Shown here: in pieces, positions 1-64,000 of the stretch | Position numbering within the stretch: position 1 is the stretch's first letter | Layout of the letters: every line of letters starts with the position of its first letter | Source: Psychrobacter sp. P2G3 | GTDB taxonomy: Bacteria > Pseudomonadota > Gammaproteobacteria > Pseudomonadales > Moraxellaceae | Assembly: GCF_001593285.1 (NCBI RefSeq) | Contig: NZ_CP012529.1 | Coordinates: 496,001-560,000 of the forward strand | Reading direction: 5' to 3' | DNA length: 64,000 nucleotides | Made by a program: the position numbers and the translations under genes | Notes under the pieces: generated by a model | The model's input: the letters and a program-made list of their open reading frames with translations, nothing else | Database searches by the model: none | What the model was told of the DNA's origin: nothing

Positions 1-2067
1 GATCTTATGTAGCGGGTCTTTATGGGTATGATACATGGTGGTCGCCGTCGCCATCGGGCTAGGATAAAACGCCTGAACTTGGTCAGCACGGTAGCCGTGA
101 CTTTTTAGCCAAAGCGCAAGGTTCATCATGTCTTCATCTTTGGTGCCCGGATGCGCGGCGATAAAGTAAGGAATCAGATATTGCTCTTTGCCAGCCTCTT
201 GGCTGTACTGCTCAAACATGGCTTTAAATTTATCGTAGCTGCCCATGCCAGGCTTCATCATCTTCGATAGCACGCCTTCTTCTGAATGCTCAGGGGCGAT
301 TTTGAGGTAACCACCGACATGATGGCTGACCAATTCTTTGACGTATTCAGGGTCTTTAACCGCCAAGTCATAACGTAAACCAGAAGCGATAAGGATTTTT
401 TTCACGCCTTTGATATCGCGCGCTTTACGATATAGCTTGGTCAAACTACTGTGATCAGTAATCAAGTTTTCACAGACATCAGGATAGACGCATGACGGCT
501 TACGGCAATGCTTTTCAATCGTTTCATCTTTACAGTTTAGACGATACATATTGGCAGTCGGGCCACCAAGGTCGGATATCACCCCAGTAAAGTTCGGCGC
601 GGTATCACGAATCGCCTCTACTTCACGTAGGATAGACTCTTCTGAGCGGTTTTGAATAATACGGCCTTCGTGCTCAGTAATCGAGCAAAAAGTACAACCA
701 CCAAAACAGCCGCGCATGATATTGACCGAAAACTTAATCATGTCATAAGCAGGGATGCGTGCATCGCCATAACTTGGGTGTGGCAGGCGCGCATACGGTA
801 AGTCAAAGACGTAATCCATCTCTTCGGTCGATAGCGGAATCGGTGGTGGATTGAGCCAAACGTCAATTGAGGTGTGTGAATTACCAGCACCGCTACTATG
901 ACGTTGCACCAGCGCACGAGCGTTTCCTGGGTTGGTCTCCAGATGCAAAATACGGCTGGCATGCGCATACAAGACTGGGTCAGATTTGACATGCTCATAA
1001 TCAGGCAGGCGAATGACGGTTTGCTCACGTGGCGGCATTTTGATCTTATACTTACGCGCCGTCATCGGCTTGTCATTAAGGGTAGTATCAAAGCCGCGCA
1101 TCTGCACTACTTGAGTCTCTTCGTCAACTTGATCGGCATTGATGATTTTATTGGTGACTGGCTCTGCGACGAAACCCTGATACTGTGCCGACATGCCTGT
1201 CATGGCTTGCCCAACTGGTGAGTCAGCTGGCTTCTCTTGCTCAATTTTGCAGCTATCAACGTCTTCGGTCATGACATACGGATTGATAATCGGATCAACA
1301 CGGCCGACGGTATCGACATCATTACTGGCGACCTCGGTCATGCCCGCTTGCCAATGACGACGTGTCGGTGTTAGTAGATAAGCCGTACCACGCAAACTAC
1401 TCATTTGCTCAAAGCTATAGCCTTTTGACAGACCATGTACCACATCGACGATGGCGCGTTCAGCATTACCATACAATAAAACGTCAGCACGGGCATCCAG
1501 CAAAATACTACGACGAACCTTATCCGACCAATAGTCATAATGAGCGATACGGCGCAGGCTGCCTTCGATACCGCCTAAAATAATCGGCACATCAGGATAG
1601 GCTTCACGGCAGCGCTGGCTATAAACAATAGCGGCACGGTCAGGGCGCTTGTCCGCCACGTTACCGGGTGAATAAGCGTCATCGCTACGAATCTTGCGAT
1701 CGGCAGTGTAGCGGTTGATCATGCTGTCCATGTTGCCAGCGGTCACGCCGTAAGCGTAGACCGGTTTGCCAAGCTCCATAAAGGCGTCTTTGCTCTTCCA
1801 ATCTGGCTGAGCAATGATACCGACACGAAAGCCTTGTGCTTCTAATAGACGACCGATAATCGCCATACCAAAGCTTGGATGATCGACATACGCATCACCT
1901 GAAATGATAATGACATCACAGGCATCCCAGCCCAAATCGTCCATCTCTTTGCGGCTCATGGGTAGATAAGGCGCAGGCTCGTAGCAGCTCGCCCAGTGTT
2001 TGTCGTAGTCGTAAAGAGGTTTGGTGCCTTGCTTAAAGGCGGTGCGGGCGATGGTATCGGCAGACAT
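1..2067 (-). CDS. YgiQ family radical SAM protein (C-terminus outside window)
   Basis: The reading frame runs from an ATG at 2067 down to base 1 without a stop, so 689 codons are visible and the C-terminus is missing. The protein opens [20 protein letters not shown]. It carries the radical SAM cluster motif CFGGCTFC in the context [20 protein letters not shown], about two thirds along. The N-terminal half matches the UPF0313/YgiQ layout ([35 protein letters not shown]). Family members bind a [4Fe-4S] cluster and S-adenosylmethionine, but I know of no settled physiological role. The family assignment is secure; the function is not known. Confidence 0.93.
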
Positions 2068-2325
2068 GAGCGGACCTGTTGGCTAAGAATGTGGCTGTGT
2101 ATCGTTAAGAATTTTTGAAGATAAATAGAGGGATTTTCCCATACCTTCGAAAACCGCTCATCTTAACATGAATTCGCCTCAGGTAGGGATAAGTTATTGA
2201 TAGCGTGAGATAATCTATTGATATAAAAGAAAGTACAAAGGAAAGTTCACAACTTGCCGACTTTCAGGCATGTTAAAAATCAAAGGGCTACTAGAAATTT
2301 TATAAATACAATAATCTCATTCGCG

Positions 2326-2793
2326 CTAATCCAACAAAATTTTCGTCCCACTCTTCGTAAAATTCATCACAAACTGGCTTTTAAAGTTGCGTACATTATT
2401 CTCATAAGTGAGCAAACCAGTCGTAAACTGATGATAGTCTTGCATGTTTCTGGCATTGACCATCAGCATAAAATCTGCATCGCCCGATACTTCATAGCAG
2501 CTCATGACTTGTGGCTGCGTATTCATCAAGCGCTCAAACCGATGTTGCATAGAGGTATTAGAGCGCGCCATCTCTATCATTACTACCGCGGTAAGCCCGT
2601 AACCGACTTTATTGGGATCGACGATAGCAACTTGCTTGGTAATAACACCATTATTTATCAATGCTTGAATACGGCGTTGAGCAGTAGCGATAGACACATG
2701 GACACGTTCTGAAACAGCTTTTAATGGTAGCGTCGCATCGTCCTGTAGCAAGTTTAAAATGGCTTTATCAATATCATCTAAAGTTTCACTCAT
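2326..2793 (-). CDS. Lrp/AsnC family transcriptional regulator
   Basis: About 155 residues, the usual Lrp/AsnC length. An N-terminal winged helix-turn-helix (LDDIDKAILNLLQDDATLPL, then SERVHVSIATAQRRIQALI) is followed by a RAM/AsnC ligand-binding domain (GLTAVVMIEMA, VMSCYEVSGDADFMLMV). I chose the ATG at 2793 (MSETLDDID), which has an AAGAG upstream. The frame extends ten more residues to 2823, but that start adds nothing recognisable. The gene is divergent from the exporter at 3017, a common arrangement in which an Lrp-type regulator controls an adjacent amino-acid exporter. That link is inference. Confidence 0.9.
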   Translation of the reverse strand: MSETLDDIDKAILNLLQDDATLPLKAVSERVHVSIATAQRRIQALINNGVITKQVAIVDPNKVGYGLTAVVMIEMARSNTSMQHRFERLMNTQPQVMSCYEVSGDADFMLMVNARNMQDYHQFTTGLLTYENNVRNFKSQFVMNFTKSGTKILLD

Positions 2794-3016
2794 CGTATTA
2801 ACTCTTATAGAAATTAATATCACTATAGATTAAAAATTGATAAATAATCCAATTTTAAAGCGGATTTTTGATATATAAATTCAAAATTAAATTTATATAG
2901 AGATAATATTTCGCAGTGTCTTAGTAAAATAGATGGTATCGAACAGAGCTTAGCAGTGAAAAACAAAAGCTAATAGCTGACTTCTCAAACGTCTATTCAA
3001 ATTTACGGTGCTGACT

Positions 3017-4039
3017 ATGTCTATCTCAATGCTATCTAACGTATTCGCAAATACACTCACAACCACTGTTTCGCGCTTGCCATTGCCTACGATGTGGACA
3101 GCGGGAAGCGTTCAGCAACGTACATTAATAATGGGTGTGGCGCTGGCTGTATTATCAAACCTTTTATTTGGCGTGCTTTATGCGTATAGCAGTTTTTTAG
3201 CACCGTTATCAGGTACGCAAGTATTTATCTGGCGTATGCTGGCAATGTGGGGCGCATTAATAGGGTATCTCCTCATTAGCGGTCGCTTAGGTTCACATTT
3301 TGATAAATTAAAGACACTTAGAACCGCAAAGCAATGGGCGTGGTTACTATTGCCAACACCGATATTTTTGAGTCAGTTTTGGCTATTTATGTGGGCACCG
3401 GTTAATGGGCAGGGCGTACAAACCGCGATGGGCTATTTCTTATTTCCACTGATGATGGTGATATTTGGTTGCGTCTTATTTGGCGAAAAGCTCAGCCGTT
3501 TACAGTGGTTAGCCGTTGCTTTTGCTGCATTAGGCGTGGGCAGTGAGATTGTAAGAACCCAAAGCGTTTCTTGGGCAACGCTTTGGGTCTGCGGCACTTA
3601 TCCTATCTATTATATTTTACGTCGCATGCAGGGCATTGGCGCAGTCACTGGACTACTAGTTGATTTAACCATTTTTGCTCCATTTGCAATGGCTTACTTA
3701 TTCTTTATTGCACCGAGTAGTCTAATGCTCGTTAGCGGGTCTGGATTTTTTATCATGATGCTAGTAGGGTTGGGCGTACTTAGTGTTTTAGCCATGAAAA
3801 CCAACGTTGATGCCAGCCAAATGCTGCCAGTGAATGTCTATGGCATGATGAGTTACTTAGAACCTGCGCTATTGTTTGTTTTAGCGGTCACAGTATTGGG
3901 CAATCCATTTGAATCAGCGATGATCTATAGCTACGGTTTGATTTGGTTAGGGATTGCTTGTTTGATTGTTCATGGTATTCGCCAGCTGCACCGAGCTCGT
4001 AAAAATATGCAGTCTTCGATAACAGAGCAAGTAGCCTAA
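3017..4039 (+). CDS. EamA/RarD-like inner-membrane transporter
   Basis: An integral membrane protein of about 340 residues with roughly ten hydrophobic segments, typical of the drug/metabolite transporter superfamily (EamA, RarD branch). It contains GVLYAYSSFLAPLSGTQVF, the tryptophan-rich SQFWLFMWAPVNGQG and PVNVYGMMSYLEPALLF, all of RarD type. The ATG at 3017 is preferred; an in-frame GTG at 3008 would add three residues. The substrate cannot be read from the sequence. Its divergent neighbour is an Lrp/AsnC regulator, which suggests export of an amino acid or related metabolite. A strong bidirectional terminator follows. Confidence 0.85.
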   Translation: MSISMLSNVFANTLTTTVSRLPLPTMWTAGSVQQRTLIMGVALAVLSNLLFGVLYAYSSFLAPLSGTQVFIWRMLAMWGALIGYLLISGRLGSHFDKLKTLRTAKQWAWLLLPTPIFLSQFWLFMWAPVNGQGVQTAMGYFLFPLMMVIFGCVLFGEKLSRLQWLAVAFAALGVGSEIVRTQSVSWATLWVCGTYPIYYILRRMQGIGAVTGLLVDLTIFAPFAMAYLFFIAPSSLMLVSGSGFFIMMLVGLGVLSVLAMKTNVDASQMLPVNVYGMMSYLEPALLFVLAVTVLGNPFESAMIYSYGLIWLGIACLIVHGIRQLHRARKNMQSSITEQVA

Positions 4040-4082
4040 GAATAGTCATCAATAATATTTTTATAAAATAATAGATAAATAA

Positions 4083-4121
4083 AAAACGGACGACTCAGCT
4101 TAATGTTGAGTCGTCCGTTTT
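4083..4121. terminator. Bidirectional rho-independent terminator
   Basis: A perfect 15-bp inverted repeat (arms AAAACGGACGACTCA and its complement, loop of 9 bases) lies between the convergent EamA-type gene and smpB. The A-tract on one side and T-tract on the other allow it to work in both directions. Confidence 0.9.
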
Positions 4122-4173
4122 CGTTATAGACTAAAATAATGAATTTAACTGCTTAGTTCTAATCCAATTAGAT

Positions 4174-4650
4174 TTAGTCTAAATGCTGTTTAAAGCCGCG
4201 CTGCTTATCACGTTCCCAATCGCGGTCTTTTAGGGTTTTACGTTTATCATGCTGTTTTTTACCTAGAGCAAGTGCAATCTGGCATTTCACTAGTGAGTTT
4301 TTCCAGTAGCAAGATAATGGCACGCAAGCATAGCCTTTTTGATTGACCGCGCCCATGAGCTTTTCGATTTCGCGGCGATTCAGCAGCAGCTTACGGGTAC
4401 GTATGCTATCAGGGCTGACATGCGTTGAGCTTGAAAGCAGCGGCTGAATATGCGCGCCAAAAATAAACGCCTCATTATTACGAAAGATAATATAAGCTTC
4501 GGTAATGGTCATTTTACCGGCACGAATAGCCTTAACTTCCCAGCCTTGTAATGCTAACCCTGCTTCAAATGTCTCTTCAATAAAATACTCATGCCGAGCC
4601 TTTTTATTGCTGGCAATTTGATTGTCAGGTTTTCTTGATTTTTTTGACAT
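4174..4650 (-). CDS. smpB: SsrA-binding protein SmpB
   Basis: 158 residues, the normal SmpB length. SmpB binds tmRNA and brings it to stalled ribosomes for trans-translation. Diagnostic stretches are [33 protein letters not shown] and the basic C-terminal tail [18 protein letters not shown] that mimics a codon-anticodon helix in the decoding centre. The ATG at 4650 has GGAGA five bases upstream. The tmRNA gene ssrA is not beside it in this window. Confidence 0.97.
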
Positions 4651-4758
4651 AATTTCTCCATAAGGACTTCTATATGCATAGTTTGTATATATTGTCCTTG
4701 TCTAACTATTCCTCATCCTACCCCTTTAATAGAAGTTGTCTTTTTTGTCATGCTGGTT

Positions 4759-4767
4759 TGTTATACT
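4759..4767 (+). promoter_or_regulatory. Extended -10 promoter element, probably for coaD
   Basis: TGTTATACT is an extended -10 (TGn plus TATACT) about 155 bases before coaD, without a good -35 at standard spacing. The same element type precedes rnpB, typA and plsC in this window. Confidence 0.5.
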
Positions 4768-4893
4768 AGGCATGCTAGAAGGGATGAGTCGAACCGACTA
4801 TTGTAGCAAAGCGCCTAACAAAAATGTAAGTCAACTGTTAGGACAAATGTAGCAGATAAGTATTAAGTTTGGACAAAATTTGCTAGCATATAG

Positions 4894-5436
<543 letters not shown>

Positions 5437-5481
5437 AATAAGCACTCACTGACACCGCCGAACAATATCGGCTGCCAGTAG

Positions 5482-5745
<264 letters not shown>

Positions 5746-5869
5746 TACGTTGCAGATTACGCTATCAATGGATAAAAATTCTAAAAACTAGGAATAATAT
5801 GACGAATACGGATATTCAACTTGCAATATGTTTTTTTGAAAGCAAATTCCTGTCGTTTGAGAGCGTACT

Positions 5870-7177
5870 ATGACTGTCAATACTGCTACCAGCGACTTTG
5901 ATCAGCAGCACCTCTGGCACCCATATGCCAGCCTGCCACCTACTTATCCGAATATCATTATTGATCGTGCCGAGGGTATTTATATCATTACCGAAGATGG
6001 CACGCGCCTTATCGATGGCATGTCATCATGGTGGGCAAGCGTTCATGGCTACAATCACCCTAAACTGAATGAAGCACTTACCAAGCAATTGGGTAAAATG
6101 GCGCATGTAATGTTTGGAGGCTTGACTCACCAGCCAGCGATAGACTTAGGCAAAAAAATTCTCTCTATCGTCCCTGCTGGGCTGGATGCTATCTTCTACG
6201 CTGATAGTGGTAGCATCGCAGTAGAAGTCGCGCTTAAAATGGCCCTGCAATATCAGATTGCTGCAAAACGCCCAACCAAGCAACAATTTGCCTCAACCCA
6301 TTCTGGTTATTATGGTGATACTTGGCATGCGATGAGTGTCTGTGATCCGGTAGCAGGGATGCACAGCTTGTATGGAAAGCAACTGCCGATGCAGCACTTT
6401 GTACCTGCGCCGCCTTTAGGGTTTGGACGAGCGTTAACAGAGTCTGAGCGCGCAGTATTGACCACATTTTTTGTAGAGTATGGTTCAAAGTTAGCAGGTT
6501 TTATTATTGAGCCCATTATTCAAGGCGCAGGTGGTATGCGCTTTTATAGCCCTGAGTATTTGCAACTGTTGCGTCAGCTTTGCGATGAGCATGATGTGGT
6601 GCTGATAGCTGATGAGATTGCGACCGGTTTTGGCCGTAGCGGCAAATTATTTGCCTGTGAGCATGCTGATATTAGCCCTGATATTATGACCATTGGTAAG
6701 GCGCTTACAGGCGGCTACATGACTTTTGCCGCTACCCTATGTACCCGAAAAATTGCTGATACCATTCATGATAGTGATTATCCAGCACTGATGCATGGCC
6801 CTACTTTTATGGGGAACCCGCTAGCCTGTGCAGTTGCCTGTGCTTCGATTGACTTGATATTGTCTTACGACATTCCTCATCGTACCGCAAAGATGCAAAC
6901 GATGATGGAGCAACAGCTTGCCCCAGCCGCAAGGTTAGACGGTGTCAAAGAAGTGCGCTGTTTGGGAGCGGTAGCAGTCATTGAGCTGTATGAGGCCGTT
7001 GACATGCCTATCTTTCAAACGCTGCTATTAGCTCAAGGTATTTGGGTCAGACCCTTTGGTAAATTGGTCTATATCATGCCCCCTTATATTATCACTGATA
7101 GTGAACTTGAGGTCTTATGCCAAGCATTGTTAAAGGTAGTGACAAGCTATCTTGAAACCTCAAAACTGGCTCAATGA
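5870..7177 (+). CDS. bioA: Adenosylmethionine-8-amino-7-oxononanoate aminotransferase
   Basis: 435 residues. BioA transfers an amino group from S-adenosylmethionine to KAPA, giving DAPA in biotin synthesis. Seen in the sequence: LWHPYASLPP at the N-terminus, GMSSWWASVHGYNHP, the cofactor stretch VLIADEIATGFGRSG, and the PLP-binding lysine near residue 277 in MTIGKALTGGYMTFA. The gene is followed 70 bases later by bioD, so the pair covers two successive steps. bioB, bioF and bioC are not in this window. No BirA operator was recognised upstream. Confidence 0.96.
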   Translation: MTVNTATSDFDQQHLWHPYASLPPTYPNIIIDRAEGIYIITEDGTRLIDGMSSWWASVHGYNHPKLNEALTKQLGKMAHVMFGGLTHQPAIDLGKKILSIVPAGLDAIFYADSGSIAVEVALKMALQYQIAAKRPTKQQFASTHSGYYGDTWHAMSVCDPVAGMHSLYGKQLPMQHFVPAPPLGFGRALTESERAVLTTFFVEYGSKLAGFIIEPIIQGAGGMRFYSPEYLQLLRQLCDEHDVVLIADEIATGFGRSGKLFACEHADISPDIMTIGKALTGGYMTFAATLCTRKIADTIHDSDYPALMHGPTFMGNPLACAVACASIDLILSYDIPHRTAKMQTMMEQQLAPAARLDGVKEVRCLGAVAVIELYEAVDMPIFQTLLLAQGIWVRPFGKLVYIMPPYIITDSELEVLCQALLKVVTSYLETSKLAQ

Positions 7178-7247
7178 AATTAAGCATACGCAAAAACCAA
7201 GTTATAAAATTAAGTTATAAAATTAAGCTATTTTTATAAGGTAAACG

Positions 7248-7988
7248 ATGAGTGTTCTATTTATATCCGGCATTGATACCGATATTGGTAAAACTTATGC
7301 TACCGGAATGATTGCTAAAGCGCTAATGCAGCAAGGCATCAGTGTCATGACCCAAAAGCTTGTGCAAACGGGGGTGGCAATAAATTCAAACAATGGTGAA
7401 ATGAGTGTTGCTGACGATATTATTATTCATCGTCAATTAATGGCTATTCCACTACAGCCATGCGATTTGGATTTTACAACTTGCCCTTATCGTTATCCAA
7501 AACCTGCTTCACCGCATTTAGCTAGCAGATTAGCAGGGCAAACGCTCAATCCTGATGTTATTACTGGTGCTACAAAAAGCCTGCAAGCAGATTATGAGGT
7601 AGTGCTATTAGAAGGGGCTGGCGGGTTATTAGTGCCAGTAACTGAGCAATTATTAACCTTAGATTATATTGCAGCTCAAGGCTATCCTATTGTTTTAGTG
7701 ACTTCGGGACGGCTTGGTAGTATCAATCATACTTTACTTAGTTTGGAAGCAATAAAATCGCGTGGTCTACAAATTCATAGCGTCATTTATAATCATATTC
7801 ATGACGTTACTGATAATACGGATACCGAGATTGCGAACAGCACCATTGATTTTCTACAACAGCATCTCAGTCAAAGGTATCCAACCACGCATTGGCTACA
7901 GTTGCCTTACTTAAGAAACATAGCAGTGTCTGATACTAAAATATCACTGAGAGATAATGATTGGACTTTACCACAGGGCTTTATTTGA
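7248..7988 (+). CDS. bioD: Dethiobiotin synthetase
   Basis: 246 residues. BioD carboxylates DAPA with CO2 and ATP to close the ureido ring of dethiobiotin. The P-loop variant GIDTDIGKTYATG lies at residues 7-19. QKLVQTGV is the substrate loop, and LLEGAGGLLVPV is the conserved E-G-A-G-G motif. An AAGG lies a short distance before the ATG. The overall fit to BioD is good and the order bioA-bioD supports it. Confidence 0.94.
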   Translation: MSVLFISGIDTDIGKTYATGMIAKALMQQGISVMTQKLVQTGVAINSNNGEMSVADDIIIHRQLMAIPLQPCDLDFTTCPYRYPKPASPHLASRLAGQTLNPDVITGATKSLQADYEVVLLEGAGGLLVPVTEQLLTLDYIAAQGYPIVLVTSGRLGSINHTLLSLEAIKSRGLQIHSVIYNHIHDVTDNTDTEIANSTIDFLQQHLSQRYPTTHWLQLPYLRNIAVSDTKISLRDNDWTLPQGFI

Positions 7989-8059
7989 GTGATTTTTTGA
8001 CAGTATTATTATAAAAGTGCAAATAAACCCAAAAGACATTCCTATATTGTCATTAGATT

Positions 8060-8068
8060 TGCTATACT
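8060..8068 (+). promoter_or_regulatory. Extended -10 promoter element of rnpB
   Basis: TGCTATACT is an extended -10 that ends about 6-7 bases before the expected 5' end of RNase P RNA, which is the right distance for its transcription start. Confidence 0.6.
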
Positions 8069-8072
8069 AGCG

Positions 8073-8436
<364 letters not shown>

Positions 8437-8530
8437 ACATTTTTATTGTTCGTTTTTTGGTAGTAGTATTAATAATTGCAGTTAATTTGAATAAAATTCA
8501 TATTTTTTGCAAAAAAATGCTGTTTAGGGG

Positions 8531-8559
8531 TTGACGTTAGTCACCTGTATCGGCATAAT
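8531..8559 (+). promoter_or_regulatory. sigma-70 promoter of tRNA-Met
   Basis: TTGACG (8531-8536), a 17-base spacer and CATAAT (8554-8559) form a near-consensus promoter 15 bases before the tRNA. Confidence 0.75.
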
Positions 8560-8573
8560 ACCGAGCCTAAAAT

Positions 8574-8650
8574 GGCGATGTAGCTCAGCTGGTTAGAGCG
8601 CATGACTCATAATCGTGAGGTCAAGAGTTCAAGTCTCTTCATCGCCACCA
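8574..8650 (+). tRNA. tRNA-Met (CAT), elongator
   Basis: 77 bases with a perfect 7-bp acceptor stem (GGCGATG with CATCGCC), discriminator A and an encoded CCA. The anticodon loop CTCATAA gives anticodon CAT, and the T-loop reads GTTCAAGTC. The normal Watson-Crick first base pair and the overall resemblance to E. coli elongator tRNA-Met argue against an initiator. tRNA-Ile2 also has a CAT anticodon but is less likely. Confidence 0.93.
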
Positions 8651-8683
8651 TTTATATTGCAGTAGCTCGTTTTATTAAAAACT

Positions 8684-8710
8684 CCAATCCTTTGTGGTTG
8701 GTTTTTTTTT
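8684..8710 (+). terminator. Rho-independent terminator after tRNA-Met
   Basis: CCAATC pairs with GGTTGG (one G-U pair) around a 6-base loop and is followed by nine or more T residues. Confidence 0.75.
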
Positions 8711-8849
8711 GCCTAAAATAAACTGCTAGATAACGTGCATAGCAATGATATAAGACTGACAAACGATTGCTACCTATTCCGTTTACCTGCCTATTTCTTG
8801 CTAAATCATAGCTTTATCTGCTTACTCACAGATTAATTCTTGTAACTTA

Positions 8850-8880
8850 AGTCCCTCTTACTTATCATAGGGGCTGTTTT
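8850..8880 (+). promoter_or_regulatory. Terminator-like hairpin just before kpsM
   Basis: AGTCCC (8850-8855) can pair with GGGGCT (8870-8875), followed by GTTTTT. The hairpin ends at the kpsM start region and would cover the only purine-rich stretch there. It could be an attenuator, a fold that masks translation initiation, or the end of an upstream transcript. The stem is short, so this is tentative. Confidence 0.35.
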
Positions 8881-8900
8881 TAGTGAAGTCCTGTAACGCC

Positions 8901-9713
8901 ATGTCCGTACAATTGCCTCCTTATCGTCCTATTAAGCATCGCAGTGGCCTGAAAGTCATGGGTGCTGCATTCCACGCTTTGCTCATGCGTGAGCTACAAA
9001 CGCGCTTTGGTGGTTATCGATTAGGTTATCTGTGGGCACCCTTAGAAATCATATTCCAAGTTGCTATTTATTTAGTTATTTTTGGTACTATTATGACGCG
9101 TGTGCTCCCAGGGATGGACTACATGCTGTTTTTGGTGGCAGGCTTAGTACCGTTTCGTATGATGAGTACGATAGCAACACGATCATTAGGGGCAGTAGAA
9201 GCCAATCAAGGTCTCTTAATGTACCGCTCAGTCCGTCATATTGACGTTATTATTGCGCGCTCATTCTTAGAGTTAGTGATTTACTTTTTTACCTTTGTAC
9301 TTCTGTTGCTCGTACTGGCATTTATCGATATTCCTATTAGTCTTGCGCATTTAGACGTGGTGTTATTTTGCTGGCTGACCTTATTTTTATTTGGCTTTGG
9401 TCTAGCGATGATTATGATGGTTATCGGCTATTATGGTGGTGAGATTAGTAAAATTATCAGTTTGATTTTCACTATTTTATATTTTGCTTCTGGTATTATT
9501 TATTCTATTCATATCATTCCTGAACCTTATTTTAGCTACCTGCTCTATAATCCTTTTATCCATAATATTGAACTCATGAGGCACTCACTCGCGCCCAATT
9601 ATCCTGCATATCATATCGATATGAGTTATTTTTTAAAGTGGACAGTAGCTGTTAATTTCCTAGGTCTATTAATGTATAAAGCAGTGGAAAGAGATTTAAT
9701 ACGTTCAAAATAG
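8901..9713 (+). CDS. kpsM: Capsule polysaccharide ABC transporter permease KpsM
   Basis: About 270 residues with six hydrophobic segments, the ABC-2 permease layout. It forms the inner-membrane channel that exports lipid-linked group 2 capsule polymer. The N-terminal stretch MRELQTRFGGYRLGYLWAPL is characteristic of KpsM/BexB/CtrC. The ATG at 8901 (MSVQLPPY) is preferred; a GTG at 8883 is possible, with an AGGGG about nine bases before it. Neither has a convincing Shine-Dalgarno sequence. It is the first gene of the kpsMTEDCS run. Confidence 0.93.
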   Translation: MSVQLPPYRPIKHRSGLKVMGAAFHALLMRELQTRFGGYRLGYLWAPLEIIFQVAIYLVIFGTIMTRVLPGMDYMLFLVAGLVPFRMMSTIATRSLGAVEANQGLLMYRSVRHIDVIIARSFLELVIYFFTFVLLLLVLAFIDIPISLAHLDVVLFCWLTLFLFGFGLAMIMMVIGYYGGEISKIISLIFTILYFASGIIYSIHIIPEPYFSYLLYNPFIHNIELMRHSLAPNYPAYHIDMSYFLKWTVAVNFLGLLMYKAVERDLIRSK

Positions 9714-9803
9714 AAGGTTTGAAGGACTACCAATCCATTTATAGTGATTAGTTTTCAGATATATTAAATAACAAGGTATGGTAAGTAAAAGTATGGTAAG
9801 TAA

Positions 9804-10475
9804 ATGATTGAAATTAAGAACGTTTCTAAATCGTTTATGACCAAGCAAGGTCGGCATTATTTATTTAAAGATCTAAATCTGACCATTGGTGATAAACAAA
9901 GTGTCGGTTTGCTAGGCCGTAATGGTGCTGGTAAATCAACGCTGCTACGTATTATATGCGGACTTGATGAGCCAGATCATGGCGAAATTATCACCAACTC
10001 AACGATCTCGTGGCCAGTTGGCGTGGCAGGTGGCTTTCAGGGTAGCTTGACGGGACGGCAAAATGTACGTTTTGTCTGTCGTCTGTACTCAAGCGGACCT
10101 TATATTGATGAAAAGATTCGTTTCGTTGAAGAGTTTGCTGATATCGGTAATTACTTTGATATGCCGGTCAAAAGCTACTCATCGGGCATGAAATCTCGCC
10201 TCACTTTTGGTTTAAGCCTAGCGTTTGATTTTGATTATTATATGCTTGATGAAGCGGGCGCTGTTGGTGATGCTGCTTTTCGTAAGCGTAGTGAAGATAT
10301 TTTAGCGGCTCGCCGTGCGCAAGCAGGATTTCTAATAGTGTCACATAATATTGGTGATATTAAGCGAAACTGTGATATTGGTATTGTGTTAATGGATCAA
10401 ACAGCACACGTGTTTGAGGATACAAAAGAAGCGATTGAGGTATATGAAGAGCATGTCCACAAAGCGAAAAAATAA
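9804..10475 (+). CDS. kpsT: Capsule polysaccharide ABC transporter ATPase KpsT
   Basis: 223 residues, the normal length for KpsT/BexA/CtrD. Walker A GRNGAGKST is at residues 38-46, the signature-like KSYSSGMKSRLTFGL follows, and the Walker B region is DYYMLDEAGAVGD. It powers polymer export through KpsM. The 3' end overlaps the start of kpsE, which implies translational coupling. Confidence 0.95.
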   Translation: MIEIKNVSKSFMTKQGRHYLFKDLNLTIGDKQSVGLLGRNGAGKSTLLRIICGLDEPDHGEIITNSTISWPVGVAGGFQGSLTGRQNVRFVCRLYSSGPYIDEKIRFVEEFADIGNYFDMPVKSYSSGMKSRLTFGLSLAFDFDYYMLDEAGAVGDAAFRKRSEDILAARRAQAGFLIVSHNIGDIKRNCDIGIVLMDQTAHVFEDTKEAIEVYEEHVHKAKK

Positions 10476-11559
10476 GATTATTGACTTCTTGCTGTTTATC
10501 GGCTTGGTGATCCTCCCTTGGGTGCTGGTGATTTATTATGTCATGACACTTGCTCATCCGCGCTTTATTTCAACTGCTGACGTGGTGGTAAAGCAAGTTA
10601 GTGATGCTAGTGTGCCTTCTGGTGGTGGTTTATCGGCATTGTTAGGGGTAAACAGCACCAGTAAAGAAGATGCCACTTATTTGACTGAATATATCTTGTC
10701 AAATGATATGGTCAAACGTCTTGATAATAAGTTTAAGTTCCGTGAAGCTTATTATGTAGATGGCTCAGATCCTATCTATGAGATAGACCCTGACGCCTCG
10801 CAAGAGGATTTACTAGAATACTTTAAAAAACGTGTGCATATCGATCTCGATGAGCAAAGCTATGTACTCTCAGTATCGACAGAAGCTTTTGATTCAGATT
10901 ATGCTTTTGAGCTTAACAAAGCTATCTTGGGTGAGTCTGAGCAGTTCGTTAACCGTATTTCACAAGAAGTCGCTCGTGATCAGCTAATATTTGCTGAAAC
11001 TCAATTGGATGAATCACAAGATCGTTTAAATGAAGCGAAAGAACAATTACTTAACTACCAAAATGAAAATGAGATTTACGATCCGCAAGCCAATGCGCAA
11101 ATTGTTAACCAGCTGATCGGTAGTTTGCAAGGGCAACTTAGTTCACTACGGACTGAAGAGCGCCAACTGCTTAGCTATCTAAATCCTGATGCGCCGCAAG
11201 TAGTGTCGTTAAGAAGCCAAATCAAAGCGGTTGAAGAACAAATCAGTCAAGAGCAAACCAAGCTAACTTCACCAAATACGACCAAATTGAACCGTCAAGC
11301 TGTACAGTTTGAGAGTATAAAAGCTGATGTTGAGTTCGCTACTGAGCTATATAAGTTGTCACTGTCTTCACTTGAAAAGTCGCGCTTAGAAGCCTTTAGA
11401 AAAATGAAAAATTTGATTGTGATTTCGACTCCTTATGAAGCTGAAGAAGCGTTATATCCACGCCGTCTTTATATCATCTGGACATCGCTGGCACTACTAT
11501 TAATGTTTTATGGCTTCGTGCGTTTAGTAATGGCCGTTGTGCGTGACCATCGCAGCTAG
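10444..11559 (+). CDS. kpsE: Capsule export inner-membrane/periplasmic adaptor KpsE
   Basis: About 370 residues with a TM segment near the N-terminus (FLLFIGLVILPWVLVIYYVM), a long periplasmic part rich in heptads (roughly 180-300, e.g. QDRLNEAKEQLLNYQNENE) and a C-terminal TM segment (IIWTSLALLLMFYGFV). This is the KpsE/BexC/CtrB polysaccharide co-polymerase layout that links KpsMT to the outer-membrane KpsD. The start is uncertain: 10444 has GAGG three bases before it, while 10453 gives MSTKRKNK. Both overlap the end of kpsT. Confidence 0.92.
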   Translation: MKSMSTKRKNKIIDFLLFIGLVILPWVLVIYYVMTLAHPRFISTADVVVKQVSDASVPSGGGLSALLGVNSTSKEDATYLTEYILSNDMVKRLDNKFKFREAYYVDGSDPIYEIDPDASQEDLLEYFKKRVHIDLDEQSYVLSVSTEAFDSDYAFELNKAILGESEQFVNRISQEVARDQLIFAETQLDESQDRLNEAKEQLLNYQNENEIYDPQANAQIVNQLIGSLQGQLSSLRTEERQLLSYLNPDAPQVVSLRSQIKAVEEQISQEQTKLTSPNTTKLNRQAVQFESIKADVEFATELYKLSLSSLEKSRLEAFRKMKNLIVISTPYEAEEALYPRRLYIIWTSLALLLMFYGFVRLVMAVVRDHRS

Positions 11560-11701
11560 TTTGATTATGACTTCTTTATAATCACATCTATTGGTTATTT
11601 ACACCGTAGAGTGCTAAAAGCTTAATACACTTGATAATCGTGAACGATTGGATAAACCAGATATTAGTAATGATCGACAGATCAGCAAAGGAATACAGCT
11701 C

Positions 11702-13483
11702 ATGAACATGAAACCACGTCCTATCGTGACGATGATTAAAGTATTAAGTTTAACGATGGCTGCAACCAGCGTTCCAGCGCTAGCAGCGAGCAGTTACGCA
11801 GATCAAATAGCAGGTTCTAGCTTTGGTACCAGCGCTAATAACGCGAGCCAAGATCAAAATCGCAATAATATTAATGTCTCAACCCAAGCTTTTGCTGGTG
11901 GTGTTCTAGGACAAGGAGCGACGCAAGAGGCGGTTAACTCAGCAAGCTTGCCTAGTCAGTCGGTTATCAATACGACGCGCCCTTATCAAGATATCAATAC
12001 TAAAGACTTGATGTTTGGTGAGCAGCTGTTCCGTGGTGCATTTTCAACGACTTCGGGCTCTACCTTTAACGACAGCTATTCGATTAATCCTGGTGATAAT
12101 GTACAGGTACGCATGTGGGGTGCCTATCAATACGCCTCAACGATGACAGTCGATCCACAAGGCAATATCTTCTTACCTAATATCGGTCCAGTTCGTGTCT
12201 CCGGTATACAGAACGGTAACCTACAAAACGTAGTTAAAAGTGCTGTCAATCGTATTTACCGCTCAAACGTTGGCGTCTATGCCTCACTAGAGCAAGCGCA
12301 ACCGGTTAAAGTATTTGTGACAGGTTTCGTCAAGCAACCAGGTTATTATGGCGGGCTTGCAGCAGATTCAGTATTGTCATATTTAGATCGGGCAGGCGGT
12401 GTTGATCCAACCCGTGGTAGCTATATCGATATTCAGATAAAGCGTAATGGTCAGTTGCTACAGCAAGTTAACCTGTATGATTTTCTATTAGCAGGTAAGC
12501 TACAGTCATTTTCATTCCGAGATGGTGATGTGATTACTGTTGCACCGCAGAAAAAGACGTTTGTAGTTGGCGGGCAAGTTCAGAACGAATATACTTTTGA
12601 GTTTGATGTCAATGACTTGACCATTGGTGACGTATTGCAAGTTGCCAGTCCCGCAGCGAATGCCACCAACGTTAGTATTACTCGTAGTGCAGGACGCGCG
12701 CAGACGGCAGAGTATTATTCACTTGCTGACGCCCAAAACGTTCCTGTCTATAATGGCGATCAGATGGTAGTGACCTCAGACCGTTATGCAGGTACTATCG
12801 CGGTACAAGTCAAAGGCGCTCATACTGGTAATGGTGCAATGGTCGTACCTTACGGCGCACGCCTGAAAGATATCGTGCCAAAATTACAACCGAGCCCGTT
12901 AGCGAAGCTGACCCATTTGACTATTTACCGTCAATCAGTGGCTGAGCAGCAAAAACGCATGATTAATGAGTCGCTTGATCGCTTAGAAGAATTAACGCTG
13001 GCTACTCAATCAACGACGCGTGAAGAGGCAGCGCTACGTCAAGATGATGCCAATTTAGTTAAACAATTCGTGGCTAAAGCACGTAGTGTAAAGACTGATG
13101 GTCGAATAGTGGTCGTACCAAACTCTTGGCAGGATATTATTCTCCAGCAAGGCGATATCATTGAGATACCTGCGCAAACATCAGTGATTACCGTCAACGG
13201 TCAAGTGCGAGCACAAGGTGCGTTGACCTTTAACCCAGACTTTACGGTTGGCGATTATATTGCTAATTCAGGAGGCTTTGGGGATAATGCCGACACTAAA
13301 GAGATTCTGATTATTCATCAAAATGGTGCAAACGAAGTGGTCAATACTGCTTATCGTATTCAGCAAGGTGATGAAATTATGGTCTTACCAAAGGTCAAAA
13401 CCAAACGCGTAGAAATTACACGCGGAATCTCACAGATTGTTTATCAATTGGCAGTCGCGGCTAAAGTTATTTTAGACTTATAA
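11702..13483 (+). CDS. kpsD: Polysaccharide export outer-membrane protein (KpsD/Wza type)
   Basis: About 593 residues. The start at 11702 has AAAGGA nine bases upstream and begins a signal peptide ending near VPALAAS; the frame also extends upstream to a TTG at 11648 that is unlikely to be used. The Poly_export motif YSINPGDNVQVRMWGAYQYA is followed by several SLBB-type beta-grasp repeats (KVFVTGFVKQPGYYGGLAAD, VITVNGQVRAQGALTFNPDF). It should form the outer-membrane exit for capsule polymer with KpsE and KpsMT. There is no lipobox, unlike Wza, which fits KpsD. Confidence 0.92.
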   Translation: MNMKPRPIVTMIKVLSLTMAATSVPALAASSYADQIAGSSFGTSANNASQDQNRNNINVSTQAFAGGVLGQGATQEAVNSASLPSQSVINTTRPYQDINTKDLMFGEQLFRGAFSTTSGSTFNDSYSINPGDNVQVRMWGAYQYASTMTVDPQGNIFLPNIGPVRVSGIQNGNLQNVVKSAVNRIYRSNVGVYASLEQAQPVKVFVTGFVKQPGYYGGLAADSVLSYLDRAGGVDPTRGSYIDIQIKRNGQLLQQVNLYDFLLAGKLQSFSFRDGDVITVAPQKKTFVVGGQVQNEYTFEFDVNDLTIGDVLQVASPAANATNVSITRSAGRAQTAEYYSLADAQNVPVYNGDQMVVTSDRYAGTIAVQVKGAHTGNGAMVVPYGARLKDIVPKLQPSPLAKLTHLTIYRQSVAEQQKRMINESLDRLEELTLATQSTTREEAALRQDDANLVKQFVAKARSVKTDGRIVVVPNSWQDIILQQGDIIEIPAQTSVITVNGQVRAQGALTFNPDFTVGDYIANSGGFGDNADTKEILIIHQNGANEVVNTAYRIQQGDEIMVLPKVKTKRVEITRGISQIVYQLAVAAKVILDL

Positions 13484-13538
13484 CTATTGATGCTAGATTT
13501 ATGAATTGAGGCAGAAATAATCAAAAAGGATATCAAAA

Positions 13539-16103
13539 ATGGCAAAAAACGTAGCATGTGAAGGCAAGTTGGTGGTAACTTCTACCTCTAATGATGCGCT
13601 ACGTTTTTTGACCGCTCAACGCCAGCTACCGAATAATCTAGCAGTAATTGGCAAAGGCATGCGTCGCAACAACGTACTGTTATCTCAGGTGCTACAAGCG
13701 AACATTCAGCGCTGGTATCCATGGTCAGGTTTACAGCAGCAGCTTAATTCGGATCTTGAGACACCTGATGCTTTTATTGGATGGGGTCATAAAAAGAGCT
13801 ATCAACGAGCCAAAAAGTCTGCTGATCGTCAACAGCTGACGACTTTAAGTATCGAAGATGGCTTTTTACGCTCATTAGATTCTGGTATTAGCAGTCGTCA
13901 TGGATTAAGCGTAGTTGTCGATGATGTGGGTATTTACTTTGATTTAATGCAAACCTCACGCCTTGAGCAATTAATCGTTGCGCGTGCCAAAGAATGCTCT
14001 AACGCTGATAGCAATGTCTTAGATAAAAAACATGCTCTGCAGTTGATGACACGTATTTGCGAAGAGAAACTAAGTAAATATAATGCTGTGATTACTTGTC
14101 CGTCATTAGATAAACTGATTGCTGAAGAAAACGGTCACGTAGAACAAGACTCGTTAAAATCGCATGTGTTATTGATTGATCAAGTCGCTGGCGATGCCTC
14201 CATCAAAGGTGCTGGTGCGGATAAAAACCAGTTTAAGCGAATGCTAAAAGCTGCTTGTCGCAATCATCCCGATGCTCACATTTGGATAAAGGCTCATCCT
14301 GCCGCAAAGTCAGGATACCTTACCAGCCTAAAATTACCCAAAAACGTCCAAATATTGACTCAAGCACTTAATCCTATTGGATTACTAGAGCAAGTAAGTG
14401 ATGTCTATACGGTCAGCTCACATATGGGCTTTGAAGCATTAATGCTATGCAAAAAGGTGCATTGCTTTGGGGTTAATTGGTATAGTGGTTGGGGGCTTAC
14501 CGATGATAGTGGTGCGCCAAAAATTTTACTCAAATCAGTCAAACAGCGCCGTCTAGCATTTGCAGCAACATTGCCGGCGGTTGAAGAGTCATTAAAACTA
14601 TCGCAGCCAGCGTCATTATCTAAGCAATCTACTAAACGATTGAAAATCACTCAGCGACTGCGTAACTTGCGTAACAAACAATCTTCTATAGCAGCTAATA
14701 GTACACTCAATGCTACGTTAGAGGCATTATTCTATAGCGCCTATATTGACTATAGTCATTATGTAGATCCAGCAACCAAGCAAGCTTGTGACATTGATAC
14801 CGCGATTGAATGGTTAGTGACCAATCGATATTGGCAAGCACGCCTCGAAGGCAGTTTGACGGTATATGAGTTCAGTCGCTGGAAGCTACCTTTTGTGAGG
14901 GCCTTTGTTAATCTACCGCGCACGACATTATTTATTAAACCCAAACCGCGTCTGAAAAACTTGCTACATCCAGATCATTTTACAGTCAATTACCAGCAGC
15001 CACTATTAGTCTGGGGCTTAGCTAAACGGCAACAAATTCAAAAAAAATTACAGAGCAAACTTGCGAAACAGCCAATGTCGGACATGCCAACTATTTATTG
15101 TATGGAAGATGGTTTTATCCGTTCAAATGGCTTGGGTGCCACATTGTTAGCACCCTTGTCGGTTGTGATAGATAAGCAAGGTATCTACTATGATGCGACT
15201 CAGCCGTCGGATTTAGAGATATTATTATGTAACTGTGAGGCGTTAAGTCCACAGCAAAATGCACGAGTACAGGCGCTTCAAGCCAAACTGCTTACGCAGC
15301 GAGTTAGTAAGTATAATGTTGGTGTTAATCTCACTGTTATTGATAATCAGCTTCCATTATGGATACAGGATGCAAAGGTATCTGGTAAACCGCGCTTACT
15401 TATCGTTGGGCAAGTAGAAGATGATTTATCGGTTCAGTATTGTGGTTCAGACATTAAGACCAATCGAGATTTGATTAAGCGTGTACGACGAGACAATCCT
15501 GATGCTTATTTAATTTACAAACCCCATCCAGATGTGGAAGCAGGACTGCGTACAGGCAGAGTCGAGGCAGAGTGCTTACGGCAGGTGCAAGCGGTCGCTT
15601 ATGATACAGCGATGCCTGATTGTTTAGAGTGTATTGATGAGGTACATACGATCAGTTCGTTAACGGGCTTTGAGGCTCTATTGCGTGGTTTAAAAGTCAC
15701 TTGTTACGGTTTGCCGTTTTATGCAGGTTGGGGCTTAACGAACGATATTGATGCACAGTTATCGCCAAAATCTGACTATCTACATAGGCGCAAACGAGAC
15801 ACCACGTTATCACTTGAGCAACTGTTGCATTGTGCACTCATACGTTATCCACTATATCGCCTGCCTAAAGGCCATGGGCTTGCTCAAGTAGAACAAGTAA
15901 TTGACTATTTATATCCGCCTAATAAGAATGCAGAGACTTTGCAAATTAAACAACATAGTAGTATAGCCAGTGCAACCAATAGTTCATCAGCGAAATTGTC
16001 CGAACTATCAGAAGTAACTGCTCATCTTAAACATCGTACTGCCACGCGCTTTATGCAGCAGCGTCATAAATGGCAACAGCGCCTACGCAATATTTCTCAT
16101 TAA
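13539..16103 (+). CDS. kpsC: Capsule beta-Kdo transferase KpsC (two transferase modules)
   Basis: 854 residues in two similar halves. Each contains an SIEDGFLRS/CMEDGFIRS motif and ends in a (YSGWGLT / YAGWGLT) motif, one near residue 320 and one near 730. KpsC family members add alternating beta-2,4 and beta-2,7 Kdo residues to lyso-phosphatidylglycerol, building the linker on which group 2 capsule polymer is made. The start has AAAGGA eight bases upstream. The length is above the roughly 670 residues of E. coli KpsC, partly through a Ser/Gln-rich linker between modules and a longer C-terminus. Confidence 0.93.
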   Translation: MAKNVACEGKLVVTSTSNDALRFLTAQRQLPNNLAVIGKGMRRNNVLLSQVLQANIQRWYPWSGLQQQLNSDLETPDAFIGWGHKKSYQRAKKSADRQQLTTLSIEDGFLRSLDSGISSRHGLSVVVDDVGIYFDLMQTSRLEQLIVARAKECSNADSNVLDKKHALQLMTRICEEKLSKYNAVITCPSLDKLIAEENGHVEQDSLKSHVLLIDQVAGDASIKGAGADKNQFKRMLKAACRNHPDAHIWIKAHPAAKSGYLTSLKLPKNVQILTQALNPIGLLEQVSDVYTVSSHMGFEALMLCKKVHCFGVNWYSGWGLTDDSGAPKILLKSVKQRRLAFAATLPAVEESLKLSQPASLSKQSTKRLKITQRLRNLRNKQSSIAANSTLNATLEALFYSAYIDYSHYVDPATKQACDIDTAIEWLVTNRYWQARLEGSLTVYEFSRWKLPFVRAFVNLPRTTLFIKPKPRLKNLLHPDHFTVNYQQPLLVWGLAKRQQIQKKLQSKLAKQPMSDMPTIYCMEDGFIRSNGLGATLLAPLSVVIDKQGIYYDATQPSDLEILLCNCEALSPQQNARVQALQAKLLTQRVSKYNVGVNLTVIDNQLPLWIQDAKVSGKPRLLIVGQVEDDLSVQYCGSDIKTNRDLIKRVRRDNPDAYLIYKPHPDVEAGLRTGRVEAECLRQVQAVAYDTAMPDCLECIDEVHTISSLTGFEALLRGLKVTCYGLPFYAGWGLTNDIDAQLSPKSDYLHRRKRDTTLSLEQLLHCALIRYPLYRLPKGHGLAQVEQVIDYLYPPNKNAETLQIKQHSSIASATNSSSAKLSELSEVTAHLKHRTATRFMQQRHKWQQRLRNISH

Positions 16104-16223
16104 TTTATGTCAAAATAAATCGGTTACGACAAGTATGATTTTTTTCGGTATAATTTGTGTGCAAACTAGCTACTATTAAATAATTTTTTCAATTGCCTAG
16201 CTTATTCCTTCATTCTCTAATCA

Positions 16224-17468
16224 ATGGTACGTACTCTTATGGCAGCTTCGATGCATCAATTGCTTACTCATCGACACGTCTTGCTGCTACAAGGAAAGAT
16301 GGGCGGGTTTTTTAGCCGTTTTGCTACGTTTTTGCAAACTCAAGATATTGAAGTGAGCAAAATTAACTTTAATGCCGGTGATGCATTTTTTTATCGCCAT
16401 TCTAATGCTCACGAATATACAGGTACTTTGGCGCAGTTCTCATCTTGGCTACAAGCTTTTATTGTCGAACATGGTATTGATGCGATTGTCTGTTTTGGTG
16501 ATTGTCGTCCTCATCATACACAGGCTGCCTGCTTAAGTGAAAAACTAGGCATATCCTTTTTTGTATTTGAAGAAGGCTATTTACGTCCTGATTATATTAC
16601 CCTGCAAGAGCACGGCATCAATGGTTATTCGCGCTTAAATATAGCGGATATTAAGGCACTCAAAAAAGCCAATGATAAACCACTGTATACGCATAATCGC
16701 TTTTATCGATTGAGTATCGCCGCCATTGTTTATTACATTATTACTAGACTATATAAATCGCGCTATCCGCATTATTCCCATTATCGCGGGATGACAGCAT
16801 GGCAAGAAGCGATAGCTTGGCTAAAAGCACCTTGGCGTAAGCTATGTGGTTATCTACCCGATAAAAAGCTACAAAAGCAGCTAATCACCCAAGCAGACAA
16901 CAACTATTTCTTGGTTAGCTTGCAGGTACATAATGACTCGCAAATTACTCATCATAGTGGTTACCGTGATGTGGTGCAGTTCATTGACGAGGTGATCGCT
17001 AGTTTTGCAGAATATGCTGACACAACGCAGATACTGGTATTTAAGCATCATCCGTTAGATCGTGGTCACCGTGATTATCGTGAGTTGGTGGCAAGCCTAG
17101 CAGCACGTTATCAAGTTAAATCAAGAGTGTTTTATGGTTGTGATATGCACTTGCCAACACTTATGAAGCATAGTATCGGTATGGTGACTATCAATAGTAC
17201 AACGGGTCTGCAGTCGGTGTACCATAAAAAACCTACCAAAGTGATGGGACGAGCCATCTACGATACCCCTAAGCTCACAGATCCTAAGACACTTGCGCAA
17301 TTTTGGCAGCAGCCTACACATCCAGATAATGAGTTCTATCTAAGATTCCGTGAGTATCTGATTGAGCAAACTCAAATCAACGGGGCGTTTTACGGTAAAT
17401 CGCCATGGATGTATAAGTACTTACCGCAGTCAGAGACCACAGGCATAATGTCTGATACTGCTAAATAG
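16224..17468 (+). CDS. kpsS: Capsule Kdo transferase KpsS
   Basis: 414 residues. KpsS adds the first Kdo to lyso-phosphatidylglycerol at the inner membrane, after which KpsC extends it. Family stretches are LLLQGKMGGFFSRFATFLQ, VCFGDCRPHHTQA and FFVFEEGYLRPDYITLQEHG near the N-terminus, and the later FKHHPLDRGHRDY and GMVTINSTTGLQSV. Possible starts are ATGs at 16224, 16239 and 16251; none has a clear Shine-Dalgarno sequence. It ends the kps run. Confidence 0.93.
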   Translation: MVRTLMAASMHQLLTHRHVLLLQGKMGGFFSRFATFLQTQDIEVSKINFNAGDAFFYRHSNAHEYTGTLAQFSSWLQAFIVEHGIDAIVCFGDCRPHHTQAACLSEKLGISFFVFEEGYLRPDYITLQEHGINGYSRLNIADIKALKKANDKPLYTHNRFYRLSIAAIVYYIITRLYKSRYPHYSHYRGMTAWQEAIAWLKAPWRKLCGYLPDKKLQKQLITQADNNYFLVSLQVHNDSQITHHSGYRDVVQFIDEVIASFAEYADTTQILVFKHHPLDRGHRDYRELVASLAARYQVKSRVFYGCDMHLPTLMKHSIGMVTINSTTGLQSVYHKKPTKVMGRAIYDTPKLTDPKTLAQFWQQPTHPDNEFYLRFREYLIEQTQINGAFYGKSPWMYKYLPQSETTGIMSDTAK

Positions 17469-17921
17469 TTCAGCAGCCATAGTCAGTAAATATCTGTCGA
17501 TATCTTGCAGTAACTATTTTAGAGTTATAAATCTTTGAGTTATAAACCTTTAATTTAAAGCTTTCTATAACTATTAGCTCCAGTCAGTCGTCAATTTTAG
17601 CTACGAATCAAATCCTTACCAATAAAATCGCCTTACTTTACAGTGGAAAACTGCTAGAATACGCTCACATGTCTGTGTATATCATCAAGCGTCATGAACA
17701 GTGGCTTTAATAATAAATGTTATTAACTTAGCTCTTTTTAAATACGCTTTAGTTACCACAATTGACACCACTAGTTTTTATTTTTTAAATCTTATTTCCA
17801 AAATTATTATCGCAATAATATCTAATAACCGTTATTTTTCCACTGTTGTTCAAGTACCGTTTGTTCAAGTATTTTTGTTCAGTAGCGGTTATCCAATCAC
17901 CTTTTATTTAGTAGGCGCTTT
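17469..17921 (+). promoter_or_regulatory. kpsS-lepA gap with an extended -10 element
   Basis: About 450 AT-rich bases. TGCTAGAAT at 17652-17660 is an extended -10 and the likeliest lepA promoter, giving a leader of about 255 bases. Two copies of GTTCAAGTA lie near 17848 and 17862. A 74-codon hydrophobic frame at 17701-17925 overlaps the lepA start and looks spurious. No convincing terminator for the kps genes was seen. Confidence 0.4.
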
Positions 17922-19718
17922 GTGACTGCATTAGCCAATATTCGTAACTTTTCTATCATTGCCCACATTGATCACGGCAAGTCGACGCTTGCCGATCGCT
18001 TTATTCAGATGTGCGGTGCCTTGCAAGATCGTGAAATGCAGGCGCAAGTACTCGACTCCATGGATATTGAGCGCGAGCGTGGGATTACTATCAAAGCACA
18101 ATCGGTCACCTTATTTTATGACCATCCAAATGGTGAGCGCTATCAGCTTAACTTTATTGATACCCCCGGCCACGTTGATTTTTCATACGAAGTTTCGCGT
18201 TCATTAGCTGCCTGTGAAGGTGCGTTATTGGTTGTAGATGCGGCGCAGGGCGTGGAAGCCCAGTCTGTTGCCAACTGCTATACTGCCGTTGATCAAGGCT
18301 TGGAAGTGATGGCAGTCTTGAATAAGATTGACTTACCACAAGTTGAGCCTGAGCGCGTTATCCAAGAGATTGAAGATATTATTGGTATTGACGCGGTAGA
18401 TGCGCCGCGAGTATCAGCAAAATCTGGTCTTGGTGTTGATAAACTACTTGAAGCGTTGGTTGAGTTTATTCCACCGCCAACAGGTGATCGTGAAGCACCA
18501 TTACAAGCATTAATTATTGATTCATGGTTTGATAGCTATTTAGGCGTTGTCTCGTTAGTACGTGTCCGTCAAGGTACTGTTAAAAAAGGCGATAAAATTT
18601 ATATTAAATCGACCAAAGAGGCTCATCCAGTCAGCTCTATTGGCGTGTTTACGCCTAAACCTTTAGATACAGGGATTTTAGAAGCTGGTGAAGTAGGCTT
18701 TATTATCGCTGGTATCAAGGATATTGCTGGTGCACCAGTCGGTGATACCATTACGCATTCTAAGACACCTGACGTTGATCGTATCCCTGGATTTAAACAG
18801 ATTACGCCGCAAGTCTATGCTGGTATGTTCCCTGTTGAATCTACTGACTTTGAAAAGTTTCGTGAAGCACTACAGAAGTTGCAAATTAATGATGCGTCGC
18901 TATTTTTTGAGCCAGATACTTCTGATGCGTTGGGCTTTGGTTTCCGTTGTGGCTTCTTAGGTATGCTGCATATGGAGATTATCCAAGAGCGCCTAGAGCG
19001 TGAGTATGACTTGGATCTTATCACCACTGCGCCGTCAGTTATCTATGAGATTGTAAAAAAAGATGGCAGCATCATCTATGTTGATAATCCATCAAGATTG
19101 CCTGAACCGAATAATATCGAAGAGTTCCGTGAGCCGATTGCCCGTTGTCAGATTTTAGTGCCGCAGGATTATCTCGGTAACGTTATGACTTTGTGTATTG
19201 AGCGCCGCGGTGTACAGGTTGATATGCGCTTTATGGGCAGACAAGTTCAGCTGATATTTGATATTCCGATGGGTGAGGTGGTGATGGATTTCTTTGATCG
19301 CCTAAAGTCAGTCTCGCGCGGATTTGCGTCACTTGATTATAACTTTGAGCGTTATCAAGTCGATAAATTGGTTAAAGTTGACGTACTTATCAACGGTGAA
19401 AAAGTTGACGCTTTAGCCATGATTGTGCACGAAACACAATCTCGTTATCGCGGTAATGCGCTGGTTACCAAGATGAAAGAGCTTATTCCACGGCAGATGT
19501 TTGATGTGGCCATTCAAGCCGCTATCGGCGGCCAAATAATTGGACGTAGTACGGTTAAAGCCATGCGTAAAGATGTATTAGCCAAATGTTATGGCGGTGA
19601 TGTCTCGCGTAAGAAAAAGCTGCTATCTAAGCAAAAAGCTGGTAAAAAACGTATGAAGCAAGTTGGTAATGTGGAGATTCCACAAGAAGCCTTCTTAGCG
19701 GTATTGCAGGTAGATTAA
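17922..19718 (+). CDS. lepA: Elongation factor 4 (LepA)
   Basis: 598 residues, the normal length. A translational GTPase that acts on the ribosome and affects back-translocation and assembly. The GTP-binding motifs are [22 protein letters not shown] and NKIDLP. The LepA C-terminus is present ([17 protein letters not shown], ending [20 protein letters not shown]). The start is a GTG, with TAGG six bases before it; the protein begins [19 protein letters not shown], as expected for LepA. Confidence 0.97.
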
Positions 19719-19844
19719 ATAATCTGATAGCTGAGTTAGTAAGTAATCACTGCATGTAAGTCACTGTTTAAAACTCTAAATGACCATGACTGGCATGACA
19801 AATTGACATGGTCATAGAAGCAGATCTTTAATAGGCAAATTAGC

Positions 19845-20747
19845 ATGGATTTTGATTTCAATTTGATTTTGGTGCCGTTAACTATAGCCTTAGGTTTTAT
19901 ATGGTTACTAGACAAGTTAACACTAAAACAGCGTAAAACACGTGGCCGCGGTAAAGAGAGCTTGCTAGTGCGCTGGGCCTATGACTTTTTCCCTGTATTG
20001 GCAGTAGTGCTGGTTGTGCGCTCATTTTTGATTGAACCTTTTAATATTCCATCATCGTCTATGGTGCCAACTCTATATACTGGTGACTTTATTGCCGTCA
20101 ATAAATATGCTTATGGCGTACGCTTACCGCTCACCTGTAATAAAGTACTAGATACTGGCTCACCAGAGCATGGTGATGTCATAGTATTTCGCTATCCTGA
20201 AAACCCTAGCATCTATTATATCAAGCGGGTAATAGGTCTACCGGGAGATACGGTCAGCTATAATCAGGGACAAATTGCGATTAATGATGTGCCAGTAGAT
20301 ACTAAGTCAGTGAATTTCGATGCTAACACTGATCTAACGGCGCAACTTTACCCAGCTGGTCAAGTGATGCCAGGTCAGGTACTGACTGAGAATGAAGCGA
20401 CACAGATGGGGCAGCAAGAAGAAGACCAAGCACAATATTTTCAAGAAACTCAAGGTGAGAATAAGCATTTAGTGCGCTATCTTTCAGATATGAATAGTTC
20501 GCAATATGCACCGTTCTTACAGCAGCAATCGCCAGAAGTAGTCAGTTCAGCGGGGACAGAGTGGCAGGTTACTGTGCCTGATGGTGAGTATTTCGTCATG
20601 GGTGATAACCGAGATCGTAGTGCTGATGGACGCTTTTGGGGCTTCGTACCCGATGAAAATTTAGCGGGTAAAGCCGTCTATATTTGGATGCATAAGCCAC
20701 CAGGACTTAATCTTCCAACTTTCTCTCGTAATGGTTCAATTGATTGA
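19845..20747 (+). CDS. lepB: Signal peptidase I
   Basis: 300 residues. It removes signal peptides from exported proteins at the periplasmic face. N-terminal hydrophobic segments anchor it. The catalytic Ser near residue 72 is in IPSSSMVPT, the general-base Lys near 127 is in YYIKRVIGLPGD, and GDNRDRSADGRFWGFVP is the box E motif. An insert rich in Gln, Glu and Asn (around 180-230) lengthens the periplasmic domain. It follows lepA, the usual order. Confidence 0.96.
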   Translation: MDFDFNLILVPLTIALGFIWLLDKLTLKQRKTRGRGKESLLVRWAYDFFPVLAVVLVVRSFLIEPFNIPSSSMVPTLYTGDFIAVNKYAYGVRLPLTCNKVLDTGSPEHGDVIVFRYPENPSIYYIKRVIGLPGDTVSYNQGQIAINDVPVDTKSVNFDANTDLTAQLYPAGQVMPGQVLTENEATQMGQQEEDQAQYFQETQGENKHLVRYLSDMNSSQYAPFLQQQSPEVVSSAGTEWQVTVPDGEYFVMGDNRDRSADGRFWGFVPDENLAGKAVYIWMHKPPGLNLPTFSRNGSID

Positions 20748-20964
20748 TTATTGTTTCTAATCAGTAACTGTTTTGTTTATTAGATATTATGCTAGTATTC
20801 ATACTGACCCTAATCAAAATAAAATTTATACTATATTTGACATATTAATCGTAGTGGATATGAAGGTACACAAACGGATAATAAAAAAATGAGATATAAA
20901 AATAGATAGGGCGGATAAAACAACTGGTTAGAATACATTAAATTAAATCATTAGAGGGGGCCTC

Positions 20965-21360
20965 ATGGCGCACCAGTTAACGAGTTTGACGTCTCAGCGT
21001 GGGTCTAGTGTGACTAGTATTGTCTTGCTGCTAATTATTATTGTTATTGCTGGCAAATTGATTATTGCGATCATGCCTGCACAAGTTGGTGATTACCAGC
21101 TAAGCAAAACGTTAGGTGCGCAGTTAAAAGAAGCTAATAATAATGGTGAGACTGCAAAACAGTTCGTTGAACGTGTTAACCGTCAACTCTCTATTAATGC
21201 TGATTATGATACGACCGCTGAAGAAGTATTTACTTTTACCAATAACAAGACAGGTCAACTGGCCATTTATAAAGACTATGATAAAACCAGTAACTTTTTT
21301 GGTAATGTCGATATCGTTAATCGTTTTGAAGGTGAAATAAATGCTGCCTCGGTAGAGTAG
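20965..21360 (+). CDS. DUF4845 family membrane-anchored protein
   Basis: 131 residues with a single N-terminal TM segment (SIVLLLIIIVIAGKLIIAIM) and a small periplasmic domain. Proteins of the DUF4845 family lie between lepB and rnc in many gammaproteobacteria, as here. AGAGGGGG precedes the ATG. The function is not established. The GSSVTSIVLLLIIIV stretch resembles a pilin-like N-terminal helix but there is no prepilin cleavage motif. Confidence 0.85.
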   Translation: MAHQLTSLTSQRGSSVTSIVLLLIIIVIAGKLIIAIMPAQVGDYQLSKTLGAQLKEANNNGETAKQFVERVNRQLSINADYDTTAEEVFTFTNNKTGQLAIYKDYDKTSNFFGNVDIVNRFEGEINAASVE

Positions 21361-21485
21361 GCATTCTCATAAGATTTTTACCAATTAACAATAATTCATA
21401 AGGGTCAGACGACTCTTGTGAAATAATTCTATCAATTATTTAAACGTTTAAATTACTAACATTAAAGGATAGCCAAAAGCCACGC

Positions 21486-22280
21486 ATGAAATCAACTCCA
21501 CAACAGTACCAAGCGCTGCCTGCCGCCAAAAAAAATAGCGCAACTATGGAGACTTTGCCAATCAGCTCAGATTTTATTCAGCGTCTGGAAGTATTGACAC
21601 GCAAATTAGGCTACGTCTTTAATGATTTAAATCTACCAAAGTTAGCCTTAACGCATCGCTCGTTCGATAGCAAAAAAAACTATGAGCGCTTAGAGTTTTT
21701 AGGTGATGCACTTCTTGGAATGATTGTTGGCGAGGCACTATATCATCGCTATCCTAGTCAGAATGAAGGGCGTTTGACTCGTATGCGTGCCACATTGGTA
21801 CGCCAAGAGTCCCTAGTTACCATCGCTCAGAACTTAGAGCTATCCAACCATCTGATCTTGGGTATTGGTGAACGTAAAGGTGGTGGACGTAATCGCGCTT
21901 CGATATTGGCTGATGCGGTAGAATCGTTGATTGGGGCTATTTATTTAGACAGCCAAGATATGGAAATCACTCGTAATTGTGTGCTGTCATGGTATGGTGA
22001 CTTAATCGACAACGTTAATGACCAAAAAGCACTAAAAGACGCCAAAAGTCGTTTACAGGAATGGCTACAATCCAAACAGTTTGATTTGCCACACTATGAG
22101 TTGGTCGAAACCCGTGGCAATGCGCCTTATCAGATATTTGTTGTACGCTGTCAGGTGAATATTAGCAGTTGCCCTGATATCACTGAGTCTGGTGAGAGTC
22201 GCCGGATTGCTGAGCAAAAAGCAGCTGAACTAATGATCAATCAATTGCACAAGTTACCTGGCGCGCTTAAAAAACGTTAA
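21486..22280 (+). CDS. rnc: Ribonuclease III
   Basis: 264 residues. It cleaves double-stranded RNA in rRNA processing and mRNA turnover. The signature YERLEFLGDALLGMIVGEAL is present with its acidic residues, DAVESLIGAIYLD is the second metal site, and a C-terminal dsRNA-binding domain follows (DAKSRLQEWLQ, then GESRRIAEQKAAELMINQL). The N-terminus is about 25 residues longer than usual; a later ATG at 21546 is a possible alternative start. Confidence 0.96.
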   Translation: MKSTPQQYQALPAAKKNSATMETLPISSDFIQRLEVLTRKLGYVFNDLNLPKLALTHRSFDSKKNYERLEFLGDALLGMIVGEALYHRYPSQNEGRLTRMRATLVRQESLVTIAQNLELSNHLILGIGERKGGGRNRASILADAVESLIGAIYLDSQDMEITRNCVLSWYGDLIDNVNDQKALKDAKSRLQEWLQSKQFDLPHYELVETRGNAPYQIFVVRCQVNISSCPDITESGESRRIAEQKAAELMINQLHKLPGALKKR

Positions 22281-22490
22281 TAACTTAATTCCTAACGTTG
22301 ATAACCTGTTCACCTGACTCGATTAAATATTAGATACTTGTTAAAGACTAACCTAATGGTTATCAACAACTTAATAAACAATATAGACCTTCAAATTTCT
22401 TTATTTCTAAATTGAAATTAGCCTAGTAAGTATTATTAACAGATTAAATATACTGCTAGGCCTATCATCAAAACTCCACAGGATTACCCT

Positions 22491-23663
22491 ATGAGCAATC
22501 ATACTGACTTGCCATCTACCCCCGAAGATAATGCCAATAATATGACAGAGAACACTGATACAAACCAAGCAACTACTGTAGAACAAGTAGAAAACACACA
22601 AGAAAGTAGAAAAATAGGAGAGTCGTTGACAGCTATTCAGCAGCAAGATAATGACGCTGCCGACGAATCTGATAGCGATACTGATCTTGAAAATAACGAT
22701 GCGATTGATGGGTTCTTTGCGCCAAGTAATAATGATGACGTTTCTGAAGACTTTAAAGCAGGCTACGTAGCGATCATTGGTCGTCCAAACGTTGGCAAGT
22801 CAACTTTAATGAACCATTTACTAGGACAAAAGCTGTCGATTACCTCACGTAAGCCGCAAACAACTCGTCATCGTATTCATGGCATTTTAAGCACCCATGA
22901 AATGCAGGCAGTGTTTGTAGATACGCCTGGTATTCATCGTAATGAAGTACGTGCTATCAATGAGCGTATGAATAAAGCTGCTGTATCAGCGCTGGTAGAT
23001 GTAGATTTGGTACTGTTTGTGGTTGACTCAGACCAGTGGCGTGATGATGATTTATTGACCTTACAGAAGCTTGGTGATACTAACTTAACTGTCGTATTGG
23101 TCATTAATAAAGCAGATACGTTAAAAGATAAAGGGTCTATTCTGCCACTGATTGAAACTTTCAGTGACAGCTTTGACTTTGCCGACATCGTACCGGTCTC
23201 AGCTCTAAAGAACCAAAACCTAGATCGTCTTGAGGAAGTTATTGCTTCGCACCTACCAAAGGCGACGCCAATTTATGACACTGAACAAATCACTGACCGC
23301 TCAGAGAGATTTTTAGCCAGTGAGATTATCCGCGAAAAAATTATGCGTAGCGCTGGTGATGAAGTGCCTTATGATTTAACCGTACAGATTGACGAGTTTA
23401 AAGATGAAGCGGCTCATATGGATCCTAAAACAGGTCGTCCACGTAAAGCATGTACTTTCATCGATGCAACAATATATGTAGAACGTAATGGCCAAAAAGC
23501 CATCGTGATTGGTGAAAAAGGTCAGCGTATCAAGCAAGTTGGTATGGACGCCCGTAAAGATATGGAAAAGTTATTTGATAAAAAAGTAATGTTAACTCTA
23601 TGGGTAAAAGTCAAGCGTGGTTGGTCTGATGATGAGCGTGCATTAACAAGCTTGGGTTATTGA
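22491..23663 (+). CDS. era: GTPase Era with acidic N-terminal extension
   Basis: 390 residues against about 300 for the family. Era is a 16S rRNA-binding GTPase in 30S assembly. G motifs are GRPNVGKST (near residue 97), VDTPGIH and NKAD; the C-terminal KH domain includes AIVIGEKGQRIKQVG. The first 88 or so residues are an Asp/Glu/Asn/Thr-rich stretch without predicted fold. No Met lies near residue 80 that could restore a family-length protein, so the extension seems real. recO follows after 45 bases. Confidence 0.95.
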   Translation: MSNHTDLPSTPEDNANNMTENTDTNQATTVEQVENTQESRKIGESLTAIQQQDNDAADESDSDTDLENNDAIDGFFAPSNNDDVSEDFKAGYVAIIGRPNVGKSTLMNHLLGQKLSITSRKPQTTRHRIHGILSTHEMQAVFVDTPGIHRNEVRAINERMNKAAVSALVDVDLVLFVVDSDQWRDDDLLTLQKLGDTNLTVVLVINKADTLKDKGSILPLIETFSDSFDFADIVPVSALKNQNLDRLEEVIASHLPKATPIYDTEQITDRSERFLASEIIREKIMRSAGDEVPYDLTVQIDEFKDEAAHMDPKTGRPRKACTFIDATIYVERNGQKAIVIGEKGQRIKQVGMDARKDMEKLFDKKVMLTLWVKVKRGWSDDERALTSLGY

Positions 23664-23708
23664 TTAAACTAAACATCAAGTCTGGACATGATGTTGAGGT
23701 AACAAACA

Positions 23709-24455
23709 ATGCGCAATGAAGCATTAATAGGTTATTTATTACATCAGCGACCTTATCAAGAAAAACGTGCGCTTTACTATTTGTTTTCCCAACAACATGG
23801 TGTAGTGCACGGTATTGGTAAAAAGGGTGCACCTCTCTTTGAGCCGTTACAACTGTTTGCAACGGGCAAGCGTGATTTAAAAACCTTTAGTCAGATTAAT
23901 TTGATGCCAGCAGAGGATGACTCTACAGAGTCTGCTACGGCTACTAAGCCATCACGTTATCAACAAATAAGCGGTCAGCAACAGTACGCCGCATTATATT
24001 TAAATGAGATATTGTGGAAGTTGTTGCCTAGCGAAGATCCGATGCCAGTATTATGGCAACATTATCAAAACAGCTTATTACAGCTAAAGCAGCCGTTAGC
24101 AGCGGATGCGTTGAGATTATGCTTACGCCAATTTGAATCTCATTTATTCGAAGAGATGGGCTTTTCTTTAACGTTAACGCATGACAACATACTAGCACCT
24201 ATTGAGCCTGATACTGATTATCGGTTTTTGTCTGATGTAGGTTTTGTTGCTACTTTTCAACCTGATAAAACGACAATTAATGCGTTACAAACAGTTTTCA
24301 GTGGGGCTGATATTATAAAAATGGCACAACTGGGCATTACTGACGCGACGCTAAGCAATTGGTCAAGGCTACATAGACATCTGATTGATCATCTGCTTGA
24401 CTATCAGCCATTACAAAGTCGCTTACTATGGCAACAGCAGCAGCGTTACCAATAA
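23709..24455 (+). CDS. recO: DNA repair protein RecO
   Basis: 248 residues. RecO mediates RecA loading at gaps with RecR. The N-terminal OB-fold includes GYLLHQRPYQEKRALYYLFS and HGVVHGIGKKGA. The helical part includes QYAALYLNEILWKLLPSEDP. Family members often have a C-terminal zinc site; no clear Cys set is seen here. The position between era and pdxJ supports the call. Confidence 0.92.
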   Translation: MRNEALIGYLLHQRPYQEKRALYYLFSQQHGVVHGIGKKGAPLFEPLQLFATGKRDLKTFSQINLMPAEDDSTESATATKPSRYQQISGQQQYAALYLNEILWKLLPSEDPMPVLWQHYQNSLLQLKQPLAADALRLCLRQFESHLFEEMGFSLTLTHDNILAPIEPDTDYRFLSDVGFVATFQPDKTTINALQTVFSGADIIKMAQLGITDATLSNWSRLHRHLIDHLLDYQPLQSRLLWQQQQRYQ

Positions 24456-24566
24456 TAAAGCAGTCATTTGGTTAACATATAGCTGTTTAAATCAATATTA
24501 AATGTGACGCTATTTTAGCATTATCATCTATACGTCAATCAGATTTCGTTTTTAAAAGGATTTCTT

Positions 24567-25328
24567 ATGGTCACCTCTTCACAAAACTCAGTAAACAGAC
24601 CGCTATTAGGTGTCAACGTTGATCATGTAGCAACCTTACGTCAAGCGCGTGGTGTCAACTATCCTAGCCCTTTAGAGGCAGTATTATTATGCGAGCAAGC
24701 AGGCGCAGATGGCATTACTATACATTTACGTGAAGATCGTCGTCATATCCAAGACTCAGATGTGTATGAGATAGCGAGACAATTGACTACTAGGTTGAAT
24801 CTGGAGATGGCAGCAACTTCTGAAATGCTATCTATTGCTTGCGAAGTTAAACCATTTTGGGTTTGCTTAGTACCTGAAAAGCGTGCGGAGCTAACTACTG
24901 AGGGAGGGTTGGACGTTGCAGGGCAAATCACTCATCTGAAAAAATACATCAATGAGTTACATGCAGCAGGTATTAAGGTCTCTTTATTTATCGATCCAGA
25001 TGAGGTCCAAATTGCTGCAGCAGTTGCTTGTCATGCTGATGCTATTGAGCTGCATACCGGTACTTATGCCGAGGTAGGTTTGGCTGGAGATTTTGATGCG
25101 CAGAATGTTGAGCTACAACGTATTAAACAAGCAGTGATTGTCGCAAAAAATTTAGATGATAAATTGCTAATTAATGCAGGTCATGGTCTAACTCGTGACA
25201 ATGTTAATGCGATTGCACAAATTGACGATATTTATGAGCTGAACATTGGGCACGCATTGATTGCCGATGCAATATTTGTAGGGTTGTCGCAAGCAGTGAC
25301 TATGATGAAAACTGCGATGTATGAGTGA
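24567..25328 (+). CDS. pdxJ: Pyridoxine 5'-phosphate synthase
   Basis: 253 residues. PdxJ condenses 3-amino-2-oxopropyl phosphate with deoxyxylulose phosphate to make pyridoxine phosphate. Characteristic stretches are [46 protein letters not shown] and [12 protein letters not shown]. It ends the lepA-to-pdxJ run. Confidence 0.97.
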
Positions 25329-25389
25329 TTTTCTATACAGGGTTGAATCTGATAGTGACTAACTAATATTGTTATGATAGATGTTATAT

Positions 25390-26034
25390 TTATAAACAGT
25401 CAGTAGGATGTATATCATTAGGCTTGTATCTAATGATACCACCTTGATTAAATGAGATCTGATACATAGCTTGACCATAAGTTGAGCTTGGACAGTATTT
25501 TATATGACCAAAATGCCCACGTGGTTTACCGCTATCTCCCCAAAACTTAGTATAATGGCGCTTATTTCCTACTCGCAAACTTAGGGTGCTGTATTTAGGG
25601 TTCAAAGATTCCTCTTTTAATAGCACATCAACCTGAACATCAAAATGCTTATTATTGTTATTGTCTACAAATAATAGAAGCTTTTTATAGCTATCTCGGT
25701 GGCAACGCCCTCCTGAATTAGATAGGCAAACCAACAAATTCTGTCTTCTTATAAAGCTCTCAGCTTTTGCTATCTTAAGCGTGGTCTCTAATTGATTTTT
25801 AATACGTTTAGCTTCCATACTTGCCAGTTGGGTTAAAATGGCTGGAGCTGCTATGGTAGCGATAATGGCTAAAATTGCTATTGTTACTATGAGTTCTACA
25901 AGATTAAATCCTTTTTGATTATAGTGTTTAGAAAGGTTTTTGATAGCTTTTAAATGGTCAATGACAATGAAATTAAGCAAACCAGGGTTTGATATCTGCT
26001 GAGTAGGGCATGGCGTATTATGTCGCTTAGTCAT
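25390..26034 (-). CDS. FimT/GspH-like type IV pseudopilin
   Basis: 214 residues with a prepilin peptidase site KG|FNLVELIVTIAILAII followed by the usual hydrophobic helix. The mature part has cysteines (LVCLSNSGGRC, KYCPSS, and the C-terminal DCL) that could form disulfides, and a GspH-like C-terminal domain. The leader from the ATG at 26034 is 42 residues, unusually long; an in-frame TTG nearer the site is possible. It is a lone minor pilin or pseudopilin, not in a pilin cluster, and convergent with pdxJ. The role may be type IV pilus priming or DNA uptake; this is inference. Confidence 0.8.
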   Translation of the reverse strand: MTKRHNTPCPTQQISNPGLLNFIVIDHLKAIKNLSKHYNQKGFNLVELIVTIAILAIIATIAAPAILTQLASMEAKRIKNQLETTLKIAKAESFIRRQNLLVCLSNSGGRCHRDSYKKLLLFVDNNNNKHFDVQVDVLLKEESLNPKYSTLSLRVGNKRHYTKFWGDSGKPRGHFGHIKYCPSSTYGQAMYQISFNQGGIIRYKPNDIHPTDCL

Positions 26035-26629
26035 ATATAGTCATTACCTATAATGATGGATTTATTGTGTGAGCTAACTTGATTGGACTTATAATTTTAA
26101 ATAAACATTCATTCTTCTATTTTGCCTTATATAAAGCATTAGATTTCTAAAACGTACTGACTTCTCTACACTTACAAATTTTTTACATCGTTATCTTGGT
26201 TATTGAATCAAATAATGTTCATTGTTTTAATATAAACAAAATATAGTACAACTGTCAAAAAATGTTTCAATTAGTGAAAACACATCTTTTGTAATAGAGA
26301 AAAAAATACAATTGTATTAAACTGATGACAGACAATAGATACAACCAGAGTTACTTCTATTGCGAATTAGCATTCAAAAGACTAAAATTGCAACGTGTGT
26401 TAGTTCTTAGTAAAATAAGCAGGCTATTGTGTTTTAGTTGCAACACTATCGTGTAATAATGTGTAGCTGCCTAACGAAAAAAGTTGTAAACTTAATTGAT
26501 AGTCGATAAGCTACTTCCTAATTAGTTTTGTTGTATAATTATGCATTCGTAAAAGATGTCTACTTTTATTACATCTTAGGAAGCGGTTTTGCTTAACGCA
26601 TCACTCAAATCATCCTTTGGAGGAAGTCC
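26035..26629 (+). promoter_or_regulatory. Long AT-rich region upstream of the OmpA-family gene
   Basis: About 595 bases without a convincing frame. TATAAT at 26534-26539 is the best -10, giving a leader of about 84 bases. That leader opens with a hairpin (AGATGT 26554-26559 with ACATCT 26571-26576) and ends with GGAGGA just before the ATG. The rest holds no clear repeat or RNA that I could recognise. Confidence 0.45.
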
Positions 26630-27934
26630 ATGAAATTGAATAAAATTGCTCTAGCTCTAGTTGCCGTAGCAGCTGCACCTTTAGCAGCTAATGCTGGCGT
26701 TACTATCAGCCCATTACTACTTGGTTATCACATGACTGAAGAGTTCAGTGATACTAGTGATAAGCAGCGTGATATCTTAAAGACTGGTAAAGACCTATAT
26801 ATCGATGCCAACGGTAACTCGATCGATGGTCGTGGTGGTAATGTACCGAATGGTGGCGTAGCTAAAGAAAGCAGCCTTTACACTGGTGCTGCTCTAGGTA
26901 TCGAGCTTACTCCTTCTACTCAGTTCCAAGTAGAGTATGGCGTAACAAGTGCTAACGGTGAAGCTTCTGAAGATTCTGCAGATGCTGGTGTTAACCGTTT
27001 TGATATCGAACAAACTATGATTTCTGGTAACTTCTTAATCGGTACTGAAGAATTTACTGGTTATACTGATAGTGCGTTCAAACCATATGTTCTAATTGGT
27101 GCTGGTCAGTCTAAGATTGAAGTTGAAAACCAAGAAACTTATGATACTGCACAAGGTTCTTCTGTAGGTCGTGTTGAGGCTGGTACTGAAGTTTCATCAT
27201 CTAAAGATACTATCGGTAACCTAGGTCTAGGTGCTATGTATCGCATCAACGACGCTTTAAGCCTACGTGGTGAAGCTCGTGCGATTCATAACTTTGATAA
27301 CAACTGGTGGGAAGGCATGGCTTTGGCCGGTCTAGAAGTTGTACTTGGTGGCCATTTATCACCAACAGTAGCAGTACCACCACAAGTAGAGCCTGAAGTT
27401 TCTGTTCCACCAGTGGTAATCGTTGAGCAAGACGTTGATTCAGACGGCGATGGCGTACCTGATAGCATCGATGAATGCCCAGGAACTCCAATGAACGTAG
27501 TAGTCGATGAGCGCGGTTGCCCAGTAGCAGTAGATATTACTGACGAGCTGAAAATGGAACTACGTGTATTCTTTGATAACGACAAATCAGCTATCAAAGA
27601 CCAGTACAAAACTGAAATCTCTAAAGTAGCAGAGAAGATGCGTGAGTATCCTAACTCTAGCGCTCGTGTAGAAGGTCATGCTTCTAAAACTGGTCCTTCA
27701 GCACGTTATAACCAACGTCTATCTGAAGCCCGTGCAGTTGCTGTGAAATCTATGTTGACTAACGAATTTGGTATTGCTCCAAACCGTTTATCAACAGTTG
27801 GTTACGGTTATGACCGTCCAATCGCTCCAAACGATACTGAAGAAGGTCGTGCTATGAACCGTCGTGTTTATGCCATCATTACTGGTGACAAAACAATGAC
27901 TGTTGAACAAACTAAAGACATGGTTATTCAATAA
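26630..27934 (+). CDS. OmpA-family outer-membrane protein
   Basis: 434 residues. A signal peptide ends at AANAG. An N-terminal beta-barrel (about 22-235) is followed by a Pro/Val linker, one thrombospondin type 3 calcium-binding repeat (DVDSDGDGVPDSIDECPGTP) and an OmpA C-terminal peptidoglycan-binding domain (FFDNDKSAIKDQY; VEGHASKTGPSARYNQRLSE). This layout anchors the outer membrane to the cell wall. The strong Shine-Dalgarno sequence and structured leader suggest high expression. It is monocistronic, with its own terminator. Confidence 0.93.
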   Translation: MKLNKIALALVAVAAAPLAANAGVTISPLLLGYHMTEEFSDTSDKQRDILKTGKDLYIDANGNSIDGRGGNVPNGGVAKESSLYTGAALGIELTPSTQFQVEYGVTSANGEASEDSADAGVNRFDIEQTMISGNFLIGTEEFTGYTDSAFKPYVLIGAGQSKIEVENQETYDTAQGSSVGRVEAGTEVSSSKDTIGNLGLGAMYRINDALSLRGEARAIHNFDNNWWEGMALAGLEVVLGGHLSPTVAVPPQVEPEVSVPPVVIVEQDVDSDGDGVPDSIDECPGTPMNVVVDERGCPVAVDITDELKMELRVFFDNDKSAIKDQYKTEISKVAEKMREYPNSSARVEGHASKTGPSARYNQRLSEARAVAVKSMLTNEFGIAPNRLSTVGYGYDRPIAPNDTEEGRAMNRRVYAIITGDKTMTVEQTKDMVIQ

Positions 27935-27973
27935 TATATAACCAGTTAGTTATGTTCTAAATCATAAAGTTAC

Positions 27974-28005
27974 AAAAAAAGCTGCCTATTAGGTGGCTTT
28001 TTTTT
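27974..28005 (+). terminator. Rho-independent terminator after the OmpA-family gene
   Basis: AAAGCTGCC pairs with GGTGGCTTT (two wobble pairs) around TATTA and is followed by a T-run. Confidence 0.85.
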
Positions 28006-28055
28006 GTTTAAGTACTCAGATAAATAACTTATTGCATAAATTTATAATGTAATAA

Positions 28056-28064
28056 TGTTATACT
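28056..28064 (+). promoter_or_regulatory. Extended -10 promoter element, probably for typA
   Basis: TGTTATACT, about 227 bases before typA, in a 356-base gap that otherwise holds the preceding terminator and AT-rich sequence. Confidence 0.45.
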
Positions 28065-28290
28065 AGCCGCCCAAACACTTTGTAGATTGACAAAGTGTAC
28101 ATTAGCATAGCTATCTGTACGATGGATTTATCAGTATAGAAATTCTACTTTGCCAGCATTTCTTATCCCACTACTCCTATTGCGTAGTCATTTGATAGTA
28201 AAGTAAAAATATCTATCTGCTTTATGATAAAAGTTTCTCCAGCGGCGCTTACTGCTACTGCATTTTATTAAGACAAAACGAGCATTTTAT

Positions 28291-30138
28291 ATGGCGAACG
28301 ATATCAAACACCTGCGTAACATTGCAATTATTGCCCACGTTGATCACGGTAAAACAACGCTAGTTGATAAATTATTACATCAATCTGGCACTTTTGGCGA
28401 TCGTGCAAACATTGCTGAACGTGCAATGGATTCAGGTGATATTGAGCAAGAACGTGGTATTACCATTTTGGCTAAAAATACAGCCATTCGTTGGACAGAC
28501 AGCACTGACGATACTGAATATCGTATTAACATTGTTGACACTCCAGGTCACGCCGATTTCGGTGGTGAAGTTGAGCGTGTAATGTCAATGGTTGACTGTG
28601 TACTTCTAGTCGTTGATGCTGTTGATGGACCAATGCCTCAAACCCGTTTCGTGACTCAAAAAGCGTTTGAGCAAGGCTTGAAACCAATTGTTGTTATCAA
28701 CAAAATTGATCGTCCTGGTGCACGTCCTGATTGGGTAATGGATCAGATTTTTGATTTATTTGACAACTTAGGTGCAACTGATGAGCAATTAGATTTTCCA
28801 GTTGTTTATGCATCAGCGCTGAATGGTATTGCAGGTCTAGAAGCAGATAATTTAGCTGATGACATGACGCCGTTATTTAAAACTATCGTTGATGTTGTAC
28901 AGCCACCACAGGTTGATGCAGATGCGCCATTCCGCATGCAAATCTCAAGCCTTGATTTTAATAGCTTCGTTGGTGTTATCGGTATTGGCCGTATCCAGCG
29001 TGGTAAAGTTAAAACCAACACGCAAGTGACTGTAATCGACAAGAATGGCAACACTCGTAACGGCCGTATCCTAAAGATTATGGGTTACCACGGTTTGGAT
29101 CGTATCGAAGTAGAAGATGCACAAGCGGGTGATATCATCTGTATTACAGGTATTGATGCGCTTAATATTTCAGATACTATTTGCGATCCTAACCACGTTG
29201 AAGCATTGCCAGCATTGACCGTTGACGAACCAACCGTATCGATGAACTTCCAAGTGAATAACTCACCGTTCGCTGGTCGTGACGGCAAGTTTGTGACCTC
29301 ACGTAATATTCGTGAGCGTCTTGAGCGTGAATTGATTCATAACGTAGCATTACGTGTAGAAGATACAGAGTCTCCTGATAAATTCAAAGTATCAGGTCGA
29401 GGTGAGCTTCATCTATCTGTACTTATCGAAAACATGCGCCGTGAAGGTTTTGAGATGGGTGTTTCAGGCCCAGAAGTTATCGTTAAAGAAGTTGATGGTA
29501 AGTTACAAGAGCCGTATGAAAACGTTGTCTTCGATATCGAAGATGAGCATCAAGGTTCTATCATGGAGCAGGTCGGCTTGCGTAAAGGCGAGATGACCAA
29601 TATGGAGCTTGATGGTAAAGGTCGTATGCGTATCGAAGCGACTATGCCTGCACGTGGTTTGATTGGTTTCCGCTCTGAATTCTTAACCTTGACTTCAGGT
29701 ACCGGTATCATGACGTCAAGCTTCTCACATTACGGTCCACAAAAGATCGGTGATGTTGGTGGTCGCTCGAATGGCGTCTTAGTTTCTATGGCGAAGGGTG
29801 TTTGCTTAGGTTTTGCTCTATTTAACCTACAAAAACGCGGTAAATTATTTGCTGAGCCACAGCTTGAAGTTTACGAAGGTATGATCGTTGGTCTTAACTC
29901 ACGTAACGATGATATGGCCGTTAACCCAACGACTGCTAAGCAGTTAACCAACGTTCGTGCCAGTGGTACTGATGAAGCGCTAACGCTAACGCCAGCGGTT
30001 AAGTTTACGCTTGAGCAAGCACTTGAATTCATTCAAGATGATGAATTAGTAGAAGTCACGCCAAAAGCGATTCGTCTACGTAAGCGTTATTTGACTGAAA
30101 GTGAGCGTAAGCGTTATGGTCGTAAGAAAGGTGCTTAA
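28291..30138 (+). CDS. typA: Translational GTPase TypA/BipA
   Basis: 615 residues, the normal length. A ribosome-associated GTPase important in stress and cold and in large-subunit assembly. G motifs are AHVDHGKTTLVDKLL, DTPGHADFGGEVERV and NKIDRPGARPDWV. The C-terminal domain includes RGLIGFRSEFLTLT. It stands alone between its own promoter and terminator. Confidence 0.97.
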   Translation: MANDIKHLRNIAIIAHVDHGKTTLVDKLLHQSGTFGDRANIAERAMDSGDIEQERGITILAKNTAIRWTDSTDDTEYRINIVDTPGHADFGGEVERVMSMVDCVLLVVDAVDGPMPQTRFVTQKAFEQGLKPIVVINKIDRPGARPDWVMDQIFDLFDNLGATDEQLDFPVVYASALNGIAGLEADNLADDMTPLFKTIVDVVQPPQVDADAPFRMQISSLDFNSFVGVIGIGRIQRGKVKTNTQVTVIDKNGNTRNGRILKIMGYHGLDRIEVEDAQAGDIICITGIDALNISDTICDPNHVEALPALTVDEPTVSMNFQVNNSPFAGRDGKFVTSRNIRERLERELIHNVALRVEDTESPDKFKVSGRGELHLSVLIENMRREGFEMGVSGPEVIVKEVDGKLQEPYENVVFDIEDEHQGSIMEQVGLRKGEMTNMELDGKGRMRIEATMPARGLIGFRSEFLTLTSGTGIMTSSFSHYGPQKIGDVGGRSNGVLVSMAKGVCLGFALFNLQKRGKLFAEPQLEVYEGMIVGLNSRNDDMAVNPTTAKQLTNVRASGTDEALTLTPAVKFTLEQALEFIQDDELVEVTPKAIRLRKRYLTESERKRYGRKKGA

Positions 30139-30171
30139 TATCAATCTTCATTGATAAAATAGTTAAATAAT

Positions 30172-30206
30172 AAAAAGGGCTAACTCAATGAGTTAGCCCT
30201 TTTTGT
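30172..30206. terminator. Bidirectional terminator between typA and the exported protein gene
   Basis: AAAAAGGGCTAACTCA is followed by its complement almost without a loop, with an A-tract and T-tract on the two sides. It serves both convergent genes. Confidence 0.88.
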
Positions 30207-30271
30207 TGGTTTTGTTTTTATTCTATTTTGCTTTAATCCGAGCTAAAATATTTAAAGTGAGAAGTTAGGTT

Positions 30272-30718
30272 TTAAGGTTGATTAACGATCACATAATCAT
30301 TGGTATTAATCAAAATCTCTGATGGACGATCAACAACGATACGTACGACATTATCGTTAACACTTTGTGATTTATAAAAATTATCTTCAGCAACCGTACA
30401 ACCTAAGCAGCGCGCCATAGCATCCCAAGGTTCAACGAATAGTTTTTGCTGAGCTTGATCAGCATTACCACCGATAAGGGAGAAGGGCAGGCTCACAAGA
30501 TAAGCGGCGGTACCAGCGACTGCGGTGACTAGCTGTAAGGGCTTACCAACGACTGTATCGACTATCATCGTATCATAAGATGGGCCAAAGTCGCCCTCAT
30601 CTATCTCTATCGCGGCCGAGGCAGGCTGTGTGAACGCTACAATGAAGCTTACGCTTAGAATAGCGGTAAGAAGCTTACTCTTAACAATGCGTTGGGTATT
30701 GGCATTAACAGTCATCAT
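30272..30718 (-). CDS. Small exported protein of unknown function
   Basis: 148 residues. An N-terminal signal peptide (KLLTAILSVSFIVAFTQPASA|A) is followed by an acidic stretch (EIDEGDFGPSYDTMIVDTV), a hydrophobic Gly/Ala segment (PLQLVTAVAGTAAYLVSLPF) and a CLGC pair. No family is recognised with confidence. The hydrophobic middle could be membrane-associated, and the CxxC-like pair could be a disulfide. The start may be either of two adjacent ATGs. It is downstream of mutM in the same direction, about 160 bases away. Confidence 0.7.
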   Translation of the reverse strand: MMTVNANTQRIVKSKLLTAILSVSFIVAFTQPASAAIEIDEGDFGPSYDTMIVDTVVGKPLQLVTAVAGTAAYLVSLPFSLIGGNADQAQQKLFVEPWDAMARCLGCTVAEDNFYKSQSVNDNVVRIVVDRPSEILINTNDYVIVNQP

Positions 30719-30881
30719 GATTTCCTAAAACGTGTAAGCGGTATGAATAATGAGCACTGCTGGTTAAAAGTAATCATAAAACAGCATTGCTTACTTATTA
30801 AAGCAAGATGCGTGCCGATAAGCAACATAAAAGCACGTTACACTGTTTTTTGCCCTATATATTATGATAGGACTTTGTTTA

Positions 30882-31802
30882 TTAAACCCGCTGACAACTT
30901 GGACAAAATACACTAGCGCGCCCATTAATTTTAATATTATCAAGCGCAGTATCACAATGCGGACATGATTCGCCTTGTTTACCATAGACGTTTAAAGTTT
31001 GCTGAAAGTATCCAGTTTGACCACTTGCTACTGTGAAATCACGTAATGTTGAACCACCAAGCTCAATGGCTCGTTGTAGTATGATCTTAATATGATCAAC
31101 CAAAATTACTATTTGATTGTAAGATACGTTGTGCGCTGGGGTAGCAGGATGTATGGCTGCCAAATATAGACTTTCTGTCGCATAGATATTTCCGACGCCA
31201 ACGACAACTTGCTGTTCCATAATTACTGATTTGATTGCACGGGTGATAGGGCGTTTCTTAGTTTTCTTGTCCGTCGTTTCATCACCATTACTACGTTGAA
31301 TCAGCTGGTATAAATAGTCAGCAGTGAAATCGGCTGATAACGGCTCAGGACCTAGATGATCTAAAAGCTTGGCACTATAATCCTTATACCATAACACAGC
31401 TCCAAAACGTCTGGGATCATGGTAATGCAATTGCGACTGTATGCCGTTAGCATTGTCAAAAGTGATTACTAAATGATCATGCTTACGTTTATCAGTACCA
31501 ACGAGATGTTGTTGCAAACTTCCTGACATTCCTAAGTGTATTATCAGCTTACGTTGACGTAAAGAGTTGCTCTCAGTCATAGTTTGACTGTTTTCTACAA
31601 GCTCTGCGTTCGGTATAAAGGTAAGGATTAGATATTTTGCGCGGCGCTCTACGTTTTGCAAAGTGTAATCAATCAGAGCGTCTAAGTCAGCAGGCATAAG
31701 CCAACGCAATTTTGGCTGAAACACTTCTACAGCGGTTAGTCTTTGTTCCAATAGAGGCGCAAGACTGGTTTTAGTGGTTTCAACTTCAGGTAATTCAGGC
31801 AT
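30882..31802 (-). CDS. mutM: Formamidopyrimidine-DNA glycosylase
   Basis: 306 residues. It excises 8-oxoguanine and formamidopyrimidines from DNA. The N-terminus MPELPEVETT carries the catalytic Pro2 and Glu3. A conserved helix-two-turn-helix follows (VVVGVGNIYATESLYLAAIHP), and the C-terminal zinc finger has CPHCDTALDNIKINGRASVF and then CPSC. An insert (ETTDKKTKKRPITRA) makes it slightly longer than usual. It lies downstream of relA. Confidence 0.97.
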   Translation of the reverse strand: MPELPEVETTKTSLAPLLEQRLTAVEVFQPKLRWLMPADLDALIDYTLQNVERRAKYLILTFIPNAELVENSQTMTESNSLRQRKLIIHLGMSGSLQQHLVGTDKRKHDHLVITFDNANGIQSQLHYHDPRRFGAVLWYKDYSAKLLDHLGPEPLSADFTADYLYQLIQRSNGDETTDKKTKKRPITRAIKSVIMEQQVVVGVGNIYATESLYLAAIHPATPAHNVSYNQIVILVDHIKIILQRAIELGGSTLRDFTVASGQTGYFQQTLNVYGKQGESCPHCDTALDNIKINGRASVFCPSCQRV

Positions 31803-31892
31803 AGTAATTTTCTATAAAAATTTGGAAAGCATTAATTAAAAGTTAAGTTATCAGCTGCATATAACAATATTCTTTAAAATAGAGGTTCAGTT

Positions 31893-31935
31893 ATGCAGGA
31901 GATATATTCATGATTAATGCATATATCTCCTGCAT
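31893..31935. repeat. Perfect 15-bp inverted repeat between relA and mutM
   Basis: ATGCAGGAGATATAT (31893-31907) and its exact complement (31921-31935) enclose a 13-base loop. There is no T-run on either side, so it is not a standard intrinsic terminator. It lies between the relA stop and the mutM start in the direction of transcription. Confidence 0.8.
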
Positions 31936-31957
31936 GACTACTGTTGATTATTTACCA

Positions 31958-34516
31958 CTAGGCAACAGAACGACGCGCGTGCAGAATTCCCGGTTGCTGC
32001 TCAAGCTTGGCAAGTAGTTTGGATAAATGGGCTAAACCTGACACTTCAATATGGAACTTTAAAGAAGCGATATTGTCATCGGTACTTAGGGTTTCAACCT
32101 TACGTATGTTGACACTCTCTTTATCAATAACTTGGGTCAAATCACGTAGCAGTCCACGTCTATCATAGGCTTCAATATGGATATCAACGGGTTGATAACG
32201 ACCGGATTTAGACTTCCAAGCGGCACTTATTTCTCGTTCAGGATCACGCTCAATCAAACGTATATATTCAGGGCAACCGCGATTATGAACACTAACGCCA
32301 CGAGATAAAGTAATGTAACCAGAGATTGGCTCACCGTGCACAGGGTGACAGCAACCTGCTAGATTAATCTCAATATTATCAAGACCATCAATACAGATTT
32401 TATACGCGTCAAGCTTCCCTGTAGCTTTTGGGTCAACACTAGGTGCATATTCTTCTTTTTCTTTTTCAGGCTCAAGATGCAGCTGACGAGAAATATGTCC
32501 GGTCAGTTGATGCAGGCCTATATCTCCTGTGACTAGGCCTACGATGATATCGTCAGTGGTGTTGACGTGAAAGAACTGGGTGTAGTCATTCAAGTCAATG
32601 CTATTAGGATGTACTGACAGGCGCTCAAGCTCCTTACTAAGCATCTGTTTGCCAATTTCAATATTCTTATCACGGTCTTGCTTATTGAACCATTGGCGTA
32701 ATTTAGAGCGTGCACGATTGGTATGGATATAACCGAGTGCAGCCACTAGCCAATCACGATTGGGCTCGCGTGATGCTTTAGTAATAATCTCAACTTGCTC
32801 GCCAGTTTTTAGCTGGTAAGTGAGTGGTACATAACGCTGGTTTACCCGAGCAGCTTGGGCACGATTGCCTACTTGTGTGTGAACGTAATAGGCAAAATCG
32901 AGCACGGTAGCGCCTTTTGGTAGCTCAGTGATGTCACCGTCTCGGCTAAAAATATAAATCCTTTCAAGCTCATCGAAATCGACGATTGGCTCTTCATCTT
33001 CAAATTCGTTTAAACCATGATCACTAAAGTCACCATCTGTTTCTAGACCTGAGCGTGTTTGATTGCGTGTCTCATTATTAACAGATAGTAGATGACGTAG
33101 GGAGCTGATTCTTTGAGTTAGATAGCTGTCTTTTTTCTTTTTTAGGCCTTCCTTATAATTGACATGTGCACACATGCCAAGCTCGGCTTCAAAGTGCATG
33201 CCTTGTGTACGAATTTGTACTTCGAGTGATTTATTTTCAGCGATGACAGCCGTATGTAAAGAGCGGTAGCCATTCGGTTTTGGGTTGGTAATATAGTCAT
33301 CGAACTGCTCAGGGATATAACGCCACAAGCCGTGTACCAATCCTAAAACATGATAACAATCTGATGGGTTTTCAACCAATACTCGCAGTGCTCGAATATC
33401 ATAAAGCTGATCAAAAGATAAGCGCTTTAATTTCATTTTGCGGTAAATGGAGTAGATGTGCTTGACTCGTCCTGAAACATCAGCAGTAATATCAGATTCT
33501 GCTAAAGCCTCGTTGAGCTTGTCCTGTACTCGCTGAATATAATCCTCACGTTCGCTACGTTTTTCGGATAATAGCTTGGCAATCTCTTTATAACGCTCAG
33601 GAGCAAGGTAGCGAAAAGCTAAGTCTTCAAGCTCCCATTTTAGCTGAGCAATGCCTAAACGGTGGGCCAGCGGGGCATAAATGGTCATTACTTCACGAGC
33701 TACACGTTGCTGGCGTTCCGGATTGGAAAATGACAACTCACGCATGGCAAAGGTACGTTCAGCAAGCTTAATAAGCACGACGCGCACATCGTTAGTCACT
33801 GAAATAAGCATACTGTAGATATTCGATAACTGGTCGCGCTGGTTATTAACGAAGTGATCTTCCAAGCGTTTGTTGCTCTCTATAATGGCAGATAGTTTTC
33901 CCATCGCCAAAGCGTCTTTAACTAAGGTCGCGATATCAGTACCAAAGTTTTGCTCGATTTCTACCAAACTGACTAGTGACTTACGTGCGCTACGATAGAG
34001 CATAGCCGCGACTAAAGCATCTTCGTCTTGATATAGATAGGTTAGAATATCAGCCATACCAATACCAGTAACATAAGCACCAGAACGCTCAGATTCGCTA
34101 GTGTTCATGCGACTGCGGATAAACTCGCAAGCAGTAGATAGATTAGGTACAGAGTCTTGACCAATACGTTTTGCAACGTTATCAAGCCAAGCAGGTACAT
34201 CAATATTGGCTTGAGCCAAGTCATCGACATTGGATACTTCTGAGAGCATTTGAACGTTATCTAGAAGAATATGCTCTGAATATTCGTTTTCTAGCTTCGG
34301 ATCATGGTTATGATAAGAGTATCGGGCAGAGCGATCGAAAGTAGTATGGAGTTTGTGAGTTGCCAGCTGTTGTTTGATATCAAGCGGCACTTGAGCATAG
34401 CTATTAGCAGATTGATGAGAGCGCTGGCTGGCAACTAATTGTGCTGCCAATGCCGCACTATCAGCATGCGTTGTTTGTCCATCAATCAGCGGTAAACCTT
34501 CTCGAATCTTTACCAT
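31958..34516 (-). CDS. relA: GTP pyrophosphokinase RelA
   Basis: 852 residues. It makes (p)ppGpp on ribosomes holding uncharged tRNA. The N-terminal hydrolase-like region is degenerate: YVTGIGMADILTYL appears where a true HD motif should be, so this is RelA rather than SpoT. The synthetase domain follows (RVKHIYSIYRKM, FDDYITNPKPNGYRSLHT, EVQIRT). Then come TGS (FSRDGDITELPKGATVLDFA), the helical and Cys-rich zinc-finger region (NLAGCCHPVHGEPISG) and a C-terminal ACT domain. The EFDD acidic motif of E. coli RelA reads QFDD here. Synteny rlmD-relA matches pseudomonads. Confidence 0.95.
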   Translation of the reverse strand: MVKIREGLPLIDGQTTHADSAALAAQLVASQRSHQSANSYAQVPLDIKQQLATHKLHTTFDRSARYSYHNHDPKLENEYSEHILLDNVQMLSEVSNVDDLAQANIDVPAWLDNVAKRIGQDSVPNLSTACEFIRSRMNTSESERSGAYVTGIGMADILTYLYQDEDALVAAMLYRSARKSLVSLVEIEQNFGTDIATLVKDALAMGKLSAIIESNKRLEDHFVNNQRDQLSNIYSMLISVTNDVRVVLIKLAERTFAMRELSFSNPERQQRVAREVMTIYAPLAHRLGIAQLKWELEDLAFRYLAPERYKEIAKLLSEKRSEREDYIQRVQDKLNEALAESDITADVSGRVKHIYSIYRKMKLKRLSFDQLYDIRALRVLVENPSDCYHVLGLVHGLWRYIPEQFDDYITNPKPNGYRSLHTAVIAENKSLEVQIRTQGMHFEAELGMCAHVNYKEGLKKKKDSYLTQRISSLRHLLSVNNETRNQTRSGLETDGDFSDHGLNEFEDEEPIVDFDELERIYIFSRDGDITELPKGATVLDFAYYVHTQVGNRAQAARVNQRYVPLTYQLKTGEQVEIITKASREPNRDWLVAALGYIHTNRARSKLRQWFNKQDRDKNIEIGKQMLSKELERLSVHPNSIDLNDYTQFFHVNTTDDIIVGLVTGDIGLHQLTGHISRQLHLEPEKEKEEYAPSVDPKATGKLDAYKICIDGLDNIEINLAGCCHPVHGEPISGYITLSRGVSVHNRGCPEYIRLIERDPEREISAAWKSKSGRYQPVDIHIEAYDRRGLLRDLTQVIDKESVNIRKVETLSTDDNIASLKFHIEVSGLAHLSKLLAKLEQQPGILHARRSVA

Positions 34517-34955
34517 AGCCGGCTCCTCTTAGCTATTTTCAAAATTTCTTATTGTCTTACCTGCTATGCACAAACTCTCGTTCTAACCCGTAATAAATTA
34601 TTATCGGATATAACCAACACCGCGGCAAAAGTCCATTTTTGCTAACGATGATAAAGAATTAATGCCCAGTATCTTAAGACTATAAGTGCAAATGCACACA
34701 ATATTGTTTAACAATACGTATAAAGATTAAATAATACACATACAGACTGTATGGGTATTATTATGTCATTTTAAAGTTGTAATTCAAGCAAGGCTCTGTA
34801 GTGATAATGCATATAAGAGTAACTATATCCTAACAAGCTTTTGTTTGTTAAGAAAACGTCCCAGCTGAAGCAATAAAGAACCTAAAAATGTATTCAATAG
34901 TCCAGCCCAGATAAGCTAAGCTAAGTTAAGCTAAGTTAAGCTAAGTTAAGCTAAG
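34517..34955. other. relA-rlmD gap
   Basis: About 440 bases upstream of relA with no supported gene. It is AT-rich, with no confident promoter by eye. The end next to rlmD is filled by a 10-bp tandem repeat (see 34911-34960). Confidence 0.6.
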
Positions 34956-34960
34956 TTAAG
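34911..34960. repeat. 10-bp tandem repeat covering the rlmD stop codon
   Basis: Four exact copies of CTAAGTTAAG (34921-34960) are preceded by one diverged copy (34911-34920, two mismatches). The repeat takes in the last alanine codon and the TAA stop of rlmD and continues downstream. Confidence 0.95.
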
Positions 34961-36497
34961 CTGCTACTTTTTCGAAGCGCGCGATTGACTCAACGTGCCC
35001 AGTATGACAAAACATATCCATCACTCCAGCATGAGTCAGACGATAACCTTGCTCCAATAGTGCTTTTGTATCACGAGCGAGAGTAGCAGGGTTGCAAGAG
35101 ACATAAACAATCCGCTCAGCGTTAAACTTAGGTAAATACTGCATAATTTCCCAAGCGCCAGAGCGGGGTGGATCGATAAGTAATGCATCAAAACCTTGAT
35201 TAGCCCATGGTTTATCTGAGCAATCATGAGTCAAATCTTGAGTATAAAATTCAGTGTTATGAATGTCATTGCGCCGCGCATTCTCTGCTGCACGTGCAGT
35301 CATTGCATCACTACCTTCAACGCCTACGACTGAACCGGTTTCTCCGACAAGACGTGCTAATGGCAAACTGAAATTGCCCAAACCGCTGAACAGATCTAGT
35401 ACGCGTTCACCCGCTTTTAGATCTAATAATTCGCAAGCAAGCTTAGTCATCTGTCGATTAACGGACAGATTTACTTGGGTAAAGTCCGTAGGGATAAACT
35501 CAAAAGTAAGATCATATTCTGGCAATTGATAATATAGACGCCCAAACTGCTCGGTCATATCATCAGCGTCAGTTAAAGCAATACGTTTAATACTATCAGC
35601 GCCTTTAGACTGTAGATATAACTGCCAGTTGCGTGCAGCAAAAAAGACTTTTAGCTTCTCTATATCTGCTTCAGATAAGGGTGCCAAGTTACGCACAATG
35701 AGTGCAACTGGCTGATTGCCATCGGGTAGCTCTGGCATTTGCTCACCCATTGCCAGCTCAAGCTGAGCAATTTTGTCACGGCTCTCAAGCGTACTAATAA
35801 GTGTTTTTAAATTCTCAATCTCAAAGCCAATGCGCGGATCTAAGATATGACACTCATTTAACTCTGCCAAAAAGTTACTTGAGCGCTCACGAAAGCCGAC
35901 CAAAGCGGTTTCTTTTTTGGCGACATAGCGTACGCCCAATCGAGCTTTGGTGCGATAGCCAAGGCGATCACCCACTACCGGCGCAAGCCAAGTATCAGGC
36001 TCAACATTCGCTTGATGCACGAGCATCTCCGCAAGTACCGATTGTTTAAAGTTGATCTGACTATCTGGCTGCCAGTGTTGCAAGTTACAACCACCGCATA
36101 CACCGAAGTGTGGGCAAGGCGGTACAGCGCGTTCAGGGTTTGGATTGGCAGTGATACTAATTGCGTCGCCTTCTTCAAAACTGGTACGGCTATTAGTTAG
36201 TTTCACTAAAGCACTTTCACCCGGTAAAGCAAAGCTGACAAAGACCTTTTTGCCATGCTTATCTTCTACATGACCATCGGCCTCACCAAAGCCATTGCCA
36301 TATACCGCAACCCCGCGACCATCATGCGATAAGCCATCAATAGTAAAAGGTAGTGGCTCTGCCTCTTTTAGACGACGACGCGTCTTTGACGATGGTTTAG
36401 ATTTTTTCTTATTAGGCGGGATAGTGATCGTTTGGGTATCGTTGACTTGTGACGTAGTATCAGGTGCTGTAGACGTTTGTGAATCGGTGGGTTGCAT
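34956..36497 (-). CDS. rlmD: 23S rRNA (uracil-1939-C5)-methyltransferase RlmD
   Basis: 513 residues. It methylates U1939 of 23S rRNA using S-adenosylmethionine. A basic, Ser/Thr-rich N-terminus ([15 protein letters not shown]) leads to a TRAM domain ([19 protein letters not shown]), a [4Fe-4S] site ([10 protein letters not shown]), the SAM-binding site ([16 protein letters not shown]), the DPPRSGAW motif and the catalytic Cys in [12 protein letters not shown]. The order cysM-rlmD-relA is conserved in pseudomonads. A tandem repeat runs over its stop codon. Confidence 0.96.
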
Positions 36498-36614
36498 AAA
36501 CCTGCCTTAATAATAAATGATAAATAACTAAAAGAATGATGGCGCGTGCTACTATTTATGGCGCTATTTCTATGACTCTGGTTTTTACAATTGGGGTGAT
36601 TATGGCTTTAGTTT

Positions 36615-37439
36615 TTATGACTGGGGCGCAGATGACCAATCAGCAATAAACTCATGATGGCGTGCTTTGCCATCTGCTTGAGTGAATTTTGCTAAATAAT
36701 CACGACTCTGCTGTTGCCAATAAGTATAAGACGGTGACGACAGCTTACCTGTCAGACGCAGCCAGCGTAAATATATCAGCCATGTATTCATGACATCAGA
36801 TTCGCAATATATCGATAGCGTTTGCCAATCACCCTGGTTAACGAGTTCACCAACCATGCTGCCATCCACATCAGTCTTACCGGGTAGGCCATATAGGCTT
36901 GCAACGACATCCATTGCTTCACGTCGACTCGCACCGTATTGGCTAAATCTGTCCATCAGATCCAAATGCTTTGTTTGAAAACGGTTGACGTAATTATCAA
37001 AACGCATACTTTTTATACGTTCGCCTTCCTCAAATAACCATGGGGCGGACAAATCGTATTGCATAGCACGGTAAATAAGCACCGGAATATCAAAGCCAGA
37101 GCCATTCCAACTAATCAGCTGTGGCAAGGTTTCAATATCATTAAATGCTCGAAAAAACTTGGCAAGAATATCTTTTTCGCTAAATTTATCTGCAGTTAAA
37201 GAAAACAAAGAAAACTGTCCATCTTTAATATATAACGCCGATATGCAGACAATACGTTGTAATGGTAAACGCATAAAGTCATGCCCAGCCTCTTGTATTC
37301 TGATCGCAGTCAATGCACTTAAAGCATCGGCATTGTTTAAATCAGCCAACTGCGGATAGATACGGCGTGCGGCGTCAGTATCTGCTACTGTCTCAATATC
37401 AAAAACCAGTATGGGATTAGCAGGTAGGGCATGTGACAT
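36615..37439 (-). CDS. PolB-like DEDDy 3'-5' exonuclease
   Basis: 274 residues. Exonuclease motifs are ExoI FDIETVAD (near residue 13), ExoII SWNGSGFDIPVL and ExoIII YCESDVMNTW with the Tyr of the DEDDy type. This is the 'predicted 3'-5' exonuclease related to the exonuclease domain of PolB' family. AGGA lies before the ATG at 37439. It starts 20 bases after cysM on the same strand and is probably co-transcribed with it. It acts on nucleic acid, but no pathway is established. Confidence 0.88.
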   Translation of the reverse strand: MSHALPANPILVFDIETVADTDAARRIYPQLADLNNADALSALTAIRIQEAGHDFMRLPLQRIVCISALYIKDGQFSLFSLTADKFSEKDILAKFFRAFNDIETLPQLISWNGSGFDIPVLIYRAMQYDLSAPWLFEEGERIKSMRFDNYVNRFQTKHLDLMDRFSQYGASRREAMDVVASLYGLPGKTDVDGSMVGELVNQGDWQTLSIYCESDVMNTWLIYLRWLRLTGKLSSPSYTYWQQQSRDYLAKFTQADGKARHHEFIADWSSAPQS

Positions 37440-37459
37440 AAATAATCCTAGTTACTTAC

Positions 37460-38413
37460 TTATGCTTGCGTGCTGCTGTCATCAACATTATACAAGCCAG
37501 TTGATAGATAACGATCGCCACGATCACAGACAATAAAGGCAATAACGGCATCTGGGTTTTCTTTGGCAACTTGCGTAGCTGCCCATGCTGCTGCTCCTGA
37601 TGAAACACCTGCAAAGATACCTTCAGTCTTCGACAGTTTACGCATATAGACTTCAGCGATACGCTGATCAATATCCATAACTTCATCGACTAAATCTGCT
37701 TCAAAGATACCGGGCATGTAGGCAGCAGGCCAGCGGCGGATACCAGCGATAGAAGCTTCTTCATCAGGTTGCAAACCGATAACTTTAATCGCAGGATTTT
37801 GCTCTTTAAGATATTTTGACACGCCTGTGATAGTACCTGTAGTCCCCATTGAGCTAATAAAGTGGGTGATTTTACCATCAGTTTGTGCCCATAGCTCAGG
37901 ACCCGTAGTCAGATAATGCGCTTGCTTATTATCAGGATTATTAAATTGATCTAATACGATACCCTGACCTTCAGATTGCATTTGTAGCGCTAAATCACGT
38001 GCTGCTTCTATTCCTTCGTCTACTTCAATCAAAGTAGCACCATAAGCTATCATCGCATCTTTGCGCTCTTGGGTAGAGTTGGTCGGCATCAGTAGTGTCA
38101 TTGGATAACCGCGCATAGCGGCGACCATGGCTAAAGCAATGCCAGTATTGCCACTAGTTGCTTCAATCAAAGTGTCACCAGGCTTGATATCACCACGCTG
38201 CTCCGCTTGATAAATCATATTAAAAGCAGGACGATCCTTTACAGAACCTGCAGGATTATTACCTTCAAGTTTGGCCAATAACACCGCACCATTTATAATG
38301 TTTTCTTCTATAGGCAAACGATGTAATTTCACTAATGGCGTCTGACCAACGCAATCGGCAAGCTCAGTGACTTGAGTAATAAAGTTGGCGTTTGACATGG
38401 CCGTAGAGGACAT
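37460..38413 (-). CDS. cysM: Cysteine synthase B
   Basis: 317 residues. It makes cysteine from O-acetylserine and sulfide or thiosulfate, with PLP. The PLP lysine is at about residue 59 in NNPAGSVKDRPAF, and the substrate loop is EATSGNTGIALAMVAAMRG. VIGLQPDEEASIAGIRRWP is of CysM rather than CysK type. AAGGA lies six bases before the ATG at 38413. It is divergent from gacS, a gene order shared with pseudomonads. Confidence 0.94.
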   Translation of the reverse strand: MSSTAMSNANFITQVTELADCVGQTPLVKLHRLPIEENIINGAVLLAKLEGNNPAGSVKDRPAFNMIYQAEQRGDIKPGDTLIEATSGNTGIALAMVAAMRGYPMTLLMPTNSTQERKDAMIAYGATLIEVDEGIEAARDLALQMQSEGQGIVLDQFNNPDNKQAHYLTTGPELWAQTDGKITHFISSMGTTGTITGVSKYLKEQNPAIKVIGLQPDEEASIAGIRRWPAAYMPGIFEADLVDEVMDIDQRIAEVYMRKLSKTEGIFAGVSSGAAAWAATQVAKENPDAVIAFIVCDRGDRYLSTGLYNVDDSSTQA

Positions 38414-39098
38414 AAGGTATCCTTGTTTATTTTCAAATAATAGTTTGTTTCTTTAAATATAGTTTTGGTTTTTGACTAAGTGTTTCCACAGCTACTAGCC
38501 GTGTTAGCTAATGATTGATATAAACGCTCATTAAAGCATTTCAATCATAAAAAAATGGCGACAATTAAAAATTTGCATCATTATATCATTTTGTTTTTAG
38601 CTACGCTGATAGCATCAAGATATTTTGGTAAACAAATAGTGCTAAAAACAAGGCTGTGCAAGTAAATTGTCTCCCAGTAATAACTATTAACCATAAACGA
38701 TGAAGCATTTTTTAGCTATTGGAATATAAAGTAAATACTAAAATCCATAGCAAGTTGGCAGCAATCTTCTAAGTTGTGATTTACAGTCGCTCATCAGCAA
38801 TGATTTTCGATGACAACCTTTATATCTATAAATACTGTTAAAATACCTAAAATATTTAGAAAGTTAATTATTAGGGCATGGCCTCAATTCAATCGATTAT
38901 CATCTAAATGGACTAAAAATGGCTAAATTTTGCCAAACAGCTGGTTAATATCTCGATATTATCTGCGCTATTTTCCTTGTTTGACTGCAATTTATCTGAT
39001 TTTTATCACCATTTTTAAAATGAGGACATGCCCTAGGCAAAACGGCTTATATTTGCTATTTATACATAGCATAAACGTCTGTAGGGATTAAATCTAAC
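38414..39098. promoter_or_regulatory. Divergent cysM-gacS intergenic region
   Basis: About 685 bases without a supported gene, AT-rich. It must hold the promoters of both cysM and gacS. Inside it lies a near-perfect 15-bp inverted repeat (38872-38886 and 39021-39035) described separately. No riboswitch was recognised. Confidence 0.5.
38872..39035. repeat. 164-bp segment bounded by 15-bp inverted repeats
   Basis: TAGGGCATGGCCTCA at 38872-38886 and TGAGGACATGCCCTA at 39021-39035 are inverted copies with one mismatch. The AT-rich interior has no gene. Flanking bases show no target-site duplication. It could be a decayed miniature mobile element, or two operator half-sites for a regulator of gacS. 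Confidence 0.6.
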
Positions 39099-42000
39099 AT
39101 GGCATACAAAAAACGCTTTGATACCAGTAGCGCCTATGGTCAGTTGATCATATTGGTGTTTTTGCCGATTTGTGTGTTGGCAGCGGTCGGTGGCATTCTA
39201 GTTTTTCATGAAACTATGCGTGCCAGTGAATCAGAGCAAGAGGCTTTAGCTGAAGCCGTGTTGATTCGTTATAAACCTATGGTAACTGAGCTGATCCCTG
39301 CATTGTTGGAGCAAGAACGTCAGCAGTCAAAAGCTAATGAGGAAAATTCTCAAAATATGGTTAGTGATATGGCGGCTGCTAGCCAAGCGGCACTTGAAAA
39401 CAATATCCGACCTGAAAATCTACCCTTATCTCAAGTACATTCAGACCATTATATTAGTGCTCGTGGTGGTAGATTGAGTAGTGCAATACTATCAGAAGAA
39501 GCGCTGGGAGGAATGCCTACCTCTCATTCATCTACTGCTCGAGTAATTGATGAAAGTCTCAGTGCGACAACTGATGCTCCTAAAGGCGCCATGGCAACAT
39601 TGGTATCGATTCGCGATAGACTGAGTCGTATGCAGTCGGAACAGCATGTACAACGCATTGCAATTATCAATGAGAATGATCAGGTGCTCGCGACGGTAGG
39701 TTATGGGGTTAGTGAAAGCTGGCCTTTAATTGATACGTCGCAAAATTTTTTATCACAGCAAGCCACGCCTATTGGTACGGCTTATGGCAGCGTATTGGGT
39801 GATTTTGAAGGACAAAGATTGTGGCTGTTCGTCGATATGGATAATGAACCGCTTTACATTGCGCGCTACCGTATCGCTATGGCGCTGGTTATTACCGGTC
39901 TCTTTACTATCTTAATCTTGCTGTTGAGTCTTAATATTTATGCCAAACGCTGGATTGCGCCTATTTATGAGCTGCGTTTGCAGCTACAGCGTACTCATGT
40001 AGATAATTTATATAAGCCTATTCCAGTAGAGTCCGATGGTGAGTTGAACTTGCTGCAACAAGACTTGGTAAAAACTTTACGGCGCTTGCACTCAAGTTTT
40101 CAAGAATTAAAAGATCATGCTGAACAGACCGAGGATGACTTACGTCTGGCTTTTGATGAGATGGAAATGCAAAACATCTCTATCCGCAATGCGCGTGATG
40201 ATGCGATTTCAACCAGCCAAGCCAAATCTGCATTTTTAGCCAATATTAGTCATGAGCTGCGGACACCGCTGAATAGCATCGATGGTTTTATCAATCTGCT
40301 GGCACGCCACGGTGAGCTAAATCCTGAGCAAGACTTATATGTGCATACGATTCGTAAATCGTCTGCGCATCTACTGGCGCTCGTGAATGATGTGTTGGAC
40401 TTCTCTAAGATTGAAGCAGGTAAGTTGGTGCTTGATCGTCATGAGTTTGACCTTTACGACACCATATATGACGTGGTCGATATGCTCTCTCCAGTATCGG
40501 CGGAGAAAGGCCTACGTATGGCCGTGTTGTTCTACAATGATGTGCCAATGCGCATTGTGGGTGATGCGCTACGCCTTAAGCAGGTTTTGACCAATCTAGT
40601 CGGTAATGCCATTAAGTTTACAGATAGCGGTGATGTAGTAGTGCGGGTAAGCTTGGACGATCATCGCGATAATTATCTGATGATTAGTGTCCAAGATAGT
40701 GGTAAAGGGATTTCTCTAGCAGATCAAAAGATGTTATTTCAAAGCTTTAGCCAAGGCGATCCATCCATTACACGTCAGTATGGCGGCACAGGGCTGGGCC
40801 TTGTAATCTCTAAGCAATTAACGCGCCTTATGGGCGGTGATATTGGTTTTTATGATAACGCCCAAGAGAACATAGCCAATCAAGGGGCGACGTTTTGGTT
40901 CCGCATGCCAACTCATATCGATGTGTTAGAAGCGGCGACAGGGCAGACCATTGCATTACCGGTACTGGCGCCACTTGCCAGCGAAAATGATGAATTTAAC
41001 GTCTTGGTTTGGATCAATCACAACGCTTCCAGACAAGTACTCAAAGCCAGCTTGCAGACCTTACCGATTAAGCTTACTCAGGCCAACTCTTTGCCAGGTG
41101 TGCTTGAGTCGCTCAAAGAGCAGGGCAATTATTGGGACTGGGTAATCGTTGATAATGATACTCAAGATGACATGATGGCACTGCTTAAACAAATTCGTTT
41201 GCATTATCAAGGTAAGCTCGCTGTCTTTGGCTATCAGGTTGCCGCCGATCAGGCACTATTGAACCGTTATCACGCCAATATCCTATATGAGCCGTTGGAT
41301 AAAAGGCAGCTGTATGCCATGCTTGATACCCAAAAGAAAAGCGAACCAATCGAAGCGCAAGCACCGCGCTGGCATGGCGTGACTGTGCTTGCTGTAGACG
41401 ATCATCTGCCCAATCTCTTGGTGTTAGATGCACTTCTCAGCGAGCTTGGCATTCACGTCATTACTGCCAATAGTGGCTTTGATGCTATTGAATTGATTAG
41501 TAAACAGCAAACTAAAAATATAAAAAATGCTAAACCTACTCAGCAAAGCTTATCCAACAAAACGCAGATTTCAAAAGCCCAAGCTCGTGCTCAAATCAAT
41601 ACAGCTTCTACTAATACTGCATCGACTACAGATATGCACACAGAAGAAAAATCGGCTAACTCAAAAAATAAGGCGCAAGATAAGGCACAGGATAAAGACA
41701 GTATCGATCTTATCTTTATGGATATCCAAATGCCGCGCATGTCAGGACGCGAGGCAGCGCAGCAAATTCGCAAAATCGAAGTCGGTGATAGTCATATTCC
41801 TATTATTGCGTTAACCGCGCATGGATTATCTGACGAGCGTGACAAGCTGCTCGCGTGCGGTATCGATGATTATGTTGGCAAACCAATCAGCCAACCGCAA
41901 TTGTTACAAGTGCTACAAAAATGGTTAGGGCGCACGTCAACCACACAAAGTCTGAGCACAGTTACGCCTGCTGATGATATTAATAGCATAGCTCCTGAGG

Positions 42001-42680
42001 TCATAGATAGTGCTAGTGTCAGCACGCCAAAAAGCACGCCAGTAGATAAACCAGTACCGCGCCCATTATCATTAAAGAAAATTCGTGACGATTATATGCG
42101 GGATATTCAACCTCGTGATGATTATATGCGAGAACCGCAACGTGTTACTCAGCCGCGTTATCAAGGCTTACAATACCAAGACCAACTGCAAGAGTCTTCC
42201 AGCGAACAAGATGGGCAATCACAAGAGCAGTCGTCAAAAGACAACGGTTGGAAGAGTAGTGCTATTGATGGACTAAAGGTATTGGACTGGGAAGACGCCT
42301 TGACCCGTTCGGCGAATAAGCCAGATCTTGCTGCTAAGCTAATCATTATGATGATTGATACGATTGCAGATGAAAAAGACGCCTTGGCTCAAGCATGGCA
42401 GGCACGAGACCGAAACATGCTCGCGCAAGTTGCGCATCGAATCTTAGGTGCAAGTCGTTATACTGGTGTTCCGCAATTACGGCAAGCTAGCCAAGACTTA
42501 GAAGATAAGTGCTTATTAAATGTACAACACACTACGCCAGCACAGTTTGCAATGCTCAAGCCTTATCATGAAGCCCTATTGCTCGCGTTGACCAATTTAC
42601 AGATGCTTGATCTATCTCCATACCCGCAATTGACCTATCACCGTCTAAGCGAAAATGATATGACATGGAAGATGATTTAA
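39099..42680 (+). CDS. gacS: GacS/BarA-type hybrid sensor histidine kinase
   Basis: 1193 residues. It has an N-terminal TM segment (residues 15-35), a long periplasmic sensor, a second TM segment (around 265-285), HAMP, and HisKA with His385 in ISHELRTPLNS. The ATPase follows (NLVGNAIKFTDSGD, GGTGLGLVISKQL). Next are a degenerate receiver-like region, a receiver with Asp875 in LIFMDIQMPRMSG, and a C-terminal Hpt with His1113 in VAHRILGASRYTG. The receiver carries about 60 extra Lys/Gln/Thr/Asn-rich residues (about 803-866) before Asp875. GacS phosphorylates GacA; gacA is not here. A linker before the Hpt repeats RDDYMR twice. Confidence 0.93.
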   Translation: MAYKKRFDTSSAYGQLIILVFLPICVLAAVGGILVFHETMRASESEQEALAEAVLIRYKPMVTELIPALLEQERQQSKANEENSQNMVSDMAAASQAALENNIRPENLPLSQVHSDHYISARGGRLSSAILSEEALGGMPTSHSSTARVIDESLSATTDAPKGAMATLVSIRDRLSRMQSEQHVQRIAIINENDQVLATVGYGVSESWPLIDTSQNFLSQQATPIGTAYGSVLGDFEGQRLWLFVDMDNEPLYIARYRIAMALVITGLFTILILLLSLNIYAKRWIAPIYELRLQLQRTHVDNLYKPIPVESDGELNLLQQDLVKTLRRLHSSFQELKDHAEQTEDDLRLAFDEMEMQNISIRNARDDAISTSQAKSAFLANISHELRTPLNSIDGFINLLARHGELNPEQDLYVHTIRKSSAHLLALVNDVLDFSKIEAGKLVLDRHEFDLYDTIYDVVDMLSPVSAEKGLRMAVLFYNDVPMRIVGDALRLKQVLTNLVGNAIKFTDSGDVVVRVSLDDHRDNYLMISVQDSGKGISLADQKMLFQSFSQGDPSITRQYGGTGLGLVISKQLTRLMGGDIGFYDNAQENIANQGATFWFRMPTHIDVLEAATGQTIALPVLAPLASENDEFNVLVWINHNASRQVLKASLQTLPIKLTQANSLPGVLESLKEQGNYWDWVIVDNDTQDDMMALLKQIRLHYQGKLAVFGYQVAADQALLNRYHANILYEPLDKRQLYAMLDTQKKSEPIEAQAPRWHGVTVLAVDDHLPNLLVLDALLSELGIHVITANSGFDAIELISKQQTKNIKNAKPTQQSLSNKTQISKAQARAQINTASTNTASTTDMHTEEKSANSKNKAQDKAQDKDSIDLIFMDIQMPRMSGREAAQQIRKIEVGDSHIPIIALTAHGLSDERDKLLACGIDDYVGKPISQPQLLQVLQKWLGRTSTTQSLSTVTPADDINSIAPEVIDSASVSTPKSTPVDKPVPRPLSLKKIRDDYMRDIQPRDDYMREPQRVTQPRYQGLQYQDQLQESSSEQDGQSQEQSSKDNGWKSSAIDGLKVLDWEDALTRSANKPDLAAKLIIMMIDTIADEKDALAQAWQARDRNMLAQVAHRILGASRYTGVPQLRQASQDLEDKCLLNVQHTTPAQFAMLKPYHEALLLALTNLQMLDLSPYPQLTYHRLSENDMTWKMI

Positions 42681-42920
42681 TGAGAATAAAAAATAAGTTG
42701 AATAAATATTGGCTAAAATAATAGGCTAGATAAGTAGTAAATAGCTATTTGATAAGTTATTTATAATGTCATGGAAACGTGTTTTTAAACATAAAGATAT
42801 TGATAGCGCTACAGTCAATTATTCGTAAGGTATAGCAGATATAAGCCTGTTAAGATTGATAGCATGTTGCAGCTAAAATGAACATTATCTTATCTCCCTC
42901 ATTTATTATTAAGGATCATT

Positions 42921-43733
42921 ATGCATGCTATCACCGCCTATCAATATAAAACCCTGCAAGTCAGCGTGACTGAAAATATTGCAACCGTTACGATAAATCG
43001 GCCAGAAAAAAAGAATGCCATGAGCTTTAAAGTAGTTGATGAACTGATTGCTGCTGCTGGGCACATTAGCAAGGATAAAACGTTGCGTGCTGTCATTCTT
43101 AATGGTGCTGAAGGGACGTTTTGCGCTGGTATTGATCTGGGTGATTTAAATCATCCTAAAAATCAGGCTTATGCATTTTGGGAATTAATCAAACCATGCC
43201 AGAGTTTATTTCAGCGAGTTTGTTTGGTCTGGCGTGATGTACCAATTCCCGTGATTGCCGTATTAGAAGGATATTGTATCGGAGCAGGTTTGCAGTTGGC
43301 ATTGGCCTGTGATGTACGTATCAGTCATCCTGATTGCAAGCTTTCTATTATGGAAGCTAAATGGGGTTTGGTGCCAGATATGGGACTAACGCAATCAGCG
43401 CTAGGAGTAGTGCGTGCAGACGTCCTAAAAGAGCTGGCGATGAGTGCACGTACCATTGATGCAGAAGAAGGGAAGCAATTGGGATTGATTAGTCATTGTA
43501 GCGAGTCGCCATTACAACAGGCGCAGACACTTGCTGCTGAGTTCGCCGAGCGTTCTCCTGATGCAGTACTTGCTAGCAAGCGAGTCATCAATGCGATGTA
43601 TCAGCAATCGAATATTACTTTGTATAAAGAAAAAATGTGGCAATTGAAGCTAATGATGGGACGCAACCGTAAGTTTGCATTAAAGAAAGCCAAGCAAGCC
43701 AGCACTGCTTTCGCTAAACGCCAATTCCGTTAA
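42921..43733 (+). CDS. Crotonase/enoyl-CoA hydratase family protein
   Basis: 270 residues. The crotonase fold motifs are clear: INRPEKKNAMSF, the oxyanion-hole stretches GTFCAGIDLGDL and EGYCIGAGLQLALACDVRIS, and MEAKWGLVPDMGLTQ. Members hydrate or isomerise acyl-CoA substrates. The acidic residue in GLVPDMG suggests an isomerase or a hydratase of the YfcX-unrelated single-domain type, but the reaction cannot be settled. It lies alone with no other beta-oxidation gene next to it. An AAGGA precedes the ATG. Confidence 0.85.
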   Translation: MHAITAYQYKTLQVSVTENIATVTINRPEKKNAMSFKVVDELIAAAGHISKDKTLRAVILNGAEGTFCAGIDLGDLNHPKNQAYAFWELIKPCQSLFQRVCLVWRDVPIPVIAVLEGYCIGAGLQLALACDVRISHPDCKLSIMEAKWGLVPDMGLTQSALGVVRADVLKELAMSARTIDAEEGKQLGLISHCSESPLQQAQTLAAEFAERSPDAVLASKRVINAMYQQSNITLYKEKMWQLKLMMGRNRKFALKKAKQASTAFAKRQFR

Positions 43734-43984
43734 GCTGGAACATATCTTAAGGCATTATTTTAGTTGATTTTTAATTGTCAGGGTTTGTTCTATTAACGTT
43801 ATACATCTATTGAAATATAAGCGAGCAGTACGATATAACACTGTCAGCTTATGTACCTAGGTTTATAAACACTTATGTATGCATAATTATTATTTTTAGT
43901 AGTCTATTTTTATTCATAAATAAAATCTACAAGCAATTAAAATATCAATAACAAAATAATAAACCTATATAAAACGGCCTAACT

Positions 43985-45244
43985 ATGTCTGCTCCAAAAT
44001 CCTCTCTGCCTAATAGACCTGTTGCTTCTGAGCGCGTGCGTTCTGCTGATTTGCCCGTTGCATGGATTATGATGCTCGGGCTGATTGTTGCGGTAGGACC
44101 ATTATCCATTGATATGTATTTACCTGCATTACCATCAATGGCAGATGATTTTGGCGTATCAACGGCATTTATGGCTAACTCTGTTCCTGCCTATTTTTTT
44201 GGTTTAGTGTTTGGTCAACTGTTCTACGGTCCTTTTAGTGACCGCGTTGGTCGCGTCAAGCCTTTATATATGGGTATGACCTTATATGTGATTGCATCCA
44301 TTATTTGTGCTACGACCAGTAACGAGTATGTCTTATTCGCTGGGCGTACGTTGCAAGCACTTGGGGCATGTGTAGGTGCCGTCGTTACTCGCGCAGCAAT
44401 TCGTGATCGTCTTACTGCCAAACAAACTGCCAAAGCTTTTTCTATTATGATTTTGGTAATGGGGTTAGCGCCGATATTGGCTCCATCTCTCGGTGCGCTA
44501 TTTTTGCAGTTCTTTGATTGGCATTCTATTTTTTGGTTTTTGGCAGCTTTTGGGGTGCTCAATCTACTATTAACCAAGTTCTTCTTTTTTGAAACCCTCA
44601 CTGAAGAAAACCGTAATATTCGCCCGGCTAAAGAAGTACTGAGTCAGTATTGGAGCCTATTAAAAGATCCTAGCTTTAACTATCCAGCGATTGGTGGTGG
44701 GCTATTGATGGGGGCGATGTTTGTCTATATTAGCTCTGCTTCCGAGTTAATTATGGACACTTATGGCATATCAGCGACGCATTTCGGTTGGCTCTTTGGG
44801 ATGAATGCTGCAGGGTTTGTAGCATTAACTCAGCTCAACCAATGGCTTACCAATCGCTTTCGTATCTTAAGCATATTACGCTTTGGCGCGATGATGCAGG
44901 TGATTTCTGCGGGCGTACTGTTCGTTGTAGGTGTCTTTCTTGGTACTGATGCTTGGCTGCCATTAGTACTTGCCTGTATTTTCTTCTGTATCTCAGGTTT
45001 AGGTTTAACTCAACCGAACGCCTCTGCCATTGCTCTGGCTTTTCAAAAACGCCGTGCTGGTATGGCGAGTGCATTGCAAGGCTCGCTCATGTTTTCGGTC
45101 GGTATCTTTGGTGGGTTATTGTTAAATCTGTTTCCGGTCAATCCAGTACTTAAGATTGGTATTGCCATGTTTGCGTTGATGAGTCTTGGCTGCTTCTTAA
45201 TTTGGCAGATAGACCGTAATCTGGATTTAGATGATGCAGAATAG
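43985..45244 (+). CDS. Bcr/CflA family MFS drug exporter
   Basis: 419 residues with about 12 TM segments. The Bcr/CflA signature is PLSIDMYLPALPSMADDFG in TM1, followed by motif A, FYGPFSDRVGRVKPL. Members expel drugs such as bicyclomycin and chloramphenicol by proton antiport. The real substrate is unknown. A terminator related to those of the downstream binding-protein genes follows. Confidence 0.92.
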   Translation: MSAPKSSLPNRPVASERVRSADLPVAWIMMLGLIVAVGPLSIDMYLPALPSMADDFGVSTAFMANSVPAYFFGLVFGQLFYGPFSDRVGRVKPLYMGMTLYVIASIICATTSNEYVLFAGRTLQALGACVGAVVTRAAIRDRLTAKQTAKAFSIMILVMGLAPILAPSLGALFLQFFDWHSIFWFLAAFGVLNLLLTKFFFFETLTEENRNIRPAKEVLSQYWSLLKDPSFNYPAIGGGLLMGAMFVYISSASELIMDTYGISATHFGWLFGMNAAGFVALTQLNQWLTNRFRILSILRFGAMMQVISAGVLFVVGVFLGTDAWLPLVLACIFFCISGLGLTQPNASAIALAFQKRRAGMASALQGSLMFSVGIFGGLLLNLFPVNPVLKIGIAMFALMSLGCFLIWQIDRNLDLDDAE

Positions 45245-45274
45245 CTAACGAACAAATTAAACTACATTTTAATT

Positions 45275-45316
45275 AAAAAGCATTTATACGTTTAATACGT
45301 GACGAATGCTTTTTTT
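45275..45316 (+). terminator. Terminator after the MFS gene (repeat family member 1)
   Basis: AAAAAGCATT (45275-45284) pairs with AATGCTTTTT (45305-45314), with an inner ACG/CGT pairing. The core closely resembles the hairpin after the second binding-protein gene. Confidence 0.8.
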
Positions 45317-45500
45317 ATGTCTTTATTAAAATATGAGTAAAACTCAAATACAAGTAAGCCCAGTTAATAAAGTTCCTACTGTCTGTTTCATCTTAAATCA
45401 GTGATTATTCGTTCAAATTCTCCTAATAATAGTTGTTAATACCACTTGTCAACTTATCTGCCCACCTGTCTATATTTATGTATATGTCCATAGCTATCAA

Positions 45501-45528
45501 AAAGTTACTGAAGTATTATCGAATGTAA
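45501..45528 (+). promoter_or_regulatory. Shared 28-bp upstream block, copy 1
   Basis: It begins AAAGTTACT and ends TGTAA, and is identical to copy 3 (47897-47924) at 24 of 28 positions without gaps. It ends 93 bases before the first binding-protein gene. It is a candidate common promoter or operator. The rest of the 45245-45621 gap holds only the preceding terminator. Confidence 0.6.
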
Positions 45529-45621
45529 TAGTTTGTATTTAATATTATGAAGATATTCTACAAATCTATTAAGTTTTTATTCGAGGTATAGCAAATATTT
45601 TCTAATGTTCAAGGATGAGTT

Positions 45622-46506
45622 ATGAAGACATTGTATAAAGTACTTCCAATTATGTTAAGTGTTGGATTGTTTGGATGTAGCAACTCCACTAATAACGCGA
45701 CTACGCAAGAGAATGCTAATAACAGTAGTACAGCAGCTGTTGAAAACAAAAGTCAATTTGTAAGTAAGTTGCCTGATACAGCGCCAATAGTGAAGCTTTC
45801 TACTGATGCACAGTTTGCGCCTTATGGTTTTAACGATGAGTACGGTAGTGTCACTGGGTTTGATATCGATCTCATGCGTCAGATCGGTGAAGATCAAGGA
45901 TTTAAAGTCGAGATCTATAGTGATCCATGGGAAGAGGTGTTTGAAAACTTAGATAACAAAACTCGAGATATGCTTGCAGCAGCTGTGCCTTATAGTGCTG
46001 AGCGTGATCGGAAGTACTTACTTTCAGATCCATATGCGCCGCTACCATCAAGCCTTGTATATTTAGATAAATCCTTAGAACTCAAATCGTTAAAAGATTT
46101 AGGTAGTGTCAAAATAGGAGTGCTCGGTGATACGGTACAACATAAATATTTTAGTAGCGGTGAAAACAAAGTTGAATCTGTCACTCCATATCCATCAACT
46201 TTCTTAGCAGTAAAAGCAATGGCACAAGGTGAAGTCGACGCTGTCGCAGAGGATGCTGGTGCCCTTCGTTATATTATGAACGACCTGCCTGACTTACAAC
46301 CAAATTATTTCGACTATGAAGATATTCATGCAGAAAGTGCATACAAAGTACTCCTTGTTGAAAGAGATCAACCTGAGTTACTTGAGAAGGTAAATGCAGG
46401 TCTAAAAAGTCTTAAAGAGAATGGTACTTATGCCACCTTAACCACAAAGTGGTTTGGTGAAGATTTGACGCAAGCAGTTTCACAGCAGCGTAAACCAAAT
46501 ACTTAA
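45622..46506 (+). CDS. Family-3 solute-binding lipoprotein 1
   Basis: 294 residues. The lipobox LFGC follows a signal peptide shared almost exactly with the next two genes (MKTLYKVLPIMLSVGLFGC). An SBP_bac_3 domain follows (APYGFNDEYGSVTGFDIDLM). Residues that bind the amino-acid backbone in this family seem kept: Arg in YSAERDRKYLLSDPY and Asp in VDAVAEDAG. No ABC permease or ATPase gene is nearby, so it may be a receptor rather than a transport component. AAGGA precedes the ATG. Confidence 0.9.
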   Translation: MKTLYKVLPIMLSVGLFGCSNSTNNATTQENANNSSTAAVENKSQFVSKLPDTAPIVKLSTDAQFAPYGFNDEYGSVTGFDIDLMRQIGEDQGFKVEIYSDPWEEVFENLDNKTRDMLAAAVPYSAERDRKYLLSDPYAPLPSSLVYLDKSLELKSLKDLGSVKIGVLGDTVQHKYFSSGENKVESVTPYPSTFLAVKAMAQGEVDAVAEDAGALRYIMNDLPDLQPNYFDYEDIHAESAYKVLLVERDQPELLEKVNAGLKSLKENGTYATLTTKWFGEDLTQAVSQQRKPNT

Positions 46507-46520
46507 TATTTATGAGGTAA

Positions 46521-46584
46521 AAAAACTTTTAATTAATTAAAAGTTTTTCTCTAAAGAGCATTCATGCGTATGAATGCTTCTTTT
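46521..46584 (+). terminator. Palindrome and terminator after binding-protein gene 1 (family member 2)
   Basis: A perfect 28-bp palindrome (AAAAACTTTTAATT and its complement, 46521-46548) is followed by AGCATTCAT-GCGT-ATGAATGCT (46557-46578) and a T-rich tail. The second hairpin shares its stem with the terminator at 47720. Confidence 0.85.
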
Positions 46585-46698
46585 TGTTTTATATGTTCAA
46601 CAATGTTCTTCACTATTATTCGTCTAAGAACAAGTGTTATTTGTTCGGATAATACAGATCAGTACTACTTTTAAGTGATGAATAGCTGTTGCTATTGG

Positions 46699-46726
46699 AA
46701 AGTTACTTAATTATCAATCAGTGTAA
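46699..46726 (+). promoter_or_regulatory. Shared 28-bp upstream block, copy 2
   Basis: It begins AAAGTTACTTAA and ends TGTAA, and matches copy 3 at 24 of 28 positions. It ends 59 bases before the second binding-protein gene. Confidence 0.6.
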
Positions 46727-46785
46727 CAATCTATTAGATTGTTATTAAAAGAAATATAAAATTTCTTAAAATTTGGGGACAAAAG

Positions 46786-47673
46786 ATGAAAACCTTGTAT
46801 AAAGTACTTCCGATCATACTAAGTGTTGGTTTGTTTGGTTGTGGCAACTCTAGTACTTCTAATAATGCCGCTACTCAAGAAAGCACTAGTACGCCTACTA
46901 CCAAAGGTAAAGATGACTTTGTTAGTAAGTTACCTGATACAGCCCCTGTGATTAAGATGGGTACTGAAGCAAACTATGCTCCATATGAGTTTAAGGACGA
47001 ATACGGCAATGTTACTGGATTTGATATAGAACTCATGAATCATATTGGTGAGTCTCAAGGCTTTAAGGTTGAGGTCTATAATGATCCTTGGAAGAAGCTG
47101 TTTGATAATATAGATAGTAAGAATAGAGATATGGTGGCAGCTGGTCTTACTTACAGTGATGAAAGAAATAGCAAATATTTACTGTCAGATGCTTATGCGC
47201 CCCTGCCTACCAGCCTAGTGTATTTAGATGATAAATTGAATATCAAGTCATTAAATGATTTGAATGACGTGCGTATTGGTGTATTAAGCGATTCTGAACC
47301 TTATCAGTTTTTTGCAAAAGGCGATTATAAAGTGGGTGCTCTAGAACAGTATCCAACCACATTTGCAGCAGTACAAGCTATGGCACAAGATAAAGTCGAT
47401 GCGGTCGTAGATGATTCTGGTGTTATTCGCTATTTATTAAACGATTTATCAGATTTAACGCCAATATATTTTGACTATGAAGGTATTGGTGCAGATGGTG
47501 CTCGAAAAGTTTTCCTCATTGATAAAAATCAGCCTGAATTACTTAAAAAGGTCAATGCAGGGCTAGAAGGGTTAAAAAAAGATGGTACTTATGCTGTGTT
47601 AACGACAAAATGGTTTGGTGAAGACTTGACTGAAACGGCTTTAAAACAGCAAAAAATGTTAAAGACAAGCTAG
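46786..47673 (+). CDS. Family-3 solute-binding lipoprotein 2
   Basis: 295 residues. The signal peptide and lipobox (LFGC) are nearly the same as in lipoprotein 1. The mature domain is closely related along its length (KLPDTAPVIKMGTEANYAPY; KYLLSDAYAPLPTSLVYLD; GTYAVLTTKWFGEDL). The amino-acid contacts Arg (YSDERNSKY) and Asp (VDAVVDDSG) are kept. It looks like a recent tandem duplicate of lipoprotein 1 that kept the upstream block and terminator. GGGG precedes the ATG. Confidence 0.9.
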   Translation: MKTLYKVLPIILSVGLFGCGNSSTSNNAATQESTSTPTTKGKDDFVSKLPDTAPVIKMGTEANYAPYEFKDEYGNVTGFDIELMNHIGESQGFKVEVYNDPWKKLFDNIDSKNRDMVAAGLTYSDERNSKYLLSDAYAPLPTSLVYLDDKLNIKSLNDLNDVRIGVLSDSEPYQFFAKGDYKVGALEQYPTTFAAVQAMAQDKVDAVVDDSGVIRYLLNDLSDLTPIYFDYEGIGADGARKVFLIDKNQPELLKKVNAGLEGLKKDGTYAVLTTKWFGEDLTETALKQQKMLKTS

Positions 47674-47719
47674 AAATCGATAAAATCAAAGCGATCTGAC
47701 CTTTTATATTGTTTTTTAC

Positions 47720-47760
47720 AAAAAAGCATTCATACGATTAATACGTATGAATGCTTTTTT
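47720..47760 (+). terminator. Terminator after binding-protein gene 2 (family member 3)
   Basis: A perfect 17-bp stem (AAAAAAGCATTCATACG and its complement) surrounds a 7-base loop, with A and T tracts on both sides. It is a strong terminator. Confidence 0.93.
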
Positions 47761-48189
47761 GTGTTCCTAACAAAATATAAGCCTACCTAAACTCGAAACT
47801 GTATTTTTCATTAGGCTATAAACGCAAACAGATGTTTATATACCATCAAATGAAAATAGATATCATTTACTATCCGCTTACCTTGATTGCTTTTGCAAAG
47901 TTACTTAAGTATTATTCATTGTAAATTTCTGTAATAAAGATATGGTTTATTTGTCGTAGAAACATACTAAATTGTTATTGGATGCATTTTTAGAAAATAT
48001 TGAATCAATAACTTTTTATCAAAAGATTCTATCGTTGAAGGCTATCTGCCTTCACTACGGCATATCAATACACTATACAAAAGATACGTAAGCAAAATTA
48101 TTTTTCATTCTGCATAAATGACTAAATATTAAAGCTAGCGATCATTACTAACTAAAACGTACATGTTTTTCAATTTTCAAGGACAGATC
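47761..48189 (+). other. Gap before binding-protein gene 3
   Basis: About 430 bases with no supported gene. It holds copy 3 of the 28-bp block (47897-47924) and a perfect small hairpin TGAAGGC-TATCT-GCCTTCA (48036-48054). The distance from the block to the gene (265 bases) is much longer than for copies 1 and 2, so a leader of about 200 bases or more, or a separate promoter, is likely. Confidence 0.55.
47897..47924 (+). promoter_or_regulatory. Shared 28-bp upstream block, copy 3
   Basis: It begins AAAGTTACTTAAG and ends TGTAA, and matches copies 1 and 2 at 24 of 28 positions each. It ends 265 bases before the third binding-protein gene. Confidence 0.6.
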
Positions 48190-49071
48190 ATGAAGCAATT
48201 ATATCGAGTACTTCCTATCGTACTAAGTGTTGGGTTATTTGGCTGTGGCAATTCTAATAATGCTACTACTACTGCTACGCAAGAGAGCGCAAATACCAAC
48301 AGTCCAGCAGTAACAGAAAGCAAAGATACTTTTGTAAGTAAGTTACCTGATAGCGCTCCAGTAATTAAAGTAGCTACAACGGGTACGATGCCTCCATTCT
48401 CTTTCCAAGATGACTACGGCAATATGCAAGGTATCGATATTGATGCAATCCGCGCAATCGGTGAAGAGCAAGGCTTTAAGGTTGAGTTTTATAAAGAGAC
48501 TTGGCAGGATATGTTCGATAGTGTGGAGAGTGGTGGTCGTGATCTAGCGGTATCGGGTATCTCTTACAAAGACGACCGTAACGTAAAGTATGGCCTATCA
48601 ACACCTTACTTTTTCAATCCATCAGCCATGATGTACTCAAATAAAGATTTAAAACTAAATAGTTTAGAAGATTTAGGAGGGTTGCATGTTGCAGGTATGG
48701 AAGGCGCAAAACCAGCAGAGCAGTTAAAAGAGATTGGTAAATATGGTGAGCTTTCTACAAGAACCACAGCCTTTTTACTATTTGAAGACTTGATGCAAAA
48801 TAAGGTTGACGTCATCCTACATGATTTGCCTATTTTGCAATATACCGCAAAAACTCATCCAGAATATAAAGTCACTATCGTGCCTTATGAAGGAGAGGAT
48901 ACGCCATCAGCACAACAAGTAGTACTTATAGCAAAAGGTAACACTGATTTAATTAAAACTGTTAACGAAGGCATCACCAAGCTTAAAACAGAAGGCACGT
49001 TTAAAGCGATTGAAGAGAAATGGTTAGGTGGAACTCAACCTGCTGCCGAAACTACTGAGCAAGCAAACTAA
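48190..49071 (+). CDS. Family-3 solute-binding lipoprotein 3 (kinase-linked)
   Basis: 293 residues. The ATG at 48190 (MKQLYRVLPIVLSVGLFGC) has AAGGA seven bases upstream and fits the two paralogs; the frame extends nine residues further but without support. It has a lipobox (LFGC) and an SBP_bac_3 domain more divergent than in lipoproteins 1 and 2 (PPFSFQDDYGNMQGIDIDAI; MMYSNKDLKLNSLEDLG). Arg in YKDDRNVKYG and Asp in VDVILHDLP are in the ligand-contact positions. It ends 12 bases before the CheA-like kinase, so the two are surely co-transcribed. Confidence 0.9.
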   Translation: MKQLYRVLPIVLSVGLFGCGNSNNATTTATQESANTNSPAVTESKDTFVSKLPDSAPVIKVATTGTMPPFSFQDDYGNMQGIDIDAIRAIGEEQGFKVEFYKETWQDMFDSVESGGRDLAVSGISYKDDRNVKYGLSTPYFFNPSAMMYSNKDLKLNSLEDLGGLHVAGMEGAKPAEQLKEIGKYGELSTRTTAFLLFEDLMQNKVDVILHDLPILQYTAKTHPEYKVTIVPYEGEDTPSAQQVVLIAKGNTDLIKTVNEGITKLKTEGTFKAIEEKWLGGTQPAAETTEQAN

Positions 49072-49083
49072 AGGATTTTCAAA

Positions 49084-51291
49084 ATGGCAACCACACATAA
49101 TGTCGATAATAAACGTTATCAGGGTCTGATCATCTCAATTGCACTATTTTTATCCTTGATCGGTGCTTTGCTCGCGTTTACGTTTTATACCTCAAGTTTA
49201 TTAGAAAGAAATACGATTCTAATTGACCAAACCAACCAAGTGGCTAACAGCGCGCAAGCGGTGATTAAAGACTTATTTGACTTAGACAACAGTTATGGTG
49301 AGGACACCAACTCTCCACATATGCAGCGGGTTTTTGAGCGCTTAGAGCGGAATACTTCATTAATTACTGACTCTATTGCTGCTATCGGACAAGGCGGCAC
49401 GATTACTGATGCTGATGGCAACAGTTATAATTTGCCGAAAGTTGATAGTGTTGCGCAAGCAGAAATTACGGCAGCTAATGAGCAATGGCAACTTTTAGAG
49501 CCTAAGATTCAAGCTTATCTGAAAGATGCTGATAACATCATGGTTGACTCTGCAGATGAGCTGACTCAAGCGGTTGAACAGGCAAAAACTTCAAGTTTGC
49601 TTATTAACGACTCTTTAGATCAACTTACTGATGACGTATTTACGAGTGCTGAGAACCAAGCAAATACCATTCGTCTGATTCAGGTACTTGGTGTTGTTGC
49701 TATCTTCTCTTACTTCTTGATCTTCGTATTCTTCTTTGTACGTCGCTTGCGTGATACTGATGCTGAAGCATTGGCTGCACGTCGCGAAACACAAGAGATT
49801 ATGCAAACGGTTAATACAGGTTTGTTCTTGCTTGATAAAGACTTAAATATCGGTCAGCAGCATTCACAGGCACTTAATAGTATTATTGGCGCTGACAGCT
49901 TGGCAGGAGAAAACTTTGCCAACGTACTACGTGGGCGTATTTCTGATAAAGATCTAACGACCACCCGTCAATTCGTTGAGCAACTATATAACCCACGCGT
50001 TAAAGAGAAACTTGTCAACGACCTTAATCCTCTACATAAAGTCTTGCTACATAACACATCTGGTGAGCATGGTTCAGACAGTCGTTTCTTGGATTTTAGA
50101 TTCTCACGTGTTTATGAAGATAAAGATATTGCTCGTATTTTGGTCAACGTTAATGATGTGTCAGACGCTGTTTACTTAGAACAACGTCTAGAAAAAGAGC
50201 GCTCACAGAATGACATGCAGATTGAGATGTTAACAACCATCTTGAACGTAAATCCAAAAATCATTAATGAGTTCATCGCTAATACCAAAAGTCATATCGA
50301 AAAAATCAATAATGTATTGAAGAATCCTGGAAGCACGCAATACGAGCTTGAGGTTAAGTTAAACTCTATCTATCGTGAAATGCATAGCTTGAAAGGTGAG
50401 GCTTCAGCATTAAAACTGCATAGTTTTACTAAGATTGCATCAGAGGCAGAAGACCAGCTTAACGTGCTACAAAATCAAGGCAAGCTATCAGGTAATGATT
50501 TCCTACCTTTGGCAGTGCATTTAGATGACTTATTGAGCCTATCTAATACTATCGAAAAATTAGGAGAACGTATAAATCGTTCGTCACCAGCAAGTGCAGC
50601 GAATAGCAGTGCGGCGACAACACCAAACTCTGTAGTGGCAGATTCGAGTACGCCTGTAGCCGAGACTCAAGCAACAAACTTTTCGATGAATGATTTAGAA
50701 GTTGAAGGTAATAATATTGACTTAGAGGAAGAGTCAGATAATCATCTACTAGCTTATTATCATGATTTTGCGCAAGATATTGCAGCAAGACAAGGTAAAC
50801 AAGTACAGCTTGATAGTACTACTTTAGGGCAAGTTAGAATACCAGAACGCCTTAGAAATACCGTTAAAGAAATTAGTATCCAGCTGCTACGTAACGCTGT
50901 AGTGCACGGTATTGAGACACCTGATATACGTCAATCAGTGGGTAAACCTGCTGTTGGTACTATTGGTCTAGAAATGCAAAGTAGTGGCCAAGACTTCGTT
51001 GTTACTTTACAAGATGACGGCCAAGGCATTGACTATGACAGTATTCGTGAAAAGCTAGTCAAAGAAGGTCGTTTCGATGTACAAGAAGCGAGTCAGCTTG
51101 ATCATAGTGGCTTACTAAAGCAACTATTTTCTTCTGGGTTTTCTACCAAGGAGAATGCGGACGAAGACGGCGGTCGCGGTGTTGGTTTAGATATCATCAA
51201 GGCTCAAGTAAAAGAATACGATGGTAAGCTCAATATAAATAGTGAGTATGGCAAGATGACGCGTTTTGTCATTACGCTACCTAACGCTTAA
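49084..51291 (+). CDS. Membrane-anchored CheA-like histidine kinase
   Basis: 735 residues. TM1 (about 15-36), a helical periplasmic region (about 40-195, possibly four-helix or PilJ-like; NEQWQLLEPKIQAYL), TM2 (about 200-221), and a PAS-like domain (about 235-370; TVNTGLFLLDKDLNI). An Hpt domain has His434 in EMHSLKGEASALKL, the CheA P1 style. A Ser/Thr/Ala linker leads to a CheA-type ATPase with Asn604 in LLRNAVVHGIE, then DDGQGID and GGRGVGLDIIK. The protein ends right after the ATPase: no CheW-like P5 domain is present. It should phosphorylate the CheY-like protein next door. It follows lipoprotein 3 after 12 bases. Confidence 0.88.
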   Translation: MATTHNVDNKRYQGLIISIALFLSLIGALLAFTFYTSSLLERNTILIDQTNQVANSAQAVIKDLFDLDNSYGEDTNSPHMQRVFERLERNTSLITDSIAAIGQGGTITDADGNSYNLPKVDSVAQAEITAANEQWQLLEPKIQAYLKDADNIMVDSADELTQAVEQAKTSSLLINDSLDQLTDDVFTSAENQANTIRLIQVLGVVAIFSYFLIFVFFFVRRLRDTDAEALAARRETQEIMQTVNTGLFLLDKDLNIGQQHSQALNSIIGADSLAGENFANVLRGRISDKDLTTTRQFVEQLYNPRVKEKLVNDLNPLHKVLLHNTSGEHGSDSRFLDFRFSRVYEDKDIARILVNVNDVSDAVYLEQRLEKERSQNDMQIEMLTTILNVNPKIINEFIANTKSHIEKINNVLKNPGSTQYELEVKLNSIYREMHSLKGEASALKLHSFTKIASEAEDQLNVLQNQGKLSGNDFLPLAVHLDDLLSLSNTIEKLGERINRSSPASAANSSAATTPNSVVADSSTPVAETQATNFSMNDLEVEGNNIDLEEESDNHLLAYYHDFAQDIAARQGKQVQLDSTTLGQVRIPERLRNTVKEISIQLLRNAVVHGIETPDIRQSVGKPAVGTIGLEMQSSGQDFVVTLQDDGQGIDYDSIREKLVKEGRFDVQEASQLDHSGLLKQLFSSGFSTKENADEDGGRGVGLDIIKAQVKEYDGKLNINSEYGKMTRFVITLPNA

Positions 51292-51311
51292 TTAAGGATA
51301 ATAGATACGTT

Positions 51312-51674
51312 ATGTATAAACTAATGATTGTTGATGATTCCAATATTATCCGGAACCGGATTCAGCGGGCTTATGACTCAGGAAATTTCATGTTGGTTGC
51401 TACAGCAACCAGTGGTGTTCAAGCCATTGAAAAATTCAATATGCATCGCCCAGATGTCATCACGATGGATCTAACCATGCCGCAAATGGATGGTCTGGAA
51501 TGTATCGAGAAGATTATTGCTATTGATCCTGATGTACGGATTTTGGTTGTATCGGCTTTGTCTGATAAATCTACAGGTATTGAAGCATTATCGTTGGGCG
51601 CCAGCGGGTTTCTCTGTAAACCTTTTTCAGAAGAAGATCTCGTAGAATCTTTGTATGAGCTGATGCAAGACTGA
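51312..51674 (+). CDS. CheY-like single-domain response regulator
   Basis: 120 residues, only a receiver domain. The acidic pair is in MIVDDSN, the phospho-acceptor Asp53 in TMDLTMPQMDG, the Thr/Ser switch in VVSALSD and the Lys in FLCKPFSEEDL. It has no DNA-binding or enzymatic output domain. It starts 20 bases after the kinase and is its probable partner. Its target is unknown. Confidence 0.92.
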   Translation: MYKLMIVDDSNIIRNRIQRAYDSGNFMLVATATSGVQAIEKFNMHRPDVITMDLTMPQMDGLECIEKIIAIDPDVRILVVSALSDKSTGIEALSLGASGFLCKPFSEEDLVESLYELMQD

Positions 51675-51704
51675 TATCATCCAACGACTTAAGTAGATGT
51701 AATT

Positions 51705-52154
51705 ATGAAAGAACAAAAGCTACAGATTTTTTTGAACATTATTAGCAACTATTTTAACCAGTTTGGGGGTGCAGAGCTCATCGCTGATACTCCCTACTTG
51801 TTAGAAAATAAACAGCCAAAAGTCCATGACTATACAGGTGTAATTGGTATATCAGGGGTTCAAAAAGGCGTGGTGTACTTTTCAGCAACGCGTGAATTAC
51901 TGGCTTCTATATTAAACAGTATGGGCGAAACTGACGAGAGTGAAGATATTTACATGGACCTTGCGGGTGAGGTTGCCAATACGATAGCTGGCAATGCACG
52001 CAATGAGTTTGGTGCAGAATTTCATATCTCGGTACCGTTCGTGTTTAAAGGTTCACCGCAAAGTATTGTATTACCTAGCGGTGAGCGTTCCTTTATCATT
52101 CCCATCACTTGGCTGTCGCAAGTCGGCGAGATTGTGGTCTGTCTGCAGGATTAA
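51705..52154 (+). CDS. CheX-type CheY-P phosphatase 1
   Basis: 149 residues. It carries the CheX/CheC catalytic motif DxxxExxN as DLAGEVANTIAGN, with Glu89 and Asn92, in the expected mid-protein helix. In this family the Glu and Asn side chains help remove phosphate from CheY. It starts 30 bases after the receiver gene. The upstream Shine-Dalgarno sequence is weak. Confidence 0.88.
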   Translation: MKEQKLQIFLNIISNYFNQFGGAELIADTPYLLENKQPKVHDYTGVIGISGVQKGVVYFSATRELLASILNSMGETDESEDIYMDLAGEVANTIAGNARNEFGAEFHISVPFVFKGSPQSIVLPSGERSFIIPITWLSQVGEIVVCLQD

Positions 52155-52195
52155 TTATCCTGCTGGCACGTGATGAATATGGACAATAATATATT

Positions 52196-52645
52196 ATGGT
52201 TAAAGTAGAGAAGTTAGGTGTGTTTCTAAGTTCGATTAATGCATTTTTTACGCAGATCGATGACGCACAAGTGGCTATTAGCACTCCTTATTTAAATAAC
52301 AACAGAAGCGCTATTGGTTATGACTATAGCGGTGTTATTGAAATATCAGGCCCTCTTAAAGGCTGTGTTTATGTGAGCGCTCCAAGCATTATGCTGCGCG
52401 AGGTTATCAAAGTTATGGGTGAGCCTGATTCATCAATTACGATGATGAAAGACTTACTTGGTGAAATGGCCAATACCATATCTGGTAACGCGCGTACTGA
52501 ATTTGGTTCGGAGTTCATCATCTCGCCACCTAAGATTGTTGAAGGTGCACCAAGCGTATCTTATCTGCCAAAAGACCGGCATAGTTACATTACACCCTTC
52601 ACATGGCGCGGCTATGAGGCAGTGATAGGTATCTGTATCGCTTAA
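52196..52645 (+). CDS. CheX-type CheY-P phosphatase 2
   Basis: 149 residues, a paralog of the preceding protein with the motif DLLGEMANTISGN (Glu90, Asn93). The overall layout is the same (YLNNNRSAIGYDYSGVIEIS against YLLENKQPKVHDYTGVIGIS). Both copies keep the catalytic pair, so both may be active or form a heterodimer. There is little Shine-Dalgarno signal. It is the last gene before a terminator. Confidence 0.87.
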   Translation: MVKVEKLGVFLSSINAFFTQIDDAQVAISTPYLNNNRSAIGYDYSGVIEISGPLKGCVYVSAPSIMLREVIKVMGEPDSSITMMKDLLGEMANTISGNARTEFGSEFIISPPKIVEGAPSVSYLPKDRHSYITPFTWRGYEAVIGICIA

Positions 52646-52676
52646 TCTAAATTAATCAGCAAAACTGGCTATGATT

Positions 52677-52707
52677 AAAAAAACGACGTATATGCGTCGT
52701 TTTTTTG
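52677..52707 (+). terminator. Terminator of the chemosensory-like operon
   Basis: ACGACG pairs with CGTCGT around TATATG, flanked by an A-run and a T-run of seven each. Confidence 0.9.
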
Positions 52708-52830
52708 TGCTTCATTAATAAGTGCTTCGTGTTAGACTTAATTAATGAGAGAGATAAAGTATCCAATCAAAACAATTATTTATAACTTATATCTGCTTTA
52801 ATAAACTGCTGGAGCTTATCATGAGTTATA

Positions 52831-52839
52831 TGATAAAAT
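52831..52839 (+). promoter_or_regulatory. Candidate extended -10 for rpsB
   Basis: TGATAAAAT (TGn plus TAAAAT), about 240 bases before rpsB. It would start the structured leader described next. Confidence 0.35.
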
Positions 52840-52933
52840 ACAGCGCAGCTATTTCTATAATTTACTTATATTTTTGACTATAGCTCAATTTTTTAAACCA
52901 ACCAATGACACACACATCATGGCAAAAAATTGC

Positions 52934-53060
52934 TGGGTGTCTGGCGACTTGATTAATTTGCATTTAATAGATAATTACGATGTTGCACATATAAAGCATA
53001 GATCGTAAGCAAATGCGTGTCGCTAGATAGGCAGTTTTTGTGATGTGGAGGCATAACCCA
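52934..53060 (+). promoter_or_regulatory. Structured rpsB leader, candidate S2 autoregulatory RNA
   Basis: Four nested pairings can form in order. TGGGT (52934-52938) pairs with ACCCA (53056-53060). TGGCGAC (52942-52948) pairs with GTCGCTA (53019-53025, one G-U). GCATTT (52960-52965) pairs with AAATGC (53011-53016). TTACGAT (52975-52981) pairs with ATCGTAA (53002-53008). The outer helix ends six bases before the rpsB Shine-Dalgarno AGGA (53067-53070). An S2-binding leader is known upstream of rpsB in gammaproteobacteria; whether this is that element is inference. Confidence 0.5.
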
Positions 53061-53078
53061 ACCAACAGGACATTTGAC

Positions 53079-53894
53079 ATGGCTACAAAGAATCCAACTA
53101 AAATTGAAATGCGTGACTTACTACAAGCCGGCGCTCACTTTGGTCACCAAACACGTTTTTGGAATCCAAAAATGGGTCCATATATCTTTGGTGCACGTAA
53201 CAAGATTCACATCATCAACTTAGAGCATACTGTAAAAGCATTCAACGAAGCATTGACTTACGTGAATGGCCTAGCTGCTAAGAAAAACAAAGTATTATTT
53301 GTTGGTACTAAACGCGCTGCTAGCGGTATCATCCGTGAGCAAGCTGCTCGTGCTGGCATGCCATACGTTGACCATCGCTGGTTAGGTGGTATGTTGACTA
53401 ACTGGAAAACACTACGCCAGTCAATCAACCGTCTAAAAGAGCTTGAAAAGCAAGCAGAAGATGGTACTTTCGCTAAGCTAACTAAGCGTGAAGCGTTAGA
53501 GCGTACTCGCGATATGGAAAAACTTGAGCGTTCACTGGGCGGTATTAAAGATATGGGTGGCCTACCTGATGCAATCTTTATCGTTGATGTAGATCATGAA
53601 GCGATCGCGATCAAAGAAGCTAAAAACCTAGGTATCCCAGTTATCGGTATCGTTGATACGAACTCTAACCCAGACAACGTTGATTACATCATCCCTGCAA
53701 ACGATGATGCTATCCGTGCTGTGACGCTGTATGTAACTTCTATTGCTGATGCGATTATCGCTGGTAAAGAGTATGCACAGACTCAAGCTGGTGGCAAAGC
53801 TGAGCAAGAGCAAACTTCAGAGCAAGCGCCTGCTGCTACTGAAGAAGCACCAGCTGAAGCTAAAGCAGAAGAAGCTGCAACTCCAGCAGAATAA
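53079..53894 (+). CDS. rpsB: 30S ribosomal protein S2
   Basis: 271 residues from the ATG at 53079, which has AGGA eight bases upstream. A longer frame from 53040 adds 13 residues that no S2 has. S2 stretches are [36 protein letters not shown] and the later [20 protein letters not shown]. After about residue 235 comes an Ala/Glu/Gln-rich acidic tail ([18 protein letters not shown]) that makes it about 30 residues longer than E. coli S2. tsf follows, as expected. Confidence 0.97.
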
Positions 53895-54226
53895 ATAGCT
53901 GACCCGTAAGGTTTAACTTTATAAGGGTGTCTTGATAGTGTTTTTATTGACATCCATATAAGGTTATTAACAGCGTATAAGCTCACAATAGGCATGATGT
54001 AGTTTTACTCGTCATGCCTTATTGTTGATGGGAAGCTCGTTAATAGGCGAGTATTATCGCTTATATTTGTCCTCGTTATATACAATACTTGACATGCAAT
54101 AGTTGTGATAACGACCAATAATGAGCGCTCTCATTGCTATAAGAGCGGCACAGTAATAACAAATATCGAAAATATATTACATAGAAATTAAGCACTCCTA
54201 TACATAACAATACTAAGGTGACTCTT
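53895..54226 (+). other. rpsB-tsf gap with candidate attenuator hairpin
   Basis: About 330 bases. AGGCATGA (53990-53997) pairs with TCATGCCT (54012-54019), with flanking A/T pairing and one bulge, about 95 bases after the rpsB stop. There is no long T-run. A partial terminator between rpsB and tsf is known in E. coli, so this could tune tsf level. TTGACA at 54089-54094 has no matching -10. Confidence 0.4.
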
Positions 54227-55111
54227 ATGACAGAAGTAAAAGTATCTGCCAAAATGGTAAAAGAACTGCGCGACCGTACTGGTCTTGGCATGATGGAATG
54301 TAAAAAAGCGTTAGAAGAATCAAACGGTGATGTTGAAGTTGCCATCGATAACTTGCGTAAATCTGGTCAAGCAAAAGCGGCCAAAAAAGCAGGTAACATC
54401 GCAGCTGACGGCGCTATCATCATCGCTCAAGGCGACAATAAAGCATTCTTATTAGAAGTTAACTGCCAGACTGACTTCGTTGCAAAAGATGATAGCTTCA
54501 CTGCATTTGCAGAAAAAGTGGCTAACCTTGCACTAGAAAACAACGTGACTGACGTTGCTGCTATCTCTGAGCTACCGTATGGCGAAGGCCAAACCGTTGA
54601 AGAAGCTCGTGTATCTCTAGTACAGAAAATCGGTGAGAACATTCAGATCCGCCGTGTTGAAACCCTAGAAGGTAACAACATTGCATCATACCGTCACGGT
54701 CTACGTATCGGTGTGGTTGTATCTTACGAAGGTGGCAGTGCAGATACTGGCAAAAACCTTGCCATGCACATTGCTGCATTCAACCCTGTCGCAGTAGATG
54801 ACGAAGACGTTGCAGCTGACGTACTAGCACGCGAAAAAGATATCATTGAAGCAAAAGCGAAAGAGTCTGGCAAGCCTGACAACATCGTTGAGAAAATGAT
54901 TGAAGGTGGCTTACGTAAATACCTAGACGAAGTAACTTTACTACGTCAGCCTTACGTTATGGACAATGAGAAAAAAGTTGGTGACGTTCTAAAAGCTGAA
55001 GGCGTAAAAGTACTTGGTTTCAAACGTTTAGAAGTTGGTGAAGGCATCGAGAAAAAGCAAGAAGACTTCGCTGCTGAAGTTGCTGCTACACAAGCATTAG
55101 CCAATAAATAA
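54227..55111 (+). CDS. tsf: Elongation factor Ts
   Basis: 294 residues from the ATG at 54227, with AAGGTG upstream. The upstream frame to 54218 adds only three residues. EF-Ts recycles EF-Tu by removing GDP. The N-terminal module [20 protein letters not shown] and the core [17 protein letters not shown] are typical. pyrH and frr, which often follow, are absent here; a strong terminator comes next. Confidence 0.97.
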
Positions 55112-55159
55112 GTTTTAATTTATTGTAGCCATTGCTAATCGGTGTTTTCGATTTAGCAT

Positions 55160-55193
55160 AAAAAAGCCCGTTATTTGATTAACGGGCTTTTTT
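55160..55193. terminator. Terminator between tsf and the transglycosylase gene
   Basis: AAAAAAGCCCGTTA and its exact complement surround a 6-base loop, with A and T tracts that would serve both convergent genes. Confidence 0.93.
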
Positions 55194-55233
55194 ATGTCTA
55201 TTACTAACGTTCAATATTATAACTGCTTTTTAA

Positions 55234-56067
55234 TTACCGTAGTGCAGCATAGGCAGAGTTAGCATAACTGGCACTGCCACTGTTATTACTAGTGCCATAA
55301 CTGACGGTTTGCATCCCGCCACTGTTATCATTGCTATTAACAGACGCATTGCTTGCGCTCATAGTGTTACCTGAGAGACCAGAATCGTTTTTATATAAAC
55401 TATGATAACGGCTCATCACTTGTTTGACATAGTTACGAGTTTCTTTGAAAGGCGGAATACCATTGTATTTATCTACGTTGCCTTCTCCGGCGTTGTAACC
55501 TGCAATCGCAAATTCAACATTATTGTTGAAGCGGCGCATGAGCCAAGCGATATATTTGGCCGAGCCTTCGATATTGTCAGCAGGGTTCCACGGATTACTA
55601 ACCTTAAAGCGACTAGCTGTAGCAGGCATCAATTGCATTAAGCCTTGTGCTCCTACAGGAGAGCGTGCATTTGGATTAAAGGCTGATTCAGTATGCATCA
55701 TTGCTTTCATTAAGCCAGGATCAATACCGTGACGAGAAGCAGAGGCACGGATATAACTGTCATAGGCATCACGAGTACCACTTCTACTCGCAGAGCTACT
55801 GCCATAATCAGTGCTATTGCTGGCACCATCATACATTTTTGAATCTTTATAATAAGTAACTTTTACTTTTTTGGTAAATTTATCGAAGTTGCCACTTGGA
55901 TTGACGTTAGTGAGGAGAACTTGTCCACCTTTGTCTTTATAAATATACATGTTACCGGCTTGAGCAGTAACAGATAAAGTAGATAGGGCAACAGTAGTCC
56001 ATAAAACAGGAGATAAAAAACGGTTAAAGAAGGGTGCAATATTTATCATAAAGGTATCACTTTTCAT
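55234..56067 (-). CDS. Lytic transglycosylase (SLT family) with DUF4124-like N-terminus
   Basis: About 277 residues from the ATG at 56067 (MKSDTFMINIAPFF), with a signal sequence ending at VTAQAGN. Another ATG at 56049 is equally possible. A short domain like those fused to SLT proteins (MYIYKDKGGQVLLTN) precedes the catalytic domain: Glu in KAMMHTESAFNPNARSPVGA, then AQGLMQLMPATASRF and IAGYNAGEGNVDKY. It cleaves peptidoglycan with 1,6-anhydro product. The C-terminal tail is Ser/Asn-rich. The frame's extension to 56211 looks unused. Confidence 0.9.
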   Translation of the reverse strand: MKSDTFMINIAPFFNRFLSPVLWTTVALSTLSVTAQAGNMYIYKDKGGQVLLTNVNPSGNFDKFTKKVKVTYYKDSKMYDGASNSTDYGSSSASRSGTRDAYDSYIRASASRHGIDPGLMKAMMHTESAFNPNARSPVGAQGLMQLMPATASRFKVSNPWNPADNIEGSAKYIAWLMRRFNNNVEFAIAGYNAGEGNVDKYNGIPPFKETRNYVKQVMSRYHSLYKNDSGLSGNTMSASNASVNSNDNSGGMQTVSYGTSNNSGSASYANSAYAALR

Positions 56068-56552
56068 CGAATAGTAGCAAATTGCTTTGCTCATAGGCGC
56101 GATATTTTGCTTATCAAAGTCGTTACCGCGATTATAGAATTTCATAACAGTAGCTAAAATAAATAACCAACAAAAATCACGTCTAATAAAAATCACTTGC
56201 AATAGATACAAAAGATAATAGTTGCTTACTATAACATAAAATAACTTTTAACCCTATAATCTTAACGAAGAAGACTATTTTGATAGCTCTTAATTTGTAA
56301 GAAAATCTTAACCAAATCAAAATATTAATGTTACCTATCCATTGGTTAAAACTAGTAACGAGAGATGAATAATTCTATCTATAATATGATTGCAAAATGG
56401 TAAAAATCAATAAAGCGTTAATAGTCTTAAAGTTAGGTTGAACAGAAGTTTGTATTATTAATGAAGATAATAGCTGTGATAAGTGGTGAACTTGATAGTT
56501 AATAGCTCTTGATACAAGAGCTCTCAATATAGTAGCTCTTAATACAAGATAT
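56068..56552. other. Gap upstream of the transglycosylase and downstream of lrgB
   Basis: About 485 AT-rich bases with no supported gene. The end next to lrgB holds two 17-bp direct repeats with hairpin potential (see 56503-56549). The transglycosylase promoter should lie here, but I could not place it. Confidence 0.5.
56503..56549. repeat. Two 17-bp direct repeats with a hairpin after lrgB
   Basis: TAGCTCTTGATACAAGA (56503-56519) recurs at 56533-56549 with one change, 30 bases apart. The first copy folds into GCTCTTG-ATA-CAAGAGC. It lies just after the lrgB stop and may help end transcription. Confidence 0.7.
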
Positions 56553-57242
56553 CTAGATACCTAAAGCCCCAATGAATATCGGTACCCAAACTGCGGTAAG
56601 CAAACCGTTCACCGCCAGTCCAAACGCAGCATAGCGTCCAGCAGTATGACTTATTTGCCAAGCTTCTACGGTACCAAAGGCATGAGCCGCTAGTCCTAAA
56701 GCCAAGCCTTTAGCACGGTCGTCATCAATACCGCGAAATAAAAATCGAGCCAAAGTGCCACCTATCAGTCCTGAGACAATAATAATTAAGTTAGCCATTG
56801 CCAGAGGTGCTTTAATCAAATCTGCCACACTCAGGCCAATAGGCGTGGTCACAGAACGGGTAGCGAAGGCCAGTATAGTGTCATGGCTCAGTGAGAATAT
56901 ATAAGCCAATGACATCGGTAGTAATGCCCCAACCAGACTAGCAATAACCACAATTAGAGTTAAGCTTTTGATAGGTAGACCTTTAAAACTCATCGCTGCC
57001 AGTGGTACAGCTAGCAATACGGTTACATAACCTAATAAGTGATCGAATACTGGTTTGGCAACACCGTAATAATTATTGTAATCCCACCGCAGAATGAATA
57101 AGAACACGATGACTAATACAAGCGCAGTGATAACCATAGGCAGCCAAGATATCTTCCTTGCTAATACGCGAGCAATCACGTGCGCCGCTAGAGTCAGTAA
57201 TATCGCTGCAAGGGTAGCCATAAATACACTATCAAAGCTCAT
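56553..57242 (-). CDS. LrgB/CidB family membrane protein
   Basis: 229 residues from the ATG at 57242 (MSFDSVFMATL), which has GGAGG just upstream; the frame's extension into the previous gene is not needed. It has several TM segments and the LrgB stretches AVPLAAMSFKGLPIKSL, TTPIGLSVADLI and GLAAHAFGTVEAWQ. LrgB/CidB proteins partner the holin-like CidA/LrgA, and have been linked to murein hydrolase control and pyruvate transport. It starts 16 bases after the cidA-like gene stop. Confidence 0.92.
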   Translation of the reverse strand: MSFDSVFMATLAAILLTLAAHVIARVLARKISWLPMVITALVLVIVFLFILRWDYNNYYGVAKPVFDHLLGYVTVLLAVPLAAMSFKGLPIKSLTLIVVIASLVGALLPMSLAYIFSLSHDTILAFATRSVTTPIGLSVADLIKAPLAMANLIIIVSGLIGGTLARFLFRGIDDDRAKGLALGLAAHAFGTVEAWQISHTAGRYAAFGLAVNGLLTAVWVPIFIGALGI

Positions 57243-57258
57243 AATTTTCCTCCGCAGC

Positions 57259-57693
57259 TCATTGCTGTCCCTTTTGCTGGTTAGTAGTGTCAGTATTGTT
57301 GTCTGCATTATGATTTAGCCAACGATTGGCAAGTAGCCCCAGACCCCAAAGCGGTATCAGCGTACTAATCAATATGGTTAGCATGACGCCCCATAACTCA
57401 TCACCTAATGCAAAAAGTAGCAAGCCTGCACCAGCTGATACTGGCAAAAAGGCAAAGCCGCTATCCACTAGTAGTGTATTGCTAGCTTTGGTCAACCAGC
57501 CCGGTAAACCTTTTAGCAATCGCCATGCTACAAGAATAAAAAACATCGCTACTAAACCAACTACATTGGCGGCTTTTTCAATACCCGCCCACTGACAAAT
57601 AACAACCGCTGTTTCACGGACAACAATAACCATAGCTAGCGTCAATATTAACGCAATCCATGGTGGCATAGTCGATGAGTGAGTCGTCTTCAT
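57259..57693 (-). CDS. CidA/LrgA family holin-like membrane protein
   Basis: 144 residues from the ATG at 57693, with AAGGA upstream. It has about four TM segments (PPWIALILTLAMVIVV; NVVGLVAMFFILVAW; GLLLFALGDELWGVM) and the conserved SGFAFLPVSAGAG. It forms a two-gene operon with the LrgB-like gene that follows. Confidence 0.87.
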   Translation of the reverse strand: MKTTHSSTMPPWIALILTLAMVIVVRETAVVICQWAGIEKAANVVGLVAMFFILVAWRLLKGLPGWLTKASNTLLVDSGFAFLPVSAGAGLLLFALGDELWGVMLTILISTLIPLWGLGLLANRWLNHNADNNTDTTNQQKGQQ

Positions 57694-58162
57694 AAGCATT
57701 CCTTGCCAAGATAGCAATTAGTAAATGTCATCAGTAAGATAGGATAAGGGTTGTGAGCTGTTGGCGTAGAAAGCTATGTTATAGTCAATCCACTATAAAA
57801 GAGTTACTGCGTTAATCTCGCTTGAAGTATTACATATACATCCGCACTCGGTTGCCTTGTACCGCTTTTAAATTGAATCGACTATATAGAATATGGTTAT
57901 AAGCGACAGGCAGTAGTGTGCAGTCAATAATAAATTTTATTGACTCTGTAATAAACTTCGCTTGATTATATACACAATAGATAGACTAATAAACCTTGCT
58001 AGATGGTCATATCTGACCAGCAAGGTTCAATACCTGAATTTGCTAAAAGTTTTTGCTACGTAAGTAGTTAGCATGGCTAGAATAAAAGAAGCCTGTACAA
58101 GCTAGATGATAGCAAGTACAGGCTTTTGTTTTAGATTAAAACATGACTCTCATCAAGTAGGT
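57694..58162. other. Gap between hflX and the cidA-lrgB pair, with a hairpin
   Basis: About 470 bases with no supported gene. At 58089-58127, AAGCCTGTAC pairs with its complement around a 17-base loop, just after the hflX stop; T-rich sequence follows on the plus side. It could end hflX transcription. The cidA promoter should be in the left part but was not placed. Confidence 0.5.
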
Positions 58163-59641
58163 CTAAGACGATGAATCAGTAGTGGATGGTTCATCAGTAT
58201 CCAAGTTGGCATCAGTATCGATGTCAAAATTAGTATCAGTCTCAAGAAAGTCATCAGACTCTTGAGTATTAGCATTCTCAAAGCCATCAGTAACTTGATC
58301 GTCTTTGATAGCTTTTTCAAATGGCTCAAGCGTAGGCATCAATAATGTTGCTTGCGCTAATGGTAAGACGTCTAATGGTGACAAGTTCGCTTGTCCCAGT
58401 AATTGCTTAAGTCTATCGCTTGGCAGACGAATGGTTAAGCATTCATGTCCCGTATCATCGTAACTTTCTGCTTGGATAACACCCAGCTCGTATAGTGTGT
58501 TTTTGAGCTGACCGGCATCATAAGGAAGGGTCAAGTCAAACGTGGTTAGGGTACCCGTCAGTAATTGCTGCACGGCAAGTGACAGCTCTTCCATGCCTAG
58601 ATTGTCTTTTGATGACACATATACACGATTGGGTTCACCTTCGGTCGCATAGCCTATATGCGCAGGCTCACCTGTCAAATCAATTTTATTATAGATATTG
58701 AGCACTGGTACATCGTTACTAATCTCAGCCAAGACATCTTTAACCGCTTGGATTTGCTCATGCATATCTTCACTAGATGAGTCGATGACATGTAGCAATA
58801 AATCAGCCTCTAGCGTCTCTTCCAAAGTAGCATGAAAAGACTCAACCAATTCATGCGGTAAGTGACGGACGAAACCAACGGTATCGACCAACACTACTCG
58901 CCCCACGCCTTGCCAGTCTAAGCGGCGTAAAGTAGGGTCTAAGGTTGCAAATAGCTGATCCGCTGCATAGATGTTTTCATCAACTAAGCGGTTAAACAAA
59001 GTTGACTTACCCGCGTTAGTATAGCCAACTAATGAAATCGTTGGCACATCTGATTTTTGACGCTTAGCTCGACCTTGCGCGCGAGTTTGTCTTACTTTAT
59101 CAAGCTTGTTCTTAAGCTGATTGACTCGTGTCTGTAGTAAGCGGCGATCTGTCTCAAGCTGAGTTTCACCTGGACCACGCAGACCGATACCACCTTTTTG
59201 ACGTTCCAAATGCGTCCAACCGCGTACTAAGCGCGTAGACAAATGGTTCAGCTGTGCCAGCTCTACCTGCAACTTACCTTCATAAGTACGCGCACGCTGA
59301 GCAAAGATGTCTAAAATTAAACCAGTGCGATCAAGTACGCGGCATTTAATCAACGCCTCAACATTACGCTCTTGTGATGGCGATAAGCTATGATTAAACA
59401 AAACAATATCGGCGTCATGTTCACGTACCAGTTCAGCGATTTCTTCTGCTTTACCGCTGCCAACGAAGTATTTGGCATCTGGTCTTGAGCGTGAGCCAGT
59501 GACGAGTGCTAAACGATCTGCACCTGCCGAATCCGCCAACAGCTCAAACTCGCCTAGATCGTCAGGATCTTGGATTTGACGGATGTCTAAATGTACGATA
59601 ATGGCGCGTTCGCCACCTGAATGTCTTTCAAAATAATCCAA
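58163..59641 (-). CDS. hflX: GTPase HflX with acidic C-terminal extension
   Basis: 492 residues against about 430 in E. coli. HflX splits stalled ribosomes under stress. The N-terminal domain (FVGSGKAEEIAELV; LFNHSLSPSQERN) and the linker GGIGLRGPGETQLETDRR are typical. G motifs are GYTNAGKSTLFN, VDTVGFVRHLP and NKIDL. The last 60 or so residues are an acidic Asp/Thr/Asn stretch with repeated DTD units. hfq, a frequent neighbour, is not here. Confidence 0.95.
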   Translation of the reverse strand: MDYFERHSGGERAIIVHLDIRQIQDPDDLGEFELLADSAGADRLALVTGSRSRPDAKYFVGSGKAEEIAELVREHDADIVLFNHSLSPSQERNVEALIKCRVLDRTGLILDIFAQRARTYEGKLQVELAQLNHLSTRLVRGWTHLERQKGGIGLRGPGETQLETDRRLLQTRVNQLKNKLDKVRQTRAQGRAKRQKSDVPTISLVGYTNAGKSTLFNRLVDENIYAADQLFATLDPTLRRLDWQGVGRVVLVDTVGFVRHLPHELVESFHATLEETLEADLLLHVIDSSSEDMHEQIQAVKDVLAEISNDVPVLNIYNKIDLTGEPAHIGYATEGEPNRVYVSSKDNLGMEELSLAVQQLLTGTLTTFDLTLPYDAGQLKNTLYELGVIQAESYDDTGHECLTIRLPSDRLKQLLGQANLSPLDVLPLAQATLLMPTLEPFEKAIKDDQVTDGFENANTQESDDFLETDTNFDIDTDANLDTDEPSTTDSSS

Positions 59642-60079
59642 AGAGTATCACCTATGAATAGAGTAAATAAATCGCTACTATTATATGAGATTGGCTCATT
59701 AAAGCAGCGTTAAGATAAGGTCTATATGTGGTCTGATGTCTTGATATTAAAGCGTATAAAGATAATTAACGATTGTTTTATGTTACAGAGCTATTTGTAA
59801 AACTTATCCTTATTAATAGTACAGTCTTCAAAGTGAATAGTAATAATGATAAAAAACGCTAAATAAACAGAGTGAAATTTTAGTAAAATAATAAAGAGTA
59901 TTAGGCCAAAAGTAGCATGTTAGGACTGAGTGAACAAATCGTCACTGACTGACAAAATTTTGTTATACTTATCTCGTTTTTTGCCGTTAAGATGTACGTC
60001 TTAACCTGCAGACTTAATCCAAATTTTCTAATTTAAATAAATAATTATCCAAACAGTTATCTAATTATGAGGGACACAG
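59642..60079. promoter_or_regulatory. Divergent hflX-plsC region with extended -10
   Basis: About 440 AT-rich bases. TGTTATACT at 59961-59969 is an extended -10 pointing to the PlsC gene, giving a leader of about 100 bases. No other structure was recognised. Confidence 0.45.
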
Positions 60080-60904
60080 ATGAGCCAATCTAAGTCAGGC
60101 TTTTCGCTCAGAAAACAGCTAGGTCGTGGTAAGCAAATCGCTGGTATGACCTCTACTATTGCCGGTGGTATGCGGACAGCGCAACGTATTGGTGCCTTTC
60201 GTGAGCCACCACGTGAGACGCTACCACGCTATATCCAGACCTTTTGCCGCAAGATGGCAGGCTCCTTTGGCGTTAAAATTGTCCAAGTTGAGCCTGTGCC
60301 GCAACATCATGGTCTATGGGTATCCAACCATGTCTCATGGATGGATATTCCGGTAGTCGGCACAGTCAGTCCAGCCTTCTTTTTATCAAAGGCAGAGATT
60401 GGTGATTGGCCTATCTTCGGTAAGCTTGTGCATGCAGCAGGAACAGTGTTTATTAAACGTGGCTCTGGTGACGTAGGCTCAGTCACGACGCAAATTGCCA
60501 GCTTCTTGAATGAAGGCTTTTCGGTGATATTTTTCCCCGAAGCGACCACAACTGATGGCAAAAAGGTAAAACGTATTCATGGCACCTTATTGCAATCGGC
60601 TATCGACGCTGACGTGCCTATTCAGCCGCTAGTGTTATGCTATGTTAATAAGGACGGCACGTTGAGTGAAGAGTTGCCTTATTATGGCAAGCTTACGATG
60701 AAAACCAGTATAAAACGGGTGTTAGATAGTAAAGATGTGACCGCTTATGTATTGCCGCTTGAGCCGTTAGACCCGAACGGCCGTAGTAAGAGTGAGCTGA
60801 CCAATATATTACAGAAGCGTATGCAAGATGGTTTAGCGGAGCTACATAATCGCGTGTTAAGTCAACCTGCTAATAAAATAGAAAAATTGGCTTCAACTTC
60901 GTAA
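60080..60904 (+). CDS. 1-acyl-sn-glycerol-3-phosphate acyltransferase (PlsC family)
   Basis: 274 residues. It adds the second acyl chain to lysophosphatidic acid in phospholipid synthesis, at the inner membrane. The catalytic HX4D is in WVSNHVSWMDIPVV. The substrate motif is FFPEATTTDGKKV, and IKRGSGD is the third block. GAGGGA precedes the ATG. Related family members acylate ornithine lipids, so the exact acceptor is not certain. Confidence 0.88.
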   Translation: MSQSKSGFSLRKQLGRGKQIAGMTSTIAGGMRTAQRIGAFREPPRETLPRYIQTFCRKMAGSFGVKIVQVEPVPQHHGLWVSNHVSWMDIPVVGTVSPAFFLSKAEIGDWPIFGKLVHAAGTVFIKRGSGDVGSVTTQIASFLNEGFSVIFFPEATTTDGKKVKRIHGTLLQSAIDADVPIQPLVLCYVNKDGTLSEELPYYGKLTMKTSIKRVLDSKDVTAYVLPLEPLDPNGRSKSELTNILQKRMQDGLAELHNRVLSQPANKIEKLASTS

Positions 60905-60933
60905 TTTATTGAAGTGCTTGAAATCGCTATTAG

Positions 60934-60980
60934 AAAAGGCGCAAATCGCAGCGATAACACTAGCGATTTGCGCCTTTTTT
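60934..60980. terminator. Terminator between plsC-family and aldo/keto reductase genes
   Basis: AAAAGGCGCAAATCGC pairs with its complement around a 13-base loop and is followed by a T-run; the A-tract may serve the convergent gene too. Confidence 0.9.
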
Positions 60981-61020
60981 ATGTCAGTGATAACCACTAA
61001 GTAAGGTTAGTCATACAACT

Positions 61021-62061
61021 CTATGGAGACGGATTAGGCTGGCGTGTATGCACCGCTTCTATAGCGTCAATTACATCGGTGGTCAAGGTCAAGTTAATGC
61101 TGTCGATATTTGACTTTAACTGTTCGAGAGTCGTTGCCCCAATGATATTACTGGTGACAAATGAGCGTGAATTGACGAATGCCAGTGCCATTTGAGCCAT
61201 ATCTAATCCGGCATCAGCTGCTATCTTGGCATACTGAGCCGTCGCTTCTTTTGCCTGTTCATTAACGTAGCGCTCAAAACGGTCATATTTAGTCAAGCGT
61301 GCACCAGCAGGTCGTTTGCCATCGAGATATTTACCTGATAGTACGCCAAAGCCAAGCGGTGAGTAAGCGAGTAAACCGACGTTCGAACGATGCGAAATCT
61401 CTGCCATTCCTACTTCATATAAACGGTTAAGCAAGCTATATGGATTTTGCACAGTAATCGGTGCTTTTAGACCATTTTTATCTGCTTCCCACAGATAGCG
61501 CATCAAACCCCAAGCGGTATCATTGGATAGTCCATAAGCACGAATACGACCTTTTTTAATCTCATCGTTTAAAGCGCTGATGGTTTCCAAAAATGGCGTT
61601 AAGTCTTCTAACGGTTGCGCGGCCATGTCTTCAGTATAACCACGCTGTCCAAAATAGTTTGATTGACGTTCAGGCCAGTGCAGCTGATAGATATCGATAT
61701 AATCCGTTTGCAGACGCTCAAGATTGCCATCAATAGCGCTACTTATTTGTTCAGCGGTATAACGGGTTTGTCCGTCACGTAAAAAGCTCATTGGCGACAT
61801 TTTGCTAGCGAGTATGACTTTGTCGCGCTGCTTGGTTTTATTGAACCAAGTGCCGACGTAACGTTCGGTGTCACCTTGTTTGTCTTTGTCCGGCGGTGAA
61901 GGATACATCTCTGCAGTATCCCAAAAATTTACGCCTTCGCTTAGCGCCATATCCATTTGCTCATGTGCTTGAGCCTCAGTATTTTGCTGTCCCCATGTCA
62001 TCGTACCTAGACAGATTTTAGAAACTTTTTCGTCGATTTGCGGAAGCATTTGATATTGCAT
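61021..62061 (-). CDS. Aldo/keto reductase (Tas-like)
   Basis: 346 residues. An NADPH-dependent reductase fold: VNFWDTAEMYPSP carries the Asp and catalytic Tyr, VILASKMS the Lys, and DIYQLHWPER the His. LGTMTWGQQNTEAQAHEQMD near the N-terminus is of the Tas type. The substrate is unknown. It starts with ATG at 62061, after an AAGGA. Confidence 0.92.
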   Translation of the reverse strand: MQYQMLPQIDEKVSKICLGTMTWGQQNTEAQAHEQMDMALSEGVNFWDTAEMYPSPPDKDKQGDTERYVGTWFNKTKQRDKVILASKMSPMSFLRDGQTRYTAEQISSAIDGNLERLQTDYIDIYQLHWPERQSNYFGQRGYTEDMAAQPLEDLTPFLETISALNDEIKKGRIRAYGLSNDTAWGLMRYLWEADKNGLKAPITVQNPYSLLNRLYEVGMAEISHRSNVGLLAYSPLGFGVLSGKYLDGKRPAGARLTKYDRFERYVNEQAKEATAQYAKIAADAGLDMAQMALAFVNSRSFVTSNIIGATTLEQLKSNIDSINLTLTTDVIDAIEAVHTRQPNPSP

Positions 62062-62110
62062 ACGAGTATCCTTTTTGAGATTGTTTATTCCATATATTAT
62101 TTTTAGGCTA

Positions 62111-62608
62111 TCACATTATTTGGACGCCAGTGACGCCAGGTGGAGTCACTTTAAAGACCTTTACTTTGAACAATACTGACTGACCAGCAAGAGGATGATT
62201 AAAATCCACTTCTATCTCATCATCATTGATAGCACTAATCGTACCGGGTAGGGTGTTTTTACCTTTATCTTCAAATTCGACCAACATCCCAATTTCTGGA
62301 CTGTCAGTGACGAGAGCGAATTGAGTACGACTAAAATGCTGTATATTTTCAGGATTCCACTCACCAAAAGCTTGCTCAGGATCAAGGTGGGCGGAGCGAG
62401 TGTCGCCAGCACGTAAGTTCATCAGTACTTGCTCAAAACCTGGTAATAAACTCTCATCACCAATAGTTAGCGTCACGGGTGAATCACGGTTGAAGGTTGA
62501 ATCAATAGTGGTGCCGTTTTCTAGCGACACTTCAAAATGTAGCTTAACGAGGCTGCCAAAGGTGATGCGCGTGTCCTCGTTAGGATTAATAAATTGAGAA
62601 TCGGTCAT
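62111..62608 (-). CDS. FKBP-type peptidyl-prolyl isomerase (SlpA/FkpB)
   Basis: 165 residues. The SlpA/FkpB layout has an FKBP part (VKLHFEVSLENGTTIDSTF; LLPGFEQVLMNLRAGDTRSA) and an inserted IF domain (MLVEFEDKGKNTLPGTIS). VDFNHPLAGQSVLFKVKV is the typical C-terminal stretch. It is a cytoplasmic chaperone and isomerase. It lies 49 bases before the aldo/keto reductase gene on the same strand. Confidence 0.92.
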   Translation of the reverse strand: MTDSQFINPNEDTRITFGSLVKLHFEVSLENGTTIDSTFNRDSPVTLTIGDESLLPGFEQVLMNLRAGDTRSAHLDPEQAFGEWNPENIQHFSRTQFALVTDSPEIGMLVEFEDKGKNTLPGTISAINDDEIEVDFNHPLAGQSVLFKVKVFKVTPPGVTGVQIM

Positions 62609-63140
62609 AGTAATGTGTCTTTTATTGAATAAGATTTAGAGGGTTAATTATAATAGAGAGTTTAGCATAATCACCTAGCTAAGCACGATTGTGCCATCAG
62701 AAGGCTTCAAAATAGAGATAAGATTTTAAATAGTACCTATCATTTATATTATTGTAAGGTGCACTATTTAATTTATTTGAATTATTATCAATCGCTGCAA
62801 AAAGCGAAAATATTGATTGTATCTCAAAGATAAATTTTTGTTTACTTAAGTTCCTTTATTGTAATTAAGATGTTAAAGTTGTTTTAGAGCGTAAGTGGTT
62901 TTTGACTCATTATTATGCTTGTTTTTGAACATTGGCTTAATCTCATTTGCTTTTTACATTTTTGATTTTGACTTCACCATGATGTCATCTGACATAAGAT
63001 CAAAGTCTCTTATTTAAGCCTTATTACGTTGCTACATCTCTTTGAGACATTAGTATTAAGTAAGTTACTAATCTTAATATCGTAGATACTTAAGCAGTAC
63101 AGCTAAATTACTTGTTAATTTGAAAGGAAGGAAGAGAAAA
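62609..63140. other. AT-rich gap before the lipoprotein pair
   Basis: About 530 bases with no supported gene. A small inverted repeat, CAATCGCT with AGCG and GATTG, lies near 62789-62818. The promoter of the lipoprotein pair should be here, but I could not place it. Confidence 0.5.
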
Positions 63141-63536
63141 ATGAAAATCATATTTACGCTATTGGCTGCTTTATCGCTCGGTGGCTGTGTTTCAGCATCT
63201 CAGCATGCTGAACAAGTGCAAAGCAATAGCAATCTCTCTGTAGGAGTTGTCCAAAAACAGATCAAAGTTGGAATGAGTGGCGCAGATGTATTACAAGCAC
63301 TTGGCTCACCAAACATGGTTTCTACAGATGATCAAAGAAGAGAAGTTTGGGTTTACGACAAAGTAGCAACAGATACCGTACAGTCATCAAGTACAGGTTG
63401 GGTATTTGCTGTTCTAGCTGGTGGTCAGACGAGCTCAGCTGCATCATCTAGATCACAAAGAACATTGACTATCATAATAAAATTTGATGAGCAAAACTTG
63501 GTAAGAGACTTTGCCTACCATTCCTCGAAATTCTAA
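63141..63536 (+). CDS. Small lipoprotein with SmpA/OmlA-like domain
   Basis: 131 residues from the ATG at 63141, with a strong AAGGAAGGAAGAG before it. The frame's earlier TTG start lies inside that Shine-Dalgarno stretch and is rejected. The lipobox is LGGC. VGVVQKQIKVGMSGADVLQA followed by LGSPN resembles the BamE/SmpA/OmlA fold (a 'K.GMs..dV...lGsP' pattern). Then come a Ser/Gly-rich loop and TIIIKFDEQNLVRDF. It is likely outer- or inner-membrane bound and periplasmic. The function is not known. The next lipoprotein gene follows 11 bases later. Confidence 0.82.
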   Translation: MKIIFTLLAALSLGGCVSASQHAEQVQSNSNLSVGVVQKQIKVGMSGADVLQALGSPNMVSTDDQRREVWVYDKVATDTVQSSSTGWVFAVLAGGQTSSAASSRSQRTLTIIIKFDEQNLVRDFAYHSSKF

Positions 63537-63547
63537 AGGCAAACTAA

Positions 63548-64000
63548 ATGAAAAAGCTTAAATACATATTTGTTGCTTGCGCTTTAGGAATAACAGGTTG
63601 TGCAACAACTGCACCAGAAAACTTATTCCAAGTAGCAGAGACTTCACTACAAGATCGACAATTGCAGTCGAGATTTTTTGAAACAAATAACGAAGTAGAA
63701 CTTCTTTCAGCTGGAGTAGCTGTGTTGCAAGACATGGGATATTCAATAGATGAAACAGAGACAAAATCAGGTGTTGTGACCGCGTCTAAAACTGTAGATG
63801 CTACTAACAATGCGCAGATAGCGGGTGCTGTATTGCTAGCTGTACTTGGTGGCGGAAACATGTCGATTGATAGCCAGCAACAAATAAAAGTTAGTTTCGT
63901 AACGTTGCCGTCTAAAAATAATAAAAACGGTTATTTAGCTAGAGCTACTTTCCAACGCATTGTGACGAATACACAAGGACAAGTAACCAAAGCCGAAACA
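63548..64000 (+). CDS. Lipoprotein of unknown function (C-terminus outside window)
   Basis: 151 codons are open to the window end. MKKLKYIFVACALGITGC is a lipoprotein signal with lipobox ITGC. The visible part has LQSRFFETNNEVELLSAGVA and VLQDMGYSIDETETKSGVV, then an Ala/Gly hydrophobic stretch (IAGAVLLAVLGGG) and KVSFVTLPSKNNKNGYLARA. No family is recognised with confidence. It is co-transcribed with the SmpA-like lipoprotein upstream, which suggests a shared complex. Confidence 0.75.
   Translation, partial: MKKLKYIFVACALGITGCATTAPENLFQVAETSLQDRQLQSRFFETNNEVELLSAGVAVLQDMGYSIDETETKSGVVTASKTVDATNNAQIAGAVLLAVLGGGNMSIDSQQQIKVSFVTLPSKNNKNGYLARATFQRIVTNTQGQVTKAET

Follow-up and report, generated by a model that had tools for sequence, protein, structure and literature searches.

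Sensor kinases that depend on a binding protein (SBP) are represented by XylFII-LytS, TorT-TorS, and LuxP-LuxQ, the closest known kind to the system described here; the kinases LytS, TorS, and LuxQ are not known to be of the CheA type. LytS and TorS bind SBPs, according to an excerpt of PMC6321045, and in the GlnH-GlnX-PknG system of Corynebacterium an SBP_bac_3 protein is proposed, in an excerpt of PMC9769921, to touch a four-helix bundle and control a kinase. CheA itself carries CheW/P5 in 100% of the set compiled in PMC10542144, as far as the excerpted text goes.

In a 64,000-nucleotide stretch of the Psychrobacter sp. P2G3 genome (hereafter designated the window), the ORF list gives SBP1, SBP2, SBP3, a CheA-like membrane kinase, CheY, CheX1, and CheX2 in this order on one strand (Table 1). 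The first-pass annotation had described three paralogous family-3 lipoproteins upstream of a CheA-like kinase, a CheY, and two CheX proteins, which was borne out by the ORFs, Pfam matches, and motifs, and the 12 bases that it gave between the third lipoprotein and the kinase are exact in the window ORFs. It also holds, for window ORFs of at least 90 aa searched with Pfam, that the locus has no ABC permease or ATPase, CheW, MCP, CheR, or CheB. Promoter-like sites at the locus were fewer than in shuffled sequences (13 vs 27.5), and terminator-like sites numbered 4 (5.2 in shuffles); one terminator-like site lies at 46556-46579, after SBP1.

Table 1 Features of the locus, in window coordinates.
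Feature	Position	Strand	Remarks
SBP1	45622..46506	+	SBP_bac_3 lipoprotein, 294 aa; type elsewhere nearest class-B sensors
SBP2	46786..47673	+	SBP_bac_3 lipoprotein, 295 aa; 62% identity to SBP1
SBP3	48163..49071 (likely start 48190)	+	SBP_bac_3 lipoprotein; predicted kinase partner
Transmembrane CheA-like kinase	49084..51291	+	735 aa; P3, CheW/P5 not found
Periplasmic helix-bundle sensor, kinase residues 36-196	49189..49671	+	AF2 model, VIA-align, hydropathy; part swapping with SBP
PAS-like alpha/beta domain, kinase residues 245-358	49816..50157	+	Model; no Pfam match in own kinase
Hpt (P1-like) helices, kinase residues 391-500	50254..50583	+	Pfam, model; His434 codon 50383-50385
CheA-type P4 ATPase domain, kinase residues 554-735	50743..51288	+	Pfam; best PDB match Thermotoga CheA over 564-733
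CheY, single-domain	51312..51674	+	Asp53; Response_reg (Pfam)
CheX1, phosphatase family	51705..52154	+	Motif E89-xx-N92
CheX2, phosphatase family	52196..52645	+	Motif E90-xx-N93

The kinase combines an Hpt domain (PF01627, 30.5 bits against a cut-off of 24.6), in which His434 lies in the motif MHSLKG, with a HATPase_c domain matched by Pfam. A sequence search of the PDB with the kinase returned ATPase domains only (10 CheA and 2 other kinase sequences), including the P4 domain of Thermotoga CheA at E 7e-29. Neither CheW nor H-kinase_dim matched the kinase at E<=0.01 (Pfam), and the chain ends with P4; PF01584 was found neither in the kinase nor, in a whole-genome search, at the locus, in agreement with the earlier description of a transmembrane CheA-like kinase lacking P5. 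Residues 501-551, between Hpt and P4, are disordered in the model, and the P3 dimerization domain went undetected in the HMM search, a domain often missed by HMMER according to the excerpted part of PMC10542144. Hydropathy in 19-residue windows marks exactly two hydrophobic segments of the kinase, with window starts at 11-22 and 195-205; the helix bundle modelled by AF2 lies between them, and the sensor is thus predicted to be periplasmic, between two transmembrane helices. By VIA-align, the sensor model resembles the helix bundles of PilJ, LytS, and TorS, with designed bundles scoring nearly as high as PilJ; at E<=0.001, Foldseek with the sensor gave a single match, a D-lysine-bound receptor domain from Vibrio. 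Weak PAS matches, below the cut-off, were obtained only in the relative L077.

All three lipoproteins match SBP_bac_3 in Pfam (E 1.6e-32, 4.5e-34, and 1.1e-32 for SBP1, SBP2, and SBP3, respectively), SBP3 being 40-41% identical to SBP1/SBP2, and they have lipobox-like N-termini and, as judged by sequence, intact ligand-contact residues. The true start of SBP3 is probably Met10 of the ORF, 27 bases downstream, because Met occupies this position in 64 of 65 aligned relatives. Cys28, Arg139, and Asp221 of SBP3 show no variation among the 65 aligned SBPs that lie nearest the kinase in loci of the genus. Lipidation was rejected as a mark of signalling SBPs; it is unspecific, since the readable transporter SBPs of the same genome are also lipoproteins (4/4, from five sequences with L036 left out).

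Downstream, CheY retains the phospho-acceptor Asp53. The ExxN motif is the catalytic motif of CheX phosphatases; it is intact in both CheX proteins (PF13690, 78.8 and 71 bits), which are thus putative CheY-P phosphatases. A flagellar target of CheY was rejected: FliM had no match in the own genome, while a control search found it in 4 of 14 genomes, so that the flagellar switch is unlikely to be the target. Moraxellaceae and Neisseriaceae are generally non-flagellated, the absence of FliM here coming from one genome. The neighbouring genes across genomes pointed to no CheY target, those after CheX varying from an RR-Ser/Thr kinase (L191) to an ammonium transporter (L197), a nitroreductase (L190), and a TonB-like protein (L189).

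Conserved co-occurrence of SBP, transmembrane CheA, CheY, and CheX had been named as the check to make, and the gene set is indeed kept in the genus. The kinase is present in 82 of 105 genomes and is accompanied by CheY and two CheX frames in 81 of the 82 loci; relatives of SBP3 (E<=1e-40) were found in 72 of the 82 kinase-bearing genomes vs 0 of the 23 others (Fisher 1e-15, uncorrected for kinship). After removal of five loci whose kinase is broken or cut off (L161, L162, L163, L167, and L169), the 77 full-length kinases were classed by their nearest SBP. Class A comprises 57 with an SBP3-type lipoprotein plus 3 with a shortened SBP3 frame, and class B comprises 7 with an SBP1/2-type lipoprotein plus 1 with a divergent SBP; the remaining 9 have no neighbouring SBP. 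The spacing between SBP and kinase is 12 nt in 45 of the 57 class A loci. Eight of the nine SBP-less kinases form one sensor clade (support 100), and the seven SBP1/2-type kinases form another (support 99). Between class A and the nine SBP-less kinases, mean identity is 13-21% over residues 36-195 but 79-91% over residues 221-480. For eight kinases whose sensor differs strongly, no SBP neighbours the gene, nor was a relative found in the genome at E<=1e-40.

The SBP type follows the sensor rather than the rest of the locus. On trees of 73 loci, built quickly and with long-branch warnings, the SBP type changes 2 times (the minimum) on the sensor tree vs 10 times on that of PAS-Hpt, 11 on CheY/CheX, and 11 on the flanks (73 of the 77 kinases, L088 and L168 being among the missing, and L123, L126, and L129 counted as SBP3-type). 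Over 106 kinases (77 of the genus and 29 chosen others, leaving out L274, L282-L285, and class-wide and PilJ-type relatives), label changes number 8 for the sensor (least possible, 5) and 22 for PAS-Hpt. Moreover, in two pairs of near-identical loci, L103/L104 and L097/L157, DNA identity is 80-100% outside and 28-84% across an exchanged block that consists of the mature SBP and the sensor and ends at TM2. Within class A (40 of 56 loci after removal of near-copies), the partial Mantel correlation between SBP and sensor given PAS-Hpt is 0.42 (0 of 2000 permutations), compared with 0.09 (p 0.08) for SBP and PAS-Hpt given the sensor, the raw correlations differing only modestly (0.54 for SBP-sensor; 0.33-0.38 for SBP with PAS-Hpt, P4, MFS, and RpsB). 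Eleven relatives, including Moraxella and Neisseriaceae, have a Peripla_BP_4-type neighbour in place of SBP_bac_3 (assigned by Pfam for L071 and L270 and by BLAST for the other nine), and these partners accompany their own sensor clade. Because sensor and lipoprotein move between strains as one exchangeable unit, these results suggest that SBP3 is a nutrient-sensing partner of the kinase.

The pairing has exceptions. The Moraxellaceae loci L070, L264, L265, L266, and L272, as well as L168, have an A/B-like sensor with no neighbouring SBP or remnant, and an unlinked SBP relative is found in M. lacunata and in the genome of L168. Relic SBPs beside SBP-less kinases were rejected, as a tblastn search of 27 loci with 9 SBPs as queries had no match at E<=0.01, whereas a repeat with 4 SBP-holding loci found the SBP in all 4. 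In L271, an SBP3-type lipoprotein stands beside a sensor placed nearer the B-type ones at an ambiguous fork; L230, L269, and L280 belong to the Peripla_BP_4 sensor clade with no neighbouring SBP; and in L123, L126, and L129 the kinase is full-length but the SBP3 frame next to it is short or split.

The best explanation of the whole, to which we give a probability of about 0.72, is that SBP3 relays an amino-acid signal to the kinase, the kinase phosphorylates CheY, and CheX resets the pathway; the contact, the amino-acid ligand, the direction of the effect, the phosphotransfer, and the target are inferred. SBP3 would be a membrane-tethered amino-acid-binding lipoprotein serving the kinase and not a transporter. 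Either the ligand-bound or the ligand-free protein may dock onto the periplasmic helix bundle, probably at its most variable part, helices 2 and 3, and the state of the bundle would be relayed to the CheA-type catalytic core by way of TM2, the PAS-like domain, and a coiled coil. Presumably, P4 phosphorylates His434 in Hpt, from which phosphate would reach Asp53 of CheY, and CheX1 and CheX2 would take it off again. The target on which CheY would act in trans is probably not flagellar and may be the type IV pilus/ChpA machinery. SBP and sensor would thus be one specificity cassette, recombined between strains onto a constant kinase-CheY-CheX core. The earlier proposal that the lipoproteins signal through the periplasmic domain of the kinase to CheY-P is supported at the sequence level for SBP3, whose type tracks the sensor, but not for SBP1 and SBP2, since their type elsewhere lies nearest another sensor class.

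Because the SBP adjoins the sensor, an appearance of co-evolution could arise from hitchhiking on a single recombination tract, and the two might co-vary by linkage or a common external pressure without contact, the lipoproteins having another job. The 12-nt spacing in most class A loci would suit this reading, as would breakpoints in conserved flanking sequence, which recombination alone would favour. We regard it as quite improbable, however, given that the eight kinases with very different sensors lack the SBP, with no relative at E<=1e-40 found in their genomes, that a second binding-protein family follows its own sensor clade, that two genomes without a neighbouring SBP hold an unlinked one, and that MFS, near on the other side, tracks the SBP less (partial correlation given the sensor 0.14, p 0.04, vs 0.42).

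SBP_bac_3 proteins usually serve ABC importers, and the lipoproteins might be ordinary transport SBPs sharing distant permeases while the kinase senses directly through its PilJ-like bundle. Service to a transporter encoded elsewhere had been named beforehand as what would speak against a signalling role; it was not seen, all five HEQRo-type permease matches in the genome adjoining SBPs of their own. Nor was a permease present among the eight neighbours scanned around the unlinked SBPs of genomes G077 and G078, and permease sharing does not predict that SBP presence follows the kinase. Thus, this alternative is very improbable, even though a small ligand bound directly by a PilJ domain is described in an excerpt of PMC6381276. 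That all three lipoproteins feed one kinase as a multi-ligand receptor is unlikely rather than far-fetched: SBP1-SBP3 occur together in the window and likewise in L091, and two lipoproteins in L089, L090, L133, L106, and L107, but only one SBP frame was present in the examined sequence of 51 of the 57 class A loci, and SBP1/2-type lipoproteins are nearest the kinase only with one separate sensor clade (7/7).

Signalling through SBP3 to the kinase, if true, would bridge SBP-assisted chemoreceptors and one-protein sensor kinases and would give Moraxellaceae and Neisseriaceae a CheY nutrient-sensing path outside the pilus array. Strain pairs differing mainly in the SBP-sensor block are natural experiments on the way in which an SBP controls its helix bundle and point to the site of specificity. 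More tentatively, and with somewhat less than even confidence, the loci might represent an unrecognised, array-free chemosensory class, in which a membrane-spanning CheA-like receptor-kinase with an exchangeable cassette of SBP and helix-bundle sensor, drawn from two unrelated SBP families and repeatedly swapped between Psychrobacter strains, controls surface behaviour (e.g. type IV pili) via CheY-P. No published account of such a system was found among titles and abstract openings, and the 'CheA-like' protein of PMC5907407 is, from an excerpt of that paper, a different protein.

The dedicated MCP and CheW of a canonical MCP-CheW-CheA array were not found at the locus. One MCP domain and two CheW-domain frames (176 and 2332 aa) occur genome-wide, at ~2.82-2.83 Mb of contig C1, a region distant from the locus, and presumably belong to a PilJ/PilI/ChpA-type array. 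The system is therefore no substitute for the usual MCP array, as the first-pass annotation had supposed it to be, an MCP, CheW, and a ChpA-like protein being encoded elsewhere in the genome. Unlike Pil-Chp, the locus has no MCP signalling domain or CheW, and the two receivers beside the CheW frame share only 27-31% identity with its CheY. The kinase resembles CheA in its Hpt phospho-acceptor and CheA-type P4, with CheY and CheX downstream, but is transmembrane with its own sensor, lacks CheW/P5, and has no detected P3. With GlnH-GlnX-PknG it would share an SBP_bac_3 protein that, as proposed there for a periplasmic four-helix bundle, touches the bundle and controls a kinase, although the kinase there is a separate Ser/Thr kinase, whereas in the present system bundle and CheA-type histidine kinase form one fused protein. 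As in SBP-dependent sensor kinases, the SBP gene adjoins the kinase outside any transporter operon; compared with XylFII-LytS, TorT-TorS, and LuxP-LuxQ, the present system is distinguished by a CheA-type P4, an internal Hpt, a single-domain CheY, CheX, an SBP_bac_3 partner, and cassette exchange.

The locus runs on the forward strand as SBP1, SBP2, SBP3, a 735-residue kinase, CheY, CheX1 and CheX2; it is flanked by an MFS transporter gene and, at the other end, by a pair that we take, by sequence resemblance, to be rpsB-tsf. Pfam upheld every family proposed in the first-pass annotation (three binding lipoproteins, a CheA-like kinase, CheY and two CheX proteins) and the MFS assignment. Both Hpt and HATPase_c exceeded their cut-offs in the kinase, and its His434, Asp53 of CheY and the ExxN motif of each CheX were all intact. 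Hydropathy revealed exactly two membrane stretches in the kinase (about residues 11-40 and 195-223). Its domains were placed on an AF2 model, whose mean pLDDT of 72.0 and pTM of 0.31 leave the arrangement of the domains unsure. A 1193-residue hybrid histidine kinase, presumably BarA-like, lies a short distance upstream of the locus (window 39099-42680), and no evidence ties it to the locus.

Features of the kinase in the AF2 model
Feature	Kinase residues
Helix bundle, flanked by long helices (sensor)	36-196
PAS-like domain	245-358
Coil	360-386
Hpt helices	391-500
Disordered stretch	501-551
P4 (ATPase domain)	554-735

The co-occurrence expected of this gene set was borne out by a search of 348 family genomes, 105 of them from the genus. 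With a PAS-Hpt profile, the kinase was found in 100 of the 348 and in 82 of the 105, and SBP3 relatives (E<=1e-40) occurred in 72 genus genomes, all of them among the 82 with the kinase (0/23 of those lacking it). CheY and two CheX frames accompany the kinase in 81 of 82 genus loci (81 from other genomes plus the window), L169 being without a CheX2 frame; in L122, frames are shortened. Outside the genus the core is sparse, being detected in 12 of 369 class genomes (E<=1e-20) and 3 of 398 phylum genomes, the window's own genome included in both counts. The locus is real, conserved and informative. The kinase gene is broken into two frames in L161, L167 and L169, and SBP3 is likewise split in L161 and L167. 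Psychrobacter sp. I-STPA10 (L082, L219-L221) apparently carries three copies, equal in length and score, of a second, 836-residue kinase type followed by CheY.

The 77 full-length genus kinases were classified by their nearest SBP. Class A, with an SBP3-type lipoprotein, has 57 members, and 3 more kinases have a shortened SBP3 frame; class B, with another SBP, has 8 (7 SBP1/2-type and 1 divergent); and 9 kinases have none. Between classes, mean identity was 78-93% over kinase residues 221-480, whereas over residues 36-195 it was 34-65% for A versus B and 13-21% for A versus the SBP-less group. In quick trees of 73 loci, which carried long-branch warnings, the class label changed 2 times, the least possible, on the sensor tree, versus 10 on the PAS-Hpt, 11 on the CheY/CheX and 11 on the MFS+ECH+RpsB+Tsf trees. 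Cassette exchange is directly seen in the pairs L103/L104 and L097/L157, where MFS is 99.5% and CheY and CheX1 are 100% identical, yet the SBPs are only 40-43% identical; the low-identity DNA block extends from about codons 27-60 of the SBP to near kinase codon 190-200, at TM2. Sensor variability is highest at residues 81-160, which the AF2 model places in helices 2 and 3 and the hairpin that joins them. Within class A, raw correlations are moderate (SBP-sensor, 0.54, versus 0.33-0.38 for other parts), and the SBP follows the sensor more closely than the remainder of the kinase can account for (partial correlation, 0.42).

Related kinases have other partners and sensors. A Peripla_BP_4-type protein (by Pfam for L071 and L270, by BLAST for the other nine) lies 9-67 nt upstream of 11 kinases from Moraxella, Neisseriaceae and other Moraxellaceae, and 10 of the 11 proteins have a lipobox, the frame of the eleventh extending to the contig end. 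The sensors of these kinases form one clade (support, 99) with those of L230, L269 and L280, which have no adjoining SBP; among such relatives, L273, L274, L276, L278 and L233 lack the Peripla_BP_4-type neighbor. None of the 8 of 11 loci with enough sequence has CheX directly after the first CheY. By BLAST, no SBP1-3-like or Peripla_BP_4 gene adjoins the kinase in Cellvibrio, Zhongshania and other relatives. Among 13 relatives scanned, PilJ was above the cut-off in three (L076, L192 and L196) and dCache was present in one (L079). This variety suggests repeated sensor replacement on a single core. In L270 (2658-10777), two system types stand in tandem: a set of Peripla_BP_4 lipoprotein, kinase and CheY and, immediately after it, a kinase-CheY-CheX set. 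In L198 (2023-10608), a kinase-CheY-CheX unit occurs twice in a row, and a protein that matches nothing in Pfam comes after each; by eye, the two resemble each other. In L191 (6155-10585), kinase, CheY and CheX precede a receiver-Ser/Thr-kinase fusion (PF00072 + PF00069), a possible pathway output.

Arg139 and Asp221 of SBP3 align with Arg and Asp residues in AncQR, an amino-acid-binding protein; these positions presumably hold the ligand's carboxylate and amine, and both residues, with the lipobox cysteine, are invariant in 65/65 kinase-proximal SBPs; the ligand is therefore likely to be an amino acid. The proposal that three lipoproteins feed the kinase stands only in part: the window retains SBP1 and SBP2 5' of SBP3, but their type is nearest the kinase solely in another sensor clade (7/7). 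Most class A loci (51 of 57) show a single SBP frame. SBP1 and SBP2 could be leftovers of an older cassette or additional inputs.

Service to a transporter was considered from the genome context. Of nine SBP_bac_3 matches in the genome (one partial), SBP1-3 (541-545 kb) are the sole full-length ones without a neighboring HEQRo-type permease; the five permease matches (contig C1; 456-457, 465-466 and 2476 kb) adjoin other SBPs (453-455, 464 and 2476 kb). One MCP and two CheW-domain frames cluster at 2.82-2.83 Mb, and a FliM search of the genome found none. The SBP-sensor pairing has exceptions: A/B-like sensors with no adjoining SBP or SBP remnant occur in five Moraxellaceae kinases. A protein search found an SBP lipoprotein in M. 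lacunata that shares 63% identity with the SBP next to the L267 kinase and lies outside the L264 kinase stretch. The L168 genome has three unlinked SBP relatives, with no permease among their scanned neighbors. In L271, an SBP3-type lipoprotein stands beside a kinase whose sensor groups nearer the B-type ones, again on a quick tree with long-branch warnings. Unlinked SBP_bac_3 relatives of SBP2/SBP3 in L205, L206 and L207 adjoin MmgE/PrpD, DUF2868, NADAR-DarT1 or TauE genes, not permeases.

The P4 domain is CheA-like, Thermotoga CheA giving the top PDB matches (E 7e-29), and NCBIfam CheA models match the kinase, but score far under cut-off. Neither P3 nor P5 was found in the kinase. As CheW/P5 is present in 100% of the CheA set in one survey (PMC10542144), the kinase is CheA-like rather than CheA by that survey's definition. 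It is a new form of predicted SBP-dependent sensor kinase, built on a CheA-like core.
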